This document shows, piece by piece, positions 1 through 50,514 of a DNA stretch of 50,514 nucleotides. The notes under the pieces were generated by a model. It worked only from the letters and a program-made list of their open reading frames with translations. It did no database searches and was not told where the DNA came from. Within the stretch, counting starts at the first letter, position 1, and the number at the start of each line of letters is the position of its first letter. Origin of the DNA: Bacteroidales bacterium (GTDB taxonomy: Bacteria > Bacteroidota > Bacteroidia > Bacteroidales > UBA932); the NCBI GenBank assembly GCA_017445015.1, contig JAFSVL010000040.1, positions 1-50,514 on the forward strand. The letters are read 5' to 3'. The position numbers were made by a program, and so were the translations under genes.

Positions 1-8
1 CGGCCTTT

Positions 9-70
9 TTTGTGGACGAACTACCGAAAATATGAAACTCGTCCACAAATCCAGCCTTTTCCGTGGACGA
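9..70. repeat. short inverted and direct repeats
   Basis: An 11-bp perfect inverted repeat (core GTGGACGA) lies at 9-19 and 39-49. A third copy of the 8-bp core is at 63-70 in direct orientation. The reverse complement of the stretch around 41-56 reads like the GGCTGGATTT...GTGGA junction of the tandem units at 147-315, so these are probably inverted relatives of the same repeat family. No coding potential is visible. Confidence 0.6.
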
Positions 71-94
71 GATTGATCAAATGGCCTTGGGCCT

Positions 95-137
95 GAAAAT
101 AGAAAAAGAGAGTGACCAATAATCACTTATTAGTCAC
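95..137 (-). terminator. probable intrinsic terminator, minus strand
   Basis: Positions 112-116 pair with 133-137 and 118-122 pair with 127-131, leaving one mismatch (117 with 132) and a 4-nt loop. This gives ten base pairs. On the minus strand the hairpin is followed immediately by a T-rich tract (complement of 95-111), the classical arrangement for a Rho-independent terminator. It lies about 220 nt past the 3' end of the minus-strand tRNA-Gly and is the natural end for that transcript. On the plus strand no T-tract follows. Confidence 0.6.
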
Positions 138-146
138 CCCCTTTCG

Positions 147-325
147 TGGAGATCCCTTTTCATCGGGGGAAGGTTCCCCCGAACCCCTTCTGTCGCTTCG
201 CTCCGAATCGCGGTACCGGCTGGATTTTTGTGGAGATCCCTTTTCGTCGGGGGAGGGTTCCCCCGAACCCCTTCTGTCGCTTTGCTCCGAACCGCAGTCC
301 CGGCTGGATTTTTCGTGGAGATCCC
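147..325. repeat. 84/85-bp tandem repeat, two copies plus a fragment
   Basis: Unit one (147-230, 84 bp) and unit two (231-315, 85 bp) differ at only a few positions. A third start of the unit (TGGAGATCCC) is at 316-325 before similarity ends. Each unit contains an internal GGGGG...CCCCC inverted repeat (165-169 with 176-180 in unit one). Open frames across the region come from the repeat and look non-coding. The units lie between the tRNA-Gly and its probable terminator, so they would be transcribed in the tRNA trailer. Confidence 0.8.
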
Positions 326-354
326 TGCCCGGTGGCCGTAAGGCACAAAAAAAG

Positions 355-425
355 AGCAGGATAAGGGAGTCGAACCCTCCTCCTTGGCTTGGGAAGCCAA
401 TGCACTACCGATGTGCTAATCCTGC
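355..425 (-). tRNA. tRNA-Gly (anticodon CCC)
   Basis: Read on the minus strand, the sequence folds as a full cloverleaf. The 7-bp acceptor stem is GCAGGAT/ATCCTGC, the D stem GCAC/GTGC, the anticodon stem TTGGC/GCCAA with loop TTCCCAA, and the T loop TTCGACT. The anticodon is CCC, reading GGG glycine codons. The unpaired base after the acceptor is T, as expected for bacterial tRNA-Gly. No CCA is encoded, so the 3' end must be added after transcription. It is divergent from secA. Confidence 0.93.
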
Positions 426-434
426 TTGTGAGGG

Positions 435-465
435 CAAAGATAGACATTTTTTGATGAAACGCAAA
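435..465 (-). promoter_or_regulatory. promoter for tRNA-Gly
   Basis: On the minus strand a perfect TAnnTTTG element (TATCTTTG) covers 442 down to 435, and TTTG covers 465 down to 462, with a 19-bp spacer. This matches the Bacteroidota primary sigma factor consensus. It ends about 10 nt before the tRNA. Confidence 0.7.
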
Positions 466-481
466 TAAATCGTTATCTTTG
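450..481 (+). promoter_or_regulatory. promoter for secA
   Basis: TTTG at 450-453, a 20-bp spacer and a perfect TAnnTTTG element at 474-481 form a Bacteroidota-type promoter 20 bp before the secA ATG. It physically overlaps the -33 side of the divergent tRNA-Gly promoter, so the two polymerases would compete for the same DNA. Confidence 0.7.
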
Positions 482-501
482 TCAGATTAAAAACTATAGA
501 A

Positions 502-3500
502 ATGGCACTGGCAGATATTTTCAGAAAGATATTCGGATCCAAGGCAGACAGGGATTACAAGGCCATCAAGCCGACGCTGGATAAGATTCTTGCGGTTTAC
601 GGGGAAATCGACGCGCTCTCCGATGATGACCTGCGCTCCCGCAGCGCGGCGCTCCGCGAAGGGCTGCAGGCGGTGGAGAAGCCTTTTGAGGAGCGTATCG
701 CCCAAATCAAGTCGGAACTGGACGGAGACCTTCCCACCGCGGAGATGGAGAAACTGGCTTCCGAGTCGGACCGGCTGGTCAAGGAGGAGGACGAAGCGAT
801 CGAGGCTGAACTGACACGTATCCTTCCGGAAGCGTTTGCCATTATGAAGAGTACGGCGCGCCGGTTCAAGGAGAATGAGCGCATCGTCGTGGAGGCGACC
901 GCTTTTGACCGTGACCTGAGCGTGAAGCATCCGGATTTTATTACGATTGACGGGGATAAGGCGGTCTATACCAATCATTGGATGGCCGGCGGCAACGAGA
1001 TTACCTGGGACATGGTGCATTACGATGTCCAGTTGATCGGCGGTATCGTGCTGCACGAAGGAAAAATCGCGGAAATGGCGACGGGAGAGGGAAAAACCCT
1101 CGTCGCCACCCTTCCGGTGTTCCTCAATGCCCTCGCGGGCAAGGGCGTGCACGTGGTCACCGTGAACGACTATCTGTCCAAGCGCGACTCCGAATGGATG
1201 GGGCCGCTGTATATGTTCCACGGCCTTTCCGTCGATTGTATCGACAAGCACCAGCCCAATTCCGACGCACGTAAGCGCGCCTATGACTGCGATATCACCT
1301 TCGGAACGAACAACGAATTCGGCTTCGATTACCTGCGTGACAATATGGCGATCCGCAGCGAGGACCTGGTGCAGCGCAAGCATCATTATGCCATTGTCGA
1401 TGAGGTGGACTCCGTATTGATTGACGATGCCCGTACGCCGCTGATCATTTCCGGTCCCGTAGCCAAGGCGCAGGATGACGAGCAGTTCATGGAGTTCCGT
1501 CCCTATGTCGAAAAACTCTATGCGGCACAGCGGACCCTGGTAAACCAGACCCTGAACGAAGCCCGCAAACTGATTGCAGCCGGGGACGAGAAAGAAGGCG
1601 GAAAATTGTTGCTGCGAGCCCATAAGGGACTGCCCAAATACGGTCCCCTGATCAAATTCCTTTCAGAGCCGGGCATGAAGGTAATCCTCCAGAAATCGGA
1701 GAATTATTATATGCAGGACAATGAAAAGGAGATGCCCGTCGTCACCGATCCGCTTTATTTCGTCATCAACGAGCAGCTCAATTCCGTCGATATGACCGAC
1801 AAGGGGCACGATGTGCTGGCATCCGCGGTGGGGAACGACGAGTTCTTCGTCCTGCCCGATGTCGGTAACCAGACGGCGGAAATCATGCATTCCGACCTGA
1901 GCCCCGAGGAAAAGCAGCAGCGCAAGGATGCGCTGATGGAGGAATTCTCCCTCAAGAGCGAGCGTGTCCATACCGTGATCCAGTTGCTCAAGGCCTATGC
2001 GATGTTCGAGAAGGACGTCGATTATGTCATCATCGACGGGAAAGTGAAAATCGTCGATGAGGGCACCGGCCGTATCATGGAGGGACGTCGCTGGAGCGAC
2101 GGTCTGCATCAGGCGGTGGAGGCGAAGGAGAATGTGAAGGTCGAAGCGGCGACGCAGACCTTTGCGACCATTACCCTGCAGAATTACTTCCGCATGTACC
2201 ATAAACTTGCCGGCATGACGGGTACCGCCGAGACCGAAGCGGGCGAGTTCTGGAGCATCTATAAACTGGATGTCGTCGTCATCCCGACGAACCGTCCCGT
2301 CATCCGCGACGACCAGGATGACCTGATTTACAAGACCAAGAAGGCCAAGTATGCCGCGGTCATCAACCGTGCGCTGGAACTTTCCAGGGCAGGGCGCCCG
2401 GTCCTCGTGGGTACGACCGACGTGGAAACTTCCGAACTGCTGGAGCGGCTCTTTGTCCGCAACGGCGTGAAGCCTAACGTCCTGAACGCCAAGGAGCATG
2501 CGCGAGAAGCCGAGATCGTGGCCAAGGCGGGGCAGGGAAGCACCATCACGATCGCCACGAATATGGCGGGACGAGGTACGGATATCAAACTCTCGCCGGA
2601 AGTGAAGGCGGCGGGCGGACTGGCGATCCTGGGTACTGAGCGGCATGACAGCCGGCGCGTGGACCGGCAGCTTCGCGGACGAAGCGGCCGTCAGGGCGAT
2701 CCGGGCAGTTCGACCTTCTATATTTCGCTGGAAGACAAACTGATGCGGATCTTCGGTTCCGAGCGCATCGCATCTATCGTTGACCGGCTGGGCATGCAGG
2801 AAGATGAGGCGCTGGAAAGCCCGATGCTCTCCCGTGCGATTGAAAATGCGCAGAAGAAGGTGGAGGAAAACCACTTCGGCGTGCGCAAGCGCCTGGTCGA
2901 ATATGACGATGTGATGAATTATCAGCGCGAGGGTATCTATAACCGCCGCCGCAATGCGATCTCCGGTGAAAAGGTGGAACTTGACCTCCGGAATATGATG
3001 ATGGATACGGCGACCCTTCTGGTCGAGCGTTCAAAGGGGATGCATTTCGAGGATTTTGAGCAGATGCTGATGGCGCAGCTTTCCATCGATTGCGGTTTCG
3101 ATGAGGAATTCTACGACAAGGCGAAGGAAAAAGAACTGTTGACCTCGCTGTGTGCCCATATGGAGGCGGTGTACAAGCGCAGGATGGAGACGATGGTGGA
3201 GAAGTTGCAGCCCGTCATCAAGACGGTTTACGAGAAGCAGGGCACCATCTACCAGAATATCGCGATTCCCGTTTCCGACGGACGCAAGCAGCTTACCCTT
3301 TCAGTAGATTTGAAGAAGGCGTATGAGAATGACGGCCGGGAGGTGGCCAAAACCCTTGCCAGGACCATTCTCCTCTATCAGATCGACGAGCATTGGAAAG
3401 AGCACCTGCGTGAGATGGACGACCTCAAGCAGAGTGTACAGAATGCCACTTACGAGCAGAAGGACCCCGTGGTCGTCTATCGGCTTGAAAGTTACGACCT

Positions 3501-3777
3501 GTTCGCCGGAATGCTGGAGAGCCTCAACCAGGATGTGCTGTCCTTCCTTTTCCGTGCGTTTATCCCGCTTCGCGAGGGGAGCGATGCCCCGCGCCGTGCC
3601 GAGGAACGGCGTACCGATATGAGCCGGATGCAGGCGCAGCGCAATGAACTTTCCACCAATGGGGAGCAACAGGCGCGTACCCCGATCAAGGTCGAGAAGA
3701 AGGTCGGGCGCAATGACCCCTGTCCCTGCGGAAGCGGTCTCAAATACAAGAACTGCCACGGTAAGGGCCTGGTGTAG
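502..3777 (+). CDS. secA: preprotein translocase ATPase SecA
   Basis: SecA is the ATP-driven motor that pushes unfolded preproteins through SecYEG at the inner membrane. The DEAD motor has Walker A ATGEGKT at residues 193-199 and the Walker B/DEVD box at 300-303. The helicase-like second motor half has the TNMAGRGTDIKL motif. The C-terminal tail holds a zinc site with Cys1074, Cys1076, Cys1085 and His1086. At 1091 residues it is longer than the roughly 900-residue enterobacterial enzyme; extra sequence is spread through the motor region, as is usual in Bacteroidota. The ATG at 502 follows an A-rich leader and a good promoter. It is monocistronic, with a convergent gene 10 bp downstream. Confidence 0.98.
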   Translation: MALADIFRKIFGSKADRDYKAIKPTLDKILAVYGEIDALSDDDLRSRSAALREGLQAVEKPFEERIAQIKSELDGDLPTAEMEKLASESDRLVKEEDEAIEAELTRILPEAFAIMKSTARRFKENERIVVEATAFDRDLSVKHPDFITIDGDKAVYTNHWMAGGNEITWDMVHYDVQLIGGIVLHEGKIAEMATGEGKTLVATLPVFLNALAGKGVHVVTVNDYLSKRDSEWMGPLYMFHGLSVDCIDKHQPNSDARKRAYDCDITFGTNNEFGFDYLRDNMAIRSEDLVQRKHHYAIVDEVDSVLIDDARTPLIISGPVAKAQDDEQFMEFRPYVEKLYAAQRTLVNQTLNEARKLIAAGDEKEGGKLLLRAHKGLPKYGPLIKFLSEPGMKVILQKSENYYMQDNEKEMPVVTDPLYFVINEQLNSVDMTDKGHDVLASAVGNDEFFVLPDVGNQTAEIMHSDLSPEEKQQRKDALMEEFSLKSERVHTVIQLLKAYAMFEKDVDYVIIDGKVKIVDEGTGRIMEGRRWSDGLHQAVEAKENVKVEAATQTFATITLQNYFRMYHKLAGMTGTAETEAGEFWSIYKLDVVVIPTNRPVIRDDQDDLIYKTKKAKYAAVINRALELSRAGRPVLVGTTDVETSELLERLFVRNGVKPNVLNAKEHAREAEIVAKAGQGSTITIATNMAGRGTDIKLSPEVKAAGGLAILGTERHDSRRVDRQLRGRSGRQGDPGSSTFYISLEDKLMRIFGSERIASIVDRLGMQEDEALESPMLSRAIENAQKKVEENHFGVRKRLVEYDDVMNYQREGIYNRRRNAISGEKVELDLRNMMMDTATLLVERSKGMHFEDFEQMLMAQLSIDCGFDEEFYDKAKEKELLTSLCAHMEAVYKRRMETMVEKLQPVIKTVYEKQGTIYQNIAIPVSDGRKQLTLSVDLKKAYENDGREVAKTLARTILLYQIDEHWKEHLREMDDLKQSVQNATYEQKDPVVVYRLESYDLFAGMLESLNQDVLSFLFRAFIPLREGSDAPRRAEERRTDMSRMQAQRNELSTNGEQQARTPIKVEKKVGRNDPCPCGSGLKYKNCHGKGLV

Positions 3778-3786
3778 TCTTTCCTT

Positions 3787-4152
3787 TTATTTTTTATAGA
3801 GATTTGCGGAATGGACGTCGAAAATTTCGGCGTCCGTCTGGCTGTAGTGAATGTCGTAGCAGGTGTAGCGGGAGATTCCGTCCTCCGTGCCGAGATGCCC
3901 GGTGACCAGTTGCGGCGTGAACCCGCATAACTGGAGTTCCACAAGCTTGAAGCGGCGCCCCGGATGTCCCAGCAGCCCACGCAGGATCCGGTGGTTTCGC
4001 GCGAGTGCGGTCGCCGTCCAACTTTTCAGGCTGCGCAGGCCGGCGCTTTGCTGGTAATGCCAATCATTCTTACAGGCGCTGGAGCAGAATTTTTTGTCCG
4101 TGCGCCCATAGAGCGGTTTCCCGCATTCAAGACAGACTTGTTTATCGTTCAT
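3787..4152 (-). CDS. small zinc-ribbon protein, function unknown
   Basis: A 121-residue protein. The N-terminus carries a CxxC-x12-CxxxC zinc ribbon (Cys7, Cys10, Cys23, Cys27) resembling treble-clef or DUF2116-like ribbons. The rest is basic, then mixed, with no recognised domain, signal peptide or membrane segment. The ATG at 4152 is preferred over an adjoining GTG at 4155. It converges with secA (9 bp between stop codons). A small cytoplasmic nucleic-acid- or protein-binding role is plausible, but nothing identifies the partner. The gene is probably real, because the ribbon is intact and a promoter-like sequence precedes it. Confidence 0.7.
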   Translation of the reverse strand: MNDKQVCLECGKPLYGRTDKKFCSSACKNDWHYQQSAGLRSLKSWTATALARNHRILRGLLGHPGRRFKLVELQLCGFTPQLVTGHLGTEDGISRYTCYDIHYSQTDAEIFDVHSANLYKK

Positions 4153-4159
4153 CACGGGG

Positions 4160-4190
4160 CAAAAGTCTTGAATGTGCGGGGATTTTCCAA
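4160..4190 (-). promoter_or_regulatory. promoter for zinc-ribbon gene
   Basis: On the minus strand TTG (4190-4188), a 20-bp spacer and GACTTTTG (4167-4160, one mismatch to TAnnTTTG) lie just before the start at 4152. The leader would be very short. Confidence 0.45.
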
Positions 4191-4412
4191 GGGGATTTGT
4201 AGCCTTCCCGTCTGATTTTTATGTTTTATGGACGTTTTTACGTTTTGGCTTTTTTGCCCGAAAAAGTAAGAAACGTATAAAAAGCGTATATTTTGTAAAA
4301 ACCTCTTTCCAGGCCGCTGTACGGGTGTTTTTTCTTTGATTTTTATGCTTTCCTTTGCTGCCGGGAACAGGGACCGCGCGGCCCGGAGTCCCGGATGAAA
4401 AACAAAGAAAAA

Positions 4413-4760
4413 ATGGAACAACTGAACAGAGTGGAACTGAGAGGGAACGTCGGAAGCGTAAAACTCCAGACCGGGGCGAACAACCACGGCGCCCGCATTA
4501 CACTGGCAACGAATTCCGCCTACCATGACAAGGACGGCGCGCCCGTCATTGACACGCAGTGGCATAATATCGTTGCCTGGGAAAGCCGCAACATCCGGAA
4601 TCTCGAAAAGATTCAAAAAGGGGACAAACTATATGTCGCCGGAAGGCTGCGATATCAGAAATATACCGGGCAGGACGGCGTAGAGCGTGTCCAGACGGAT
4701 ATTCTGGCCAACAAAATCGTCCTTCTCGGGGAGGAAGAACCCTTGAATATGGAGCTCTGA
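4413..4760 (+). CDS. ssb: single-stranded DNA-binding protein, tail-less
   Basis: An OB-fold SSB of 115 residues (121 if the upstream ATG at 4395 is used). The N-terminus (MEQLNRVELRGNVG) and the later WHNIVAW and GDKLYVAGRLRYQKY strands are typical of Bacteroidota SSB. ATG 4413 is preferred because a long A-rich stretch, the usual ribosome-binding context in this phylum, precedes it. The protein ends in EEPLNMEL and lacks the acidic DDxxPF-like tip that most bacterial SSBs use to recruit repair and replication partners. The stop codon directly abuts the next ATG at 4761, so it may be co-transcribed with the fimbrial genes. The region 4153-4394 contains no other gene. Confidence 0.92.
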   Translation: MEQLNRVELRGNVGSVKLQTGANNHGARITLATNSAYHDKDGAPVIDTQWHNIVAWESRNIRNLEKIQKGDKLYVAGRLRYQKYTGQDGVERVQTDILANKIVLLGEEEPLNMEL

Positions 4761-6731
4761 ATGAAAGCCGCCGCCCTCATAGGATGCTTTGCCGTGCTGC
4801 TGTGCCTGTCCGGTTCCTGCGGCCCGGTCAAAAAACTCGGCCGGGTGAGAAGCGGGGATGCGACCGCGTCGCTCAGGGCCCTGGATGCCGACCTGCAGGC
4901 TTCTGTCCCTGCGCTTCGCCTTCCTCCCAGGGATACCCTCAGGGTGACCGGGCCGGACGGAAGGCAACTGATGATTATGCGGGCGGTGCGCGATGAGAAC
5001 GGGGAGATGGTGGCCACGGATGAACTGGTTCCCGCCGTTGTCGTGGCCAGTTTCAAGCATGTACCGGAGCGTCACGGGAAGGTGGATTTGCGTTTTTTGG
5101 TGAGCGTCCCCCGGACGATGTTGGACAGCCGCTGGCAACTTCGCCTCGTACCCTGCCTCCACATGATGGGGGAGTCCGGGAACCTGGATCCCATTATCAT
5201 AACGGGGGAACGCTATCACAAAGCGCAGTTGCGCGGGTATCAATTGTACCGGCGTTTTCTTTCCGGCATCGTCACGGACGGGATGCAATTTGTGCGGATG
5301 CAGGACCTGGAACATTTCCTGGAACGCAATGCGCCGCAGCTTTATGCCCTGAAACGGGACAGCAGCCTGGTCAGCGAGGATCTGCAGGTGTCGCTTTTCG
5401 GCGTGACCGGCGCGGAAGCGGTGGAACATTATACAAATACGATTGCCCGGGCTTTCAACCGGCACAAGATATCCCGGAAGGATAAAATGTTCCACAGGCT
5501 GGTCCGGTCGCCGTTCCTGGAGGGTGAGCTGCGGCTCGATACCTTGATCCGGGGGACGGAGGACCAGGTGCTCTACGAGTATGTGCAAACCGTCAATGTG
5601 GCCCCGAAACAGCGCAAGGCCCAAATTACGCTAGACGGTGGCGTCTATGAGATCGGCGCGAAGTTGTGTGACTTCCGCGGTCCGGATACGCTCACCTTCT
5701 ATATCAGTTCCCTGAGTACGCTCTGCGACAAACGGGAGCGCTATGTCACCCGGGTGGTGGAGCGCAGGGTGGAGGCCAGTTCGGTCTGCTGGGTGGAATT
5801 CGCTTCCGGCAGTTCCCTGCTGGATCCGCAGCGGGGGAACAATCCCGCCGAGATGGGTCGTATCCGGAAAAATCTCCTGGACCTGCTGGAAAACGAAAAG
5901 TTCGAAATGGATTCCATCGTCGTGGAGGCGTCCGCGTCGCCGGAGGGCAGCGTGGCGTTGAACGCGCGGCTGTCGCGGGAGCGAAGCGGCGCGGTGGGCG
6001 GCTATTTTGAACGCTGTCTCCGGCGGATGCGCGACTCGCTGCGGCGCGAGTCGGGCATCAGGCTCGGGCTCGGAGATGCCGGGCCCGCGGACGCCGGCAC
6101 GGACGCCGCACCCATCCGTTTCGTTACGCGGAGTGCCGGGGAAAACTGGCCCCTGCTGGACCTGCTCGTCACCCGGAGCGAGGAACTTTCCGAAGCGGAC
6201 AAGGCGGATTACCGCTCGGCGAGGGAATCCTTCGGGGACCCGGACCGCTGCGAAGAGTCCCTGCGTCTCAAGCCCTGTTACCCTTTCCTGCGTGAAAAAC
6301 TCTATCCCCATCTGCGTACCGTCCGATTTTCCTTCCATCTGCACCGCAAGGGGATGGTCAAGGACACCGTCCATACGACGGAGCCGGATACGGTTTACCG
6401 GAAGGGGGTCCAGGCCCTGATGGCCCGCGAATGGGAAAAGGCGGTCAGTATCCTGCGCCCGTATGCGGATTTTAATACGGTGCTGGCCTATTGCGCCATG
6501 GATTACGACGCTTCGGCGCTGTCCCTGCTGGAGAAGCTGGAGCCTACGCCCGCAACGAACTATCTCAAAGCGCTGCTCTGCGCCCGGAAAGGCGACGACG
6601 CCCGGGCCGTGGAGTGTTACCTGAAAGCCTGTTCCGGGGACCGTTCTTTCGTGCACCGGGGGCGGCTCGATCCTGAAATTTCAAAACTTATCAAAACTTA
6701 TCAACTGGAAAATGAAACAAATCCTGATTAG
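4761..6731 (+). CDS. fimbria-associated OmpA-like/TPR lipoprotein
   Basis: A 656-residue lipoprotein: signal peptide with lipobox LSGSC, lipidated Cys20. Residues about 80-200 resemble the DUF3868-type beta domain found in Bacteroidota fimbrial operons. Residues about 340-430 form an OmpA-like peptidoglycan-binding domain, with a clear match to the N-x2-LS-x2-R-x3-V helix motif (NARLSRERSGAV). A TPR-like alpha-helical tail occupies the last 110 residues. It is the first of four overlapping genes of a FimA/Mfa locus and probably anchors or organises the fimbrial assembly at the outer membrane or cell wall. Its 3' end overlaps the next gene by 20 nt. The domain assignments rest on pattern recognition; the exact family is uncertain. 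Confidence 0.7.
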   Translation: MKAAALIGCFAVLLCLSGSCGPVKKLGRVRSGDATASLRALDADLQASVPALRLPPRDTLRVTGPDGRQLMIMRAVRDENGEMVATDELVPAVVVASFKHVPERHGKVDLRFLVSVPRTMLDSRWQLRLVPCLHMMGESGNLDPIIITGERYHKAQLRGYQLYRRFLSGIVTDGMQFVRMQDLEHFLERNAPQLYALKRDSSLVSEDLQVSLFGVTGAEAVEHYTNTIARAFNRHKISRKDKMFHRLVRSPFLEGELRLDTLIRGTEDQVLYEYVQTVNVAPKQRKAQITLDGGVYEIGAKLCDFRGPDTLTFYISSLSTLCDKRERYVTRVVERRVEASSVCWVEFASGSSLLDPQRGNNPAEMGRIRKNLLDLLENEKFEMDSIVVEASASPEGSVALNARLSRERSGAVGGYFERCLRRMRDSLRRESGIRLGLGDAGPADAGTDAAPIRFVTRSAGENWPLLDLLVTRSEELSEADKADYRSARESFGDPDRCEESLRLKPCYPFLREKLYPHLRTVRFSFHLHRKGMVKDTVHTTEPDTVYRKGVQALMAREWEKAVSILRPYADFNTVLAYCAMDYDASALSLLEKLEPTPATNYLKALLCARKGDDARAVECYLKACSGDRSFVHRGRLDPEISKLIKTYQLENETNPD

Positions 6732-7710
6732 CCTGGCGGCCCTGGCCCTGATGGCCTCCTGCCAGAAATTCACCGCGGGTGAGAAGGCTCCCGCGGAACC
6801 TCAAACCGCCGTCGTGACCTTTTTGCTCGAAGATGCCTCCCTGAGCCGGGCGACTTCCAACAGCACGGAGTCATCCATAGAAAAAGCACAGGTGGCGGTG
6901 TATAATGCGGCCGGTACGCTGCTTGCCGTCGGAGATGCCGTCAACGGCGCGGTGTCGCTGCGCGTCCCTGTCGGTGAGAGCGGATGCAGCGCCTTTGCGC
7001 TTGCCAATGCCGCGAATGACCTTGCCGCCTATGGAACCCGGACGGCGGCGCTCCATCTGCAGAGTACGCTCGGGGGCAACCGTTCCGCTTCCCTGAGCGG
7101 ACTGGAAATGGGCGGTCTCCTGGACAATATCACCTTTACGGAGAATTACACCGAGACCATTTCCCTGGTCCGCTATGCCGCCAAGGTGGAAATCGACGAA
7201 ATCGTCAATGCCATTCCGGGAAATCCGAAACTTACCGTCAAGGGTATCTATCTCATCAATGTCAACAGTTCGACCCGTTACGACTTCTATGTGAGCGCGT
7301 TGTCCTGGAAGCAAAAACGCGCCTACGCGGCTTCGGAAACAACGATTATCCCCTATACCGCCGACATTTTCGAGGCGGATGTGAACGGCGGGGCGAAGTA
7401 TGATACGCCGCACTATTTCTACTGCTATCAGAATCCCACGACGACGGACAGTTCCGCCCCGACCTGGAGTGCACGCTTTACCCGTCTGGTCGTGGAGGCT
7501 TCCTACTCGGGGACCAACTATTATTATCCCGTCAATATCCGGGGAAACGACGGAAAACTCAATGCGAATACCGCCTATATCATCACCCGGCTTACCATTA
7601 CGGGACCGGGAAGCGATTCTCCCGACAAGCCCGTCACCAAAGCGGGTGCCAGTTTCAACCTGAGCGTCGCGCCCTGGGAAAGCGGAATATCACAGGAAGT
7701 GGAAATTTAA
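6712..7710 (+). CDS. FimA/Mfa1-type fimbrial subunit (type V pilin)
   Basis: A 332-residue lipoprotein pilin precursor. The signal peptide ends in lipobox LMASC (Cys17), and the mature part is a beta-rich two-domain fimbrillin. The C-terminus ends in the family-typical strand VAPWESGISQEVEI, which in type V pili exchanges between subunits. A candidate protease site follows Arg46 (LSR-A), the same position at which P. gingivalis FimA is cleaved to trigger donor-strand assembly. The gene starts inside the end of the upstream accessory gene and is followed after 13 nt by the anchor gene, indicating one operon. It is most likely the main structural subunit. Confidence 0.85.
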   Translation: MKQILISLAALALMASCQKFTAGEKAPAEPQTAVVTFLLEDASLSRATSNSTESSIEKAQVAVYNAAGTLLAVGDAVNGAVSLRVPVGESGCSAFALANAANDLAAYGTRTAALHLQSTLGGNRSASLSGLEMGGLLDNITFTENYTETISLVRYAAKVEIDEIVNAIPGNPKLTVKGIYLINVNSSTRYDFYVSALSWKQKRAYAASETTIIPYTADIFEADVNGGAKYDTPHYFYCYQNPTTTDSSAPTWSARFTRLVVEASYSGTNYYYPVNIRGNDGKLNANTAYIITRLTITGPGSDSPDKPVTKAGASFNLSVAPWESGISQEVEI

Positions 7711-7723
7711 AAGGATTCGGGGT

Positions 7724-8473
7724 ATGCGCGGACATTCGTTGCTTTATCTTTTCTTCTTCTTGCTTGCCTGTACCTCCTGTTCTGTAAAGGAGGACCGCAG
7801 CGAGTGTCCGTGCATCCTCTCTTTATATACCTCCGATGCGGCGGGCAAGACCGTCGGGGTGGAGGTCTGGAATACGGGCGGGGTCTGCGTGGCCCGGGGA
7901 GAGACCGATGCCACCCTGCTGGAACTGAAGGTGCCCCGGGGGCATCTGAAGGTGACCGCCTGGAGCGGACTGGCGGATTGCCGCCTGCTTGGCGGAGTGG
8001 TTTCCATTCCCAGGGGAGGCCAGATGGATGAACTCTGTGCCTGGCGTTCCGAGGCGGACTGCAGCGGGGAACAGGCATCCCTGATTCTCTTTCTGCATAA
8101 GCAGTGGGCGACGGTAAATCTCAAATTGGAGAATTATCCTTTTCCGCAGGCGTTGCCTGACCTGAAAATCCGGGGAGCGGTGAACGGTTATGACCTGGCA
8201 AGCGGCCTTCCCGTAGAGGGAGGATTCCTCTTCTCCCCGCCCTTTTCAGGAGAAGGGGACATCGTTTTCCGTCTTCCGCGGCAGCATGGCGGGGAACTGC
8301 TCCTCGAGGTCGGTCCCAAGGTGCTGGCGATCGGCGACATGATTGTCCGCAGCGGATATGACTGGGAAGAGCCGGACCTGGATGACATCTATATCTGGGT
8401 GGATTATCTCAAATCTACTGTTAAAATCGGGATTTCCGACTGGAATGAAGTAGCCTATGAAGAGAATTTTTAA
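7724..8473 (+). CDS. FimB/Mfa2-family fimbrial anchor lipoprotein
   Basis: 249 residues. The signal peptide has lipobox ACTSC (Cys19) and is followed directly by KEDRSECPCILSLY, the hallmark start of the FimB/Mfa2 family. In type V fimbriae these proteins stay lipidated, anchor the fibre to the outer membrane and terminate its growth. Unlike the neighbouring pilin and DUF4906 precursors, it shows no LSR site near residue 46, as expected for an anchor whose lipid is kept. It overlaps the downstream DUF4906 gene by 17 nt. Confidence 0.88.
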   Translation: MRGHSLLYLFFFLLACTSCSVKEDRSECPCILSLYTSDAAGKTVGVEVWNTGGVCVARGETDATLLELKVPRGHLKVTAWSGLADCRLLGGVVSIPRGGQMDELCAWRSEADCSGEQASLILFLHKQWATVNLKLENYPFPQALPDLKIRGAVNGYDLASGLPVEGGFLFSPPFSGEGDIVFRLPRQHGGELLLEVGPKVLAIGDMIVRSGYDWEEPDLDDIYIWVDYLKSTVKIGISDWNEVAYEENF

Positions 8474-11327
8474 TGGACTGGCGCTTGTGCTTTCCCTTTT
8501 GGGAGGTGCGGCCTGCCAGCGGGAGCCAGGCGTGGCGGCAGGGGATGCCGCCGCCGGTATCCGGATATGCGCACGGGCGGAGGACTTGAGCCGGAGTCTT
8601 TCCGGAGCCGATGAGTCCGTCGTCAGGAACCTCAATGTGTATGCCTACCGGGATGGCGCCCTGGCAGGAAAGGCCTATGGAGACGGGGGAGAACTTACCC
8701 TCAGCGTCCTCCAGGGATATACCTATCGTATTTATGCGCTGGCCAATGTGGGTGAGCAGGAGCCTCCGTCCCTGGAGTCCGGGCTGGAGGCATGGCGGGT
8801 GGCGCTCCCCGCCGCGGCTTACGCCGCCGCGGGGCTGCCGATGGCGTGCCGCCACGGCACGGCGTTTCACGCCGCGCGCCCCTCCGCCACGCTCCAGATT
8901 ACCCTGGAACGCCTTGTCGGAAAAGTCTGTCTCACCCTCGAAAAAAATCTTTCCCGGACGGATTTCCGGGTGGAGGGCGTGAAGATTCTCCAGGCGGCGT
9001 CCGACGTGACTCCTTTTGCCCACGGCAGCCGTGCGCTTGGCGTGGAAGACGGCGACGCCGCTTCCGAAGCAGATGTCGCTTCCCTCAACCGGGGCGGGGA
9101 AGTCTGTTTCTATGTCCCTGAAAACGACGGCGGCGTCCTGCTCCCCGGAAACCTCGACCAATGGGGAAAAGTGCCTTCCAGTATCGGCGGAATGGCGGAA
9201 CTGTGCACTTATATGCAGGTCTGGGGAAGTTGGAGCACCCCCGGTGCATCGGCGGACGTGGCATACAGGATGTACCTGGGAAAGGATAATTGTTCGGATT
9301 TCAGCATAGACGGCAACTCCGAATCCCTGTTGACGCTTTCCCTGACGGATGAAGGCGTGTTCACCGCCTCCTGGAAGGTGGAGATGCGGAATTTCCGGGA
9401 TGACCGCCGGCTCCGCTTTTCTTCCGCTTCGCTTTCCCTCTCACAGGGCGGCGGGGCGGCGCAACTCTTTGTCATCGCGGACCCGCCGGACCTGGAATAT
9501 GAACTCTATGCGGACCAGGGGCCCCTCCAGGAGGCTCAGTTAAGTTATTCGCAGGAAGGGACGCGCCTGCATCTCCATACGGCCTACATCGGTGCGCAGG
9601 AGAAACGCGCCCGCCTTTTCCTGCGTTCCTGGGACGGCCTGCTCCGGGACACGTTGACCGTGACGGTGCCTTACATCGGCGGCCAGTTTGAAGATTTTAC
9701 CTATACGATGCCCCGTTATGTCGCGCAGTGGGGGAGTTTCCGTTTCCCCGATGCCAGCGCATCGGCGCCCGTACGCTTTGCCGCTTCCGGTCATCAGGAA
9801 TTCATCTTCCCCGGTGCCGGACGCTGGTCATTTTATGACCATGCAGTGGGGCTGCGCTTTGTTTATGACGGGGACACGACGGTCTGGGTGCAGGCGAACG
9901 ATTTCCCTGCGGGAGACGGTTCTCCGTGCACGCTTGTGCTGGGGTGCGGCAGTCTTTCCCGCACGCTGAGCCTTTATCCCGGCATCGTCCCCCGCTATGG
10001 ATTCCGGCAGGAACTGACGTTGTCGGAATGCGGCAACCTGAACCGTGATGACCGGGGCTGGTATGACCGGGAGGCTGACCTGCATCTCCTGGATGAAGAG
10101 GGGAATGTGCTGGATTTTTCCCTCTTCGCCACCCCGGATGCCCTGCTGCGCTTGTGGGGAAGTCCGCTTACGGACGATGCACGGTATGCAGGATTGGCCG
10201 AGGTTTACAGTGAGTCGATGTGGGGGGAATTCTCGGAAGAAGGCTATGCGCAGTGTTCGGTGACGTTCCTTTCCGGGGAGTTGGACGATCTGCTTCCTGA
10301 AAACAGCCTCGCCCGCTTCCGCCTCTGGGGGCTTATGGCCGACGGGGATGCCCCTGCGGACCTGTTCTTCAATATCGTCAATGACGGACTGCGTCGCTGT
10401 TATGAACAGCCTGTCCCGCTGCGGGTCGTTCCCGCCTTCCCCGCCCAGCGTTATCTGGGCGAATATGAAAACCGTCAGATTGCCCCCGGTGATATGCGTT
10501 CCTATAGCGTTGCGCTGGATTTTACGCGGGGGAACCATGATGCCCCGGCGGCCCGGGACGTCAGCTGGACGCTGGGCAGCGCTGTCTTCGACCCTGACGA
10601 CAAGCCCTCGTCAGTCATGCTGGACCCCTTGTCGAAGCGCTGTCGCAATGTAGGTTTCGACGGGAAATGCTTGAATTTCAGTTATAACCGCGCCAGCGGC
10701 GATCCGCTTTGCGCCGGGGGATACGGGATTGAAGGGGAGACCCGGAATCCGCACAGCGGCAGGACCATCCGGGGCTGGTACACCTTTGATGTCGTGCTCT
10801 TGATGTCCGTAGGCGCCGCCGCGGACAATGTGGGCGGGACGGTAATGGGTTATTCCTTCGTACCGTTCTGTGAATATTCGGCCGCGAGTGATTCGGATCT
10901 GTGGAACGATTCCCTGCCGCCTGTCCCCATCGTGGCACCGCAGGAGGACGGCTCGATTGTATATACCACCATACATGTTCCGGAGCGGGCTTCCGAACAT
11001 GCGTGCAGGCTCAGCCTGAACGGGAACTATGATATTGCCGGCCACAGTGTAAGCTATAATTGCAATTACTTTTACTACTTCACCAACTGGCAGTATCTGG
11101 GAGATTTCCATTTCTATGCAGACGGCCGCAGGACGACGGTGCTGGACCTCAGCCGTGCAGGATTTGCCGCCACGCAGCAGTTCAATTCCCCCTACTATGT
11201 GCGCGGCTCCATGGGTTACTACCGTCTCTGCCGGCAGCGGGACCTTGCCAATCTTCCGGACGGGGGTACCAACGGACTTTCCAATTATCTGGTCGAAGCG
11301 GCCTGGGGAACATTTGAGGACCTTTGA
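8457..11327 (+). CDS. large DUF4906-type fimbrial tip/adhesin lipoprotein
   Basis: 956 residues, lipobox GGAAC (Cys20). The N-terminal 300 residues resemble a fimbrillin-like module of the DUF4906 type (NLNVYAYRDG, then YTYRIYALANVG). The rest is long, beta-rich and cysteine-poor, as in an extracellular adhesin. It has an LSR-S site at residue 46, matching the site in the pilin, so it may be processed and polymerised like it. It is last in the fimbrial operon, the usual place for tip subunits. Its end overlaps the convergent arginase-like gene by 43 nt. The ligand is unknown. Confidence 0.75.
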   Translation: MKRIFNGLALVLSLLGGAACQREPGVAAGDAAAGIRICARAEDLSRSLSGADESVVRNLNVYAYRDGALAGKAYGDGGELTLSVLQGYTYRIYALANVGEQEPPSLESGLEAWRVALPAAAYAAAGLPMACRHGTAFHAARPSATLQITLERLVGKVCLTLEKNLSRTDFRVEGVKILQAASDVTPFAHGSRALGVEDGDAASEADVASLNRGGEVCFYVPENDGGVLLPGNLDQWGKVPSSIGGMAELCTYMQVWGSWSTPGASADVAYRMYLGKDNCSDFSIDGNSESLLTLSLTDEGVFTASWKVEMRNFRDDRRLRFSSASLSLSQGGGAAQLFVIADPPDLEYELYADQGPLQEAQLSYSQEGTRLHLHTAYIGAQEKRARLFLRSWDGLLRDTLTVTVPYIGGQFEDFTYTMPRYVAQWGSFRFPDASASAPVRFAASGHQEFIFPGAGRWSFYDHAVGLRFVYDGDTTVWVQANDFPAGDGSPCTLVLGCGSLSRTLSLYPGIVPRYGFRQELTLSECGNLNRDDRGWYDREADLHLLDEEGNVLDFSLFATPDALLRLWGSPLTDDARYAGLAEVYSESMWGEFSEEGYAQCSVTFLSGELDDLLPENSLARFRLWGLMADGDAPADLFFNIVNDGLRRCYEQPVPLRVVPAFPAQRYLGEYENRQIAPGDMRSYSVALDFTRGNHDAPAARDVSWTLGSAVFDPDDKPSSVMLDPLSKRCRNVGFDGKCLNFSYNRASGDPLCAGGYGIEGETRNPHSGRTIRGWYTFDVVLLMSVGAAADNVGGTVMGYSFVPFCEYSAASDSDLWNDSLPPVPIVAPQEDGSIVYTTIHVPERASEHACRLSLNGNYDIAGHSVSYNCNYFYYFTNWQYLGDFHFYADGRRTTVLDLSRAGFAATQQFNSPYYVRGSMGYYRLCRQRDLANLPDGGTNGLSNYLVEAAWGTFEDL

Positions 11328-11914
11328 AGTTCCTGAAGGATAAAGTCTTCAAGCCGGTTCAGCACGGCGGCATTCTGTGCCATATCACATGACAACGATG
11401 TCCCGGAGGCTCCGCAGATGTCGATGCCGGTTAGGCGCCTTCCTCTGCAGAGCGTCCGGAGTGCGTCCAGAAGTTGTGTGAAACTCATCTCTCCCTGGTC
11501 CCAGCCCGTCCGGAACACGGCAGGGGAGAGGACGTCGAGGTCGATGGAGAGGAACAGGGGAATCCCGTCCGGGAGTGCCGCCAGGGCTGCGGGAACGTCG
11601 GAAGCATGCCGGACCCAGGCGTCGGCACGCATCAGGGGCAGATCCCTGCGGGCCGCCGCTACCCAGTTTCCGCAACTGAGCAGTGTATCCCCGAAAGCGC
11701 CCGGCTGGTCGTCGGGATGATTGTCCAGCAAAACGAGGGCGAACGGCTCGCGCAACAATTTCATCCTCAGATAACTGACATAGTGGTAATCCCCGCTGCC
11801 CAGGTAGCGCGGACACGTCGGGCTGTTTGCGGCGATACGCCGGGTAATCAGCGCCGCAGCCGCTTCGCTGCAGTAACCGAGGCTGCCTTCGATATCGCCA
11901 AAAAAATATGAAAT
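11285..11914 (-). CDS. arginase/agmatinase-family protein, atypical start
   Basis: The ureohydrolase-fold metal motifs are present in order: the SGDYH histidine, DNHPDD (DxHxD) and SIDLDVLSP (DxD). They are followed by GWDQGEMSF, typical of the small Bacteroidota arginase-like family. The first ATG in frame (11764) would remove the first metal ligand. The open frame continues upstream with clear coding character to a TAA at 11936-11938, without any ATG, GTG or TTG. ATT at 11914 is the most plausible start, giving 209 residues. A run of seven T residues (minus strand) near the start is an alternative explanation, through a frameshift. The substrate is unknown; arginine, agmatine or formiminoglutamate are the family options. 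Confidence 0.7.
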   Translation of the reverse strand: MSYFFGDIEGSLGYCSEAAAALITRRIAANSPTCPRYLGSGDYHYVSYLRMKLLREPFALVLLDNHPDDQPGAFGDTLLSCGNWVAAARRDLPLMRADAWVRHASDVPAALAALPDGIPLFLSIDLDVLSPAVFRTGWDQGEMSFTQLLDALRTLCRGRRLTGIDICGASGTSLSCDMAQNAAVLNRLEDFILQELQRSSNVPQAASTR

Positions 11915-11935
11915 TGTGCTTTTTATGCGGCTAAG

Positions 11936-11967
11936 TTAGCATTTTTACAAAAAAATTCCTACTTTTG
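11936..11967 (+). promoter_or_regulatory. promoter for the 11995 operon
   Basis: A perfect TAnnTTTG element (TACTTTTG) lies at 11960-11967, with TTAG at 11936-11939 as a weak -33 and a 20-bp spacer. This places the transcription start just before the ATG at 11995 and argues against a longer reading frame that would begin inside the element. Confidence 0.6.
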
Positions 11968-11994
11968 TGGGTCATTCAGCACATCAACGGACCT

Positions 11995-12468
11995 ATGGCA
12001 GCGGAGCAGCAGTATACTCTCGATCCGGAGAAAGTCTATTTCTCCATGGATGAACTGACGCTCGAAACTGAAGACGGTCCCGTTACCCTGAAAATGGGGG
12101 CGTGGCTGAATTTCGACCCGGTCCGCATCCATAAGATGATCGTTAAGGAAAAAGTCCTCAAGGTGGATACGATGGAGGTCCTCAATCCGCTTCTGAGCAA
12201 ACTCCGGCGGGCGGATCCTGATTATTTCAAACGGATTATGGGGCTGAAACTGATTATCGACTATCCCGGATATTCCAGCGGCATCCTGGCCAAGATTCCC
12301 TTTGAGAACGAGCCGGTCAGTTTTTATAAATGGTGGCGCAAGGGCAAGCATGAGGACAAGGTCCATCTTTCGCTCGGCAATCAGATTATCCTCTTCCAGA
12401 AAGTCTCCATGATGGATCCGAAGATGCTGCTCAAAAAGGATTATGAACTGCTCGGCGTAAGAAAATGA
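11995..12468 (+). CDS. conserved-looking protein of unknown function
   Basis: 157 residues, soluble, without signal peptide, membrane segment or any motif I recognise. It is rich in charged residues and has a basic patch (KWWRKGKHEDK). The ATG at 11995 was chosen because a longer frame would start within the promoter element. Its stop overlaps the start of the lipoate ligase gene (ATGA), so the two are translationally coupled. That coupling, and the glycine cleavage genes beyond, make a link to lipoylation or one-carbon metabolism possible, but nothing in the sequence shows it. Confidence 0.75.
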   Translation: MAAEQQYTLDPEKVYFSMDELTLETEDGPVTLKMGAWLNFDPVRIHKMIVKEKVLKVDTMEVLNPLLSKLRRADPDYFKRIMGLKLIIDYPGYSSGILAKIPFENEPVSFYKWWRKGKHEDKVHLSLGNQIILFQKVSMMDPKMLLKKDYELLGVRK

Positions 12469-13175
12469 CCCTTACGCTCCTTCCGGACGACCGGCCCCGG
12501 CGCCTGTCCTTTTACCTCTCCCTCGAAGAATATGTCTCCTCCGCCTGCGGCGAGGGCTTTTTTTTATGGGAAACCGCTCCCTGTGTCATCCTGGGCCGCA
12601 ATCAGGATGCGGCTGCGGAACTGAACCTGGATTACTGCCGCAGCCACGGGATAGAGATTTTCCGCCGCAAAAGCGGAGGCGGCTGCGTGTATTCCGGTCC
12701 CGGCAACCTGATGATCTCCTGTGTCGTCCCTCCTGCGCCTGCCGGGGCATGTTTTTCAGCCTATCTGCTGAAACTTGCAGGCGTACTTTCTTCCTTGGGC
12801 GCCGAGGCGGTAACCACTTCGAATAACGATATCCTCTGCCGGGGCCGCAAGGTTTCCGGAAATGCCTGTTTTATGACCCCTCACGCCGGTATCATCCACG
12901 GTACGCTGCTTTATGATATGGATGTCGCGCCGATGCTCCGCGCACTTACGCCATCCCGGGAAAAACTCAGCAGGCACGCCGTCGCGTCGGTCAGACAGCG
13001 TGTGGCGAATCTCCGGGAACTCTATCCGGAGATGGAAAAATCCCGTCTGGAAAGTGCCCTGATACATGCTTTTTCCGATACATTCCGTGTCCTGGGTCCC
13101 GCTGAACTCCGGGAGGTGGAAAGAATTGAAAAATCCTATCTGGAACCGGATTTTATTCTTGGTAAAATCGGCTGA
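12465..13175 (+). CDS. lplA: lipoate-protein ligase A family protein
   Basis: Attaches lipoate, through lipoyl-AMP, to the lysine of lipoyl domains. The 236-residue protein shows the BPL/LplA catalytic core: RRKSGGGCVYSGPGNL (substrate loop), then GRKVSGNACF containing the expected catalytic lysine. It lacks the separate C-terminal accessory domain of E. coli LplA, like many short ligases. Its position just before gcvT-gcvH strongly suggests that GcvH (gene at 14298) is its substrate. An octanoyl-transferase role is less likely but cannot be excluded from sequence alone. Confidence 0.85.
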   Translation: MTLTLLPDDRPRRLSFYLSLEEYVSSACGEGFFLWETAPCVILGRNQDAAAELNLDYCRSHGIEIFRRKSGGGCVYSGPGNLMISCVVPPAPAGACFSAYLLKLAGVLSSLGAEAVTTSNNDILCRGRKVSGNACFMTPHAGIIHGTLLYDMDVAPMLRALTPSREKLSRHAVASVRQRVANLRELYPEMEKSRLESALIHAFSDTFRVLGPAELREVERIEKSYLEPDFILGKIG

Positions 13176-13189
13176 AAAGAGTAACTTTG
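13159..13189 (+). promoter_or_regulatory. promoter for the gcv operon
   Basis: TTG (13159-13161), a 20-bp spacer and a perfect TAnnTTTG element (TAACTTTG, 13182-13189) end only 8 bp before the gcvT ATG, so transcription from it would give an almost leaderless mRNA. No room exists for a glycine riboswitch. It partly overlaps the lplA 3' end. Confidence 0.55.
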
Positions 13190-13197
13190 GGAACTTT

Positions 13198-14301
13198 ATG
13201 GAAACGCTCAAAGTTACACCCCTGCACGAGTCCCATCTGGCACTCGGGGCGAAAATGAGCCCCTTTGCGGGCTTTGACATGCCCATCAGTTACAGCGGAA
13301 TCGTGGACGAGCACATGGCGGTCCGCGGGAAAGCCGGAGTGTTCGATGTTTCACACATGGGAGAAATCGAAATCTGCGGCCCGGGTGCGGAGGCTTTCGT
13401 GAATCACATTTTTACGAATGACGTATGCGGCATGCAGCCCGGCGTCGTCCTTTACGGGATGATGCTCTATCCGGACGGCGGAGTGGTGGATGACCTGCTC
13501 GTGTACCGTCTCTTCACGCCGGAACCTTCTTTCTTCCTGGTGGTGAATGCCGCCAACATTGAAAAGGACTTTGACTGGATGCGGGCGAACGCCGGAGGCT
13601 TCGACATTACGCTGAGGAACCGCTCTGAACAGTGGGGACAGATTGCCCTCCAGGGCCCGGAGAGCGAAACGGTCCTTGCCGATGTGCTGGGAATCAGGGA
13701 AGGGGGACAACTCCGATTCTATACCTTTGTCCAGATCTCCTGGCGTGGGGATCCGCTGATCCTCAGCCGTACGGGGTATACCGGGGAGGACGGATTTGAA
13801 CTCTATTCGACACCTTCTTCCACGCAGCTGCTGTGGAAGACCCTCGTCGATGCAGGCGTGAAACCCTGCGGCCTGGGATGCCGCGATACGCTTCGTTTCG
13901 AGGCCGGAATGCCCCTTTACGGGCATGAACTCAGCGAGTCCATCTCCCCGGTGATGGCGGGCCTTTCCGTTTTCTGCAAGCTGGACAAGCCGGACTTCAT
14001 CGGCAGGCAGGCACTCGCGGTGCAGAAGGCAAACGGGACGGAGCGCCGGCTGGTGGGTATCGAACTGGAAGAGAATGCCGTGCCCCGCGCCGGCTATCCC
14101 GTGGAACTGGCGGACGGTACGCAGGTCGGTGTCGTAACCACCGGTTACCATTCCCTGACGCTGGACAAGAGCCTCTGCTTTGCGCTTGTTGACAGTGCCT
14201 GTTCCGCCATCGGAACGCCCCTCTGGGTACATATCCGCAGGCACAGTTTCCGCGGAAGCGTCGTAAAGAAGAATTTTTATAAAACCAACTATAAGAAATG
14301 A
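13198..14301 (+). CDS. gcvT: glycine cleavage system T protein (aminomethyltransferase)
   Basis: Transfers the methylene group from aminomethyl-lipoyl-GcvH to tetrahydrofolate, releasing ammonia. The 367-residue length is normal. The folate-binding N-terminus is recognisable (LGAKMSPFAGFDMPISY), as is the central GYTGEDGFELY motif. ATG 13198 begins the conserved METLKVTPLHESH start; an in-frame extension to 13066 lies inside lplA and is not supported. The stop overlaps the gcvH ATG (ATGA). Confidence 0.97.
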   Translation: METLKVTPLHESHLALGAKMSPFAGFDMPISYSGIVDEHMAVRGKAGVFDVSHMGEIEICGPGAEAFVNHIFTNDVCGMQPGVVLYGMMLYPDGGVVDDLLVYRLFTPEPSFFLVVNAANIEKDFDWMRANAGGFDITLRNRSEQWGQIALQGPESETVLADVLGIREGGQLRFYTFVQISWRGDPLILSRTGYTGEDGFELYSTPSSTQLLWKTLVDAGVKPCGLGCRDTLRFEAGMPLYGHELSESISPVMAGLSVFCKLDKPDFIGRQALAVQKANGTERRLVGIELEENAVPRAGYPVELADGTQVGVVTTGYHSLTLDKSLCFALVDSACSAIGTPLWVHIRRHSFRGSVVKKNFYKTNYKK

Positions 14302-14678
14302 GTACAGTCAAGGAAGGACTCCTGTACAGCGAGTCCCACGAATGGGTAAGGATGGACGGTGACGTGGCCATCATCGGCGTTTCTGATTTCGCGCAGTCCG
14401 AAATGGGTGACATTACGTATGTCGATATGCCCGATGAGGGCGATACGCTCGCGCAAGGGGAGGATTTCGGGGCGCTGGAAAGCGTCAAGGCTTCGAGCGA
14501 ACTCTATTCCCCTGTCTCCGGTACCGTTATTGCCTGCAATGCTGAACTGGAGGAGGCTCCCCAACGCATCAACCAGGATCCTTATTCCGCCTGGATCATC
14601 AAAGTCGAGGTTACGGACAAGGCGCAGCTTTCCGCACTGATGAGCGCGGCGGCGTATGCGGCGAAAATCGGTGCCTGA
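14298..14678 (+). CDS. gcvH: glycine cleavage system H protein
   Basis: The lipoyl-carrying shuttle of the glycine cleavage complex. It has 126 residues and a single biotinyl/lipoyl-type barrel; the lipoylated residue is Lys64 in ALESVKASSE. It carries the aminomethyl group from the P protein to the T protein and is reoxidised by dihydrolipoyl dehydrogenase, which is encoded three genes downstream. It overlaps gcvT by 4 nt and gcvPA by 1 nt. Confidence 0.97.
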   Translation: MSTVKEGLLYSESHEWVRMDGDVAIIGVSDFAQSEMGDITYVDMPDEGDTLAQGEDFGALESVKASSELYSPVSGTVIACNAELEEAPQRINQDPYSAWIIKVEVTDKAQLSALMSAAAYAAKIGA

Positions 14679-15991
14679 TGGCCCGGATACCCTTTTTCCC
14701 CCATACGCAGGAGGACGTGTCCCGGATGCTGGAGCGTATCGGGCTCTCCTCCCTGAAGGAACTGTACGCCGATGTGCCGCCTGAGTTTTTCCACGAGGGC
14801 GATTACGACCTTCCTTCCGCTTTGGGCGAAAGCGAGGTCAGGGCTGATGTGGAAGCGCTGGCGGCCCGGAACCGGAAACTGATCATCTTTGCGGGACAGG
14901 GGGCGTATGACCATTATACGCCTACGGTGATTCCCGCCCTGACTTCCCGTTCGGAGTTCCAGACGGCCTATACCCCTTACCAGTGCGAGATTTCCCAGGG
15001 AACCTTGCGCTATATCTTTGAGTTCCAGTCGATGATCTGCGCCCTGACGGGAATGGATGTCGCGAACGCTTCGGTCTATGACGGTCCGACGGCTGCGGTG
15101 GAGGCGGCGCGCATGTGCGTGGCCTCGGTGCGCAGGCGCAAGCGGATTATCGCATCCGGTGGCCTGCTTCCCTGCGTGCGCAAAGTCCTTGAAACCTATG
15201 CCCGCTATGGAGGTTATTCGCTCAGTATCAGTGAGAACCCTCTTTCGGAACTGGATGATTCCGTCGCCGGGGTAATCCTGCCTTCCATCGACAGGACCGG
15301 CTGTATCTGCGACCTTTCCGGCGCTGCCGAGGCCGTGCATGCCGCCGGAGCGCTCCTGGCGGTGTACTGCGACCCTTCGGCACTGGCGGTGCTCACCTCT
15401 CCCGCCGAGTGGGGCGCAGATATTGCCGTAGGGGATGCGCAGCCGCTCGGGATGCCGCTTTCCTACGGCGGCCCGTATGCGGGTTTCATGGCCTGCCGGG
15501 AAGCGCTGATGCGCAAACTGCCCGGCCGTATCGTCGGACAGGCGTATGACAGGGAAGGCCGCCGCTGCTTCGTCCTCACGCTGCAGGCGCGCGAGCAGCA
15601 TATCCGCAGGGAAAAGGCTACCTCAAATATTTGTTCCAACGAGTCCCTGATGGCGCTTTGGGCGACGATTTACCTTTCGCTGATGGGGCCGGAAGGAATG
15701 CGGGAACTCAATGAGGCCTGCTACCGTTCGGCGCATGACCTGCGCGGACGCCTGCTCTCCACCGGAATTTTTGAAGCGTCCCCGGAAGGGGAGTTCCTCA
15801 AGGAATTTACCCTCGTCCCCCGCAGGGATGCGGCGCACCTCCACAAGTTCCTGCTCGACAAGGGATTTTTTGCCGCCTTGCCGGACGAGGAGGGACGCGT
15901 TTCCTTCTGCGTCACCGAGCGCCGGACGAAGGCCGAAATGGATGCGCTGGTTGCCGCAGTTGAACTTTTTGCAAAGGAGGAAGGGCGATGA
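14678..15991 (+). CDS. gcvPA: glycine dehydrogenase subunit 1 (P protein alpha)
   Basis: The N-terminal half of the PLP-dependent glycine decarboxylase, encoded separately (437 residues). Recognisable features are the IPFFPHTQEDV start, FAGQGAYDHYTPTVIP, and SYGGPYAGFMAC. The PLP lysine lies in the partner subunit. Split P proteins are the rule in Firmicutes, Thermotogae and archaea, whereas many Bacteroidales carry one fused GcvP of about 950 residues. It overlaps gcvPB by 4 nt. Confidence 0.96.
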   Translation: MARIPFFPHTQEDVSRMLERIGLSSLKELYADVPPEFFHEGDYDLPSALGESEVRADVEALAARNRKLIIFAGQGAYDHYTPTVIPALTSRSEFQTAYTPYQCEISQGTLRYIFEFQSMICALTGMDVANASVYDGPTAAVEAARMCVASVRRRKRIIASGGLLPCVRKVLETYARYGGYSLSISENPLSELDDSVAGVILPSIDRTGCICDLSGAAEAVHAAGALLAVYCDPSALAVLTSPAEWGADIAVGDAQPLGMPLSYGGPYAGFMACREALMRKLPGRIVGQAYDREGRRCFVLTLQAREQHIRREKATSNICSNESLMALWATIYLSLMGPEGMRELNEACYRSAHDLRGRLLSTGIFEASPEGEFLKEFTLVPRRDAAHLHKFLLDKGFFAALPDEEGRVSFCVTERRTKAEMDALVAAVELFAKEEGR

Positions 15992-17400
15992 GTTATTACG
16001 ACAGACTGATTTTCGAACTTTCGAAAAGCGGCCGCAGGGGAGCATATGTGCCGTGCGGTACCGGAAAGGCTCCCGTCCCTTTCGGAAACGGAAGCGGAAT
16101 CTGGCGAAAGCAGGCGCCCGCCCTGCCCGAAGTGAGCGAGCCCGATGTGGTGCGCCACTATACACGGTTGAGCCAACTGAACTTCGGCGTTGACAGCGGC
16201 TTCTATCCGCTGGGCAGCTGCACGATGAAATACAATCCCAAGATTTGTGATGCGCTCCCGTCCCTCTTTGCCGATTTGCACCCCCTGCAGGATGAAGAGA
16301 CCGTTGCCGGTGCGCGGGAACTGCTTTCCCGCACCGGGCGTTTCCTGAGTGCCGTCACGGGGATGAAGCATTTTACCTTCAGCCCCTGCGCAGGCGCCCA
16401 CGGCGAACTGACGGGACTGATGATCATGCGCCGTTTTCATGAAATGCGCGGCGATACCGCCCGTACCCGCATCCTCGTCCCTGACAGCGCCCATGGTACG
16501 AATCCCGCATCCGCGGCCCTCTGCGGCCTGGAGCCGGTAACGGTTCCCTCCGGCCCGGACGGCCTGGTGGATCCCGAAGCCGTCAAGCCTCTGCTGGGTC
16601 CCGATATCGCCGGTATCATGCTGACCAATCCCAATACTCTCGGGCTTTTTGAAAAACGCATCGGGGAGATTGCGTCGCTGGTGCATGGCTGCGGCGGCCT
16701 CCTTTATTATGACGGGGCGAACCTGAACCCGCTGGTGGGCGTACTGCGTCCCGGGGACATGGGCTTTGACATCCTGCATGTAAACCTTCATAAGACTTTT
16801 GCCACCCCGCATGGCGGCGGCGGTCCCGGCAGCGGTCCCGTGGGCGTTTGTGCCGCCTTGAAACCCGCCCTTGACGCCGTGGATGGCAAGGTTTCCGCCT
16901 TCCATGGAAATTTCGGGGTGGTGGTGCGCGCCTATGCCTATCTGCTGATGCTGGGCCGGGAGCATGTGAAGGAACTCGGCCCCTTCTCCACCCTTTCCGC
17001 CAATTATATCAAGGAGTCGCTGCGGGACAAGTACAAACTTCCCATCGACAGCGTCTGCAAGCATGAGTTTGTCTTTGACGGTCTGCTGGATGACGGCGGA
17101 CGCGAGGGCGTTCCCGGGGCGACGACGCTCGATGTGGCGAAACGCCTTCTCGATTACGGCTTCCACGCGCCCACCATCTATTTCCCGCTGCTCTTCCATC
17201 AGTCGATGATGATCGAACCGACGGAGACCGAGTCGCTGGAGACCCTCGATGAATTCATTGCGGTGATGCGCCGTATCGCGGAAGAGGCTGCGTCCGACCC
17301 GGCATTGCTCAAATCGGCGCCCCATCATACGCCTGTCAGCCGTCCGGACGAGACCGAAGCCGCGCGGCATCCCGTGCTCAAGTATTCCCCGGATAAGTGA
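15988..17400 (+). CDS. gcvPB: glycine dehydrogenase subunit 2 (P protein beta)
   Basis: The PLP-binding half of glycine decarboxylase (470 residues). The Schiff-base lysine is Lys269 in HVNLHKTFATPHGGGGPG. DSAHGTNPASA and YYDGANLNPLVG are further conserved blocks. Together with subunit 1 it decarboxylates glycine and loads the aminomethyl group onto GcvH. Its stop overlaps the GTG start of lpdA. Confidence 0.97.
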   Translation: MSYYDRLIFELSKSGRRGAYVPCGTGKAPVPFGNGSGIWRKQAPALPEVSEPDVVRHYTRLSQLNFGVDSGFYPLGSCTMKYNPKICDALPSLFADLHPLQDEETVAGARELLSRTGRFLSAVTGMKHFTFSPCAGAHGELTGLMIMRRFHEMRGDTARTRILVPDSAHGTNPASAALCGLEPVTVPSGPDGLVDPEAVKPLLGPDIAGIMLTNPNTLGLFEKRIGEIASLVHGCGGLLYYDGANLNPLVGVLRPGDMGFDILHVNLHKTFATPHGGGGPGSGPVGVCAALKPALDAVDGKVSAFHGNFGVVVRAYAYLLMLGREHVKELGPFSTLSANYIKESLRDKYKLPIDSVCKHEFVFDGLLDDGGREGVPGATTLDVAKRLLDYGFHAPTIYFPLLFHQSMMIEPTETESLETLDEFIAVMRRIAEEAASDPALLKSAPHHTPVSRPDETEAARHPVLKYSPDK

Positions 17401-18695
17401 AAAGGCTGCTCGTCATAGGGGCCGGTCCCGGCGGCTATGAGACGGCTGTGGAAGCAGCCGCAAGGGGAATTGCGGTTACCTTGTTCAGTGGCGGGCTTCC
17501 CGGTGGAACCTGTCTGAACGAGGGTTGTATCCCTACCAAGACTTTCTGCGCGGCCGCCCATGCCTTCCGTCCCGGGACGGACGATCCCGCCGCTTTTATG
17601 GCGGCGCTTCAGGAACGCAAAACGGCGGTGGTGGAGCAACTCCGCACCGGCGTCATGACCCTGCTCCGGCATCCCGGCATCGAGTTTGTGCCCGAAATGG
17701 CGCAGTTCGTATCCGCGAAACGGGTGAAAGCCGGTATGCGCGAGTGGGAGGGCGATGCCGTCATCATCGCGACGGGTTCCGTCAGCGCCTCGCTTCCGGT
17801 TTCCGGAGCGCAGTACTGCCTCCATTCGTCGCAGTTGCTGGAACTGTCGGAGATTCCGTCCCGGCTGGGCGTAATCGGCGGCGGGGTCATCGGCTTGGAG
17901 TTTGCGTCCATTTTCGCCGCACTGGGGGTGCAGGTGACTGTTTTTGAATATTGCAAAAATATCCTGCCCCGCTTTGATGCCGATATTTCCAAACGGCTGC
18001 GCCAGTCGCTGGTGAAACGTGGCATCCGTATCATCAACGGTGCCTGTGTGCAGAAAATCGGTTCGGAGGGCAGCGTAACCTATACCGTGGGGGATGAAAG
18101 CGCGACGGAATCTTTCTCCCGGGTGCTGATGGCTGTCGGCCGCATACCCTTTACGGAGGGATTGAATCCCGAAGCGGCCGGTCTTGAGGTGACAAAGCGG
18201 GGGATTCCCGTCGATGAAAATATGCGTACGGCAGTGCCGGGAATCTACGCGATCGGCGATGTGACCGGCGGGATGATGCTGGCGCATACGGCTAAATATC
18301 AGGGACTTCGCGCTTTGAACGATTTTTGCGGAAGGCGGGACAGTATCGATTTCGGGGTCACGTCCGCAGTGGTGTTTACTGAACCGGAACTCGCGACGGT
18401 CGGCCGCAGCGAAGAGGAACTGAAGGCGGAGGGGATTGCGTTCCAGGTGCGCAAGGCGTTTTACCGGGCTAACGGCAAAGCGGTGGTGGAGGGCCTCCCG
18501 GAAGGGCTTTGCAAGCTGCTCCTGGACGGGGACGGGCGAATCCTCGGCTGCCACATCCTGGGCGCCCATGCGGCGGACCTCATCCATGAGGCGGCCGCCC
18601 TCATGGCGCTCGGCGTACCGGTCTCACGTGCGCGGGACCTCATTCATGCCCATCCCTCGTTTTCTGAAATTTTATCCTCTTGTTATACGGAATAA
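17397..18695 (+). CDS. lpdA: dihydrolipoyl dehydrogenase (L protein)
   Basis: A flavoprotein that reoxidises dihydrolipoyl-GcvH with NAD+. The N-terminal FAD motif is GAGPGG; the redox disulfide is Cys39/Cys44 in GGTCLNEGCIPTKT; the NAD motif is GGGVIGLEFAS; and the C-terminal HAHPSFSE carries the catalytic histidine. It starts with GTG at 17397, overlapping the gcvPB stop (GTGA). At 432 residues it is shorter than the usual 460-470, the difference being spread over loops. Its placement in the operon suggests a dedicated glycine cleavage enzyme. Confidence 0.95.
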   Translation: MKRLLVIGAGPGGYETAVEAAARGIAVTLFSGGLPGGTCLNEGCIPTKTFCAAAHAFRPGTDDPAAFMAALQERKTAVVEQLRTGVMTLLRHPGIEFVPEMAQFVSAKRVKAGMREWEGDAVIIATGSVSASLPVSGAQYCLHSSQLLELSEIPSRLGVIGGGVIGLEFASIFAALGVQVTVFEYCKNILPRFDADISKRLRQSLVKRGIRIINGACVQKIGSEGSVTYTVGDESATESFSRVLMAVGRIPFTEGLNPEAAGLEVTKRGIPVDENMRTAVPGIYAIGDVTGGMMLAHTAKYQGLRALNDFCGRRDSIDFGVTSAVVFTEPELATVGRSEEELKAEGIAFQVRKAFYRANGKAVVEGLPEGLCKLLLDGDGRILGCHILGAHAADLIHEAAALMALGVPVSRARDLIHAHPSFSEILSSCYTE

Positions 18696-18740
18696 AGATC
18701 GGACCACCATGATAATGATAATAAGGCAGCGGAGCGGCAA

Positions 18741-18762
18741 GCGGAAGTCTTTCTCCTTCCGC
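18741..18762. other. 7-bp hairpin after the gcv operon
   Basis: GCGGAAG (18741-18747) pairs perfectly with CTTCCGC (18756-18762) around an 8-nt loop. No T-run follows on either strand, so an intrinsic terminator is doubtful. It could be a processing or attenuation point between lpdA and the ACP gene. Confidence 0.3.
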
Positions 18763-18803
18763 CAGCGAAGCAACTGATGATTAATGACGCTAAGTATAAT
18801 ATA

Positions 18804-19046
18804 ATGGAATACAAAGAAATAGAAGCCAAGGTGAAGGCGTTTCTGGTTGAAGAACTGGAAATCGACGAAGTGAAAATCACCCCCGATGCGACCCTGAGCG
18901 GCGACCTGGGTATCGACAGCCTTGAAGTCGTGGATGTCGTGGTGCTGGTGGAGAATGAATTCGGCTACAAGATGAAGCCGGAAGACTTCAAAACCCTGAA
19001 GACCTTTGGTCAGTTCTGCGCTTTCCTGGAGGAAAAGGTGGCGTAA
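18804..19046 (+). CDS. acyl carrier protein (aryl-polyene-like locus 1)
   Basis: An 80-residue ACP. The phosphopantetheine site is Ser39 in LGIDSLEVVD. The ATG at 18804 starts the conserved helix MEYKEIEAKVKAF; an upstream ATG at 18777 would add nine unconserved residues. It is acidic and helical, as expected. It heads a five-gene run (acyltransferase, dehydratase, ketosynthase, ketosynthase-like) and is therefore probably a dedicated polyketide or aryl-polyene carrier and not the fatty-acid AcpP. The upstream 108 bp carries no perfect TAnnTTTG box. Confidence 0.92.
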   Translation: MEYKEIEAKVKAFLVEELEIDEVKITPDATLSGDLGIDSLEVVDVVVLVENEFGYKMKPEDFKTLKTFGQFCAFLEEKVA

Positions 19047-19937
19047 ATGGCCTCCTACCGGCATGATAACTGGCGGGGACGTACCGATGGGACGCCCTGG
19101 ATGCAGCGTACGCTGGTGAAAATGCTACGCTTCATTCCCGTAGAATTTATCTATGGGATTGTCGCGCTGGTGATTCCTTTTTACCTCATGTTCGACGCGC
19201 GGGCACGCCGCGCTTCCTGGCAGTTGTTCCGCAGGCGGCTCGGCCGTTCTTTCCTGCGCTCCTTAGGGTCGGTCTATCTCAACGAATTCATGCTCGGACT
19301 GGTGGTCGTGGACCGTTTTGCCAGTTATGCCGGGAAGAAATTCCGTCTCGAAACCTCCGACAAAGAGAATTTCGACCGTCTCTCCGCACAGGAAGAGGGC
19401 TTCGTGCAACTCTTTGCCCATCTGGGCAACTCCGAGATGGCCGGCTATGTTTTCCCTTCCGTCAAGCGGATCCATGTCCTGGTCTATGCCGGTGAAACGG
19501 CGCGGATGATGCAGGGGCGTGAAGAACTGTTTACGCAGAAAAATGTGGAAATGGTGCCTGTGAACGCGGACATGTCCCATATCTTTACGCTGGATGCGGC
19601 CCTTTCCCAAGGCCAGATTGCCAGCATGCCGGCGGACAGGTCTTTCGGCTCGCCCCGTACCGCCTCTTATGATTTTCTCGGTGCTGCCGCGAAATTCCCT
19701 GTCGGACCCTTCCATCTGGCCGTCTCCCGCGACGTTCCGGCTGCGGCCCTGTTCGTGATGAAAACCTCCGTCCGCAGTTATCGCGCCTATCACATTCCCC
19801 TGGTGGATGTGCGCGGGAAGGGCCTGTCCAGGCAAGAGGCAGTGGATGCCCTGATGCGCGACTATGTCGCCCGCCTGGAGGAGATGGTCAGGCAGTATCC
19901 TCAGCAGTGGTTTAATTTCTATGATTTCTGGGCATGA
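19047..19937 (+). CDS. LpxL/HtrB-like lysophospholipid acyltransferase
   Basis: 296 residues. One N-terminal membrane segment (about residues 30-50, FIPVEFIYGIVALVIPFYLMF) is followed by an acyltransferase domain with the catalytic H-x4-E at His125-Glu130 (HLGNSE), as in late Kdo-lipid A acyltransferases. Such enzymes occur in aryl polyene and flexirubin clusters, where they are thought to join the ACP-bound chain to a lipid in the inner membrane. The gene directly abuts the ACP gene (0 bp) and overlaps the dehydratase by 4 nt, supporting that role over lipid A modification. Confidence 0.85.
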   Translation: MASYRHDNWRGRTDGTPWMQRTLVKMLRFIPVEFIYGIVALVIPFYLMFDARARRASWQLFRRRLGRSFLRSLGSVYLNEFMLGLVVVDRFASYAGKKFRLETSDKENFDRLSAQEEGFVQLFAHLGNSEMAGYVFPSVKRIHVLVYAGETARMMQGREELFTQKNVEMVPVNADMSHIFTLDAALSQGQIASMPADRSFGSPRTASYDFLGAAAKFPVGPFHLAVSRDVPAAALFVMKTSVRSYRAYHIPLVDVRGKGLSRQEAVDALMRDYVARLEEMVRQYPQQWFNFYDFWA

Positions 19938-20377
19938 AACCTTTTGAAGATATTCCCGTAGATACCCTGCTGCCCCAGCAGCCGCCTTTCCGTTTCGTGG
20001 ACAGGCTTCTCTACTGCGATGAGCGTCATGCCGAGGTTGAATTTACCGTTCCCGCGGGGGGCGTATTCGTCGCCGGCGCCTGCCTGCAGCCCGGAGGCCT
20101 GGTGGAGCATATGGCCCAGGCCTGTTCGGCCATGACGGGATATATCGCCATCTATATCCGCATTACCCCTGTATCGGTAGGCTATCTCGGGCATGTGCGG
20201 TCCCTGCAGATTTTCCGGCAGCCGTCGGCGGGGGAGCGCCTGCACACCCGTGTGGAGGTCATCGAAGATATTTTCGGCATCCTTATGGCGCGTGTTTCCG
20301 TTTTCTGCGCGGATGAGCCCATTGCGAAAGGGATTCTCAAAACCGCTTCGGCGGCCAAGGAAAATATTGCGGGATGA
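19934..20377 (+). CDS. hotdog-fold 3-hydroxyacyl-ACP dehydratase (ApeI/ApeP-like)
   Basis: 147 residues, single hotdog domain. It begins LLPQQPPFRFVDRLL, as FabZ/FabA-like dehydratases do. The central helix is GGLVEHMAQACSAMTGY instead of the FabZ form; this VEHMAQ variant is like those in aryl polyene clusters. The FabZ GHFP histidine is not obvious, so catalysis probably uses the ApeI-type arrangement. It would form the conjugated double bonds of a polyene by dehydrating 3-hydroxyacyl-ACP. It is coupled by ATGA overlaps on both sides. Confidence 0.85.
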   Translation: MKPFEDIPVDTLLPQQPPFRFVDRLLYCDERHAEVEFTVPAGGVFVAGACLQPGGLVEHMAQACSAMTGYIAIYIRITPVSVGYLGHVRSLQIFRQPSAGERLHTRVEVIEDIFGILMARVSVFCADEPIAKGILKTASAAKENIAG

Positions 20378-21477
20378 AGCGCGTCTGGTGCCTTTCTGAC
20401 AGTATCCTTTCTCCGCTCGGGCGGGGAACGGCGGAGAATTTTTCCGCCCTGTCCGGGGGGCGCAGCGGAATCCGCCGTTACGAAGCGGGCAGTTTCGGCG
20501 CGGGGCAGGCCTTTTGCGCCTCCCTCTTCGATCGGAGCGGCGCGGACAGCTCCGGAAAACCGCTGTTTGAACAGGTGCTGGAAACCTGTACGCGGGATGC
20601 CATAGGGCGCAGCGGCATCGATGCCTCATCGCCGCGCGTGCTCTTCGTCCTCTCGACGACGAAGGGCGATATCGAATGTATCGGTTCCCACCCGGAAAAT
20701 CTGCCGCTTTGCGTGCCGGCAGCGCATCTGGCAGCGGCTTTTCACAATCCGAATCTGCCGCTGGTCGTGTCCAATGCCTGTATTTCGGGACTGGCGGCGC
20801 TCCTGCAGGCGCAGCGGCTTCTCCGACTGGGGCTGTATGATTATGCCGTGGTCGCAGGGGCGGATGTACATTCGATTTTCACCATTTCCGGTTTTCAGTC
20901 GCTGGGTGCGCTTTCCGGCCGGCCCTGCAAGCCCTTCGATGCTTCGCGTGACGGGATGAACCTTGGCGACGGGGCGGCCTGTATGGTGCTTTCCTCCGGT
21001 GATTCGGTCCCCGAGGGTGCCTGGGAGCTGGTCTGCGGTGCCGTGCGCAATGATGCCAATCACATTTCCGGGCCTTCCCGGACCGGAGAAGGCAGTTTCA
21101 ACTGCCTGCGGGCCGTGCTGCACGAATGTGAGGTTGACGAACTGGCCCTGGTGAGCGTACACGGTACGGCGACACGCTATAACGACGAGATGGAAAGCAT
21201 CGCGCTGGCGCGGGCCGGACTTTCCGCTTTGCCCGTATGCGCCTTCAAAGGGGCCCTGGGCCATACGATGGGCGCGGCGGGAATCCTTGAAAGCATCCTT
21301 TGCATGCGGGCGCTGGATGCGGGACAAATCCCGCCGACGCCGGGCTATGAGACATGCGGGGTGTCGTTTCCCGTGAACGTTTCCGAGCAGACGCGCACCG
21401 CCTCCGGGCGGGCCTTTGTCAAGATGCTGTCCGGATTCGGCGGCTGCAATGCCGCCATGCTTTTCAGAAAAGGATGA
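20374..21477 (+). CDS. beta-ketoacyl-ACP synthase, catalytic
   Basis: 367 residues, thiolase fold. The triad is complete: Cys136 (SNACISG), His263 (VHGTAT) and His297 (GHTMGAAG). It should extend the ACP-bound chain by decarboxylative condensation with malonyl-ACP. It is shorter than FabF and more divergent at the N-terminus, like ketosynthases of aryl polyene clusters. It is followed at a 4-nt overlap by a smaller, Cys-less ketosynthase relative, the usual KS / chain-length-factor pairing. Confidence 0.92.
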   Translation: MKRVWCLSDSILSPLGRGTAENFSALSGGRSGIRRYEAGSFGAGQAFCASLFDRSGADSSGKPLFEQVLETCTRDAIGRSGIDASSPRVLFVLSTTKGDIECIGSHPENLPLCVPAAHLAAAFHNPNLPLVVSNACISGLAALLQAQRLLRLGLYDYAVVAGADVHSIFTISGFQSLGALSGRPCKPFDASRDGMNLGDGAACMVLSSGDSVPEGAWELVCGAVRNDANHISGPSRTGEGSFNCLRAVLHECEVDELALVSVHGTATRYNDEMESIALARAGLSALPVCAFKGALGHTMGAAGILESILCMRALDAGQIPPTPGYETCGVSFPVNVSEQTRTASGRAFVKMLSGFGGCNAAMLFRKG

Positions 21478-21986
21478 AAGTATTGAAATCCATACGCCTG
21501 ACGCCGGAAACGGCCGGAACGGACAATCTGGCCGTGCTATACCGCAGCCTGGGTTGCGATTATCCCAAGTTCTTCAAGATGGACCGCTATTGCAAACTGG
21601 GTTTTCTCTCATCGGAAATGCTGTTGCAGGATGCGCCGGACCGCTTTATCCCCAGGGAGGACCGGGCCGTGGCCGTCTTTACCCGCAGCGGATGTATGGA
21701 GAATGACCAGGCCTATTTCAAGACGGTGCAGCCCGGCGCCTATTTTCCCAGCCCCGCCCTCTTTGTCTATACGCTTCCGAATACCATCACTGGCGAAATC
21801 GCCATCCGGAACCACTATAAGGGCGATACCAGCGCCTTTGTCCTGCCTGCGTACGATGCGGACGCCATCGCGGCGCAGATGGACGCCCTCTTTTTGGACG
21901 GGACGACCCGCTCTGCGCTCTGCCTGTGGCTGGATTGCCCTCCGGACGGCCCGTTCGAGGCCGTCGCGTCCATCGTCACCCCCTGA
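21474..21986 (+). CDS. ketosynthase-like protein without active-site Cys
   Basis: 170 residues corresponding to the N-terminal half of a ketosynthase. The segment PALFVYTLPNTITGEIAIRN matches the dimer-interface region of ketosynthases, but where the active Cys would follow the sequence reads KGDTSAFVL and has none. This suits a chain-length-factor-like or scaffold partner for the KS encoded just upstream. The ATG at 21474 overlaps the KS stop (ATGA); a longer frame from 21354 lies within the KS gene and is rejected. It ends 9 bp before the convergent oadB. Confidence 0.78.
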   Translation: MKVLKSIRLTPETAGTDNLAVLYRSLGCDYPKFFKMDRYCKLGFLSSEMLLQDAPDRFIPREDRAVAVFTRSGCMENDQAYFKTVQPGAYFPSPALFVYTLPNTITGEIAIRNHYKGDTSAFVLPAYDADAIAAQMDALFLDGTTRSALCLWLDCPPDGPFEAVASIVTP

Positions 21987-21995
21987 GACCGGGGA

Positions 21996-23243
21996 CTATC
22001 CCAAAAATGAAATCAGTACGCCTGCGGCGACGGCGGAACCGATGACCCCCGAAATATTCGAGGCCATGCAGTAGTTCAGCACGTGGTTCTTCGGGTCGTA
22101 CTTGATGCTGATGCCGTTGCAGACGCGGCTGGCCATGGGAACGGCGGAAAGTCCCGTCGCGCCCACCAGCGGATTGATTTTCTTGCGGGCGAAGAGGTTC
22201 CACACCTTTACCATGAGGATGCCGCTGGCGATACTCAGGGCAAAGGCCAGGAAGCCGCCGACGACGATTCCGAGCGTCTGCAGGTTCAGGAAGGCGGAGG
22301 CCGTCATCGTGGCTCCTACGCAGAGGCCCAGGAATATCGTTGCCGCATTCATAAGCCCGCCGCTGGCGACCTGGAACAGCCTTCCGGTATCCGAACCGAT
22401 TTCCTTGACCAGGTTTCCGAACATCAGCATGCCGATCAGCGGCACCGCGGTAGGGACGAACAGGGCTACAATCGTGGTTACGGCGATGGGGAAGATAATC
22501 TTCACCGCCCTCATGTTCTTGATTTCCAACTTTTCCGGATAGAGCCTGTCCTGTTCCTTCATGTTGATGCACAATTCTTTCTTCGTGCAGAGCAACCGTA
22601 CGACCAGCGGAATGATCACCGGTACCAGCGCCATGTAACTGTAGGCGGCGATAGCGATGGGGCCGAGCAGGTGCGGGGCCAGTTTGATGGTGGTGAAGAT
22701 GGCCGTGGGACCGTCCGCGCCGCCGATAATTCCCAGCGAACCCGCTTCCTGCGGGGTAAAGCCCAGCAGGAGGCTGGCAATCAGCACGGCAAAGATGCCG
22801 AACTGCGCCGCCGCGCCGAAAATCGCCAGTTTGAGGTTGCGCAGCATCGGACCGAAATCTGTCAGCGCACCCACTCCCATGAAGATGACGGGCGGAAGCA
22901 GGCCGGTCTTTATGAGGGCATAATAAAGGTAGTTCATAATGCCCAGTTCATGGGCGATTTTATGCAGGGGCATGTCCCAGATGACCTCACGCGATCCGTC
23001 GGGGAGGGTAACGAAGCCCTGCGGGTCCGCCTGTACCACACCCATGTCTCCGCCGGGGAAATTGGCAATCAGCACCCCGAAGGCAATGGGGACGAGCAGC
23101 AGCGGCTCATACTTCTTGACAATCCCCAGATAGAGGAGCAGGAAAGCGATGAAGTACATCAGCAGATAGGCGGGCGTTTCCCCCAGGCTGCCGATCGCGG
23201 TCATTTCATAGAGCCGCTGCAATATGTCCGAAAAACCTTGCAT
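21996..23243 (-). CDS. oadB: Na+-translocating decarboxylase beta subunit
   Basis: The membrane subunit that decarboxylates carboxybiotin and exports Na+. It has 415 residues, about ten membrane helices, and the conserved GIIGGADGPTAIF segment with its functionally essential aspartate. It is last in the oadG-oadA-oadB order on the minus strand, overlapping the oadA stop by 1 nt. Whether the pump decarboxylates oxaloacetate or methylmalonyl-CoA depends on the alpha subunit; the neighbour favours oxaloacetate (or pyruvate-carboxylase-like) chemistry. Confidence 0.95.
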   Translation of the reverse strand: MQGFSDILQRLYEMTAIGSLGETPAYLLMYFIAFLLLYLGIVKKYEPLLLVPIAFGVLIANFPGGDMGVVQADPQGFVTLPDGSREVIWDMPLHKIAHELGIMNYLYYALIKTGLLPPVIFMGVGALTDFGPMLRNLKLAIFGAAAQFGIFAVLIASLLLGFTPQEAGSLGIIGGADGPTAIFTTIKLAPHLLGPIAIAAYSYMALVPVIIPLVVRLLCTKKELCINMKEQDRLYPEKLEIKNMRAVKIIFPIAVTTIVALFVPTAVPLIGMLMFGNLVKEIGSDTGRLFQVASGGLMNAATIFLGLCVGATMTASAFLNLQTLGIVVGGFLAFALSIASGILMVKVWNLFARKKINPLVGATGLSAVPMASRVCNGISIKYDPKNHVLNYCMASNISGVIGSAVAAGVLISFLG

Positions 23244-25090
23244 TAGCTTGTCTGGTTATGTGATATCTTCAGAATCACATCATCTTCTTCGACGCTGTCG
23301 CCGCTGGAGGGAAGGATGTCGGTAATCACCCCGTCAAAGTCGGCGCAGACGGCATTCTGGATTTTCATGGCCTCTATATAGCAGAGGGTATCTCCGCGCT
23401 TGACGGCATCGCCGACCTTGCGGGGCGTTTCCTGCGGGTCCTTTGTCAGGAAGAACTTTCCCGAAAGGGGAGCGGCGACGGGTTCGCCTTCGCCGGCCGG
23501 GGAAGGGGCTGTCCCCGAGGCCGCTTTCGGGGCATCCCCGTCGTAGGCCACATCGAGCCGGTAACTTTTTCCGCCCAGCGTGACGGTGATGACCGAAGGG
23601 AGCGTCGCCGGATCCGCGGGGGCGTTCTTTGCCGCCTTGCGCTTTGCCAGGTCTGCCTCGAATTCGGCCTTGGCCTTGCCGGAGCGGAAATTTTCATACT
23701 GTTCGGGATGCATGGCATACTCGAACAGTTCCTCGTCGTCAGGCCCGGTTTCCCAGCCTTTTTCAGCCATCCGGGCGCGGTATTCGTCAAGACAGTCCGG
23801 GTAATTGAGCTGAGGGTCGTCGGTCAGGAATTCCCGTCCCTGGGCGGCCGCCAGCGCCTTGATTTCGTCATCGACCCCGGCGGGCAGTTTCCCGGCCTTG
23901 CCCAGCACCATGTCCCATATGGTGTCCGGGAAGATTTCCCAGCGTCCCTTGCCCTTTTCCATCTGCATCACGTTCATCAGAGAGAGATTCTTGACATATT
24001 GGGAAAACGGCGTGACAAGCGGGGGATAGCCGACCTTGGGCCAGACATAGGCCACTTCGTCAAAGAGTTTGACAAGCAGTTCGTCGGTGCTGAGCGGCTT
24101 CTGTCCGTTCTTTTCCTTCCATTTGTTGAGGGACTTGAGGTTGTCCTCGAGGTCCGTCATCAGGGAGCCCATCATGCCTCCGGGCAGCCCCGGCTTGATG
24201 AGCAGGGAGTTGTCGAGGCGGTTCAACGGGGGACAGTAATAGCCCAGGAAGTCGTCCATCATCTCCTGGATCAGGCTCCTGGCCTCCATGTAAGCCTCCA
24301 TATCGATGTCCTTCACGGCGAAGCCCGCATCCCGGAGCATCTCCTGTACGGCGATGACATCCGGATGGCCAGTGCCCCAGGACAGGGGGGACATGCCCAC
24401 GTCCACATAATCGCAGCCGTTGAGACAGACTTCCAGCACGGATGCCATGCTGAATCCCGGCCCTGCATGGGAATGATACTGAATGATGATATCCGGTTTG
24501 AGCGCCTTGATGCCCTTGACGATTTTTCCGAGGCTGACCGGTCTTCCGATGCCGGCCATGTCCTTGAGCGCGATTTCGTCCGCACCGGCCTCTATGAACT
24601 GTTTGGCCAGACCTATGTAATAATCCACGGTATGTACGGGAGAGTGGGTGATGCACAGGGCCGCCTGCGCGATCATCCCCGCCTCGTGTGCATAGCCGAT
24701 GGACGGAATGACGTTGCGCGGGTCGTTCAGCCCGCAGAAAATGCGGGTGATATCGGTGCCCTGCGCCTTCTTTACTTTATAAAAGAGTTTACGCAGGTCC
24801 TTTGCGCAGGGCGACATACGCAGCCCGTTGAGCGCACGGTCCAGCATGTGCGTCTGGATGCCCGCCTCGCGCAGGGGTTTCGTCCATTCCCGCACGGCGG
24901 TATTGGGATTTTCTCCGTAGAGGAGATTGACCTGTTCAAAGCCGCCGCCATTGGTCTCGACGCGGTCGAAGCACCCCATACGGATAATCGAAGGGGCGAT
25001 TTTTACCAGTTGATCTACACGAGGCTGATACTTGCCCGCGCTCTGCCACATGTCGCGGAAAGCAAGGCTCAGTTTTACTTCTCTTCCCAT
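23243..25090 (-). CDS. oadA: oxaloacetate decarboxylase alpha subunit (carboxyltransferase + biotin carrier)
   Basis: 615 residues. The N-terminal HMGL/PYC-type carboxyltransferase TIM barrel starts LSLAFRDMWQS and includes the metal-binding HSHAGPG. A PYC_OADA conserved region follows, then a linker rich in Ala and Pro, and a C-terminal biotinyl domain with biotin on Lys576 (IEAMKIQN). It transfers CO2 from oxaloacetate to biotin; oadB then releases CO2 while pumping Na+. It is 1 nt downstream of oadG. The nearly leaderless start ATG at 25090 gives the standard family N-terminus. Confidence 0.95.
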   Translation of the reverse strand: MGREVKLSLAFRDMWQSAGKYQPRVDQLVKIAPSIIRMGCFDRVETNGGGFEQVNLLYGENPNTAVREWTKPLREAGIQTHMLDRALNGLRMSPCAKDLRKLFYKVKKAQGTDITRIFCGLNDPRNVIPSIGYAHEAGMIAQAALCITHSPVHTVDYYIGLAKQFIEAGADEIALKDMAGIGRPVSLGKIVKGIKALKPDIIIQYHSHAGPGFSMASVLEVCLNGCDYVDVGMSPLSWGTGHPDVIAVQEMLRDAGFAVKDIDMEAYMEARSLIQEMMDDFLGYYCPPLNRLDNSLLIKPGLPGGMMGSLMTDLEDNLKSLNKWKEKNGQKPLSTDELLVKLFDEVAYVWPKVGYPPLVTPFSQYVKNLSLMNVMQMEKGKGRWEIFPDTIWDMVLGKAGKLPAGVDDEIKALAAAQGREFLTDDPQLNYPDCLDEYRARMAEKGWETGPDDEELFEYAMHPEQYENFRSGKAKAEFEADLAKRKAAKNAPADPATLPSVITVTLGGKSYRLDVAYDGDAPKAASGTAPSPAGEGEPVAAPLSGKFFLTKDPQETPRKVGDAVKRGDTLCYIEAMKIQNAVCADFDGVITDILPSSGDSVEEDDVILKISHNQTS

Positions 25091-25091
25091 A

Positions 25092-25319
25092 TTATAATTC
25101 TGTAATCTTCGTAATCCTGCCCTTGCCGCCGGTCAGGCAGGCGACGGCGGCATCCAGGACGGGTTTGATATCGGGCGCGGCGGATGAGGCGGCCGCCGGC
25201 GCCATTTTATTGACCAGTGCGATGATGAGCCGGCTGCCGAAAATGACAATCAGCAGGATGCAGAACACCGTTACCATCCCGACGCCCATCAATAATAATC
25301 CCAGACCTAAATTTTCCAT
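25092..25319 (-). CDS. oadG: decarboxylase gamma subunit (OadG-like)
   Basis: 75 residues: one N-terminal membrane helix (LGLGLLLMGVGMVTVFCILL) followed by a short cytoplasmic tail ending in GKGRITKITEL, typical of OadG. It holds the alpha and beta subunits together at the membrane. It is the first gene of the minus-strand operon. Confidence 0.88.
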   Translation of the reverse strand: MENLGLGLLLMGVGMVTVFCILLIVIFGSRLIIALVNKMAPAAASSAAPDIKPVLDAAVACLTGGKGRITKITEL

Positions 25320-25323
25320 TATA

Positions 25324-25331
25324 CAAAAATA
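25324..25331 (-). promoter_or_regulatory. -7 element for the oad operon
   Basis: On the minus strand a perfect TAnnTTTG (TATTTTTG, 25331 down to 25324) ends 4 bp before the oadG ATG. No good -33 box is seen at the usual spacing, and the leader would be close to zero, so this is tentative. Confidence 0.35.
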
Positions 25332-25370
25332 GTGATTTTGTTTCGGAAATCTAAAAATGTTTTTAATTTG

Positions 25371-25403
25371 TTGATAAGTTCCGCCATTTAATGACTAATT
25401 TCG
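25371..25403 (+). promoter_or_regulatory. possible promoter for uraA operon
   Basis: TTG at 25371-25373, a 22-bp spacer and TAATTTCG at 25396-25403 (one mismatch to TAnnTTTG) precede the permease ATG by 27 bp. This AT-rich stretch separates the oad and purine/uracil transport operons. Confidence 0.4.
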
Positions 25404-25430
25404 CAGGCGGAAATTTCAAACCCCAACATA

Positions 25431-26831
25431 ATGTCAAAGGTACAAAGTTCCCAAGCCATTTACGACGCCCGCACATTGGGCCGTCCGAAAATGCTTCTTC
25501 TTGGGTTCCAGCACATGTTTGCCATGTTTGGAGCAACAGTGCTGGTCCCGGCGCTCACCGGACTTTCCGTCAGTGCAACCCTTTTGTTCGCCGGCCTCGG
25601 CACGCTCCTTTTCCATCTGCTGACCAAGATGAAGGTCCCCGCTTTTCTCGGGTCGTCTTTTGCCTTCATCGGTGGGTACGCTGCGGTAGTGGCAACGGGA
25701 GCGGCCCAGGGCCTTGACCAGGCTGCTTCTTTGCCCTATGCCTGTATCGGCGTTTTCTTTGCCGGCCTGGTCTATTTCGTGCTGGCGGCTTTCATCAAAG
25801 TGTTCGGTGTCAAGAAGGTGATGCGTTACTTCCCGCCAGTCGTCACCGGTCCCATCATCATCGCAATCGGTCTGACGCTCTCCGGCTCCGCAATCAACAA
25901 CTGCACCACCAACTGGTGGATTGCGCTGCTGGCCATCGTCATCATCGTCATCTGCAATATCTGGGGCAAGGGGATGATTCGCATCATCCCTGTGCTGATG
26001 GGTGTCGTGGGTTCATATCTCGTCGCCGCCTGCTTCGGCCTGGTGGACTTCTCCAAGGTAGGCGAGGCTGCCTGGATCGGTGCTCCTTTCCAGATGGAGA
26101 ACACCGCCTTCCACGTGCTGGTCAATCCCAACTGGGGACTTGTGATTACCGCCATCATTACGATTCTCCCGATTTCGCTCGCAACCATGATCGAACACAT
26201 CGGTGATATGTGCGCCATCTCCAGCACCACCGGCACCAACTACCTCGAAGACCCGGGGCTGCACCGCACCCTGATGGGCGACGGTCTTGCCACCGCGCTG
26301 GCTTCCCTGTTCGGCGCTCCCGCCAATACGACCTACGGCGAGAATACCGGCGTGCTGAACCTCACCAAGGTCTTCGACCCGCGGGTCATCCGCATCGCCG
26401 CCCTGCTGGCGATCCTTTTCTCCTTCTGCCCGAAATTCTCGGCGATTGTCTCGGCCATGCCGGCTGCCACCATCGGCGGCGTCTCGATGGTGCTTTATGG
26501 TATGATTTCCGCCGTCGGCGTGCGCAACCTGGTGGAGAACAAGGTGGACCTGACGGTTTCACGCAACCTGATTATCGCCGCGGTCATCCTTGTGCTTGCC
26601 ATCGGCATCAATTATGGTCCCGGCAGCATTTCCTTCACTGTCGGCAGTACGGCCATCGCGCTTTCAGGGCTTGCCGTCGCTGCGGTCATAGGCATCCTGC
26701 TGAATGCTTTCCTGCCCGGCAAGGACTATGAATTCGGCACCAACCTGCGCGGCGACATCACCGTCAATCTCGGCGGCTCCACCCGTAACCCCAACTGGCG
26801 GGAGGAACACCCCGACCAGGCAAAACTCTAG
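25431..26831 (+). CDS. uraA: uracil/xanthine permease (NCS2 family, UraA-like)
   Basis: A 466-residue nucleobase:cation symporter with about 14 membrane helices. The N-terminal GFQHMFAMFGATVLVP and the TTYGENTGVL signature of transmembrane helix 10 are characteristic of UraA-type permeases. The start at 25431 lies behind an A-rich leader. It is the first gene of a nucleobase uptake and salvage run (apt, Tsx-like protein, AzgA). Uracil is the likeliest substrate, but NCS2 family members also carry xanthine. Confidence 0.88.
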   Translation: MSKVQSSQAIYDARTLGRPKMLLLGFQHMFAMFGATVLVPALTGLSVSATLLFAGLGTLLFHLLTKMKVPAFLGSSFAFIGGYAAVVATGAAQGLDQAASLPYACIGVFFAGLVYFVLAAFIKVFGVKKVMRYFPPVVTGPIIIAIGLTLSGSAINNCTTNWWIALLAIVIIVICNIWGKGMIRIIPVLMGVVGSYLVAACFGLVDFSKVGEAAWIGAPFQMENTAFHVLVNPNWGLVITAIITILPISLATMIEHIGDMCAISSTTGTNYLEDPGLHRTLMGDGLATALASLFGAPANTTYGENTGVLNLTKVFDPRVIRIAALLAILFSFCPKFSAIVSAMPAATIGGVSMVLYGMISAVGVRNLVENKVDLTVSRNLIIAAVILVLAIGINYGPGSISFTVGSTAIALSGLAVAAVIGILLNAFLPGKDYEFGTNLRGDITVNLGGSTRNPNWREEHPDQAKL

Positions 26832-26833
26832 TG

Positions 26834-27373
26834 ATGACGACAGAAGAACTCAAAGCCCATATCCGGGTCATCCCGGACTTTCCCGTCAAGGGAATCATGT
26901 TTCAGGATATCACCACCCTGCTCAAGGACAAGGATTGCCTGCAGGAACTCCTGAACCGCCTGTATGAACATTACAAGGACAAAGGCATCACCAAGGTGGT
27001 CGGTATCGAGTCCCGGGGATATATCCTCGGTGCCGCCCTCGCGGCCCGGCTCGGCGCCGGATTCATCATGGCGCGCAAGCCGGGGAAACTCCCTGCGGAA
27101 ACGCTTTCCGAAACCTATACCAAGGAATACGGCACGGATTCGCTGGAAATCCATAAGGACGCGATTTCCGAAGACGACGTGTGCCTCCTGCATGACGACC
27201 TCCTTGCTACCGGAGGTACTACCTCAGCCGGCCTCAGGCTCGTCCGGAAATTCAATCCCCGCAAGGTCTATGTGAGTTTTCTCATTGACCTGGTGGACTG
27301 TCCGCGGGCGGCCGACTACAGCGGGGGTGCGGAGGTTTTCTCCGTCCTCGAAGTCATTGAAAATCCTGTTTAA
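26834..27373 (+). CDS. apt: adenine phosphoribosyltransferase
   Basis: Converts adenine and PRPP to AMP. 179 residues, standard length. The N-terminus (IRVIPDFPVKGIMFQDIT) and the PRPP-binding VCLLHDDLLATGGTT loop are intact. ATG 26834 follows the uraA stop by 2 nt; GTG 26831 would add one residue. Located between two nucleobase permeases, it traps imported purines. Confidence 0.96.
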   Translation: MTTEELKAHIRVIPDFPVKGIMFQDITTLLKDKDCLQELLNRLYEHYKDKGITKVVGIESRGYILGAALAARLGAGFIMARKPGKLPAETLSETYTKEYGTDSLEIHKDAISEDDVCLLHDDLLATGGTTSAGLRLVRKFNPRKVYVSFLIDLVDCPRAADYSGGAEVFSVLEVIENPV

Positions 27374-27394
27374 CCCTATTTATTTATCCGAGTG

Positions 27395-28285
27395 ATGAAA
27401 AAAACTTTTCTTGTAGCGCTTGCCGCGACGATGCTTTGCGGCGGAGCGGCCTTCGCGGGGGACAAAGCGGCGAAGTCCACCATGTTCAACGGTTCTACCA
27501 ACATCCAGCTCTTCTATGACCTGGGTGTGGACCGCAATTGCGTCACCACTACGGTGGAAGGTTTCTACAACGACCCCTGGGGTAATACGTTCTTCTTCAT
27601 CGACCACGATTTCCCCGTAAAGGGCGCGGAGTCCAAGTCCCCCACCGGAACCTATTGGGAAATCGCCCGCTGCCTCAATTTCTGGCAGAACACCAAACTC
27701 GCCGGCCTCAGCGCACATGTGGAGTACAACGGCGGCGTTTATCGCAACTACGACATCAACCACGCATTCCTCGTGGGTGCGGATTACTTCCTTCACAGCA
27801 AGGATTTCCGCAATACCTTCAATTTCAAACTGCTCTACAAGCACATTCTCTATTCTCCCGGGTTCTATGGGAAATATGAAACAGTAAGAGACCCTCTGAC
27901 CGGGCTTTTCAGCGTTGACGTTCCCATAACTGAAGATAATCACCAGACCCTGGTTCCCCTCCAGTTCACCTTCGTTTGGGGAATGCAGGACCTCTTCAAT
28001 GTCAAGGGACTGCGTTTCAGCGGATTCCTCGATATCTGGGGAGAAGAGACCTGGGTTCGTCCCATTCACAAATTCGACGACGGCTCCTGGGGCGTTGATT
28101 ATACCGAGGAGGCCGAACTGGCTCATGTCGTGCTGATTTCCGAGCCCCAGCTTTGGTACAGCGTAGGACAGCACTTCGGCTGCCCCAATCTCAACGTGGG
28201 CGGCGAGCTCGAACTTTCCTGGGGCTTCGGCGGCGTGAAGAACTTCATGGCGCGTCCCTGTCTGGGTGTAAAGTGGGTCTTTTAA
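27395..28285 (+). CDS. DUF5020 / Tsx-like outer-membrane protein
   Basis: 296 residues with a Sec signal peptide (MKKTFLVALAATMLCGGAAFA). The mature part has alternating aromatic and polar strands, ends in a terminal aromatic (VKWVF), and resembles the Tsx-like nucleoside-channel fold annotated as DUF5020 in Bacteroidota. Located between apt and a purine permease, it probably lets nucleosides or nucleobases cross the outer membrane. ATG 27395 is preferred over GTG 27392. The 21-bp gap after apt has no terminator. Confidence 0.75.
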   Translation: MKKTFLVALAATMLCGGAAFAGDKAAKSTMFNGSTNIQLFYDLGVDRNCVTTTVEGFYNDPWGNTFFFIDHDFPVKGAESKSPTGTYWEIARCLNFWQNTKLAGLSAHVEYNGGVYRNYDINHAFLVGADYFLHSKDFRNTFNFKLLYKHILYSPGFYGKYETVRDPLTGLFSVDVPITEDNHQTLVPLQFTFVWGMQDLFNVKGLRFSGFLDIWGEETWVRPIHKFDDGSWGVDYTEEAELAHVVLISEPQLWYSVGQHFGCPNLNVGGELELSWGFGGVKNFMARPCLGVKWVF

Positions 28286-28296
28286 TTTGAAGGGCT

Positions 28297-29640
28297 ATGG
28301 CGAATTTCCTTGCCAAGGCATTTGGCTTTGATGCCGCCCGGCATACCGTACGCACGGAAATCGTAGCGGGCATCACCACCTTCCTGACAATGGCCTATAT
28401 CCTGGCCGTCAACCCCGCTATTTTCGGCAACCTCGCCGCCATCCTCGGTCCGGAGAAGGGCATGCCCGCCGGTGCCGTGTTTACGGCTACGGCCCTTGCT
28501 GCCGTCGTGGGTACGCTCATGATGGCCTTCTATGCCAAGAAACCCTTTGCGCTGGCGCCCGGCATGGGCCTGAACGCCTTCTTCGTGTTCACCGTCTGCG
28601 TGACTATGGGGTACAGTTGGCAGTTTGCGCTCACCGCGGTCCTTATCGAGGGCATCATCTTCATCATCCTGTCGGCCACGAAAGTCCGTACCTGGATCCT
28701 GAACTCGATTCCCGTCAGCCTGAAGCATGCCATCGGCGCCGGTATCGGCCTCTTCATCGCCTTCATCGGATTCCAGAATGCCGGCATCATCGTCAACAAC
28801 GATGCGACGCTTGTCGGTCTGGGCAAACTGACCGAAGGCAAGGCGCTGCTCGGGGTCATCGGCCTGATTGTTTCCGGCGCCCTGGTGATGCTGCACATTC
28901 GCGGAGGCATCCTCATCGGCATCCTCGCCACCGCCGTCATCGGCCTCTTTATCAAAGACCCCGCCACCGGCGCTGCCATCACGCAGTTCAACGGCGTAGT
29001 CTCCATGCCGGACAGCATTCGTCCAATCTTCTGCCAGTTCGAGTGGAACCATGTGTTCACGACCGATATGCTGGTTGTCGTGCTGACCTTCCTCTTTATC
29101 GATATGTTCGATACGATGGGCACCGTCGTCGGCGTGAGCCAGAAAGCCGGGTTCGTGGATGAGAAGGGCAATATTCTAGGCGCGGAAAGGGTCTTCATGG
29201 CCGATGCCGTGGGCACCGTCGCCGGCGCCTGCTTCGGTACCTCCACCACCACGACCTATGTGGAAAGTGCAGCCGGCGTGGGGCAGGGCGGCCGTACAGG
29301 CCTTACCGCCTTTACCGCGGCGCTGTGTTTTGCCCTCGCGCTGTTCTTCTCCCCGCTCTTCCTGGCCATCCCCGGCGCCGCTACGGCTCCGTCCCTCATC
29401 ATCGTGGGTATGATGATGATGAACCCGGTCCGGCAGATCGACTGGCTGAACTACCGCGAGAGCATTCCCGCCTTCCTGACGGTGATCCTCATGCCGCTCG
29501 CCTATTCCATCTCGGACGGTATCCTGATCGGTGTCATCTCCTATGTAGTGCTTTACGCCCTCACCGGAAAGTGGAAGGACATCAGCCCCACCATGTGGGT
29601 GCTGGCGGTGCTGTTTATTTTGAAGTATATCTTCATCTAG
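28297..29640 (+). CDS. AzgA-type adenine/guanine/hypoxanthine permease
   Basis: 447 residues, NCS2 subfamily AzgA (PbuG/GhxP-like). Diagnostic segments are TEIVAGITTFLTMAYILAVNP near residue 25, APGMGLNAFF, and GTSTTTTYVESAAGV, which carries the substrate site. It imports purine bases with H+. It starts 11 bp after the Tsx-like gene and ends the plus-strand nucleobase run; tadA converges 11 bp downstream. Confidence 0.92.
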   Translation: MANFLAKAFGFDAARHTVRTEIVAGITTFLTMAYILAVNPAIFGNLAAILGPEKGMPAGAVFTATALAAVVGTLMMAFYAKKPFALAPGMGLNAFFVFTVCVTMGYSWQFALTAVLIEGIIFIILSATKVRTWILNSIPVSLKHAIGAGIGLFIAFIGFQNAGIIVNNDATLVGLGKLTEGKALLGVIGLIVSGALVMLHIRGGILIGILATAVIGLFIKDPATGAAITQFNGVVSMPDSIRPIFCQFEWNHVFTTDMLVVVLTFLFIDMFDTMGTVVGVSQKAGFVDEKGNILGAERVFMADAVGTVAGACFGTSTTTTYVESAAGVGQGGRTGLTAFTAALCFALALFFSPLFLAIPGAATAPSLIIVGMMMMNPVRQIDWLNYRESIPAFLTVILMPLAYSISDGILIGVISYVVLYALTGKWKDISPTMWVLAVLFILKYIFI

Positions 29641-29651
29641 GCGGCTCCCGT

Positions 29652-30092
29652 TTATTTTCTCCGCTCCCTGAAAAAATCGCTGACCAGGGCGGAGCATTCG
29701 TCCGCCAGGACGCCCGGGCGCACTTCCGTCTTGGGGTGCAGCAGGGAGGGGGAGAAAAGGGAATACCCCCGTTTGGGGTCAGGCGCGCCATAGACGAGGC
29801 GTCCCAACTGGCTCCAGTTCATGGCGGCCGCGCACATCGGGCAGGGCTCCACGCTTACATAAAGGGTGCACTCCTCAAGATATTTTCCGCCTAGGGCTTC
29901 GGTCGCCGCGGTGATGGCGATCATTTCCGCATGGGCCGTGGCATCGTGCAGGCGCTCCGTCATGTTATGCCCCTTGGCGATGACGCGCCCGCGGCTGACC
30001 ACCACCGCCCCGATGGGGATTTCGTTTTCGGCGGCGGCGTCGCGTGCTTCGCGCAGCGCTTCCTGCATGAATTTCAAATCGGGATCCGTCAT
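29652..30092 (-). CDS. tadA: tRNA-specific adenosine deaminase
   Basis: A 146-residue zinc cytidine/deoxycytidylate-deaminase fold. Zinc ligands are His54 (HAE, with catalytic Glu56) and Cys84/Cys87 (PCPMC). It deaminates A34 of tRNA-Arg(ACG) to inosine, needed to read CGU, CGC and CGA. It overlaps the upstream hydrolase gene by 4 nt. A free-nucleobase deaminase role (the neighbours are purine transporters, though on the other strand) is a less likely alternative. Confidence 0.9.
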   Translation of the reverse strand: MTDPDLKFMQEALREARDAAAENEIPIGAVVVSRGRVIAKGHNMTERLHDATAHAEMIAITAATEALGGKYLEECTLYVSVEPCPMCAAAMNWSQLGRLVYGAPDPKRGYSLFSPSLLHPKTEVRPGVLADECSALVSDFFRERRK

Positions 30093-30889
30093 AATTCAAA
30101 CAAGGGAGAAGGAATCCGGCGGGGGAGCGGGACCAGCCGCTTTTCGGGCGGCAGGGAAGGCCGGGAAGCCCTGAACGCCAGTTCCGGCGTGTTGTTGTGG
30201 TCGCTGAGGTGGCAGAGAAATACACTGCGCAGGCCTTCGTGGTCGAAGGCGCGTATCGCCTCCGCGCACTCGTCGTTGGAAAGATGTCCGTGGCCCTGGG
30301 AGATGCGCCGCTTCAGCTCCTCGGGGTAGGGACCGTGGGCGAGCATGTCCCGGTCATAATTGGACTCTATCACCACCGCATCCGCCTGTCTGCAAAAGGC
30401 CGTCGCCTGGGGCGTGATGCGGCCGAGGTCGGTCATCAGGACAAAGCGGAAGCCGTCGATAAGTATCGCATAACCGACGGTCTGGGTGGCGTCATGCGGA
30501 AGTTCGAACCATTGTACCCGGATCCGTCCGCCGCAGAAATCATTCCATCCCTCGCTGAGCACCTTTCCGCAGGGGGCGAACCAGTCCCTGTAAAACGGGC
30601 TGCGGGAAAGGGCCCTGTAGAGCGTTGCCGTCGTCCAGACCGGCTTCCTGAGATATTTGCACAGTGTTCCGAGCGACCGTACATGGTCCATGTGGTCGTG
30701 CGTGATCAGGATGGCGTCGATGGCATCCGGATCCAGCCCGGAGGCTGCGAGGTGCTTTTTCAGGCTTCGGGGACCCACGCCGGCGTCGATGAGCAGCCCG
30801 GCGGATACGCCCCCGTCCTCTTCGATGCCGATGAAGTAGCAGTTGCCGCAGCTCCCGCTGGAAAAGGACTGGAATCTAATCTTGCTCAT
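30089..30889 (-). CDS. metallo-beta-lactamase-fold hydrolase (YycJ/WalJ-like)
   Basis: 266 residues. The N-terminus (FSSGSCGNCYFI) and the HxHxDH motif (His64, His66, Asp68, His69) place it in the YycJ/WalJ branch of metal-dependent hydrolases, some members of which act as DNA exonucleases linked to replication or repair. Two metals are expected. It is the middle gene of a minus-strand operon: it overlaps the TPR gene by 14 nt and tadA by 4 nt. Confidence 0.88.
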   Translation of the reverse strand: MSKIRFQSFSSGSCGNCYFIGIEEDGGVSAGLLIDAGVGPRSLKKHLAASGLDPDAIDAILITHDHMDHVRSLGTLCKYLRKPVWTTATLYRALSRSPFYRDWFAPCGKVLSEGWNDFCGGRIRVQWFELPHDATQTVGYAILIDGFRFVLMTDLGRITPQATAFCRQADAVVIESNYDRDMLAHGPYPEELKRRISQGHGHLSNDECAEAIRAFDHEGLRSVFLCHLSDHNNTPELAFRASRPSLPPEKRLVPLPRRIPSPLFEL

Positions 30890-32858
30890 CCTTGCAGTAT
30901 TTGGAAATTACGCGGTAGGCCTCGGCGACACCGAGTTCTCCGGCGCGGGAAAGGTCGATGCAGCCTTTCTCCCGGTCTTTGAGGAATACCAGTACGAGCC
31001 CGCGGTTATAGTAGGCGTCGCCCATGCCGGGATAGAGTTCCACCGCCTTGTCGTAACTTGAAACGGCGTCCACCAGCTCCGACGAGAGGCATTGCAGGTT
31101 CCCGAGATTGAAATACAGGTAGGGCAGATCAGGCAGCAGGGCGATGGCTTCACGCAAGTCCGCTACGGCGTCGGAATAATCATAATGGTGGATGCGGCTG
31201 TCGCTGAGCCGGGCGCGGGCATTGCCCTGGTCATCCATCGATATGGTCTGTACGTTCTTCTCGATGGATGCGATGAAATCAATCATTTCCGCTTTCAGGG
31301 TGGCCCGGTTCATCAGGTACAGCGCTTTGTACCAGCGCGAGTAGCGGTTGCGCTCCGTTTCGCCGTCGGCCAGCGCCACGGCCCTGTTGAAGTATTCGAG
31401 CGCCTTGTTGAACTGCTTTTCGCGAATCTGCAGGAGACCGCGTACAAACGCGGTCCGTGCGGCATCCCCTTCTTCTCCATAACGGGGTTCGATGCGGGGC
31501 AGTTCTTCCCCGCCGATGCTGAGCGGCATCGTCCCTCCGGCGAGGAAACGGTCCAGCAGGGCATTTTCATAGCGGCCGCTCAGGATGTTCGTACCCTCCG
31601 TTCCTCCGCCGGCGCGGATGCGGTAGAGGGGCTTGAGATTGATATCGACGACGCGGTGCTGGAGCATCTCGTCATTAAAGTCTTTTCTTGCGAATTCCGC
31701 ATCCAGGGCAAGCAGGGAATTGAACTTCGAACTGGTGTCGGCAAGGGCCCCTTCTCCGCCCCTGTCCCTGTATTCCTGCACTTTGCGGCGGGCGGTCTCG
31801 TAGTCTGCCTTCGATTGCTTTTTGCGTCCCAGAAGGTTGTTGACATAGGAACGGTTCATGTATGCCTTGGCAAAGTCAGGGTAGAGTTCAATGGCGCTGT
31901 CATAGTCCTCGAGCGCCGCCTTGTAACGGCCAAGTTCGATATAGAATGCCGCACGGTTGAAATGCGCGAGCACATTCCCCGGGTTGATGGCGAGCACGCG
32001 GTCCATGTCTTCAAGCGCCTTTTCCCATTCTCCCACCTGCGCGTAAATCAAACTCCGGTTGTAGAGCGTGAGGGCATTGCCGGGCTCCAGGGCCAGAATG
32101 GCGTTGAAGTCCGCCATCGCCGCCTTGTAATCCTTTTTTCCGTAAAAGAGGATGGCGCGGTTGAAGCGGGCGAGGGTGCTGGTGCTGTCCAGGTCGATGG
32201 CCTTGTTCATATCCGTCATGGCCGATTCGGTATCTCCGCGCATGGCCTGCAGCGATCCCCGGCGGATGTAGGATTCGGACTCGAACCGGTCCAGGGCGAC
32301 GGCCTTGTTGTAGTCGGTCATCGCCTTGAGCGTATCGCCCAGAAACAGGTGGCAGGCCCCGCGGTTCAGGTAGGCGCTGGCGTCCTGCGGTTCCTTGCGG
32401 ATGAAACGGTCGAAATCGAGTACGGCGTCGTCGAAGCGGCGAGCCAGGAAGTAGGTGACTCCGCGGCTGTAGTACAGTCCGATGAAGCCGGGGCGCAGGC
32501 TGATGGCCTTTTCGAGGTCGCCGAGGGCGCTGTCGTAGTCTCCGGAGCGGCTATAGGTGATGGCGCGATAGTGGTAGCCGTTGGTAAAGACGGGATTGAT
32601 GCGTATGGAGGTGTTGAAATCCCGCTGGGCGCCCCGGATGTCACCGAGGTTGTATTTGGCGATGCCGCGCCAGAAAAAACTCCAGTAATCCGTGGTATCC
32701 AGCCGCGTGAGGATATTGAAATTTTCGATGGCGATGGCATATTTCCCCTCGGAAAGGGCATTGCGCCCCCGCCAGGAAAATACGTCCTTGTCCCACTGGG
32801 AGAAACAGACGGTCCCGGTGAAAAGCAAAAACAATATTGCCAAAAGCGCTTTTTTCAC
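30876..32858 (-). CDS. secreted TPR-repeat protein
   Basis: About 660 residues with a Sec signal peptide (KKALLAILFLLFTGTVCFS). It holds at least a dozen tetratricopeptide repeats, most with the W/Y-x2-G...A-x6-A...P pattern. Eight to ten run in series to about residue 350; after a spacer, more follow near residues 460-500 and 580-650. Such proteins scaffold envelope complexes. The longer frame from ATG 32879 overlaps the promoter element at 32867-32874, so GTG 32858 is the likelier start. It is first in an operon with the hydrolase and tadA. Specific partners are unknown. Confidence 0.85.
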   Translation of the reverse strand: MKKALLAILFLLFTGTVCFSQWDKDVFSWRGRNALSEGKYAIAIENFNILTRLDTTDYWSFFWRGIAKYNLGDIRGAQRDFNTSIRINPVFTNGYHYRAITYSRSGDYDSALGDLEKAISLRPGFIGLYYSRGVTYFLARRFDDAVLDFDRFIRKEPQDASAYLNRGACHLFLGDTLKAMTDYNKAVALDRFESESYIRRGSLQAMRGDTESAMTDMNKAIDLDSTSTLARFNRAILFYGKKDYKAAMADFNAILALEPGNALTLYNRSLIYAQVGEWEKALEDMDRVLAINPGNVLAHFNRAAFYIELGRYKAALEDYDSAIELYPDFAKAYMNRSYVNNLLGRKKQSKADYETARRKVQEYRDRGGEGALADTSSKFNSLLALDAEFARKDFNDEMLQHRVVDINLKPLYRIRAGGGTEGTNILSGRYENALLDRFLAGGTMPLSIGGEELPRIEPRYGEEGDAARTAFVRGLLQIREKQFNKALEYFNRAVALADGETERNRYSRWYKALYLMNRATLKAEMIDFIASIEKNVQTISMDDQGNARARLSDSRIHHYDYSDAVADLREAIALLPDLPYLYFNLGNLQCLSSELVDAVSSYDKAVELYPGMGDAYYNRGLVLVFLKDREKGCIDLSRAGELGVAEAYRVISKYCKDEQD

Positions 32859-32866
32859 TACTTTTG
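32837..32866 (+). promoter_or_regulatory. promoter for the M28-like gene
   Basis: TTG at 32837-32839, a 19-bp spacer and a perfect TAnnTTTG (TACTTTTG, 32859-32866) lie 27 bp before the TTG start at 32894. Confidence 0.6.
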
Positions 32867-32874
32867 CAAAGATA
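32867..32874 (-). promoter_or_regulatory. -7 element for the TPR operon
   Basis: A perfect TATCTTTG on the minus strand (32874 down to 32867) sits immediately next to the plus-strand -7 element. The two divergent units therefore share a back-to-back promoter with no bases between the two -7 boxes. The -33 box is poor. Confidence 0.5.
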
Positions 32875-32893
32875 ATCAATTATCGCACCCGAA

Positions 32894-33787
32894 TTGCAGC
32901 CTTTCGTAAAAAATCTCCTTGTCCTTTTGCTTTTGTATGTTGCAGCGCAGCCGCTTTCTGCCCGCACCGATCCCGAAGCGCAGATGCGCGAGGACGTGGA
33001 AATGCTCTGTTCAGAGGCCTTCGAGGGGCGTAGTTTCAACAGCGGGGGCACCGTGCTCCCCTCAATCATGCTGGCCCGCCGGTTTGCAGAAGCGGGGCTC
33101 GCCGCGCTGCCTTCCGGACGTTATCAGTGTTTTCGGGACGCGCAGGGACGCTGCGGACGGAATGTCGTCGGCTGCCTGAAGGGAAAGGGGCAGGGGACGG
33201 TCGTCATCGCGGCCTATTACGACGGACTCGGACGCCTGGAGGGGCGCCTGTATCCCTGCGCCGATGCCAATGCCTCCGGGGTGGCGATGCTGCTTTGTCT
33301 TGCCCGTCGGATTTCAGATGGTCCCCGGCCGGAAAAGACCTTGATTTTCGTCGCTTTGGATGCACATCATTCCGGGAGCGCGGGGGCCGCGGCCTTCCTG
33401 GAGAATCTGCCGCAAAAGCCGGTGCTGATGCTGAATCTCGATACGGTGGGCAGCCACCTTGCCCCGGTAAAGCGGACGATACCGGATTATCTGATCGCCC
33501 TTGGCGGGGAGCGGTGGAAGTCCTCGCTGGAGGCGGCGGCGCTTCCCCTGGGCATTACCCTGTATTATGATTATTACGGGAGCCGGACGTTTACCGATAT
33601 GTTTTATCGCGCGACGGGGGACCAGAAACCCTTCCTGGAGGCAGGAATCCCTTGTGTGATGTTCACTTCGGGCATCACGTTCCATACGAACCGCATTACC
33701 GATGCGCCGGCAACCCTCGACTATCCGCTGATGCGCCGCCGGGCCGAACTGATTGCCGTCTGGCTGCGAAAATGGACGCAAAAATGA
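32894..33787 (+). CDS. M28-peptidase-like secreted protein with altered metal site
   Basis: 297 residues starting at TTG 32894, with a signal peptide (VKNLLVLLLLYVAAQPLSA). The fold of an M28 aminopeptidase is clear: CADANASGVAML, LNLDTVG and FHTNRITDAPATLDYP. Asp124, Asp183 and His264 match metal ligands. However, the first zinc-ligand histidine of the usual AHYD is Tyr108 (AYYD), and the catalytic-base/ligand pair EE is His158-His159 (DAHHSGSAG). The protein may be inactive or may use different chemistry. The stop overlaps the following methyltransferase ATG. Confidence 0.8.
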   Translation: MQPFVKNLLVLLLLYVAAQPLSARTDPEAQMREDVEMLCSEAFEGRSFNSGGTVLPSIMLARRFAEAGLAALPSGRYQCFRDAQGRCGRNVVGCLKGKGQGTVVIAAYYDGLGRLEGRLYPCADANASGVAMLLCLARRISDGPRPEKTLIFVALDAHHSGSAGAAAFLENLPQKPVLMLNLDTVGSHLAPVKRTIPDYLIALGGERWKSSLEAAALPLGITLYYDYYGSRTFTDMFYRATGDQKPFLEAGIPCVMFTSGITFHTNRITDAPATLDYPLMRRRAELIAVWLRKWTQK

Positions 33788-34323
33788 AAGACCGCAAACT
33801 CCTGAACATAGAGCTGGGGCGGATCGCTCCTGAAGCATACCGTACGTCCGCCCCCTCCGGGCTGGCGCTTGTGCTTGACAATATCCGCAGCGCGCATAAT
33901 GTGGGGGCTGCTTTCCGTACCGCCGATGCCTTTCACGCAGATAAGGTATGGCTCTGCGGAATCTGCGACACGCCGCCGTCGGCGCTCATTCACAAGTCGG
34001 CGCTCGGTGCGGAGGACAGCGTTCCGTGGGAGTATTGCACCGATACGCTGGAGGCGCTGCGGAAACTGCGGACGGAAGGGTTTACGATAGTGGGCGTGGA
34101 ACAGACCCGTGCGGCTGTGAGCCTGGAAACCTTCGCCCCGGAAACGGGACGGCGCTATGCCTTTGTCTTTGGAAACGAGGTGGACGGCGTGGCGCAGGAG
34201 GTGGTGGATGCCTGTGATTTCTGTGTGGAGATTCCGCAGTTCGGCACCAAGCACTCGCTCAACGTTTCCGTCTCCGTCGGGGTCGTGCTCTGGCACGCGG
34301 TCAATGCTGCCTTAAATCGGTAA
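33784..34323 (+). CDS. SpoU/TrmH-family RNA 2'-O-methyltransferase
   Basis: 179 residues, SPOUT knot fold. Motif 1 is ALVLDNIRSAHNVGAAFRTA; motif 2 is FGNEVDGV; motif 3 is IPQFGTKHSLNVSVSVGV. All three are intact, so it should bind SAM and methylate tRNA or rRNA ribose. The N-terminal rRNA-binding domain of TrmB/RlmB types is missing, so the target is uncertain. ATG 33784 overlaps the upstream stop (ATGA). The end overlaps the convergent LolA-like gene by 23 nt. Confidence 0.9.
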   Translation: MKDRKLLNIELGRIAPEAYRTSAPSGLALVLDNIRSAHNVGAAFRTADAFHADKVWLCGICDTPPSALIHKSALGAEDSVPWEYCTDTLEALRKLRTEGFTIVGVEQTRAAVSLETFAPETGRRYAFVFGNEVDGVAQEVVDACDFCVEIPQFGTKHSLNVSVSVGVVLWHAVNAALNR

Positions 34324-34822
34324 CGACCCAGTCCGGGCCTGCCGAGGCCGTGTCAAAGCGGAATTCTTCCCGGTTCCCGGAGGGCGTGGCTTTCCGGATA
34401 TCCGAAAGCATGAAGCGGACCGTGCCGCCCTCGGGGTGGGAAAAACTGCCCGAAACAGAAGAGGCGTCGTACTTCAGGTCCTTGATGCCTTCCAGAAAGC
34501 GCCGGGGATCCGCCAGGAGGCCGCTCGCGCCGTCGGCCATCTCGATATAGGCTTCTTTCGCCCGGGTATCTACCGTATAGACGGCGCTTCCGTCACAGAG
34601 CATCTCGATCCCGCCGCCGCTGATGCGGAAGCAATTTCCTTCGATCACCGCCGTTCCGCATCCGTTCGCGGGAACGCTGCCGTCCACGTCATATTGGTAA
34701 ACGGCGGTAATCCTGCCGCTCTCCAGCAAGGACTTGAAGTACGTGGTGGCGTCCTGGGCGCGGGCCGGGAGCACGGCGAAAGCCGTAAGCAGCAGGCAGA
34801 GGATATTAATGTTTGTACGCAT
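34301..34822 (-). CDS. LolA-like outer-membrane lipoprotein carrier
   Basis: 173 residues with a signal peptide (ILCLLLTAFAVLPARAQ) and a LolA-type half-barrel (YFKSLLESGRITAVYQYD, then strands ending FRFDTASAGPDWVVTDLR). It would chaperone lipoproteins or lipids across the periplasm. It is directly downstream of ftsK, overlapping it by 17 nt, a common Bacteroidota arrangement, so this is probably the housekeeping carrier. A second LolA-like gene at 49031 belongs to the polyketide cluster. Confidence 0.82.
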   Translation of the reverse strand: MRTNINILCLLLTAFAVLPARAQDATTYFKSLLESGRITAVYQYDVDGSVPANGCGTAVIEGNCFRISGGGIEMLCDGSAVYTVDTRAKEAYIEMADGASGLLADPRRFLEGIKDLKYDASSVSGSFSHPEGGTVRFMLSDIRKATPSGNREEFRFDTASAGPDWVVTDLRQH

Positions 34823-37235
34823 CGAGTATGGCTTGCAATGAGTCCAGGTCCGGAACCAGTACCTGCCTGGGCTTGGAGCCTTCCTGAGGTCCGACGATGC
34901 CGGCGGCTTCCAGCTGGTCCATCACACGACCTGCCTTTGCATAACCCATGCCAAGTTTGCGCTGGAGGTCTGACGTGGAACCCCGTTGCGTGGTCACGAT
35001 CATCTTGGCGGCTTCCTCGAAGCGCTCGTCCACCTCGCGCATATCGATGGATACCCCGCCGGCCTCGCCGCTGCCGTCGTTCACTTCCGGCAGGTAGTAA
35101 GGAGTGTTGTAACTCCTCCCGTAACCGGTCTGCCCGCCGATGAACGCGGTAATTTTTTCGGTTTCGTCACCGCTGATGAAAGCGCACTGCAGGCGTTCGT
35201 TGTCGATGCCTGCGGAAAGCAGCATATCGCCGCGTCCGATGAGTTTCTCTGCGCCGGGAGCGTCCAGGATGGTCTGGGAATCGATACGCGAAGCCACACG
35301 GAACGCGATGCGCAGCGGGAAGTTCGCTTTGATCTGTCCTGAAATGACATCGACGGAAGGGCGCTGGGTGGCCAGGATGACGTGCAGACCCGCCGCACGG
35401 CCTTTCTGGGCGAGACGGATGATCGAGTTGATGATGCTGCGGGCATTCTGCCGGGCGTCCGCAGAGCCTCCGGCGGACATCGTAAGGTCCGCGAACTCGT
35501 CCACGATGACGACGAGGTAGGGGAGGAAACGGTGTCCCTCGTCGGAACGGAGATGGTGTGCCTTGTATTTTTCGTTGTACAGGGTGATCTTGTTGACTCC
35601 GGCCTGGCTGAGGAGGTTGTAGCGCTCGTCCATTTCCACGCAGAGGGCACGCAGGATACGCTCCGCATCCTTGGGGTTCTTGACGATGGCCTTGTTCACC
35701 TCGTCGGATTCGGAGTTTTCCGGCATGACGGCCAGGTAGTGGTGGAGCAGGTCCCCGTAGGCGGAGAACTCCACCATCTTTGGATCGATGAACACGAATT
35801 TCAGTTCCGAAGGGTGTTTGCTGTACAGCAGGGAGGCCACGAGCACGTTGAGTCCCACGGATTTACCCTGTTTGGTGGCTCCCGCGATCAGCAGGTGCGG
35901 GGCGTCGGCCAAATCGAACACCTTGACTTTCTGCGTGATGGTATAGCCGATGGCGACGGGCAGTTCCGCCTTGGTCTTGCGGAAGGCGTCGTCGTTGAGC
36001 ATGGACTTGAGGGCGACGGTGGCGGCATGGTCGTTGGCCACTTCTATGCCGACAGAATCCGCGAGCGCGATGACACGCACGCCTTTGGCGCTCATGGACA
36101 TGGCGATATCCTCCTGGAGACGCTTGATGTCGGCAATGCGTACGCCCGGCGCGGGATATACCTTATACAGGGTGACGGTGGGCCCGACGACGGCCTTCAC
36201 GTCCGCAATCTGGATCTTGTAGTTGGCGAGTGCCGTACGGATGCGGTTGTTGTTGCGGTTCAGTTCCTCGTCGGACACCTCGCGGTTGCCGCTGCTGTAA
36301 CTTTCCAGCAAGTCCAGTCCCGGGAATTTATATTTGGGCAGGCCGTCGGGCGGATCCAGACGGTTGTCGATGGGCTTCAGAGGTTCACGCACTTCCTTTT
36401 CCAGATCGTCGGTGCGGATGGCTTCGAAACTCCCTTCTGCCGCGACAGGCTCCGGTTCCGTTCCCGCTGTCCGGGTAACTTCAGGCACCGCTTCGGGCTC
36501 GGGCTCGGGTTCGGGTTCCGGTTCCGGTTCGGGCTCGGGTTCCGGCGTTTCGCGGGCGGCCTCCCGGGCGGCCCTGCGCGCTTCACGGCGCTCCGCCCGT
36601 TCCGCCTTGCGGCGTTCACGTTCCTTGCGCGCCGCATCTTCCTCTTCCGCACTGCGGGGCTTGCCGATCGAGCCGAGCCAGCGGTTAAAGGTATCGCTGC
36701 AGAAAAACAGCACACAGGCCATCAGGATGGTGATCAGGAAACCGGGAATCACTTGTCCCGTCAGATTGATGAGTGCGGAGACCACGCTCGCGCCGCAGGC
36801 CCCTCCGAGTCCGTAACCCAACGCGTTCTGCATGCCGCTCAGGGTGCCGATGTATCCCAGCAGCAGACTCCCGACAAAGGCGCCGGAGAGCGGGAGCAGC
36901 GTGCTCTTTACCAGCGAAGGCTGCCATTTTTCCAGGAAAAGCCGGCAGAAAAGCGCAGCGGGAATGACCAGAAGCAGGAAGGCGGCGGGACCGAAACAGC
37001 GCCCGACGAGCAGCCAGGCGGTCCACCAGCCGAATTTCCCGGCGGTGTTGTGGACGACGGTGCTGCGGGCCATGTTTTCCCCGTCCCCGAGCAGGCTCAT
37101 GTCGGCTTTCCAGGTGAACAGGTAGGACAAGAAAGCCGTGAATAAAAATAAAGTCAGCGCACCAAAGCAAAGTCCGGCTATTTTTCGTGCGGCTTCCTTA
37201 CGCTCGTCATCCCAGTTGTCCCAGAAAAATCTCAT
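34806..37235 (-). CDS. ftsK: DNA translocase FtsK/SpoIIIE
   Basis: 809 residues. Four N-terminal membrane helices (to about residue 190) anchor it at the septum. A charged linker with an Arg/Ala-rich stretch and a (Glu-Pro)n run follows (about residues 230-250). The motor domain has Walker A GATKQGKSVG (Lys458) and Walker B LVVIVDEFADL. The C-terminal gamma winged helix (GSTSDLQRKLGMGYAKAGR) reads polar DNA sequences. It pumps chromosome ends and activates XerCD dimer resolution during division. It overlaps the DUF4290 gene by 4 nt. Confidence 0.97.
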   Translation of the reverse strand: MRFFWDNWDDERKEAARKIAGLCFGALTLFLFTAFLSYLFTWKADMSLLGDGENMARSTVVHNTAGKFGWWTAWLLVGRCFGPAAFLLLVIPAALFCRLFLEKWQPSLVKSTLLPLSGAFVGSLLLGYIGTLSGMQNALGYGLGGACGASVVSALINLTGQVIPGFLITILMACVLFFCSDTFNRWLGSIGKPRSAEEEDAARKERERRKAERAERREARRAAREAARETPEPEPEPEPEPEPEPEPEAVPEVTRTAGTEPEPVAAEGSFEAIRTDDLEKEVREPLKPIDNRLDPPDGLPKYKFPGLDLLESYSSGNREVSDEELNRNNNRIRTALANYKIQIADVKAVVGPTVTLYKVYPAPGVRIADIKRLQEDIAMSMSAKGVRVIALADSVGIEVANDHAATVALKSMLNDDAFRKTKAELPVAIGYTITQKVKVFDLADAPHLLIAGATKQGKSVGLNVLVASLLYSKHPSELKFVFIDPKMVEFSAYGDLLHHYLAVMPENSESDEVNKAIVKNPKDAERILRALCVEMDERYNLLSQAGVNKITLYNEKYKAHHLRSDEGHRFLPYLVVIVDEFADLTMSAGGSADARQNARSIINSIIRLAQKGRAAGLHVILATQRPSVDVISGQIKANFPLRIAFRVASRIDSQTILDAPGAEKLIGRGDMLLSAGIDNERLQCAFISGDETEKITAFIGGQTGYGRSYNTPYYLPEVNDGSGEAGGVSIDMREVDERFEEAAKMIVTTQRGSTSDLQRKLGMGYAKAGRVMDQLEAAGIVGPQEGSKPRQVLVPDLDSLQAILDAYKH
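36491..36544 (-). repeat. hexanucleotide repeat encoding (Glu-Pro)n in FtsK
   Basis: Nine imperfect 6-bp units of the form GGYTCS (plus strand) encode alternating Glu and Pro in the FtsK linker. The units are nearly identical, so slippage could change linker length in whole dipeptides without breaking the frame. Confidence 0.8.
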
Positions 37236-37882
37236 TTTTTACGGCCCTTGAATTTTTTGCGCGAATCGCGGTTCCCTTTGCTGAAGCTGCTGTTCATCCC
37301 CAGGCTGGGGCGGGAGAAATTGGCGTCCGAGGCAATTTTCTCCAGCATGATTCCCTCAGGAACATGGAGGCGGCCGCCGGAAAGTTTTTCGATGTCGTTG
37401 AAGATGGTCTCGTCTGCGACGCTGTCCTTGTTCCAGATCAGGTACTGCTGCCGCATGTAGATGGCAAGGGCGCGGATCAGCCTGGTTTTCATCTCCCCTT
37501 CGGGCTCTTCGCAGAGCAGGTCGATGATTTTTTCTATGTTGCGGCCGTAATGGGTGGCGCGGATCCGCGTGTCCTTCATCGGAAGCGGGACGGGGCGGGT
37601 CGTGAACTGTGTCTCGGACGGAGCGGGCCAGGGGGAATCGATGTCGAGCCCCGGGCCGGCCATCATGTAAAGATGGTCCCAGAGTTTGTGTTCGAAGTTT
37701 TCCTTGTCCTGGACATGCTGCTGCGCACAGAGGATGGCCATCGCACGGACAATCGCCGCCGCCTGCGCGCTGCGCTTCCCGCGGTCTTCGATTTCCTTCA
37801 GCCCCTCGGCCATTTCGAGGATGTATCGCCCGTATTCGGGCATCTTGACAGGTTCTTTTTCGGTATTGTAATAGAGTTTCAT
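37232..37882 (-). CDS. DUF4290 family protein
   Basis: 216 residues, mostly helical and soluble, with a basic C-terminal tail (KGNRDSRKKFKGRKK) that could bind nucleic acid. It matches the DUF4290 family, found next to ftsK in Bacteroidota. No catalytic motif is visible. It is the first gene of the DUF4290-ftsK-LolA minus-strand operon, preceded by a TATCTTTG promoter element, and overlaps ftsK by 4 nt. A role near cell division or chromosome segregation is inferred from position only. Confidence 0.8.
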   Translation of the reverse strand: MKLYYNTEKEPVKMPEYGRYILEMAEGLKEIEDRGKRSAQAAAIVRAMAILCAQQHVQDKENFEHKLWDHLYMMAGPGLDIDSPWPAPSETQFTTRPVPLPMKDTRIRATHYGRNIEKIIDLLCEEPEGEMKTRLIRALAIYMRQQYLIWNKDSVADETIFNDIEKLSGGRLHVPEGIMLEKIASDANFSRPSLGMNSSFSKGNRDSRKKFKGRKK

Positions 37883-37902
37883 CGGACTTTGATTGAGAGT
37901 GA

Positions 37903-37910
37903 CAAAGATA
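37903..37910 (-). promoter_or_regulatory. -7 element for DUF4290-ftsK operon
   Basis: A perfect TATCTTTG (37910 down to 37903) lies 20 bp before the DUF4290 ATG. The -33 box is unclear. Confidence 0.5.
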
Positions 37911-37924
37911 ACGAAAAAAATTCA

Positions 37925-37932
37925 TACATTTG
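37925..37932 (+). promoter_or_regulatory. -7 element for the kinase-PqqD-ABC cassette
   Basis: A perfect TAnnTTTG (TACATTTG) lies at 37925-37932, 20 bp before the ATG at 37953. An upstream ATG at 37948 gives only Met-Glu-stop and overlaps the true start (ATGGAATGA), which could act as a tiny leader. The -33 box is weak. It faces the ftsK-operon element only 14 bp away. Confidence 0.5.
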
Positions 37933-37952
37933 TAAGTTGAAACAAAAATGGA

Positions 37953-38834
37953 ATGACAAAATCCTATCAAGTCGCCGGACACGTTTTTAACCTTTGTCTT
38001 CCCGATGATTTTCCCTTCTGGGACGGGCTGGATGCCTATCGCCCCTTTGAGGTGCCCCTGGATGCGGCACCGGCCTTCACGCTGGAAATCACGGAAGAGC
38101 CCGTTGAGAGCGAGGGGATGGAAAAAATGTTCGACGCGCCGACGGAGGATGGGGAAACCGTCATCAAACTCTATCGCGGCGCGCAGACCTGGGTATTTGA
38201 AATGTCCCCCGACGCCCGTGTGCGCACCGTCGCACGCCTGGCGGCGAATGCTGATTTCAGCCGCGGGAAATTATACTTCTGCGCCCATTCACGCAGGGCG
38301 GAACTTTTTTCCGTCAATAATGCGCTGATGCTCCTCTTTGCTTTCCGTACGGCCGGCATGGGCACGCTGGAAATGCATGCGTCCGTCATCATGAACGGCG
38401 GCAGGGCCTTCCTCTTCCTGGCAAAGAGCGGTACCGGAAAAAGCACCCACAGCCAGCTCTGGCTCAAAAATGTCCCGGGCAGCGAATTGCTCAATGACGA
38501 CAATCCCATCGTGCGCGTCCATCCGGAGGACGGGAGCGTCAAGGTATATGGTTCCCCCTGGAGCGGCAAGACGCCTTGTTATAAGAATCTGGTGGCCGAC
38601 GCCGGTGCCTTCGTACAGATCCGCCGTTGTCCGGAAAACAAGATTTCGAAATTGTCGTTATTCGAATCCTATGTGCTGCTCTATACCTCGTCGTCGGGCC
38701 TGAAGACGGACAGCGCCATGGCGGACGGCCTTCACGCGACGATGGAATCCATCGCCGTGAACTGTCCCTGCTACGTGCTCGACTGCCGTCCTGACGACGA
38801 AGCGGCCATGGTCTGTTCCCAAGCGGTCCTATAG
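37953..38834 (+). CDS. HPr-kinase/PEPCK-like nucleotide-binding protein
   Basis: 293 residues. After a 150-residue N-terminal domain of no known type comes a P-loop, FLAKSGTGKSTHS (Lys163), then NDDNP (Asp182-Asp183, the expected metal/base aspartates of HPr kinases) and GSPWSGKTP, a motif shared by HPrK and PEP carboxykinase relatives. Such kinases occur in lasso-peptide and other RiPP loci, where some phosphorylate the peptide. It heads a run with S26-like, PqqD and ABC genes. The substrate could be a peptide, or the STAS protein encoded 4 kb downstream. The catalytic machinery looks complete; the function is not established. Confidence 0.8.
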   Translation: MTKSYQVAGHVFNLCLPDDFPFWDGLDAYRPFEVPLDAAPAFTLEITEEPVESEGMEKMFDAPTEDGETVIKLYRGAQTWVFEMSPDARVRTVARLAANADFSRGKLYFCAHSRRAELFSVNNALMLLFAFRTAGMGTLEMHASVIMNGGRAFLFLAKSGTGKSTHSQLWLKNVPGSELLNDDNPIVRVHPEDGSVKVYGSPWSGKTPCYKNLVADAGAFVQIRRCPENKISKLSLFESYVLLYTSSSGLKTDSAMADGLHATMESIAVNCPCYVLDCRPDDEAAMVCSQAVL

Positions 38835-38837
38835 GTG

Positions 38838-39326
38838 ATGGAGAAGACGCATAAACTCATTCTGCCCAACGCGGAACTGCTCGGCGAGGTGGTCCGCCTG
38901 CTTGCCGCGGGGAAGGAAGTCATCCTTTCCACCAAAGGCGCAAGCATGATGCCGTTCATCCATACGAACCGGGACAGCGTGATGCTGGTCCGCCGGGACC
39001 GATTGCAGGTGGGCGATATCGCCCTTGGCGAAATTGCCCGCGGCCGCTACGTGCTGCACCGCATCGCGGCCATCGACGGCGAGAAGGTGACCTTGCGCGG
39101 GGACGGGAATCTCCGGGGGACGGAACGCTGCCGCCTGGACCACATCTATGGCGTCGCCACGCAGATCATCCGTCCCGACGGGAAGACCATCGATGCGGAA
39201 TCGCCCCGGTTCAAGCGGCGCGCACGGCGCTGGAATGCCCTGCCGGTCCCCGTCAGGCATGTGTTCCTTGCACTCTACCGCCGTATGCTCGGCATCCCAA
39301 GAAATATCAATCAAATCCAAGAATAG
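38838..39326 (+). CDS. S24/S26-type peptidase-like protein
   Basis: 162 residues without a clear membrane anchor at the N-terminus. Nucleophile Ser36 lies in KGASMMPFI, and the second signal-peptidase box is GRYVLHRI. The residue before Arg75 is His74, as in SipW/ER-type signal peptidases, which use a Ser-His arrangement instead of Ser-Lys. It would cleave a leader or signal from a partner of this cassette. ATG 38838 follows the kinase stop by 3 nt; the PqqD gene begins on the next base after its stop. Confidence 0.78.
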   Translation: MEKTHKLILPNAELLGEVVRLLAAGKEVILSTKGASMMPFIHTNRDSVMLVRRDRLQVGDIALGEIARGRYVLHRIAAIDGEKVTLRGDGNLRGTERCRLDHIYGVATQIIRPDGKTIDAESPRFKRRARRWNALPVPVRHVFLALYRRMLGIPRNINQIQE

Positions 39327-39596
39327 ATGAGAACCGTAGAAGGATTCAGACTCAGGCCCCTCGGCGCTGAGTTCATTGTGACCGGAGAAAGCATCAAGCA
39401 GGTCAATTTCAATAAGATGATCTCCCTCAATGAAAGTGCCGCCTATCTCTGGCGTGAAGTGGAGGGGAAAGACTTCAGCGTGGACGACCTGGCGGACCTG
39501 CTGGTAGCGCGTTACGAAATCGACCGTGAAACCGCCCTCAAGGATTCCGGAGCCATTGCTGAAAAGTGGATTGAAGCGGGAATCGTCGAGGCTTAG
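39327..39596 (+). CDS. PqqD-like protein (RiPP recognition element fold)
   Basis: 89 residues with the PqqD winged-helix pattern: N-terminal strands (GFRLRPLGAEFIV), MISLNESAAYLWREVEGKDFSVDDLADLL and a final helix. PqqD domains bind the leader of ribosomal peptides and present it to modifying enzymes. Here it stands alone between a peptidase-like and an ABC exporter gene. No radical-SAM, cyclodehydratase or transglutaminase partner is in the window, so the modification may be made by the kinase-like protein. It abuts the S26-like gene and lies 6 nt before the ABC gene. Confidence 0.85.
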   Translation: MRTVEGFRLRPLGAEFIVTGESIKQVNFNKMISLNESAAYLWREVEGKDFSVDDLADLLVARYEIDRETALKDSGAIAEKWIEAGIVEA

Positions 39597-39602
39597 CTGC
39601 CG

Positions 39603-41294
39603 ATGAGGAATTTCCGTTCCTGCCTGCAGTCCCTCTGGCGCAGGATGCGCCATGTGCGGCCGAAACTCGCGCTGAGCGTGGGTATCGGGCTGCTGAGCGT
39701 TTCCGCGTCGCTGGGTTTTGTCTGGGCCTCAAAGCGCGTAGTGGATATCGCTACCGGGAATATTGACGCCTCCTTCGGGCGCGCCGTGGCCCTGATGGCC
39801 GGTATCATGCTCTGCGAAATCCTTTTCCGGACGGTGGAGCGCTGGTGGAACGGTTATATTACCGTCGATACGCAGAACCGCTTGCGGGCCTCCCTCTTCG
39901 GGCGCGTGATGTGCAGCGTGTGGCAGGGACGGGAAAAAATGCACAGCGGCGATACCGTCAACCGGCTTGAGGAAGATATCCGCGTCGGCGTCGATTTTAT
40001 CTGTTCGACGGTTCCGGAATGTATCGTGACGCTGGTGCAGCTGCTCTCCGCGGCGGCGTTTCTCTTCGTCCTGTCGCCGTCGCTGGCCTGGATCCTGCTG
40101 CTCATCATGCCCGCCGCCCTGCTTGGAAGCCGGCTCTTTTTCCGCAGGATGCGTCACATCACCGGACAGATCAGGGCGGGGGACAGTGCCGTGCAGGGCT
40201 TTATGCAGGAGAACCTGCAGCACCGCATGCTTATCCGGACCCTGTCAGGTACGCAGGGAGTCCTGCGGAAACTCGACGCGCTGCAGGCCTATGTGCGCCA
40301 GCGCACCGTCAGCCGTCTGGGTTACGGCGCCGTATCCCGCCTGTTCATCAGTGCGGGTTTTGCCGCGGGGTACGCCGTCGCCTTTTTCTGGGGGGCTTTC
40401 GGCCTGAAAGACGGGACGGTGACCTATGGTATGATGGTAGCATTCCTGCAACTGGTAAGCCGCGTGCAGCGCCCGATGGCCGATATTACCCGGCATATCC
40501 CGTCGTTTATCCGGGCGCTTGCATCCGAAGAACGCCTGATGGAACTGGAAGAACTCGAACAGGAGGAGGAAGAAGAACCCGTCCGTTTCAAGGGGGCTCC
40601 CGGCCTGCGTGTCTCCGGGCTGGGATACCGTTACCCCGATGCCGTGAGGCCCGTACTGGAAGGCTTGGATTTTGATTTCAAACCCGGGAGCCTGACCGTC
40701 GTCACCGGTCCGACGGGGGCGGGGAAGAGTACGCTTACGCGCATTCTGCTGGGCCTGTTGAAGCCTGTTTCCGGCAGGGTTGAACTGTATCCCGCCGAGG
40801 GAGACAGTACTCCCGCCGCTGCTCCGGGCCCCGGTACGCGTTGCAACTTCATGTATGTCCCGCAGGGCAATTCCCTGATGAGCGGGACCGTGCGCGGGAA
40901 CCTTCTGCTTGCGGATCCGCAAGCCGACGACGCGCGTCTCAAGGAGGTTCTGCACATCGCGGCGGCGGATTTCGTCTTTTCCCTGCCGCAGGGACTGGAC
41001 ACCCCCTGTGCTGAAATCGGCGGGGGGCTCAGCGAAGGTCAGGCCCAGCGCATCGCGATCGCCCGGGCACTCCTCCGTCCCGGCGGCATCCTGATCCTGG
41101 ACGAAGCGACATCGGCCCTCGACGCCGGGACGGAGGAGCGCCTGCTGGAAATGATGGCCGGGCGGTACAAGGGCCTGAAAACGATTATCTGCATCACGCA
41201 CAGGGAGGCGGTTTCCCGCCTTGCGGATGTGGAACTTGCGATTCCGGACATCCTGCACAAAGAGAAGGTATGGCAAAGATTAGCAGCAGGATAG
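39603..41294 (+). CDS. ABC exporter, fused permease and ATPase
   Basis: 563 residues, a half-transporter of the type I exporter class. Six membrane helices span roughly residues 20-310. The nucleotide-binding domain has Walker A GPTGAGKST (Lys375), signature LSEGQAQR, Walker B ILILDEATSAL and the H-loop ITHRE. There is no N-terminal C39 peptidase domain, so any leader cleavage must come from elsewhere, possibly the S24/S26-like neighbour. It is probably a homodimer that exports the product of the cassette. Its 3' end overlaps the phosphatase gene by 25 nt. Confidence 0.92.
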   Translation: MRNFRSCLQSLWRRMRHVRPKLALSVGIGLLSVSASLGFVWASKRVVDIATGNIDASFGRAVALMAGIMLCEILFRTVERWWNGYITVDTQNRLRASLFGRVMCSVWQGREKMHSGDTVNRLEEDIRVGVDFICSTVPECIVTLVQLLSAAAFLFVLSPSLAWILLLIMPAALLGSRLFFRRMRHITGQIRAGDSAVQGFMQENLQHRMLIRTLSGTQGVLRKLDALQAYVRQRTVSRLGYGAVSRLFISAGFAAGYAVAFFWGAFGLKDGTVTYGMMVAFLQLVSRVQRPMADITRHIPSFIRALASEERLMELEELEQEEEEEPVRFKGAPGLRVSGLGYRYPDAVRPVLEGLDFDFKPGSLTVVTGPTGAGKSTLTRILLGLLKPVSGRVELYPAEGDSTPAAAPGPGTRCNFMYVPQGNSLMSGTVRGNLLLADPQADDARLKEVLHIAAADFVFSLPQGLDTPCAEIGGGLSEGQAQRIAIARALLRPGGILILDEATSALDAGTEERLLEMMAGRYKGLKTIICITHREAVSRLADVELAIPDILHKEKVWQRLAAG

Positions 41295-42949
41295 CCCGGA
41301 TCGGAATTGTTGTCATCGCCGCGCTGATGGTGGAGACCGTTGCGCTCATCCAATACTTCAGTGTGCGGCGCGTCATCGAGGACGACAACTTTGTCCGGTC
41401 CCGGATCGTCTTGGGGGCGATGCGGGATGAGGTAAGCCACAAACTGGAACTTGTGGAACTGACCATGCAGGAGAATCAGCGGAATATCCGGCAGGCCCTC
41501 GGAAGGCCCGATTCCCTGTTCAGGGCCGTCGAGCACCTGATTGACGACAATCCGATCATCGTGGGAGGCTGCCTGGCCTTTATTCCGGATTATTACCCCT
41601 CGCGCGGACGCCTTTTCGAACCTTATGTCGCTAAGAATGAAAAGGGTTTTCATGCCGAACAAATTGCAAGTCCGCATCACGATTATACGCTGAATCCGGC
41701 CTACATCCAAGTGATGGAAGGGCATGGCCCGGTCTGGTCGGATCCTTATTTGTACGGTGATTCTTCGCCCAGGAGCCTGACGACGTATTCCTTTCCGGTG
41801 ACGGACCCGGCGGGGAAGACCGTCGCCGTCTGCGGGCTGGATGTCGATCTGTCCTGGCTGGGCGATGTGCTCAATGCGCGGCAGCATTTCCGCTCGTCCT
41901 TCGCGCTATTGCTGACGGAAGACGGAAAACTCGTGGCCGGACCTCCGGCAGGCAGGACGCCGGAGAGAGAGGTGTTACGGGTGCTGGATTACCTTTCCGG
42001 CGGCCGTCTGGACAAGCGTTTTGCCGCGGTTCCGTCCATCCGGCTCGAGAAGGCGCCTCACTGGCAGTTGGTGCAGGTGTATTACCGGAACGAGCTTTAT
42101 GCCCCGCTGCGCAAGATGCATCTGCTGCATCTCTCTTTGATCCTGATCGGGCTGCTGATGCTCCTGCTGATGATCAACCGCTATGCCCGCAATGAACAGA
42201 AACTCTATGAGGCCGGGATCGAACAGGCCCGTATCGGCAGTGAACTGGCGGTTGCCGGCCGGATACAGGCTTCCATGCTTCCGAAAATCTTCCCGGACGG
42301 AGTGTATGGTGTCCTTGCTCCGGCGCGGGAAGTGGGCGGGGACCTATATGACTGCTTCCTGCGGGACGGCAAGCTTTTCTTCTGCATCGGCGATGTCAGC
42401 GGGAAGGGAGTGCCGTCGGCCATGATCATGTCAAAGGTCCATTCCCTTTTCCGGGTCCTCTCGGAACGGGAAGACAGTCCGGCGCTGATCGCCGGGCACT
42501 TGAACCAGCTGGCTTGCAGGAACAATGAAACCAACGCCTTTGTGACCTTCTTTTTGGGCATCCTGGATCCGCAGGACGGTGCGCTGGTTTATTGCAACGC
42601 CGGTCATGACCGCCCCGTATGGTTGAACGGTGATACGGTATCCCTGCTTCCTGCCGAGTCCAACCTGCCCCTCGGGGTTTTCCCGGATATTTCCTATGTG
42701 GAGCAATCCTGCCTCCTGAAGGAAGGCGACGGGCTTTTCTTATATACCGACGGGCTCACGGAAGCCCGGAATCCGGAGTATAAGCTGTTTATGCGGGAAC
42801 GGATGCTGGCGGAACTTTCACGCTGCCGGGAACTCCCGGCCCGGGCATTGGTCGAAGCCATGCTTGCGGCGGTCGGGCAATTCGTAGCCGGCGCCCCGCA
42901 GAGCGACGATCTGACGATGCTGTATATTTCAAGAAAATCAATAGTATGA
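41270..42949 (+). CDS. membrane sensor SpoIIE/RsbU-type PP2C phosphatase
   Basis: 559 residues. Helix one (about 8-28) and helix two (about 285-303) flank a 250-residue extracytoplasmic sensor resembling a Cache domain. No HAMP is evident; a short coiled-coil linker leads to the PP2C domain. The metal-binding aspartates are all present: Asp358 (VGGDLYD), Asp375 (IGDVSGKG), Asp494 (YTDGLTEA) and Asp546-547 (SDDLT). It should dephosphorylate a Ser/Thr-phosphorylated STAS protein, most simply the one encoded next. It is translationally overlapped with the ABC gene, tying signal sensing to transport. Confidence 0.9.
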   Translation: MAKISSRIARIGIVVIAALMVETVALIQYFSVRRVIEDDNFVRSRIVLGAMRDEVSHKLELVELTMQENQRNIRQALGRPDSLFRAVEHLIDDNPIIVGGCLAFIPDYYPSRGRLFEPYVAKNEKGFHAEQIASPHHDYTLNPAYIQVMEGHGPVWSDPYLYGDSSPRSLTTYSFPVTDPAGKTVAVCGLDVDLSWLGDVLNARQHFRSSFALLLTEDGKLVAGPPAGRTPEREVLRVLDYLSGGRLDKRFAAVPSIRLEKAPHWQLVQVYYRNELYAPLRKMHLLHLSLILIGLLMLLLMINRYARNEQKLYEAGIEQARIGSELAVAGRIQASMLPKIFPDGVYGVLAPAREVGGDLYDCFLRDGKLFFCIGDVSGKGVPSAMIMSKVHSLFRVLSEREDSPALIAGHLNQLACRNNETNAFVTFFLGILDPQDGALVYCNAGHDRPVWLNGDTVSLLPAESNLPLGVFPDISYVEQSCLLKEGDGLFLYTDGLTEARNPEYKLFMRERMLAELSRCRELPARALVEAMLAAVGQFVAGAPQSDDLTMLYISRKSIV

Positions 42950-43248
42950 AAACAACCATTCAAGAAACGGACGACAAGATTGTCGCCATCCTTTCCGGAG
43001 AATTGGACACTGCGGCTGCACAGGAAACGGAAGAAGCGCTGCAACCCCTGCTGGACAGCCGGGGTAGGGAGGTCATCATTGATTGTACCGAACTGGAATA
43101 CATCGCCTCCAGCGGCCTGCGCATCCTGTTGGGAATCCTCAAGGAGGCCAAGGCTGCCGGAAGCCGTGTCGTGCTGAAGAATGTCAACGACATGATCCGC
43201 GATGTGATGGTCATCACGGGTCTCATCCGTATTTTTGAATTCGAATAA
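42946..43248 (+). CDS. STAS-domain protein (anti-sigma-factor antagonist-like)
   Basis: 100 residues, a single STAS fold. The phosphorylation loop reads EYIASSGLR: Ser55 corresponds to the serine phosphorylated in SpoIIAA, while the usual preceding aspartate is Ala54. It overlaps the phosphatase gene (ATGA), so it is the natural substrate. No SpoIIAB/RsbW-type kinase is encoded in the window, which leaves the kinase open. The gene ends the cassette and converges with the M49-like gene 15 bp away. Confidence 0.9.
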   Translation: MKTTIQETDDKIVAILSGELDTAAAQETEEALQPLLDSRGREVIIDCTELEYIASSGLRILLGILKEAKAAGSRVVLKNVNDMIRDVMVITGLIRIFEFE

Positions 43249-43265
43249 GCGGAAAAACGTCCGCT
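43248..43265. terminator. short hairpin between convergent genes
   Basis: AGCGGA (43248-43253) pairs with TCCGCT (43260-43265) around a 6-nt loop. It overlaps the last base of the STAS stop codon and the end of the convergent M49-like gene. It could act as a bidirectional terminator, but the T-tracts are weak. Confidence 0.35.
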
Positions 43266-44862
43266 ATTTCTTGAACTCGAAGCGGATATCGGCGGGGATT
43301 TTCTCGAGCCCGAGGCTCAGGCGGTCGGCATCGAAATTGGCGTTGTGCCTCGCATAACGCTCTTCGAAAGCGACGGCGAATTCACGGTTTCCGGTAGCCT
43401 GTGTCTTCAGGATGAGTGCGGTCAGTGACGACAGCGCCTCTTCCATCTTGTCCAGGTCAAGCGCATATTGGCCCGAGGCTTTCCGCTGGAAGGCTCCGTT
43501 CTCCTGGAGATAATTGTAAATGATGATGCTGGAACGTCCCAGCGGCGACCCCTCTCCGAAACGGCAGGAACGCAGCAGGGAGGCATAGAAGGTCGTCAAC
43601 GCATCGTCCCGCGTAAAGAGATGATGGATGTCGTGATGGCCCTGCAGTTTGCAGACCATGAGTACGCCGGCGGTATTGGCCTTGATTTCTTCCAGGGTGG
43701 CGGCGGTATTGCCCAGCGCTTCCTCGACACTGCCTGCGCCGTTGAGCGTTTCCTTGACCCCCAGCCCGTGCGAAACCTCCCGGAATACGATATTCCAGAA
43801 GAACGCGTCGGCGGAGAGGTGTTCGGTGAATTCGGGGGAGAGGAGGACTTCGCCCGTAGGTCCGACAATCTTGTTGTACTTGGCATTGATGACGTTTTCC
43901 AGCAGGATCGTGCGGGTGCCGCGGTCACGCTGGACGTCGGTGTCGAACGGCAGGTTCAGGGCGATGACCTTGATGCCCGCATTGGCCTTCCCGGCATAAT
44001 AGAGGGCGTCGCAGGAGAAAATATGGGAACCTGCACCGGGCTGGAAGGTCTTGTACTCCGCGTCTCCGGGAAGTTCCTGCTGTAGTTCGTCGATGCGGGA
44101 TACATACTGCATCAGTTCGTCCGTACGGGCTTCGTTTTTAAGCAGGACAAAGGCCTCGTAGGAGCGCTTGACGCCGTATAACTGGTCGTCTGCGGCTTCG
44201 TTGGGACCGATGACGAGGTCCATTTTGCTGTCGTCCATATCCAGCCAGGCCAGGGCGCTCTCATAATATTTGTCGCTCAGAAGACCTTCCGCCTTGCTCA
44301 GCAGGTATTTTTGGACGCTAGGCTTGATGGTGATGTCGGAAGCGGCGCGCAGGTAGCCGGCAATCTTCTCCAGCCGGGCCTTATAGGCGTCGTGGTACCA
44401 GACGGCTTCCAGCGATCCGTCAGCCGCGCGGCGGACCAGGGTATAGGGACTGAGTTTGTCCGGATGGTCCCAGGCGGCGAATTCTTCCGCGGTCATGTCG
44501 GCGGGGTAGAAACCGGCGCCCGGCAGCCTGTCGGAGAATCCGTCCACGAAGGAACGGCCGTCGATGCGGTCCCAGGGACCGTAATTAATCTCGGCATAGG
44601 CCTTTTGGACGGGGTCCGGGAGACTTTCCAGAAATGCCTGCCTGTCGCCGAAGTACTGCTCCCAGTAAATGGCGTCGATTTCCTGCGCGGCAAAACGGTA
44701 CAGGTTCAGCACTTCCTTGCCGTTGTCGGAGATGCCGCTGAGGTCGGGTGCCTCGAGGGTGACGGATGCGTAGTCGGCCACCCGGCGGGTGAAGGGGGAA
44801 CGCGGTGTCTCGCTGCAGGCGGCGGCCAGGACAAGGACGGGGAGAAGAATCAGTTTTTTCAT
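43264..44862 (-). CDS. M49 (DPP III)-like lipoprotein with altered zinc motif
   Basis: 532 residues with lipobox VLAAAC (Cys16). The sequence matches the shorter M49-related zinc hydrolase group, including the LNGAGSVEEALGNTAATLEEIKAN region (second zinc site) and a long helical N-terminal half. The zinc helix reads FREVSHGLG: Arg361 replaces the first histidine of HEVSHGLG, while Glu362 and His365 remain. Loss of one zinc ligand suggests reduced or no peptidase activity. Start ATG 44862 gives a clean lipoprotein signal; ATG 44871 overlaps the transporter stop and is possible. It is the second gene of a minus-strand pair. Confidence 0.8.
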   Translation of the reverse strand: MKKLILLPVLVLAAACSETPRSPFTRRVADYASVTLEAPDLSGISDNGKEVLNLYRFAAQEIDAIYWEQYFGDRQAFLESLPDPVQKAYAEINYGPWDRIDGRSFVDGFSDRLPGAGFYPADMTAEEFAAWDHPDKLSPYTLVRRAADGSLEAVWYHDAYKARLEKIAGYLRAASDITIKPSVQKYLLSKAEGLLSDKYYESALAWLDMDDSKMDLVIGPNEAADDQLYGVKRSYEAFVLLKNEARTDELMQYVSRIDELQQELPGDAEYKTFQPGAGSHIFSCDALYYAGKANAGIKVIALNLPFDTDVQRDRGTRTILLENVINAKYNKIVGPTGEVLLSPEFTEHLSADAFFWNIVFREVSHGLGVKETLNGAGSVEEALGNTAATLEEIKANTAGVLMVCKLQGHHDIHHLFTRDDALTTFYASLLRSCRFGEGSPLGRSSIIIYNYLQENGAFQRKASGQYALDLDKMEEALSSLTALILKTQATGNREFAVAFEERYARHNANFDADRLSLGLEKIPADIRFEFKK

Positions 44863-44867
44863 GGTTA

Positions 44868-46541
44868 TCATAGCATTATCATTATCATTACTTGTGCGGC
44901 GACCACGCGCAGGAACATGGTCAACGGATACACCGTGGCATAATTGACGGCGATGCGGCCGCTGCCGAACATCTGCTCGGAGAAGGAGAGGAGTGCCGGG
45001 TCAGTGGTTCCGCCGGAGAGCATTCCGCAGATCTGGAAAAAGTCCATTTTCATAGCCCAGCGGGCGATGAGGGAGACAAGGGTCATGGGGATGAGGGTGA
45101 TCAGCGCCCCGTAAAGTACCCAGATATAGCCGCCGCCCACCAGGCTGGAAACAAAGGTCTTGCCCGCGCCAAGGCCGACTGCGGCCATAAAGAGGGAAAT
45201 ACCGATTTCCCGGATCATCAGGTTGGCGCTCACGGCCGTGTAGGTGGTAATCCTGAGTTTCGGGCCGAAATGGCCGAGCAGGATGGCGACAATCAGCGGA
45301 CCGCCCGCGAGACCGAGTTTCAGCGGCTGGGGCATCGACGGGAAACGGATGGGCAGCATTCCGAGGAGGATGCCCAGCGCGATCCCGAAGAAGATGGGAA
45401 TCAGGTTGGGCTTGTGCAGGGATTCCGGTTCATTGCCCACCAGTTCGATAAGCCGCTGGATCCCTTCTTCGGAGCCGACGACCTTCATGCTGTCCCCCAC
45501 TTGCAGGATCAGGTCGGCGTCGGCCTGGAGGTCCACCCCGGCACGCATGATACGCGTGACCGTGACGCCGTACTTCCGGCGGATATCCAGTTTGCGCAGG
45601 GTCTTTCCCGTAATCGAGGATTTCGTGACGGAGAGCCGGGCCGCCACCAGTTTCGTGCCGGGCTGCACCCACTCTTTCATATCGACGGGGTATTCTTCCC
45701 CGAAGATGATGCACACTTTGTCCTTATGAAGCACGTCCGTGACGATGATCAGTTCGTCGCCCTCCTGCAGCGGCAGGTCCAGGTCGGGGAAAAATACCTT
45801 GTCCCCGCGTTTCATGCGGGCGACCACCAGGTGCTCCGGATTCTCGTCACCCATGATATGGTGGATCGTCTTGCCGAAGAGGGCGGGGTTTTCCACCCTG
45901 CAGGCCATCCGGTAGGCGCTGCCTTCTTCTTTTCCGCCCTTGGAGGCCCTTTCCTTCTCTTTGTCGAGGTCAAGCCTGAAAATGACTTTGGAAAGCAGCA
46001 GGACGGCGATGGCGCCCAGTACGCCCAGCGGATAACTGACGGCATAGGCGGAGGCGATGCCCTGCGCGGCGGCGGTCACCTCCGGGGAGGGAGAGGCCGC
46101 GCCGGAAAGGGTTTGCTGCGCCGCACCCAGCCCCGGGGTATTCGTGACGGCTCCGGACATGATGCCGGTCATGATGCCGAGATTCTCCCCGCTGATGAGG
46201 TGGATGATGTAGGCTGTGGCGACGGAAAGCAGTACGAGGGCGAGCGCGAGCATGTTCATCGGCAGGCCGTCCTTGCGGAAGGACTGGAAGAAGCCCGGAC
46301 CTACCTGAAGACCGATGGCGAAGACAAACAGGATCAGGCCGAAATCCTTGATAAAGGAAAGCATGACGGGATTGATCCGCAGGCCGAGGTGGCCGAGCAG
46401 GATGCCCATGAACAGGATCCAGGTGCTGCCCAGGGAAATGCCCTTGATCTTGAATTTTCCCAGGTAGAGGCCGGAGGCGATGACGATGGCCAGGATAAAG
46501 ATGGCTCCGGCGGCATCCCTGTGTGTCAGAAGGTCCAGCAT
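44868..46541 (-). CDS. AspT/YidE-type antiporter with TrkA-C domains
   Basis: 557 residues. Two blocks of five or six membrane helices (about 10-195 and 375-557) flank two RCK/TrkA-C domains (about 205-370) that bind regulatory ligands. SGAVTNTPGLGAAQ in the first half and LSGGTTDPALL in the second are the paired signatures of the aspartate:alanine exchanger family. Substrate is unknown; amino acids or other carboxylates are likely. Paired with the M49-like lipoprotein, it may form a peptide-use or peptide-sensing unit. The C-terminus MIMIML comes from a short ATGATA repeat. Confidence 0.88.
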   Translation of the reverse strand: MLDLLTHRDAAGAIFILAIVIASGLYLGKFKIKGISLGSTWILFMGILLGHLGLRINPVMLSFIKDFGLILFVFAIGLQVGPGFFQSFRKDGLPMNMLALALVLLSVATAYIIHLISGENLGIMTGIMSGAVTNTPGLGAAQQTLSGAASPSPEVTAAAQGIASAYAVSYPLGVLGAIAVLLLSKVIFRLDLDKEKERASKGGKEEGSAYRMACRVENPALFGKTIHHIMGDENPEHLVVARMKRGDKVFFPDLDLPLQEGDELIIVTDVLHKDKVCIIFGEEYPVDMKEWVQPGTKLVAARLSVTKSSITGKTLRKLDIRRKYGVTVTRIMRAGVDLQADADLILQVGDSMKVVGSEEGIQRLIELVGNEPESLHKPNLIPIFFGIALGILLGMLPIRFPSMPQPLKLGLAGGPLIVAILLGHFGPKLRITTYTAVSANLMIREIGISLFMAAVGLGAGKTFVSSLVGGGYIWVLYGALITLIPMTLVSLIARWAMKMDFFQICGMLSGGTTDPALLSFSEQMFGSGRIAVNYATVYPLTMFLRVVAAQVMIMIML

Positions 46542-46561
46542 ATATTATAGATAACGGGTTG

Positions 46562-46569
46562 CAAATATA
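46562..46569 (-). promoter_or_regulatory. -7 element for the transporter operon
   Basis: A perfect TATATTTG on the minus strand (46569 down to 46562) lies 20 bp before the ATG at 46541. Confidence 0.5.
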
Positions 46570-46591
46570 CGCTTTTTTCATCGAAATTCAT

Positions 46592-46599
46592 TACCTTTG
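46592..46599 (+). promoter_or_regulatory. -7 element for polyketide locus 2
   Basis: A perfect TACCTTTG at 46592-46599 ends 7 bp before the ACP ATG at 46607. This would be a near-leaderless start. The -33 box is not convincing. Confidence 0.45.
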
Positions 46600-46606
46600 T
46601 CAGGTT

Positions 46607-46864
46607 ATGCAAGAACTTATCAAGGAACTTAAGCTTCACATGATTGAAGCGCTGAACCTCGAGGGGATGACCCCGGAGGATATTGACGACAATGCGCCGC
46701 TTTTCGGCGAAGGCCTGGGGCTGGATTCCATCGACGTGCTGGAACTCATCGTGGTACTCGAAAAGAACTACGGCATCAAACTCTCTTCGCCCCAGGAAGG
46801 AAAGAAAGTCTTTTCCAGCGTGGCTGCGCTCGCGCAGTTCGTTAGTGATTCACGCACGAAATAG
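46607..46864 (+). CDS. acyl carrier protein (aryl-polyene-like locus 2)
   Basis: 85 residues; the phosphopantetheine site is Ser41 in LGLDSIDVLEL. It is distinct from the ACP at 18804 (DSL, 80 residues), so the window encodes two dedicated carriers, as aryl polyene clusters usually do. ATG 46607 was chosen over an earlier in-frame ATG at 46523, which lies inside the divergent promoter and transporter start. The ketosynthase follows directly. Confidence 0.93.
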   Translation: MQELIKELKLHMIEALNLEGMTPEDIDDNAPLFGEGLGLDSIDVLELIVVLEKNYGIKLSSPQEGKKVFSSVAALAQFVSDSRTK

Positions 46865-47995
46865 ATGTCCTGCCGCATCCTGATAACGGGCTTCGGCGTC
46901 GTCTCTTCGATTGGCCGCGACAAGTGGGAATGTCTCTCGTCGCTGCGTTCGGGACGGCGTGCCCTGGCCCTGCCGCATTATCTGCAGACGGAACTGCGCC
47001 TTCCGGTGGGGGAGGTGGATACTCCCAACCGTCCGGGCGTTCCGCGTACCGTGCTTTTGGGTACGATGGCCTTGCAGGAAGCGGTGGACCAGGCCGGGCT
47101 TGGGGCTGCCGAACTTGCCGGGGCCGCCCTCGTCTCCGGAACGACGGTCGGCGGGATGGATATCACGGAAGCGACTTTCCGCAACTATAGGGGAACGCAT
47201 GACTGCGGTTCCACGACAGAGGATATCGCCGATGCCGTCGGCGGTTTTTCCATGGCGACGACCCTTTCCACGGCCTGTTCTTCGGCGGCCAACGCCCTGA
47301 TGCTCGGTGCGGAACTGATTCGCGCGGGCAAGGCGGACATTGTCGCGGCAGGCGGCAGCGAATGCCTGTCGGATTATCATCTGAACGGCTTTCATTCCCT
47401 GATGATCCTGGATGCGGAGCCCTGCCGTCCCTTCGACCGGACCCGGGCGGGGCTGAATCTTGGAGAAGGGGCGGCATTCCTGATCCTGGAGAGCGAAGCG
47501 TCGGCTGCAAGGCGCGGAGCGACGCCGGTCGCGGAACTGGCCGGTTATGCCAACGCCTGCGACGCTTTTCACCAGACCGCCTCATCCCCGGACGGCGAGG
47601 GCGCTTTCCTGGCCATGCAGGGGGCCTTGCGGCGGGCGGGCCTGCAGCCCGGAGATGTCGATTATGTGAACGCGCACGGCACCGGTACGCCCAATAACGA
47701 TGCCAGCGAAAGCGCCGCGCTGCGTCGTATCTTCGGGGAAAAAATGCCGCCGGTATCCTCCACCAAAGGCTTTACGGGCCATACCACCAGCGCTTCCGGT
47801 TCTATCGAGGCCGCATTCTGCCTGCTGGCGATGCAGCATTCCTTCCTTCCGGCCAATGCCGGTTGGCAGGAAGCCGATCCGGACTGCATCGTGCCCTGTA
47901 CCGCCCTCGGAAAGCCCGCTCCGGTGAACGTGGCGCTCTGCAACGCCTTCGGCTTCGGCGGAAATGATTCTTCCTTCATCCTGAAAAAACGATGA
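46865..47995 (+). CDS. beta-ketoacyl-ACP synthase (FabF/ApeO-like)
   Basis: 376 residues with a complete Cys-His-His triad: Cys138 (STACSS), His271 (NAHGTGTPNND) and His306 (GHTTSASG). It is closer to classical FabF than the ketosynthase at 20374. It condenses malonyl-ACP with the growing chain. It is coupled to the ACP upstream (adjacent) and to the ketosynthase-like partner downstream (4-nt overlap). Confidence 0.94.
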   Translation: MSCRILITGFGVVSSIGRDKWECLSSLRSGRRALALPHYLQTELRLPVGEVDTPNRPGVPRTVLLGTMALQEAVDQAGLGAAELAGAALVSGTTVGGMDITEATFRNYRGTHDCGSTTEDIADAVGGFSMATTLSTACSSAANALMLGAELIRAGKADIVAAGGSECLSDYHLNGFHSLMILDAEPCRPFDRTRAGLNLGEGAAFLILESEASAARRGATPVAELAGYANACDAFHQTASSPDGEGAFLAMQGALRRAGLQPGDVDYVNAHGTGTPNNDASESAALRRIFGEKMPPVSSTKGFTGHTTSASGSIEAAFCLLAMQHSFLPANAGWQEADPDCIVPCTALGKPAPVNVALCNAFGFGGNDSSFILKKR

Positions 47996-48693
47996 TACGG
48001 AAAGTGTACATACGGTCGTTCTGCGTCCTGAAACCCGGGGCGCCGGATCCGGATTTCAAGCCGCTGCTGACGATGATGGAGGCGCGCCGGATGACGCCGC
48101 TGATGAAGCGTGCGGTCTATACGGCGTCGCAGGCGCTCGCAGGAGCCGCCCTGGCCTGTCCGCAGGCCATTATCTGCGGCACGCAGTGGGGCTGCCTGGT
48201 GAATACCGAGGCTTTCTTTGCCGCTTTGCACGGTCTGGATGACCGGGCTCCCAGCCCTACGCATTTTATGCAGTCCACCCATAACACCCTGGCCTCCCTG
48301 CTGGGCATCCGCCTGAAGTGTCACGGCTATAATGCAACCTATTCCCATTCGGAGATTTCCTTCGAAAGCGCCCTGCTTGACGCTTTCCTGCAGATCCGCT
48401 CCGGTGCGCTTGATAATGCGCTGGTGGGGGCTTACGAGGAAATGCCGCCGTTTTTCGCTGAAATGTTCCGGGTACAGGCCGACCTTGCCGCCGCATTCGT
48501 GCTCAGCGCGTCCCCGCAGGATGCCCTTGCCGTGCTGGAAGATGTGCAGCTTATGCGCGGAAAACCCGCCTGCGGCGCGCCTGACCCCGCGGCGCTTTCC
48601 CTGTCGGAAGTTTTGCCCTGCAGCGGTACCGTTGAACTGCACGGCGGTGGGGAGGGCCGTTCCCAATCTTTGATACGCCTATGTGGAAATTGA
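47992..48693 (+). CDS. ketosynthase-like chain-length-factor protein (no active Cys)
   Basis: 233 residues, N-terminal half of the thiolase fold (Ketoacyl-synt_2 type). The PTHFMQSTHNTLASLLGI and GYNATYSHSEISFESALLDA blocks are typical of this group, in which the active Cys position is occupied by other residues. Such proteins pair with a catalytic ketosynthase in aryl polyene clusters. It overlaps the KS gene by 4 nt and the small membrane gene by 13 nt. Confidence 0.85.
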   Translation: MIRKVYIRSFCVLKPGAPDPDFKPLLTMMEARRMTPLMKRAVYTASQALAGAALACPQAIICGTQWGCLVNTEAFFAALHGLDDRAPSPTHFMQSTHNTLASLLGIRLKCHGYNATYSHSEISFESALLDAFLQIRSGALDNALVGAYEEMPPFFAEMFRVQADLAAAFVLSASPQDALAVLEDVQLMRGKPACGAPDPAALSLSEVLPCSGTVELHGGGEGRSQSLIRLCGN

Positions 48694-49034
48694 TATCTCT
48701 CAGCCTGTTGCAGAGTCTTTTGCTGAGCGGAGGACAGGTGCTCCTCAAACTGGGACTCATCAAGTCCGGTCCGTTCAGATGGACGGCGGAATTCTTCCGT
48801 TCCCAGCTCACCAACTGGTGGTTCCCCGCCTGCGGACTTTCGTTTACCCTCGCCGGGATACTCTGGTTCTACCTGTTGAAGCATTATCCTTTCAGTCTTG
48901 CCTATACGCTTTCCTGCATCAGTTATGTTTTCGGCATGGTGGCGGCCACGCTGGTGTTTCATGAGCAGGTTTACTGGACCCAATGGCTTGGCGTGCTGCT
49001 CATCATGGCGGGCTGTGCCCTGATCGTCAAATGA
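48681..49034 (+). CDS. small SMR/EamA-like membrane protein
   Basis: 117 residues with four membrane helices. It resembles one half of an EamA transporter or an SMR/ArnE-type flippase subunit (GGQVLLKLGLIKSG start; LAYTLSCISYVFGMVAATLVFHE). In this locus it could flip a lipid-linked intermediate across the inner membrane. A dimer or a partner subunit would be needed. It overlaps the LolA-like gene by 4 nt. Confidence 0.82.
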   Translation: MWKLISLSLLQSLLLSGGQVLLKLGLIKSGPFRWTAEFFRSQLTNWWFPACGLSFTLAGILWFYLLKHYPFSLAYTLSCISYVFGMVAATLVFHEQVYWTQWLGVLLIMAGCALIVK

Positions 49035-49531
49035 AACCGGTCTTTTTCATTCTGCTCGGCCTGCTGTCCTGTTCAAGGGCGGCCTTTGCACTGGAGGCCC
49101 TTTCCCGTGCGGAGGCCGATGCCCTTTGCGCACGCATTGAAACGGCCCTCCGGCCCCCGCAGACGGCCGGGTACCGCCTCATCCGGCATTCGGATCTGCT
49201 GGAACATGAGCTCGAAAGCAGCGGAACCCTCGAAATCCCCGAAGCGGGCGTCATCCGCCTGCACCAGCAGGCGCCCGAGCCGCGGGAGACCGTGCTGGAT
49301 GCCGCCTCATCCCGCTTTCCCGTGCCGGAACGGCTGTTGGACCCCAGACTGTTCCGCATCGAATGTTTTGATGAAGGCGGGAATTATCTGCTTGTGCTCG
49401 TCCCGCTTCGCCGGGACCTCTCCCGGATTGTGGGCAGCGTGGAACTCCGTACGGACGCCTGCGGAGAAAAATTGAAGAAAATCCGTCTGAATGCACCTGA
49501 CGGAGGTTTTACCCTGCTGGAAATCCAGTGA
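49031..49531 (+). CDS. LolA-like periplasmic carrier of the polyene locus
   Basis: 166 residues with a signal peptide (PVFFILLGLLSCSRAAFA) and a LolA-type body (ESSGTLEIPEAGVIRLHQ; LVLVPLRRDLSRIVGSVEL). LolA-like proteins are a regular part of aryl polyene clusters (ApeL), thought to carry the lipid product through the periplasm. ATG 49031 overlaps the previous stop (ATGA); a longer frame inside the upstream gene is rejected. Weakly conserved, so recognised partly from position. Confidence 0.72.
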   Translation: MKPVFFILLGLLSCSRAAFALEALSRAEADALCARIETALRPPQTAGYRLIRHSDLLEHELESSGTLEIPEAGVIRLHQQAPEPRETVLDAASSRFPVPERLLDPRLFRIECFDEGGNYLLVLVPLRRDLSRIVGSVELRTDACGEKLKKIRLNAPDGGFTLLEIQ

Positions 49532-50268
49532 ACCCGCTACCCTCATATTGTGTGCTGGTCCCCGTGTATAACAACGCGGGGACGATTGTGGACGTTCTCC
49601 GGCGGGCGCTTTCCCTCTGTCAAAGCGTGATTGTGGTCTGTGACGGCTGTACGGACGGTACGCCGGAGTGCATCGCGGAAGCGGCCCTGCCGGTGGTAGT
49701 CCTGTCCTATCCCAAAAACAAGGGAAAGGGCGCTGCCCTGCGCCTGGGTTTTTCGTACGCGCGCGCCCGCGGATATGATTATGCTGTTACCGTCGATGCG
49801 GACGGACAGCACTTCCCTGAAGATATCCCGCTGCTGCTGGACGCGATAGCGGAATCTCCCGGTGCGATGGCAGTCGGGTCCCGACGGCTCGATGCGGAAA
49901 ATATGCCTTCGGGCAATACCTTTGCCAACCGTTTTTCGAATTTTCAGTTTACGGTCAACACCGGCGTGCGGCTGCCGGATACCCAGACCGGCTTCCGCGC
50001 CTGGCCGCTGAAGGCGCTCCCGCCGCTGTGGATGGTCCCTTCGCGCTATGAGGCGGAACTGGCGATGCTGGTGCTCTGCGCCTGGCGCGGCGTAAAACTC
50101 ATCCCCGTTCCCGTCCGGGTGCATTATCCGCCGCATGGGGAGCGTATCAGCCATTTCCGCCCCTTCGCGGACTTCAGCCGCATTTTCATCCTGAACTGCA
50201 TCCTGTTCGCCACATCGCTCGTCTATGGATGGCCGCGGACGCTGTTGCGCAAAGCCTTCCGCCGATGA
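49528..50268 (+). CDS. family 2 glycosyltransferase
   Basis: 246 residues, GT-A fold. VLVPVYNNAGTI at the N-terminus, CDGCTDGT, and VDADGQH (the DxD nucleotide-sugar/metal motif) are clear, and DTQTGFRAW corresponds to the acceptor region. It resembles dolichyl-phosphate-mannose-synthase-type enzymes and the GT2 of aryl polyene clusters, which would attach a head group to the lipid. It starts with GTG overlapping the previous stop (GTGA) and overlaps the exporter gene by 4 nt. Confidence 0.92.
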   Translation: MNPLPSYCVLVPVYNNAGTIVDVLRRALSLCQSVIVVCDGCTDGTPECIAEAALPVVVLSYPKNKGKGAALRLGFSYARARGYDYAVTVDADGQHFPEDIPLLLDAIAESPGAMAVGSRRLDAENMPSGNTFANRFSNFQFTVNTGVRLPDTQTGFRAWPLKALPPLWMVPSRYEAELAMLVLCAWRGVKLIPVPVRVHYPPHGERISHFRPFADFSRIFILNCILFATSLVYGWPRTLLRKAFRR

Positions 50269-50514
50269 GGACGTTGATACTGAAAGTGTATGATTTCCTG
50301 AGCCGGCACAAAAAATGGGCGGTGCTGGGGCTGGTGGCGGCGCTCGTTTTGAGCGCCCTGTCCGCCCTGCGTCTGGATTACGATGAGGATATCAGCGCTT
50401 TCCTGCCTTCCGATCCGCAGACGGAACAGTATCGTTCTGTGTATGAACGGATGGGGGTTTCCGACCGCATTGCCGTATTTTTCAGTGCCCGGGAGGGCAG
50501 CGGCTGCACCGTCC
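50265..50514 (+). CDS. MMPL/RND-family exporter, N-terminal fragment
   Basis: The first 83 codons of a gene cut by the window end. The start MRTLILKVYDFL is followed by a membrane helix (KKWAVLGLVAALVLSALSAL) and the early periplasmic motif DYDEDISAFLPSDPQTEQY, typical of MMPL proteins. In aryl polyene clusters an MMPL exporter (ApeM) moves the product to the outer membrane. The full protein is expected to exceed 700 residues. Confidence 0.88.
   Translation, partial: MRTLILKVYDFLSRHKKWAVLGLVAALVLSALSALRLDYDEDISAFLPSDPQTEQYRSVYERMGVSDRIAVFFSAREGSGCTV

Follow-up and report, generated by a model that had tools for sequence, protein, structure and literature searches.

A conserved four-gene enzyme set of Bacteroidales resembling the LPP maturation system, and a dispersed family of YxxP-leader peptides as its likely substrates

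Four adjacent genes (37953-41294) on a Bacteroidales contig probably form the trans-acting enzyme core of a RiPP pathway that resembles that of the Linear Polyphosphorylated Peptides (LPPs) and acts on scattered YxxP peptides. The window, the whole stretch of DNA analysed, is 50,514 nucleotides long (contig JAFSVL010000040.1 of assembly GCA_017445015.1). The compact enzyme set found in it, a kinase, a peptidase, a PqqD-type RRE and an ABC exporter, probably binds, phosphorylates, trims and exports small peptides. A SpoIIE-type phosphatase gene and a STAS gene that follow directly are local neighbours, outside the module.

All six genes lie on the plus strand between 37953 and 43248 (Table 1), with junctions of 0, 0, +6, -25 and -4 nt between successive ORFs. 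The six genes and the tight packing described in the earlier note are confirmed by the ORF coordinates, by Pfam and by a codon-usage gene caller, which chose the identical six genes. The flanking genes are a divergent, minus-strand DUF4290 gene (PF14123), 70 nt before the kinase gene, and a convergent M49-like gene, 15 nt downstream of the run.

Table 1. Features of the six-gene run and its upstream space, in window coordinates
Feature	Position	Strand	Basis
Presumed promoter region of the cassette	37883..37952	.	70 nt that separate the kinase gene from the divergent DUF4290 gene
HprK/PEPCK-like kinase (LppK-like), 293 aa	37953..38834	+	alignment, motif columns, PDB profile matches, weak NCBIfam matches
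SEC11/SipW-type serine peptidase (LppS-like)	38835..39326	+	alignment; SEC11A best PDB match; triad
Stand-alone PqqD-type RRE (LppB-like), 89 aa	39327..39596	+	PF05402; profile alignment; N35/D73
ABC exporter, MsbA/CydC-like, no C39 (LppD-like), 563 aa	39603..41294	+	Pfam, NCBIfam, PDB
PDC/dCache-SpoIIE phosphatase, 559 aa; neighbour outside the conserved module	41270..42949	+	Pfam; linkage counts
STAS-domain protein, anti-anti-sigma type, 100 aa; neighbour outside the conserved module	42946..43248	+	PF01740, TIGR00377

The kinase carries H142, a P-loop (S159-x-x-G-K163) and D182-D183, in alignment columns conserved in 123-124 of 125 sequences. Its best Pfam match, to PEPCK_ATP, is below the cut-off (E 0.02); profile searches of the PDB place generic P-loop matches to ABC proteins at the top ranks and also find HPr kinase 1ko7 (E 0.0012) and PEPCK (E 1.5e-4), and the HprK_rel_A and ScmC models of NCBIfam match weakly (TIGR04352, 18.1 bits against a cut-off of 200, and TIGR04249, 20 against 125, respectively). 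The peptidase, 163 aa long from GTG 38835 or 162 aa from ATG 38838, is also under the Pfam cut-off (S24, E 0.11), and its profile has SEC11A as best PDB match (E 1.6e-6); the Ser-His-Asp triad S37-H75-D90 is kept in 95-96 of 96 aligned sequences. In the RRE protein, a PqqD domain (PF05402) scores 57.8 bits, N35 is present in 120/120 aligned sequences and D73 in 117/120. The RRE profile aligns to TfuB1 (6jx3) and more weakly to LppB (9x8z, E 0.015); through that weak match, N35 and D73 correspond to LppB N33 and D70, residues shown to matter in the LPP system (PMC13381572). The exporter has ABC_membrane and ABC_tran domains, with ABCB-type exporters among its PDB matches, and Pfam bears out the lack of a C39 peptidase domain remarked on earlier, a difference from C39/double-Gly bacteriocin export. 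When the six proteins were run through PADLOC, the exporter alone gave matches, all of a generic ABC/ATPase type, and a defence system was rejected.

Which known system does the set resemble? The earlier note had read it as a RiPP-like maturation and export module, and that reading holds: the set is conserved, and its best match is a published class. LPPs were described in May 2026 from the lpp cluster of Paenibacillus alginolyticus (PMC13381572); there the product bears multiple phosphates on a core Ser, the precursor consensus is YxxPxVLxHQxIxFETxxS, and the authors confine LPPs to the Bacillota and call their role unknown. Measured against that description, the window genes correspond to LppK, LppS, LppB and LppD without the NTP transferase LppN. 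The likeness comprises the HprK-like kinase (motifs in 123-124/125, with generic P-loop matches also), the SipW/archaeal-type signal-peptidase-like leader protease with the LppS triad, the discrete RRE with conserved Asn and Asp (aligned via the E 0.015 match), the MsbA-like exporter lacking C39, YxxP leaders in peptides elsewhere in the genome, the absence of a cyclase and, in some relatives, an added NTP transferase or adjoining polysaccharide genes. The differences are that the host belongs to Bacteroidales and not Bacillota, that the window cassette has neither an NTP transferase nor a linked precursor, the Bacteroidales precursors being dispersed and mostly placed before lipoprotein genes, and that their consensus lacks HQ..FET. 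"Undescribed", the word used earlier, thus fails for the enzyme set, already described in Bacillota, and stands for its presence in Bacteroidales and for the dispersed lipoprotein-linked peptides, neither of which was found in the open-access papers searched.

Phosphorylated lasso peptides of the paeninodin type share an HprK-like kinase, a PqqD-type B1 protein, an ABC exporter, an NTP transferase and a YxxP/WxxP leader, but depend on an Asn_synthase-type cyclase and a B2 protease; the present genome, about 80% complete, gave no match to PF00733 (cyclase) or PF13471 (Transglut_core3, B2), and a lasso pathway was rejected on that ground. In SynChlorMet systems an HprK-like kinase stands beside a PqqD-like protein. 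The window kinase does give weak matches to the SynChlorMet (ScmC) and HprK-related kinase A models, but its scores are far under the cut-offs, and no radical SAM protein was present among the nine proteins scanned with Pfam. Prochlorosin-type lanthipeptides offer another parallel, since there one modification enzyme serves many dispersed precursors with common leaders; the chemistry differs, and so does the coupling of precursors to lipoprotein genes seen here.

Conservation of gene order separates the run into two parts. The best 80 of 330 relative loci were compared, counting neighbours within 6 kb of the kinase on the same strand; one locus (L046) has no kinase call, which leaves 79. Among these 79, from the best 80 of 330, PqqD is near the kinase in 65, S24 in 57, ABC in 42 and NTP_transf_5 in 9, and the ABC, PqqD and S24 genes occur together in 39, one further locus adding SpoIIE. 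When only the 61 loci of that set with at least 6 kb downstream are taken, the counts are 51, 45, 36 and 6. The four-gene module is kept across much of the genus and is present in other Bacteroidales families; PqqD of this type occurs in 65/91 genus genomes and in only 16/247 genomes of the order. All five LPP genes are found together in three genus members (L118, L126, L127) and in three loci from other families (L132, L133, L275), the identity of NTP_transf_5 (PF14907) having been checked in L133; Pfam finds no NTP transferase in the window run. At one locus (L065), toxin-antitoxin (TA)-like genes between the S24 and kinase genes resemble an insertion and were rejected as precursors for that reason.

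The downstream pair behaves otherwise. Its members are clear enough as proteins, an MCP-like PDC sensor joined to SpoIIE (173 bits, Pfam) and a STAS protein (PF01740, 65 bits; TIGR00377 of NCBIfam), and the earlier note had wired them to the cassette as a phosphatase-STAS switch. Might the six genes be one system, with the phosphatase and the STAS protein as sensors or regulators of how peptides are modified or exported? The overlapping or abutting ORFs of the window invite that reading, as do one locus with SpoIIE downstream of the exporter (L032) and another with a SpoIIE-STAS pair immediately 5' of a YxxP peptide-lipoprotein pair (L281). We consider it highly improbable, however, given the linkage: SpoIIE is near the kinase in 1/79 loci (L032) and STAS in 0/79, or 1 and 0 in the 61-locus subset, all from the best 80 of 330. 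Moreover, 48 genus genomes have both PqqD in its canonical form and a homolog of SpoIIE, and, the window aside, a single one of them has the two on the same contig no more than 20 kb apart; in the 7 PqqD-bearing genomes whose full-length homologs of SpoIIE are closest (51-55% identity), these sit on contigs other than that of PqqD. On these counts the pair was rejected as part of the module; of the earlier reading, the four-gene module is supported and the switch is not.

Where, then, are the precursors? A precursor inside or flanking the cassette was rejected, as there is no room for one, the window's contig (C90) has no peptide profile match, and scanning the window for the motif gave only matches unlike the YxxP family. 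The earlier statement that no precursor lies inside the cassette is right, but a precursor-like family is encoded in other parts of the genome. The missing precursors are most likely this dispersed family of short YxxP-leader peptides. The search of neighbouring and unlinked loci for conserved short peptides that had been suggested did find them: profile A4 gave 364 matches in 77/92 genus genomes, some of them rows of A4 itself, and up to 17 per genome; a reversed decoy, made from profile A5 and not A4, gave 5 matches in 4/92. At least 14 such peptides are encoded in the cassette's own genome, the first matches there being weak alone (E 0.02-0.13). The Bacteroidales consensus is YxxPxxxVxExxxEx[VG][IL][CA]xS, with Ser at Tyr+19 in 70 of 84 distinct peptides (L180, L197 and L236 dropped). 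Peptide pairs show a third-position excess, biased in that pairs were picked by protein similarity. Of the peptides submitted to Pfam and NCBIfam (5 and 7), none was assigned to a family. YxxP peptides lie beside PqqD, kinase or S24 genes at six loci (L133, L136, L137, L139, L159, L166), and a weak spacing control near cassettes counted 5 YxxP ORFs on the same strand and no more than 300 nt away, where other spacings gave 0-4.

Motif, co-occurrence and the arrangement in other genomes would tie these peptides to the window cassette. Outside the genus, peptides are found in 7/14 genomes of the order with a canonical PqqD against 2/231 (p 1.2e-8; six families), canonical meaning a 60-bit limit that was set after the table was seen; with all PqqD matches at E<=0.001 the split is 10/55 against 1/192 (p 1.4e-6). 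Within the genus the test gives 4.84 against 1.76 peptides per genome (p 1.8e-4), and genus-level p-values overstate the evidence because the statistics ignore kinship. The association has exceptions on both sides. In the order sample, 7/16 canonical-PqqD genomes lack a peptide at E<=0.01 and two genomes have peptides without a canonical PqqD (G532 without any PqqD match). In the genus, 7/64 canonical-PqqD genomes gave no peptide, and 10/17 genomes without a PqqD match gave at least one, among them G077 (80% complete) with 11 and G086 (55%) with 5.

For most peptides of the own genome the gene that follows directly encodes a lipoprotein, in part of the cases a fimbrillin-like one; many partner lipoproteins have no Pfam family. 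A lipobox protein is next to the peptide at 63/70 loci, a set that leaves out L177 (a duplicate of L173), L184 and L203 and includes L180, L197 and L236, scored on the wrong ORF. The comparable baseline, upstream of random genes by the same procedure, is 328/1566; the peptide test tried several starts, and one start per gene gives 180/1644. In the reverse direction, a YxxP peptide is upstream of 6/9 of the Mfa_like_1 matches listed in the own genome, an incomplete list from which the C15 lipoprotein, above the cut-off elsewhere, is absent.

One might think that such peptides are simply translational leaders or attenuators of the downstream lipoproteins, with an amino-acid motif independent of the RRE, as they are short, directly 5' of the lipoprotein and often overlap its start. 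This is very unlikely in view of the strong pattern of Tyr, Pro and Ser at fixed spacing (partly due to profile selection), the fact that YxxP is a motif that RREs read (PMC13381572), the co-occurrence with the RRE in other families, and a locus of another genus (L261) where peptide, lipoprotein, kinase, S24 and RRE genes form one run, with the exporter about 1 kb further. A different objection concerns the enzymes: the cassette may serve exopolysaccharide or capsule export, with PqqD, kinase and NTP_transf_5 modifying a peptide or carrier of the polysaccharide machine and the YxxP peptides unrelated. At one locus (L155) the order S24-PqqD-NTP_transf_5-ABC-kinase is followed by Wza-like (PF02563) and Wzc-like genes; by eye L157 resembles it, and at L104, L148, L151 and L154 PqqD-NTP_transf_5 lies beside Wza/Wzc-like genes. 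Bacillota LPP clusters are also found in capsule loci (PMC13381572). We nevertheless regard this explanation as unlikely: the direct neighbours of the window cassette (DUF4290, M49-like and AspT-type transporter genes) include no polysaccharide gene, PqqD and YxxP peptides co-occur across families, and the EPS-like locus L154 itself has a YxxP peptide.

How might the LPP-like pathway proceed? Short precursors with YxxP leaders would be made from genes spread over the chromosome, and the PqqD-type RRE would bind the leader, whose Pro and Tyr would be recognised through Asn35 and Asp73 by analogy with LppB. The HprK-like kinase would then phosphorylate core Ser, the best candidate being the Ser 19 residues past the leader Tyr; the SEC11/SipW-type protease would cut off the leader, perhaps near the conserved [CA]-x-Ser; and the ABC exporter would carry the acidic core over the inner membrane. 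Since the peptide genes mostly stand directly before lipoprotein genes, the product probably works together with these surface proteins. We tentatively suggest, at somewhat less than even confidence, that one LPP-like machine works in trans on many dispersed precursors, each encoded with a surface lipoprotein of its own that in many cases is fimbrillin-like. Phosphorylated and freed of their leaders, the acidic peptides would be exported to partner these proteins, whether as caps, linkers, chaperones or signals, and would make up a new "surface-protein companion" class of RiPP.

Within Bacteroidales, the LPP enzyme set is common in one genus and occurs in several further families. The analysis also brings out a family of short genes whose products, in the peptides tried, escaped recognition by Pfam and NCBIfam. 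The probable substrates, encoded singly before surface lipoprotein genes, point to a role for an orphan RiPP chemistry. They would show that RiPP precursors can be scattered over a genome, away from their enzymes, and so be missed by searches for linked clusters.

All six plus-strand ORFs described in the earlier note are present (37953-43248), a codon-usage caller returns the same set, and the junctions along the run are 0, 0, +6, -25 and -4 nt.

Features of the window and of related loci (L, locus; G, genome; C, contig; G000, own genome)
Feature	Location	Observation
Four-gene core, kinase to exporter	37953-41294	
Kinase		Weak PEPCK and HprK-like signals in domain searches
S24/S26-like protein		Score under Pfam cut-off
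PqqD protein		57.8 bits (Pfam)
ABC exporter		Without C39 domain
PDC-SpoIIE		Membrane phosphatase
STAS protein		Last of six
Two further window blocks	18777-21986; 46607-50513	Small acyl-carrier-like and ketosynthase-like genes (by eye only); resemble a pathway of the fatty-acid or aryl-polyene type
Split cassette	L065:9248-9974	Two genes between S24 and kinase; type II toxin-antitoxin-like, by eye only
Tandem peptides	L160:10320-10780	Four near-identical 25-27-aa YxxP peptides, ~100-145 nt spacing; kinase, S24, NTP_transf_5 nearby
Frame before lipoprotein gene	L175:1507-1632 (G000:C6)	YxxP frame 5' of the gene, no ATG before motif; possibly decayed, or an unusual start
Joined ORF	L256 (G599:C10:151900-155100)	YxxP peptide runs in frame into lipoprotein signal sequence, single 369-aa ORF; either fusion or lost stop
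SpoIIE-STAS pair	L281:4486-7074 (G077)	Immediately 5' of YxxP peptide-lipoprotein pair

What might such a run make? Linear polyphosphorylated peptides (LPPs) are a RiPP class of Bacillota (Nat Commun 2026, PMC13381572). The LPP set described there comprises an HprK-like kinase (LppK), a SipW-like peptidase (LppS; residues S29, H68, D93), an RRE (LppB), an NTP transferase (LppN) and an MsbA-like exporter (LppD); core Ser3 receives several phosphates from LppK, LppB assists cleavage by LppS, and leader binding by LppB is nearly eliminated by N33A and weakened by D70A. Compared with it, the window cassette has the same enzymes except LppN, and no precursor gene is linked to it. The paper's authors describe LPPs as restricted to Bacillota and of unknown role; searches of an open-access literature collection (including PMC10352776, PMC7533575 and PMC12710340) yielded neither a Bacteroidota version nor lipoprotein-linked peptides.

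Kinase residues H142, the P-loop and D182-D183 are conserved in 123-124 of 125 sequences, and the kinase profile matches PEPCK (E 0.00015) and HPr kinase 1ko7 (E 0.0012) in the PDB, with generic P-loop matches ranking above. The peptidase, with S37, H75 and D90 conserved in 95-96 of 96 sequences and SEC11A as its top PDB match (E 1.6e-6), is by its sequence of the Ser-His-Asp type, not Ser-Lys. For the PqqD profile, the lasso B1 protein TfuB1 (6jx3) is matched at E 1.9e-6; in a weak match to LppB (9x8z, E 0.015), N35 (conserved in 120/120 sequences) and D73 (117/120) align on LppB N33 and D70. No lasso cyclase or B2 protein was found in the own assembly (2.3 Mb, 79.75% complete; the window is its contig C90). 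The named relatives closest to this assembly belong to Bacteroidales. Sequence and the published Bacillota system together point to these putative enzyme identities.

Which genes travel with the kinase? It was found in 20 of 296 genomes class-wide. Genome contigs were also scanned for it, and of the 330 loci obtained the best 80 were kept; the kinase was called in 79 of them, and neighbours were counted on the same strand within 6 kb. Among these 79, PqqD lies near the kinase in 65, S24 in 57, the ABC exporter in 42, NTP_transf_5 in 9, SpoIIE in 1 and STAS in 0; the 61 whose contig extends 6 kb or more downstream give 51, 45, 36, 6, 1 and 0. Exactly ABC, PqqD and S24 accompany it in 39, and these plus SpoIIE in 1 more; 11 have none of the six counted partners, and in 14 a divergent DUF4290 gene adjoins the kinase, as in the window. 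All five LPP-type genes cluster in three genus members (L118, L126, L127) and in other families (L132, L133, L275), the NTP_transf_5 identity being Pfam-checked in L133 (PF14907). PqqD-NTP_transf_5 pairs also adjoin Wza/Wzc-like exopolysaccharide genes (L104, L148, L151, L154, L155, L157), some together with kinase, S24 and ABC; genes of L155 were checked with Pfam, the others by eye.

The earlier note had proposed a cassette wired to a SpoIIE-STAS switch, and here the neighbour counts speak against it. A SpoIIE homolog (E<=1e-30) occurs in 61 of 92 genus genomes; 48 carry it with a canonical PqqD, and in only one of these (G021) are the two within 20 kb, at 8 kb. Because SpoIIE is so rarely linked to kinase or PqqD in relatives, the signalling end is a local addition.

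Where, then, are the precursors? Other families carry short ORFs bearing the motif [KR]-x-Y-x-x-P next to a PqqD, kinase or S24 gene (L133, L136, L137, L139, L159, L166); a spacing control near cassettes was weak, finding five YxxP ORFs on the same strand within 300 nt versus 0-4 with other spacings. Short peptides with W-x-x-P occur with asparagine-synthase-like genes in L169-L171 (Pfam-checked in L169 only), possible lasso clusters in Bacteroidia. A profile built from YxxP peptides of the cassette-adjoining kind (A3) matched three unlinked places in the own genome (E 0.02 to 0.13). Its successor A4, two of whose ten rows are such matches, gave 364 matches at E<=0.1 in 77 of 92 genus genomes, some being its own rows; reversed sequences of set A5 gave 5 in 4 of 92. 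The own genome has 14 ATG-started YxxP peptides (C15, C33, C39, C53, C62, C70, C78, C91); two of them, on C15 and C39, are unlinked yet almost identical in core.

The 84 distinct peptides share the consensus YxxPxxxVxExxxEx[VG][IL][CA]xS. Ser stands at Tyr+19 in 70 and at +20 in most others, a frequency that is partly a selection artefact, because the profile itself favours Ser; among 70 scored loci it is at +19 in 57. The segment after Ser averages ~18 residues, with Asp+Glu at 24.5% versus Lys+Arg at 2.8%, and 71 of the 84 have an aromatic residue within the last five positions. A lipobox protein starts -60 to +250 nt downstream in 63 of the 70 loci versus 328 of 1566 random genes treated identically (p 3e-33). 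Partners include fimbrillin-like Mfa_like_1 proteins (L173 over the cut-off; L158 and L176 slightly under), and those of L174, L175, L178, L200 and L261 matched no Pfam family. Conversely, a YxxP peptide precedes 6 of the 9 Mfa_like_1 matches listed for the own genome, one at uncertain distance; one of the 14 peptides (C15, 86 kb) is followed by no lipoprotein gene.

Do peptides and enzymes occur together? In the genus (own genome excluded, kinship ignored by the statistics), genomes with canonical PqqD average 4.84 peptides (n=64; zero in 7), those with divergent PqqD only 2.11 (n=9), and those with no PqqD match 1.76 (n=17; zero in 7; p 1.8e-4); among genomes at least 88% complete the means are 5.43 (n=35) versus 0.40 (n=5; p 7.7e-4). 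An order sample of 247 genomes, selected for 90% completeness except the own genome, was searched with A5 for peptides and A6 for canonical PqqD (at least 60 bits, a limit chosen after the table was inspected): peptides occur in 11, canonical PqqD in 16 and both in 9 (p 7e-11, kinship ignored). Without the own genus, peptides occur in 7 of 14 canonical-PqqD genomes versus 2 of 231 others, across six families (p 1.2e-8); counting every PqqD match gives 10 of 55 versus 1 of 192 (p 1.4e-6). Against the association stand G532, an order genome with a peptide and no PqqD match, and the 10 of 17 PqqD-less genus genomes with at least one peptide match; so do 7 canonical-PqqD genomes of the order sample in which the search found no peptide. 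The clearest case is L261 (G587), where peptide (Ser at +20), lipoprotein, kinase, S24 and PqqD form a single plus-strand run, with an exporter gene ~1 kb beyond on the same strand.

Motif, position and co-occurrence make the YxxP peptides most likely substrates of the cassette; their phosphorylation, cleavage and role we infer. On the most likely reading, a single enzyme cassette would bind, phosphorylate, trim and export many scattered peptides, each of which would act together with the surface lipoprotein encoded next.
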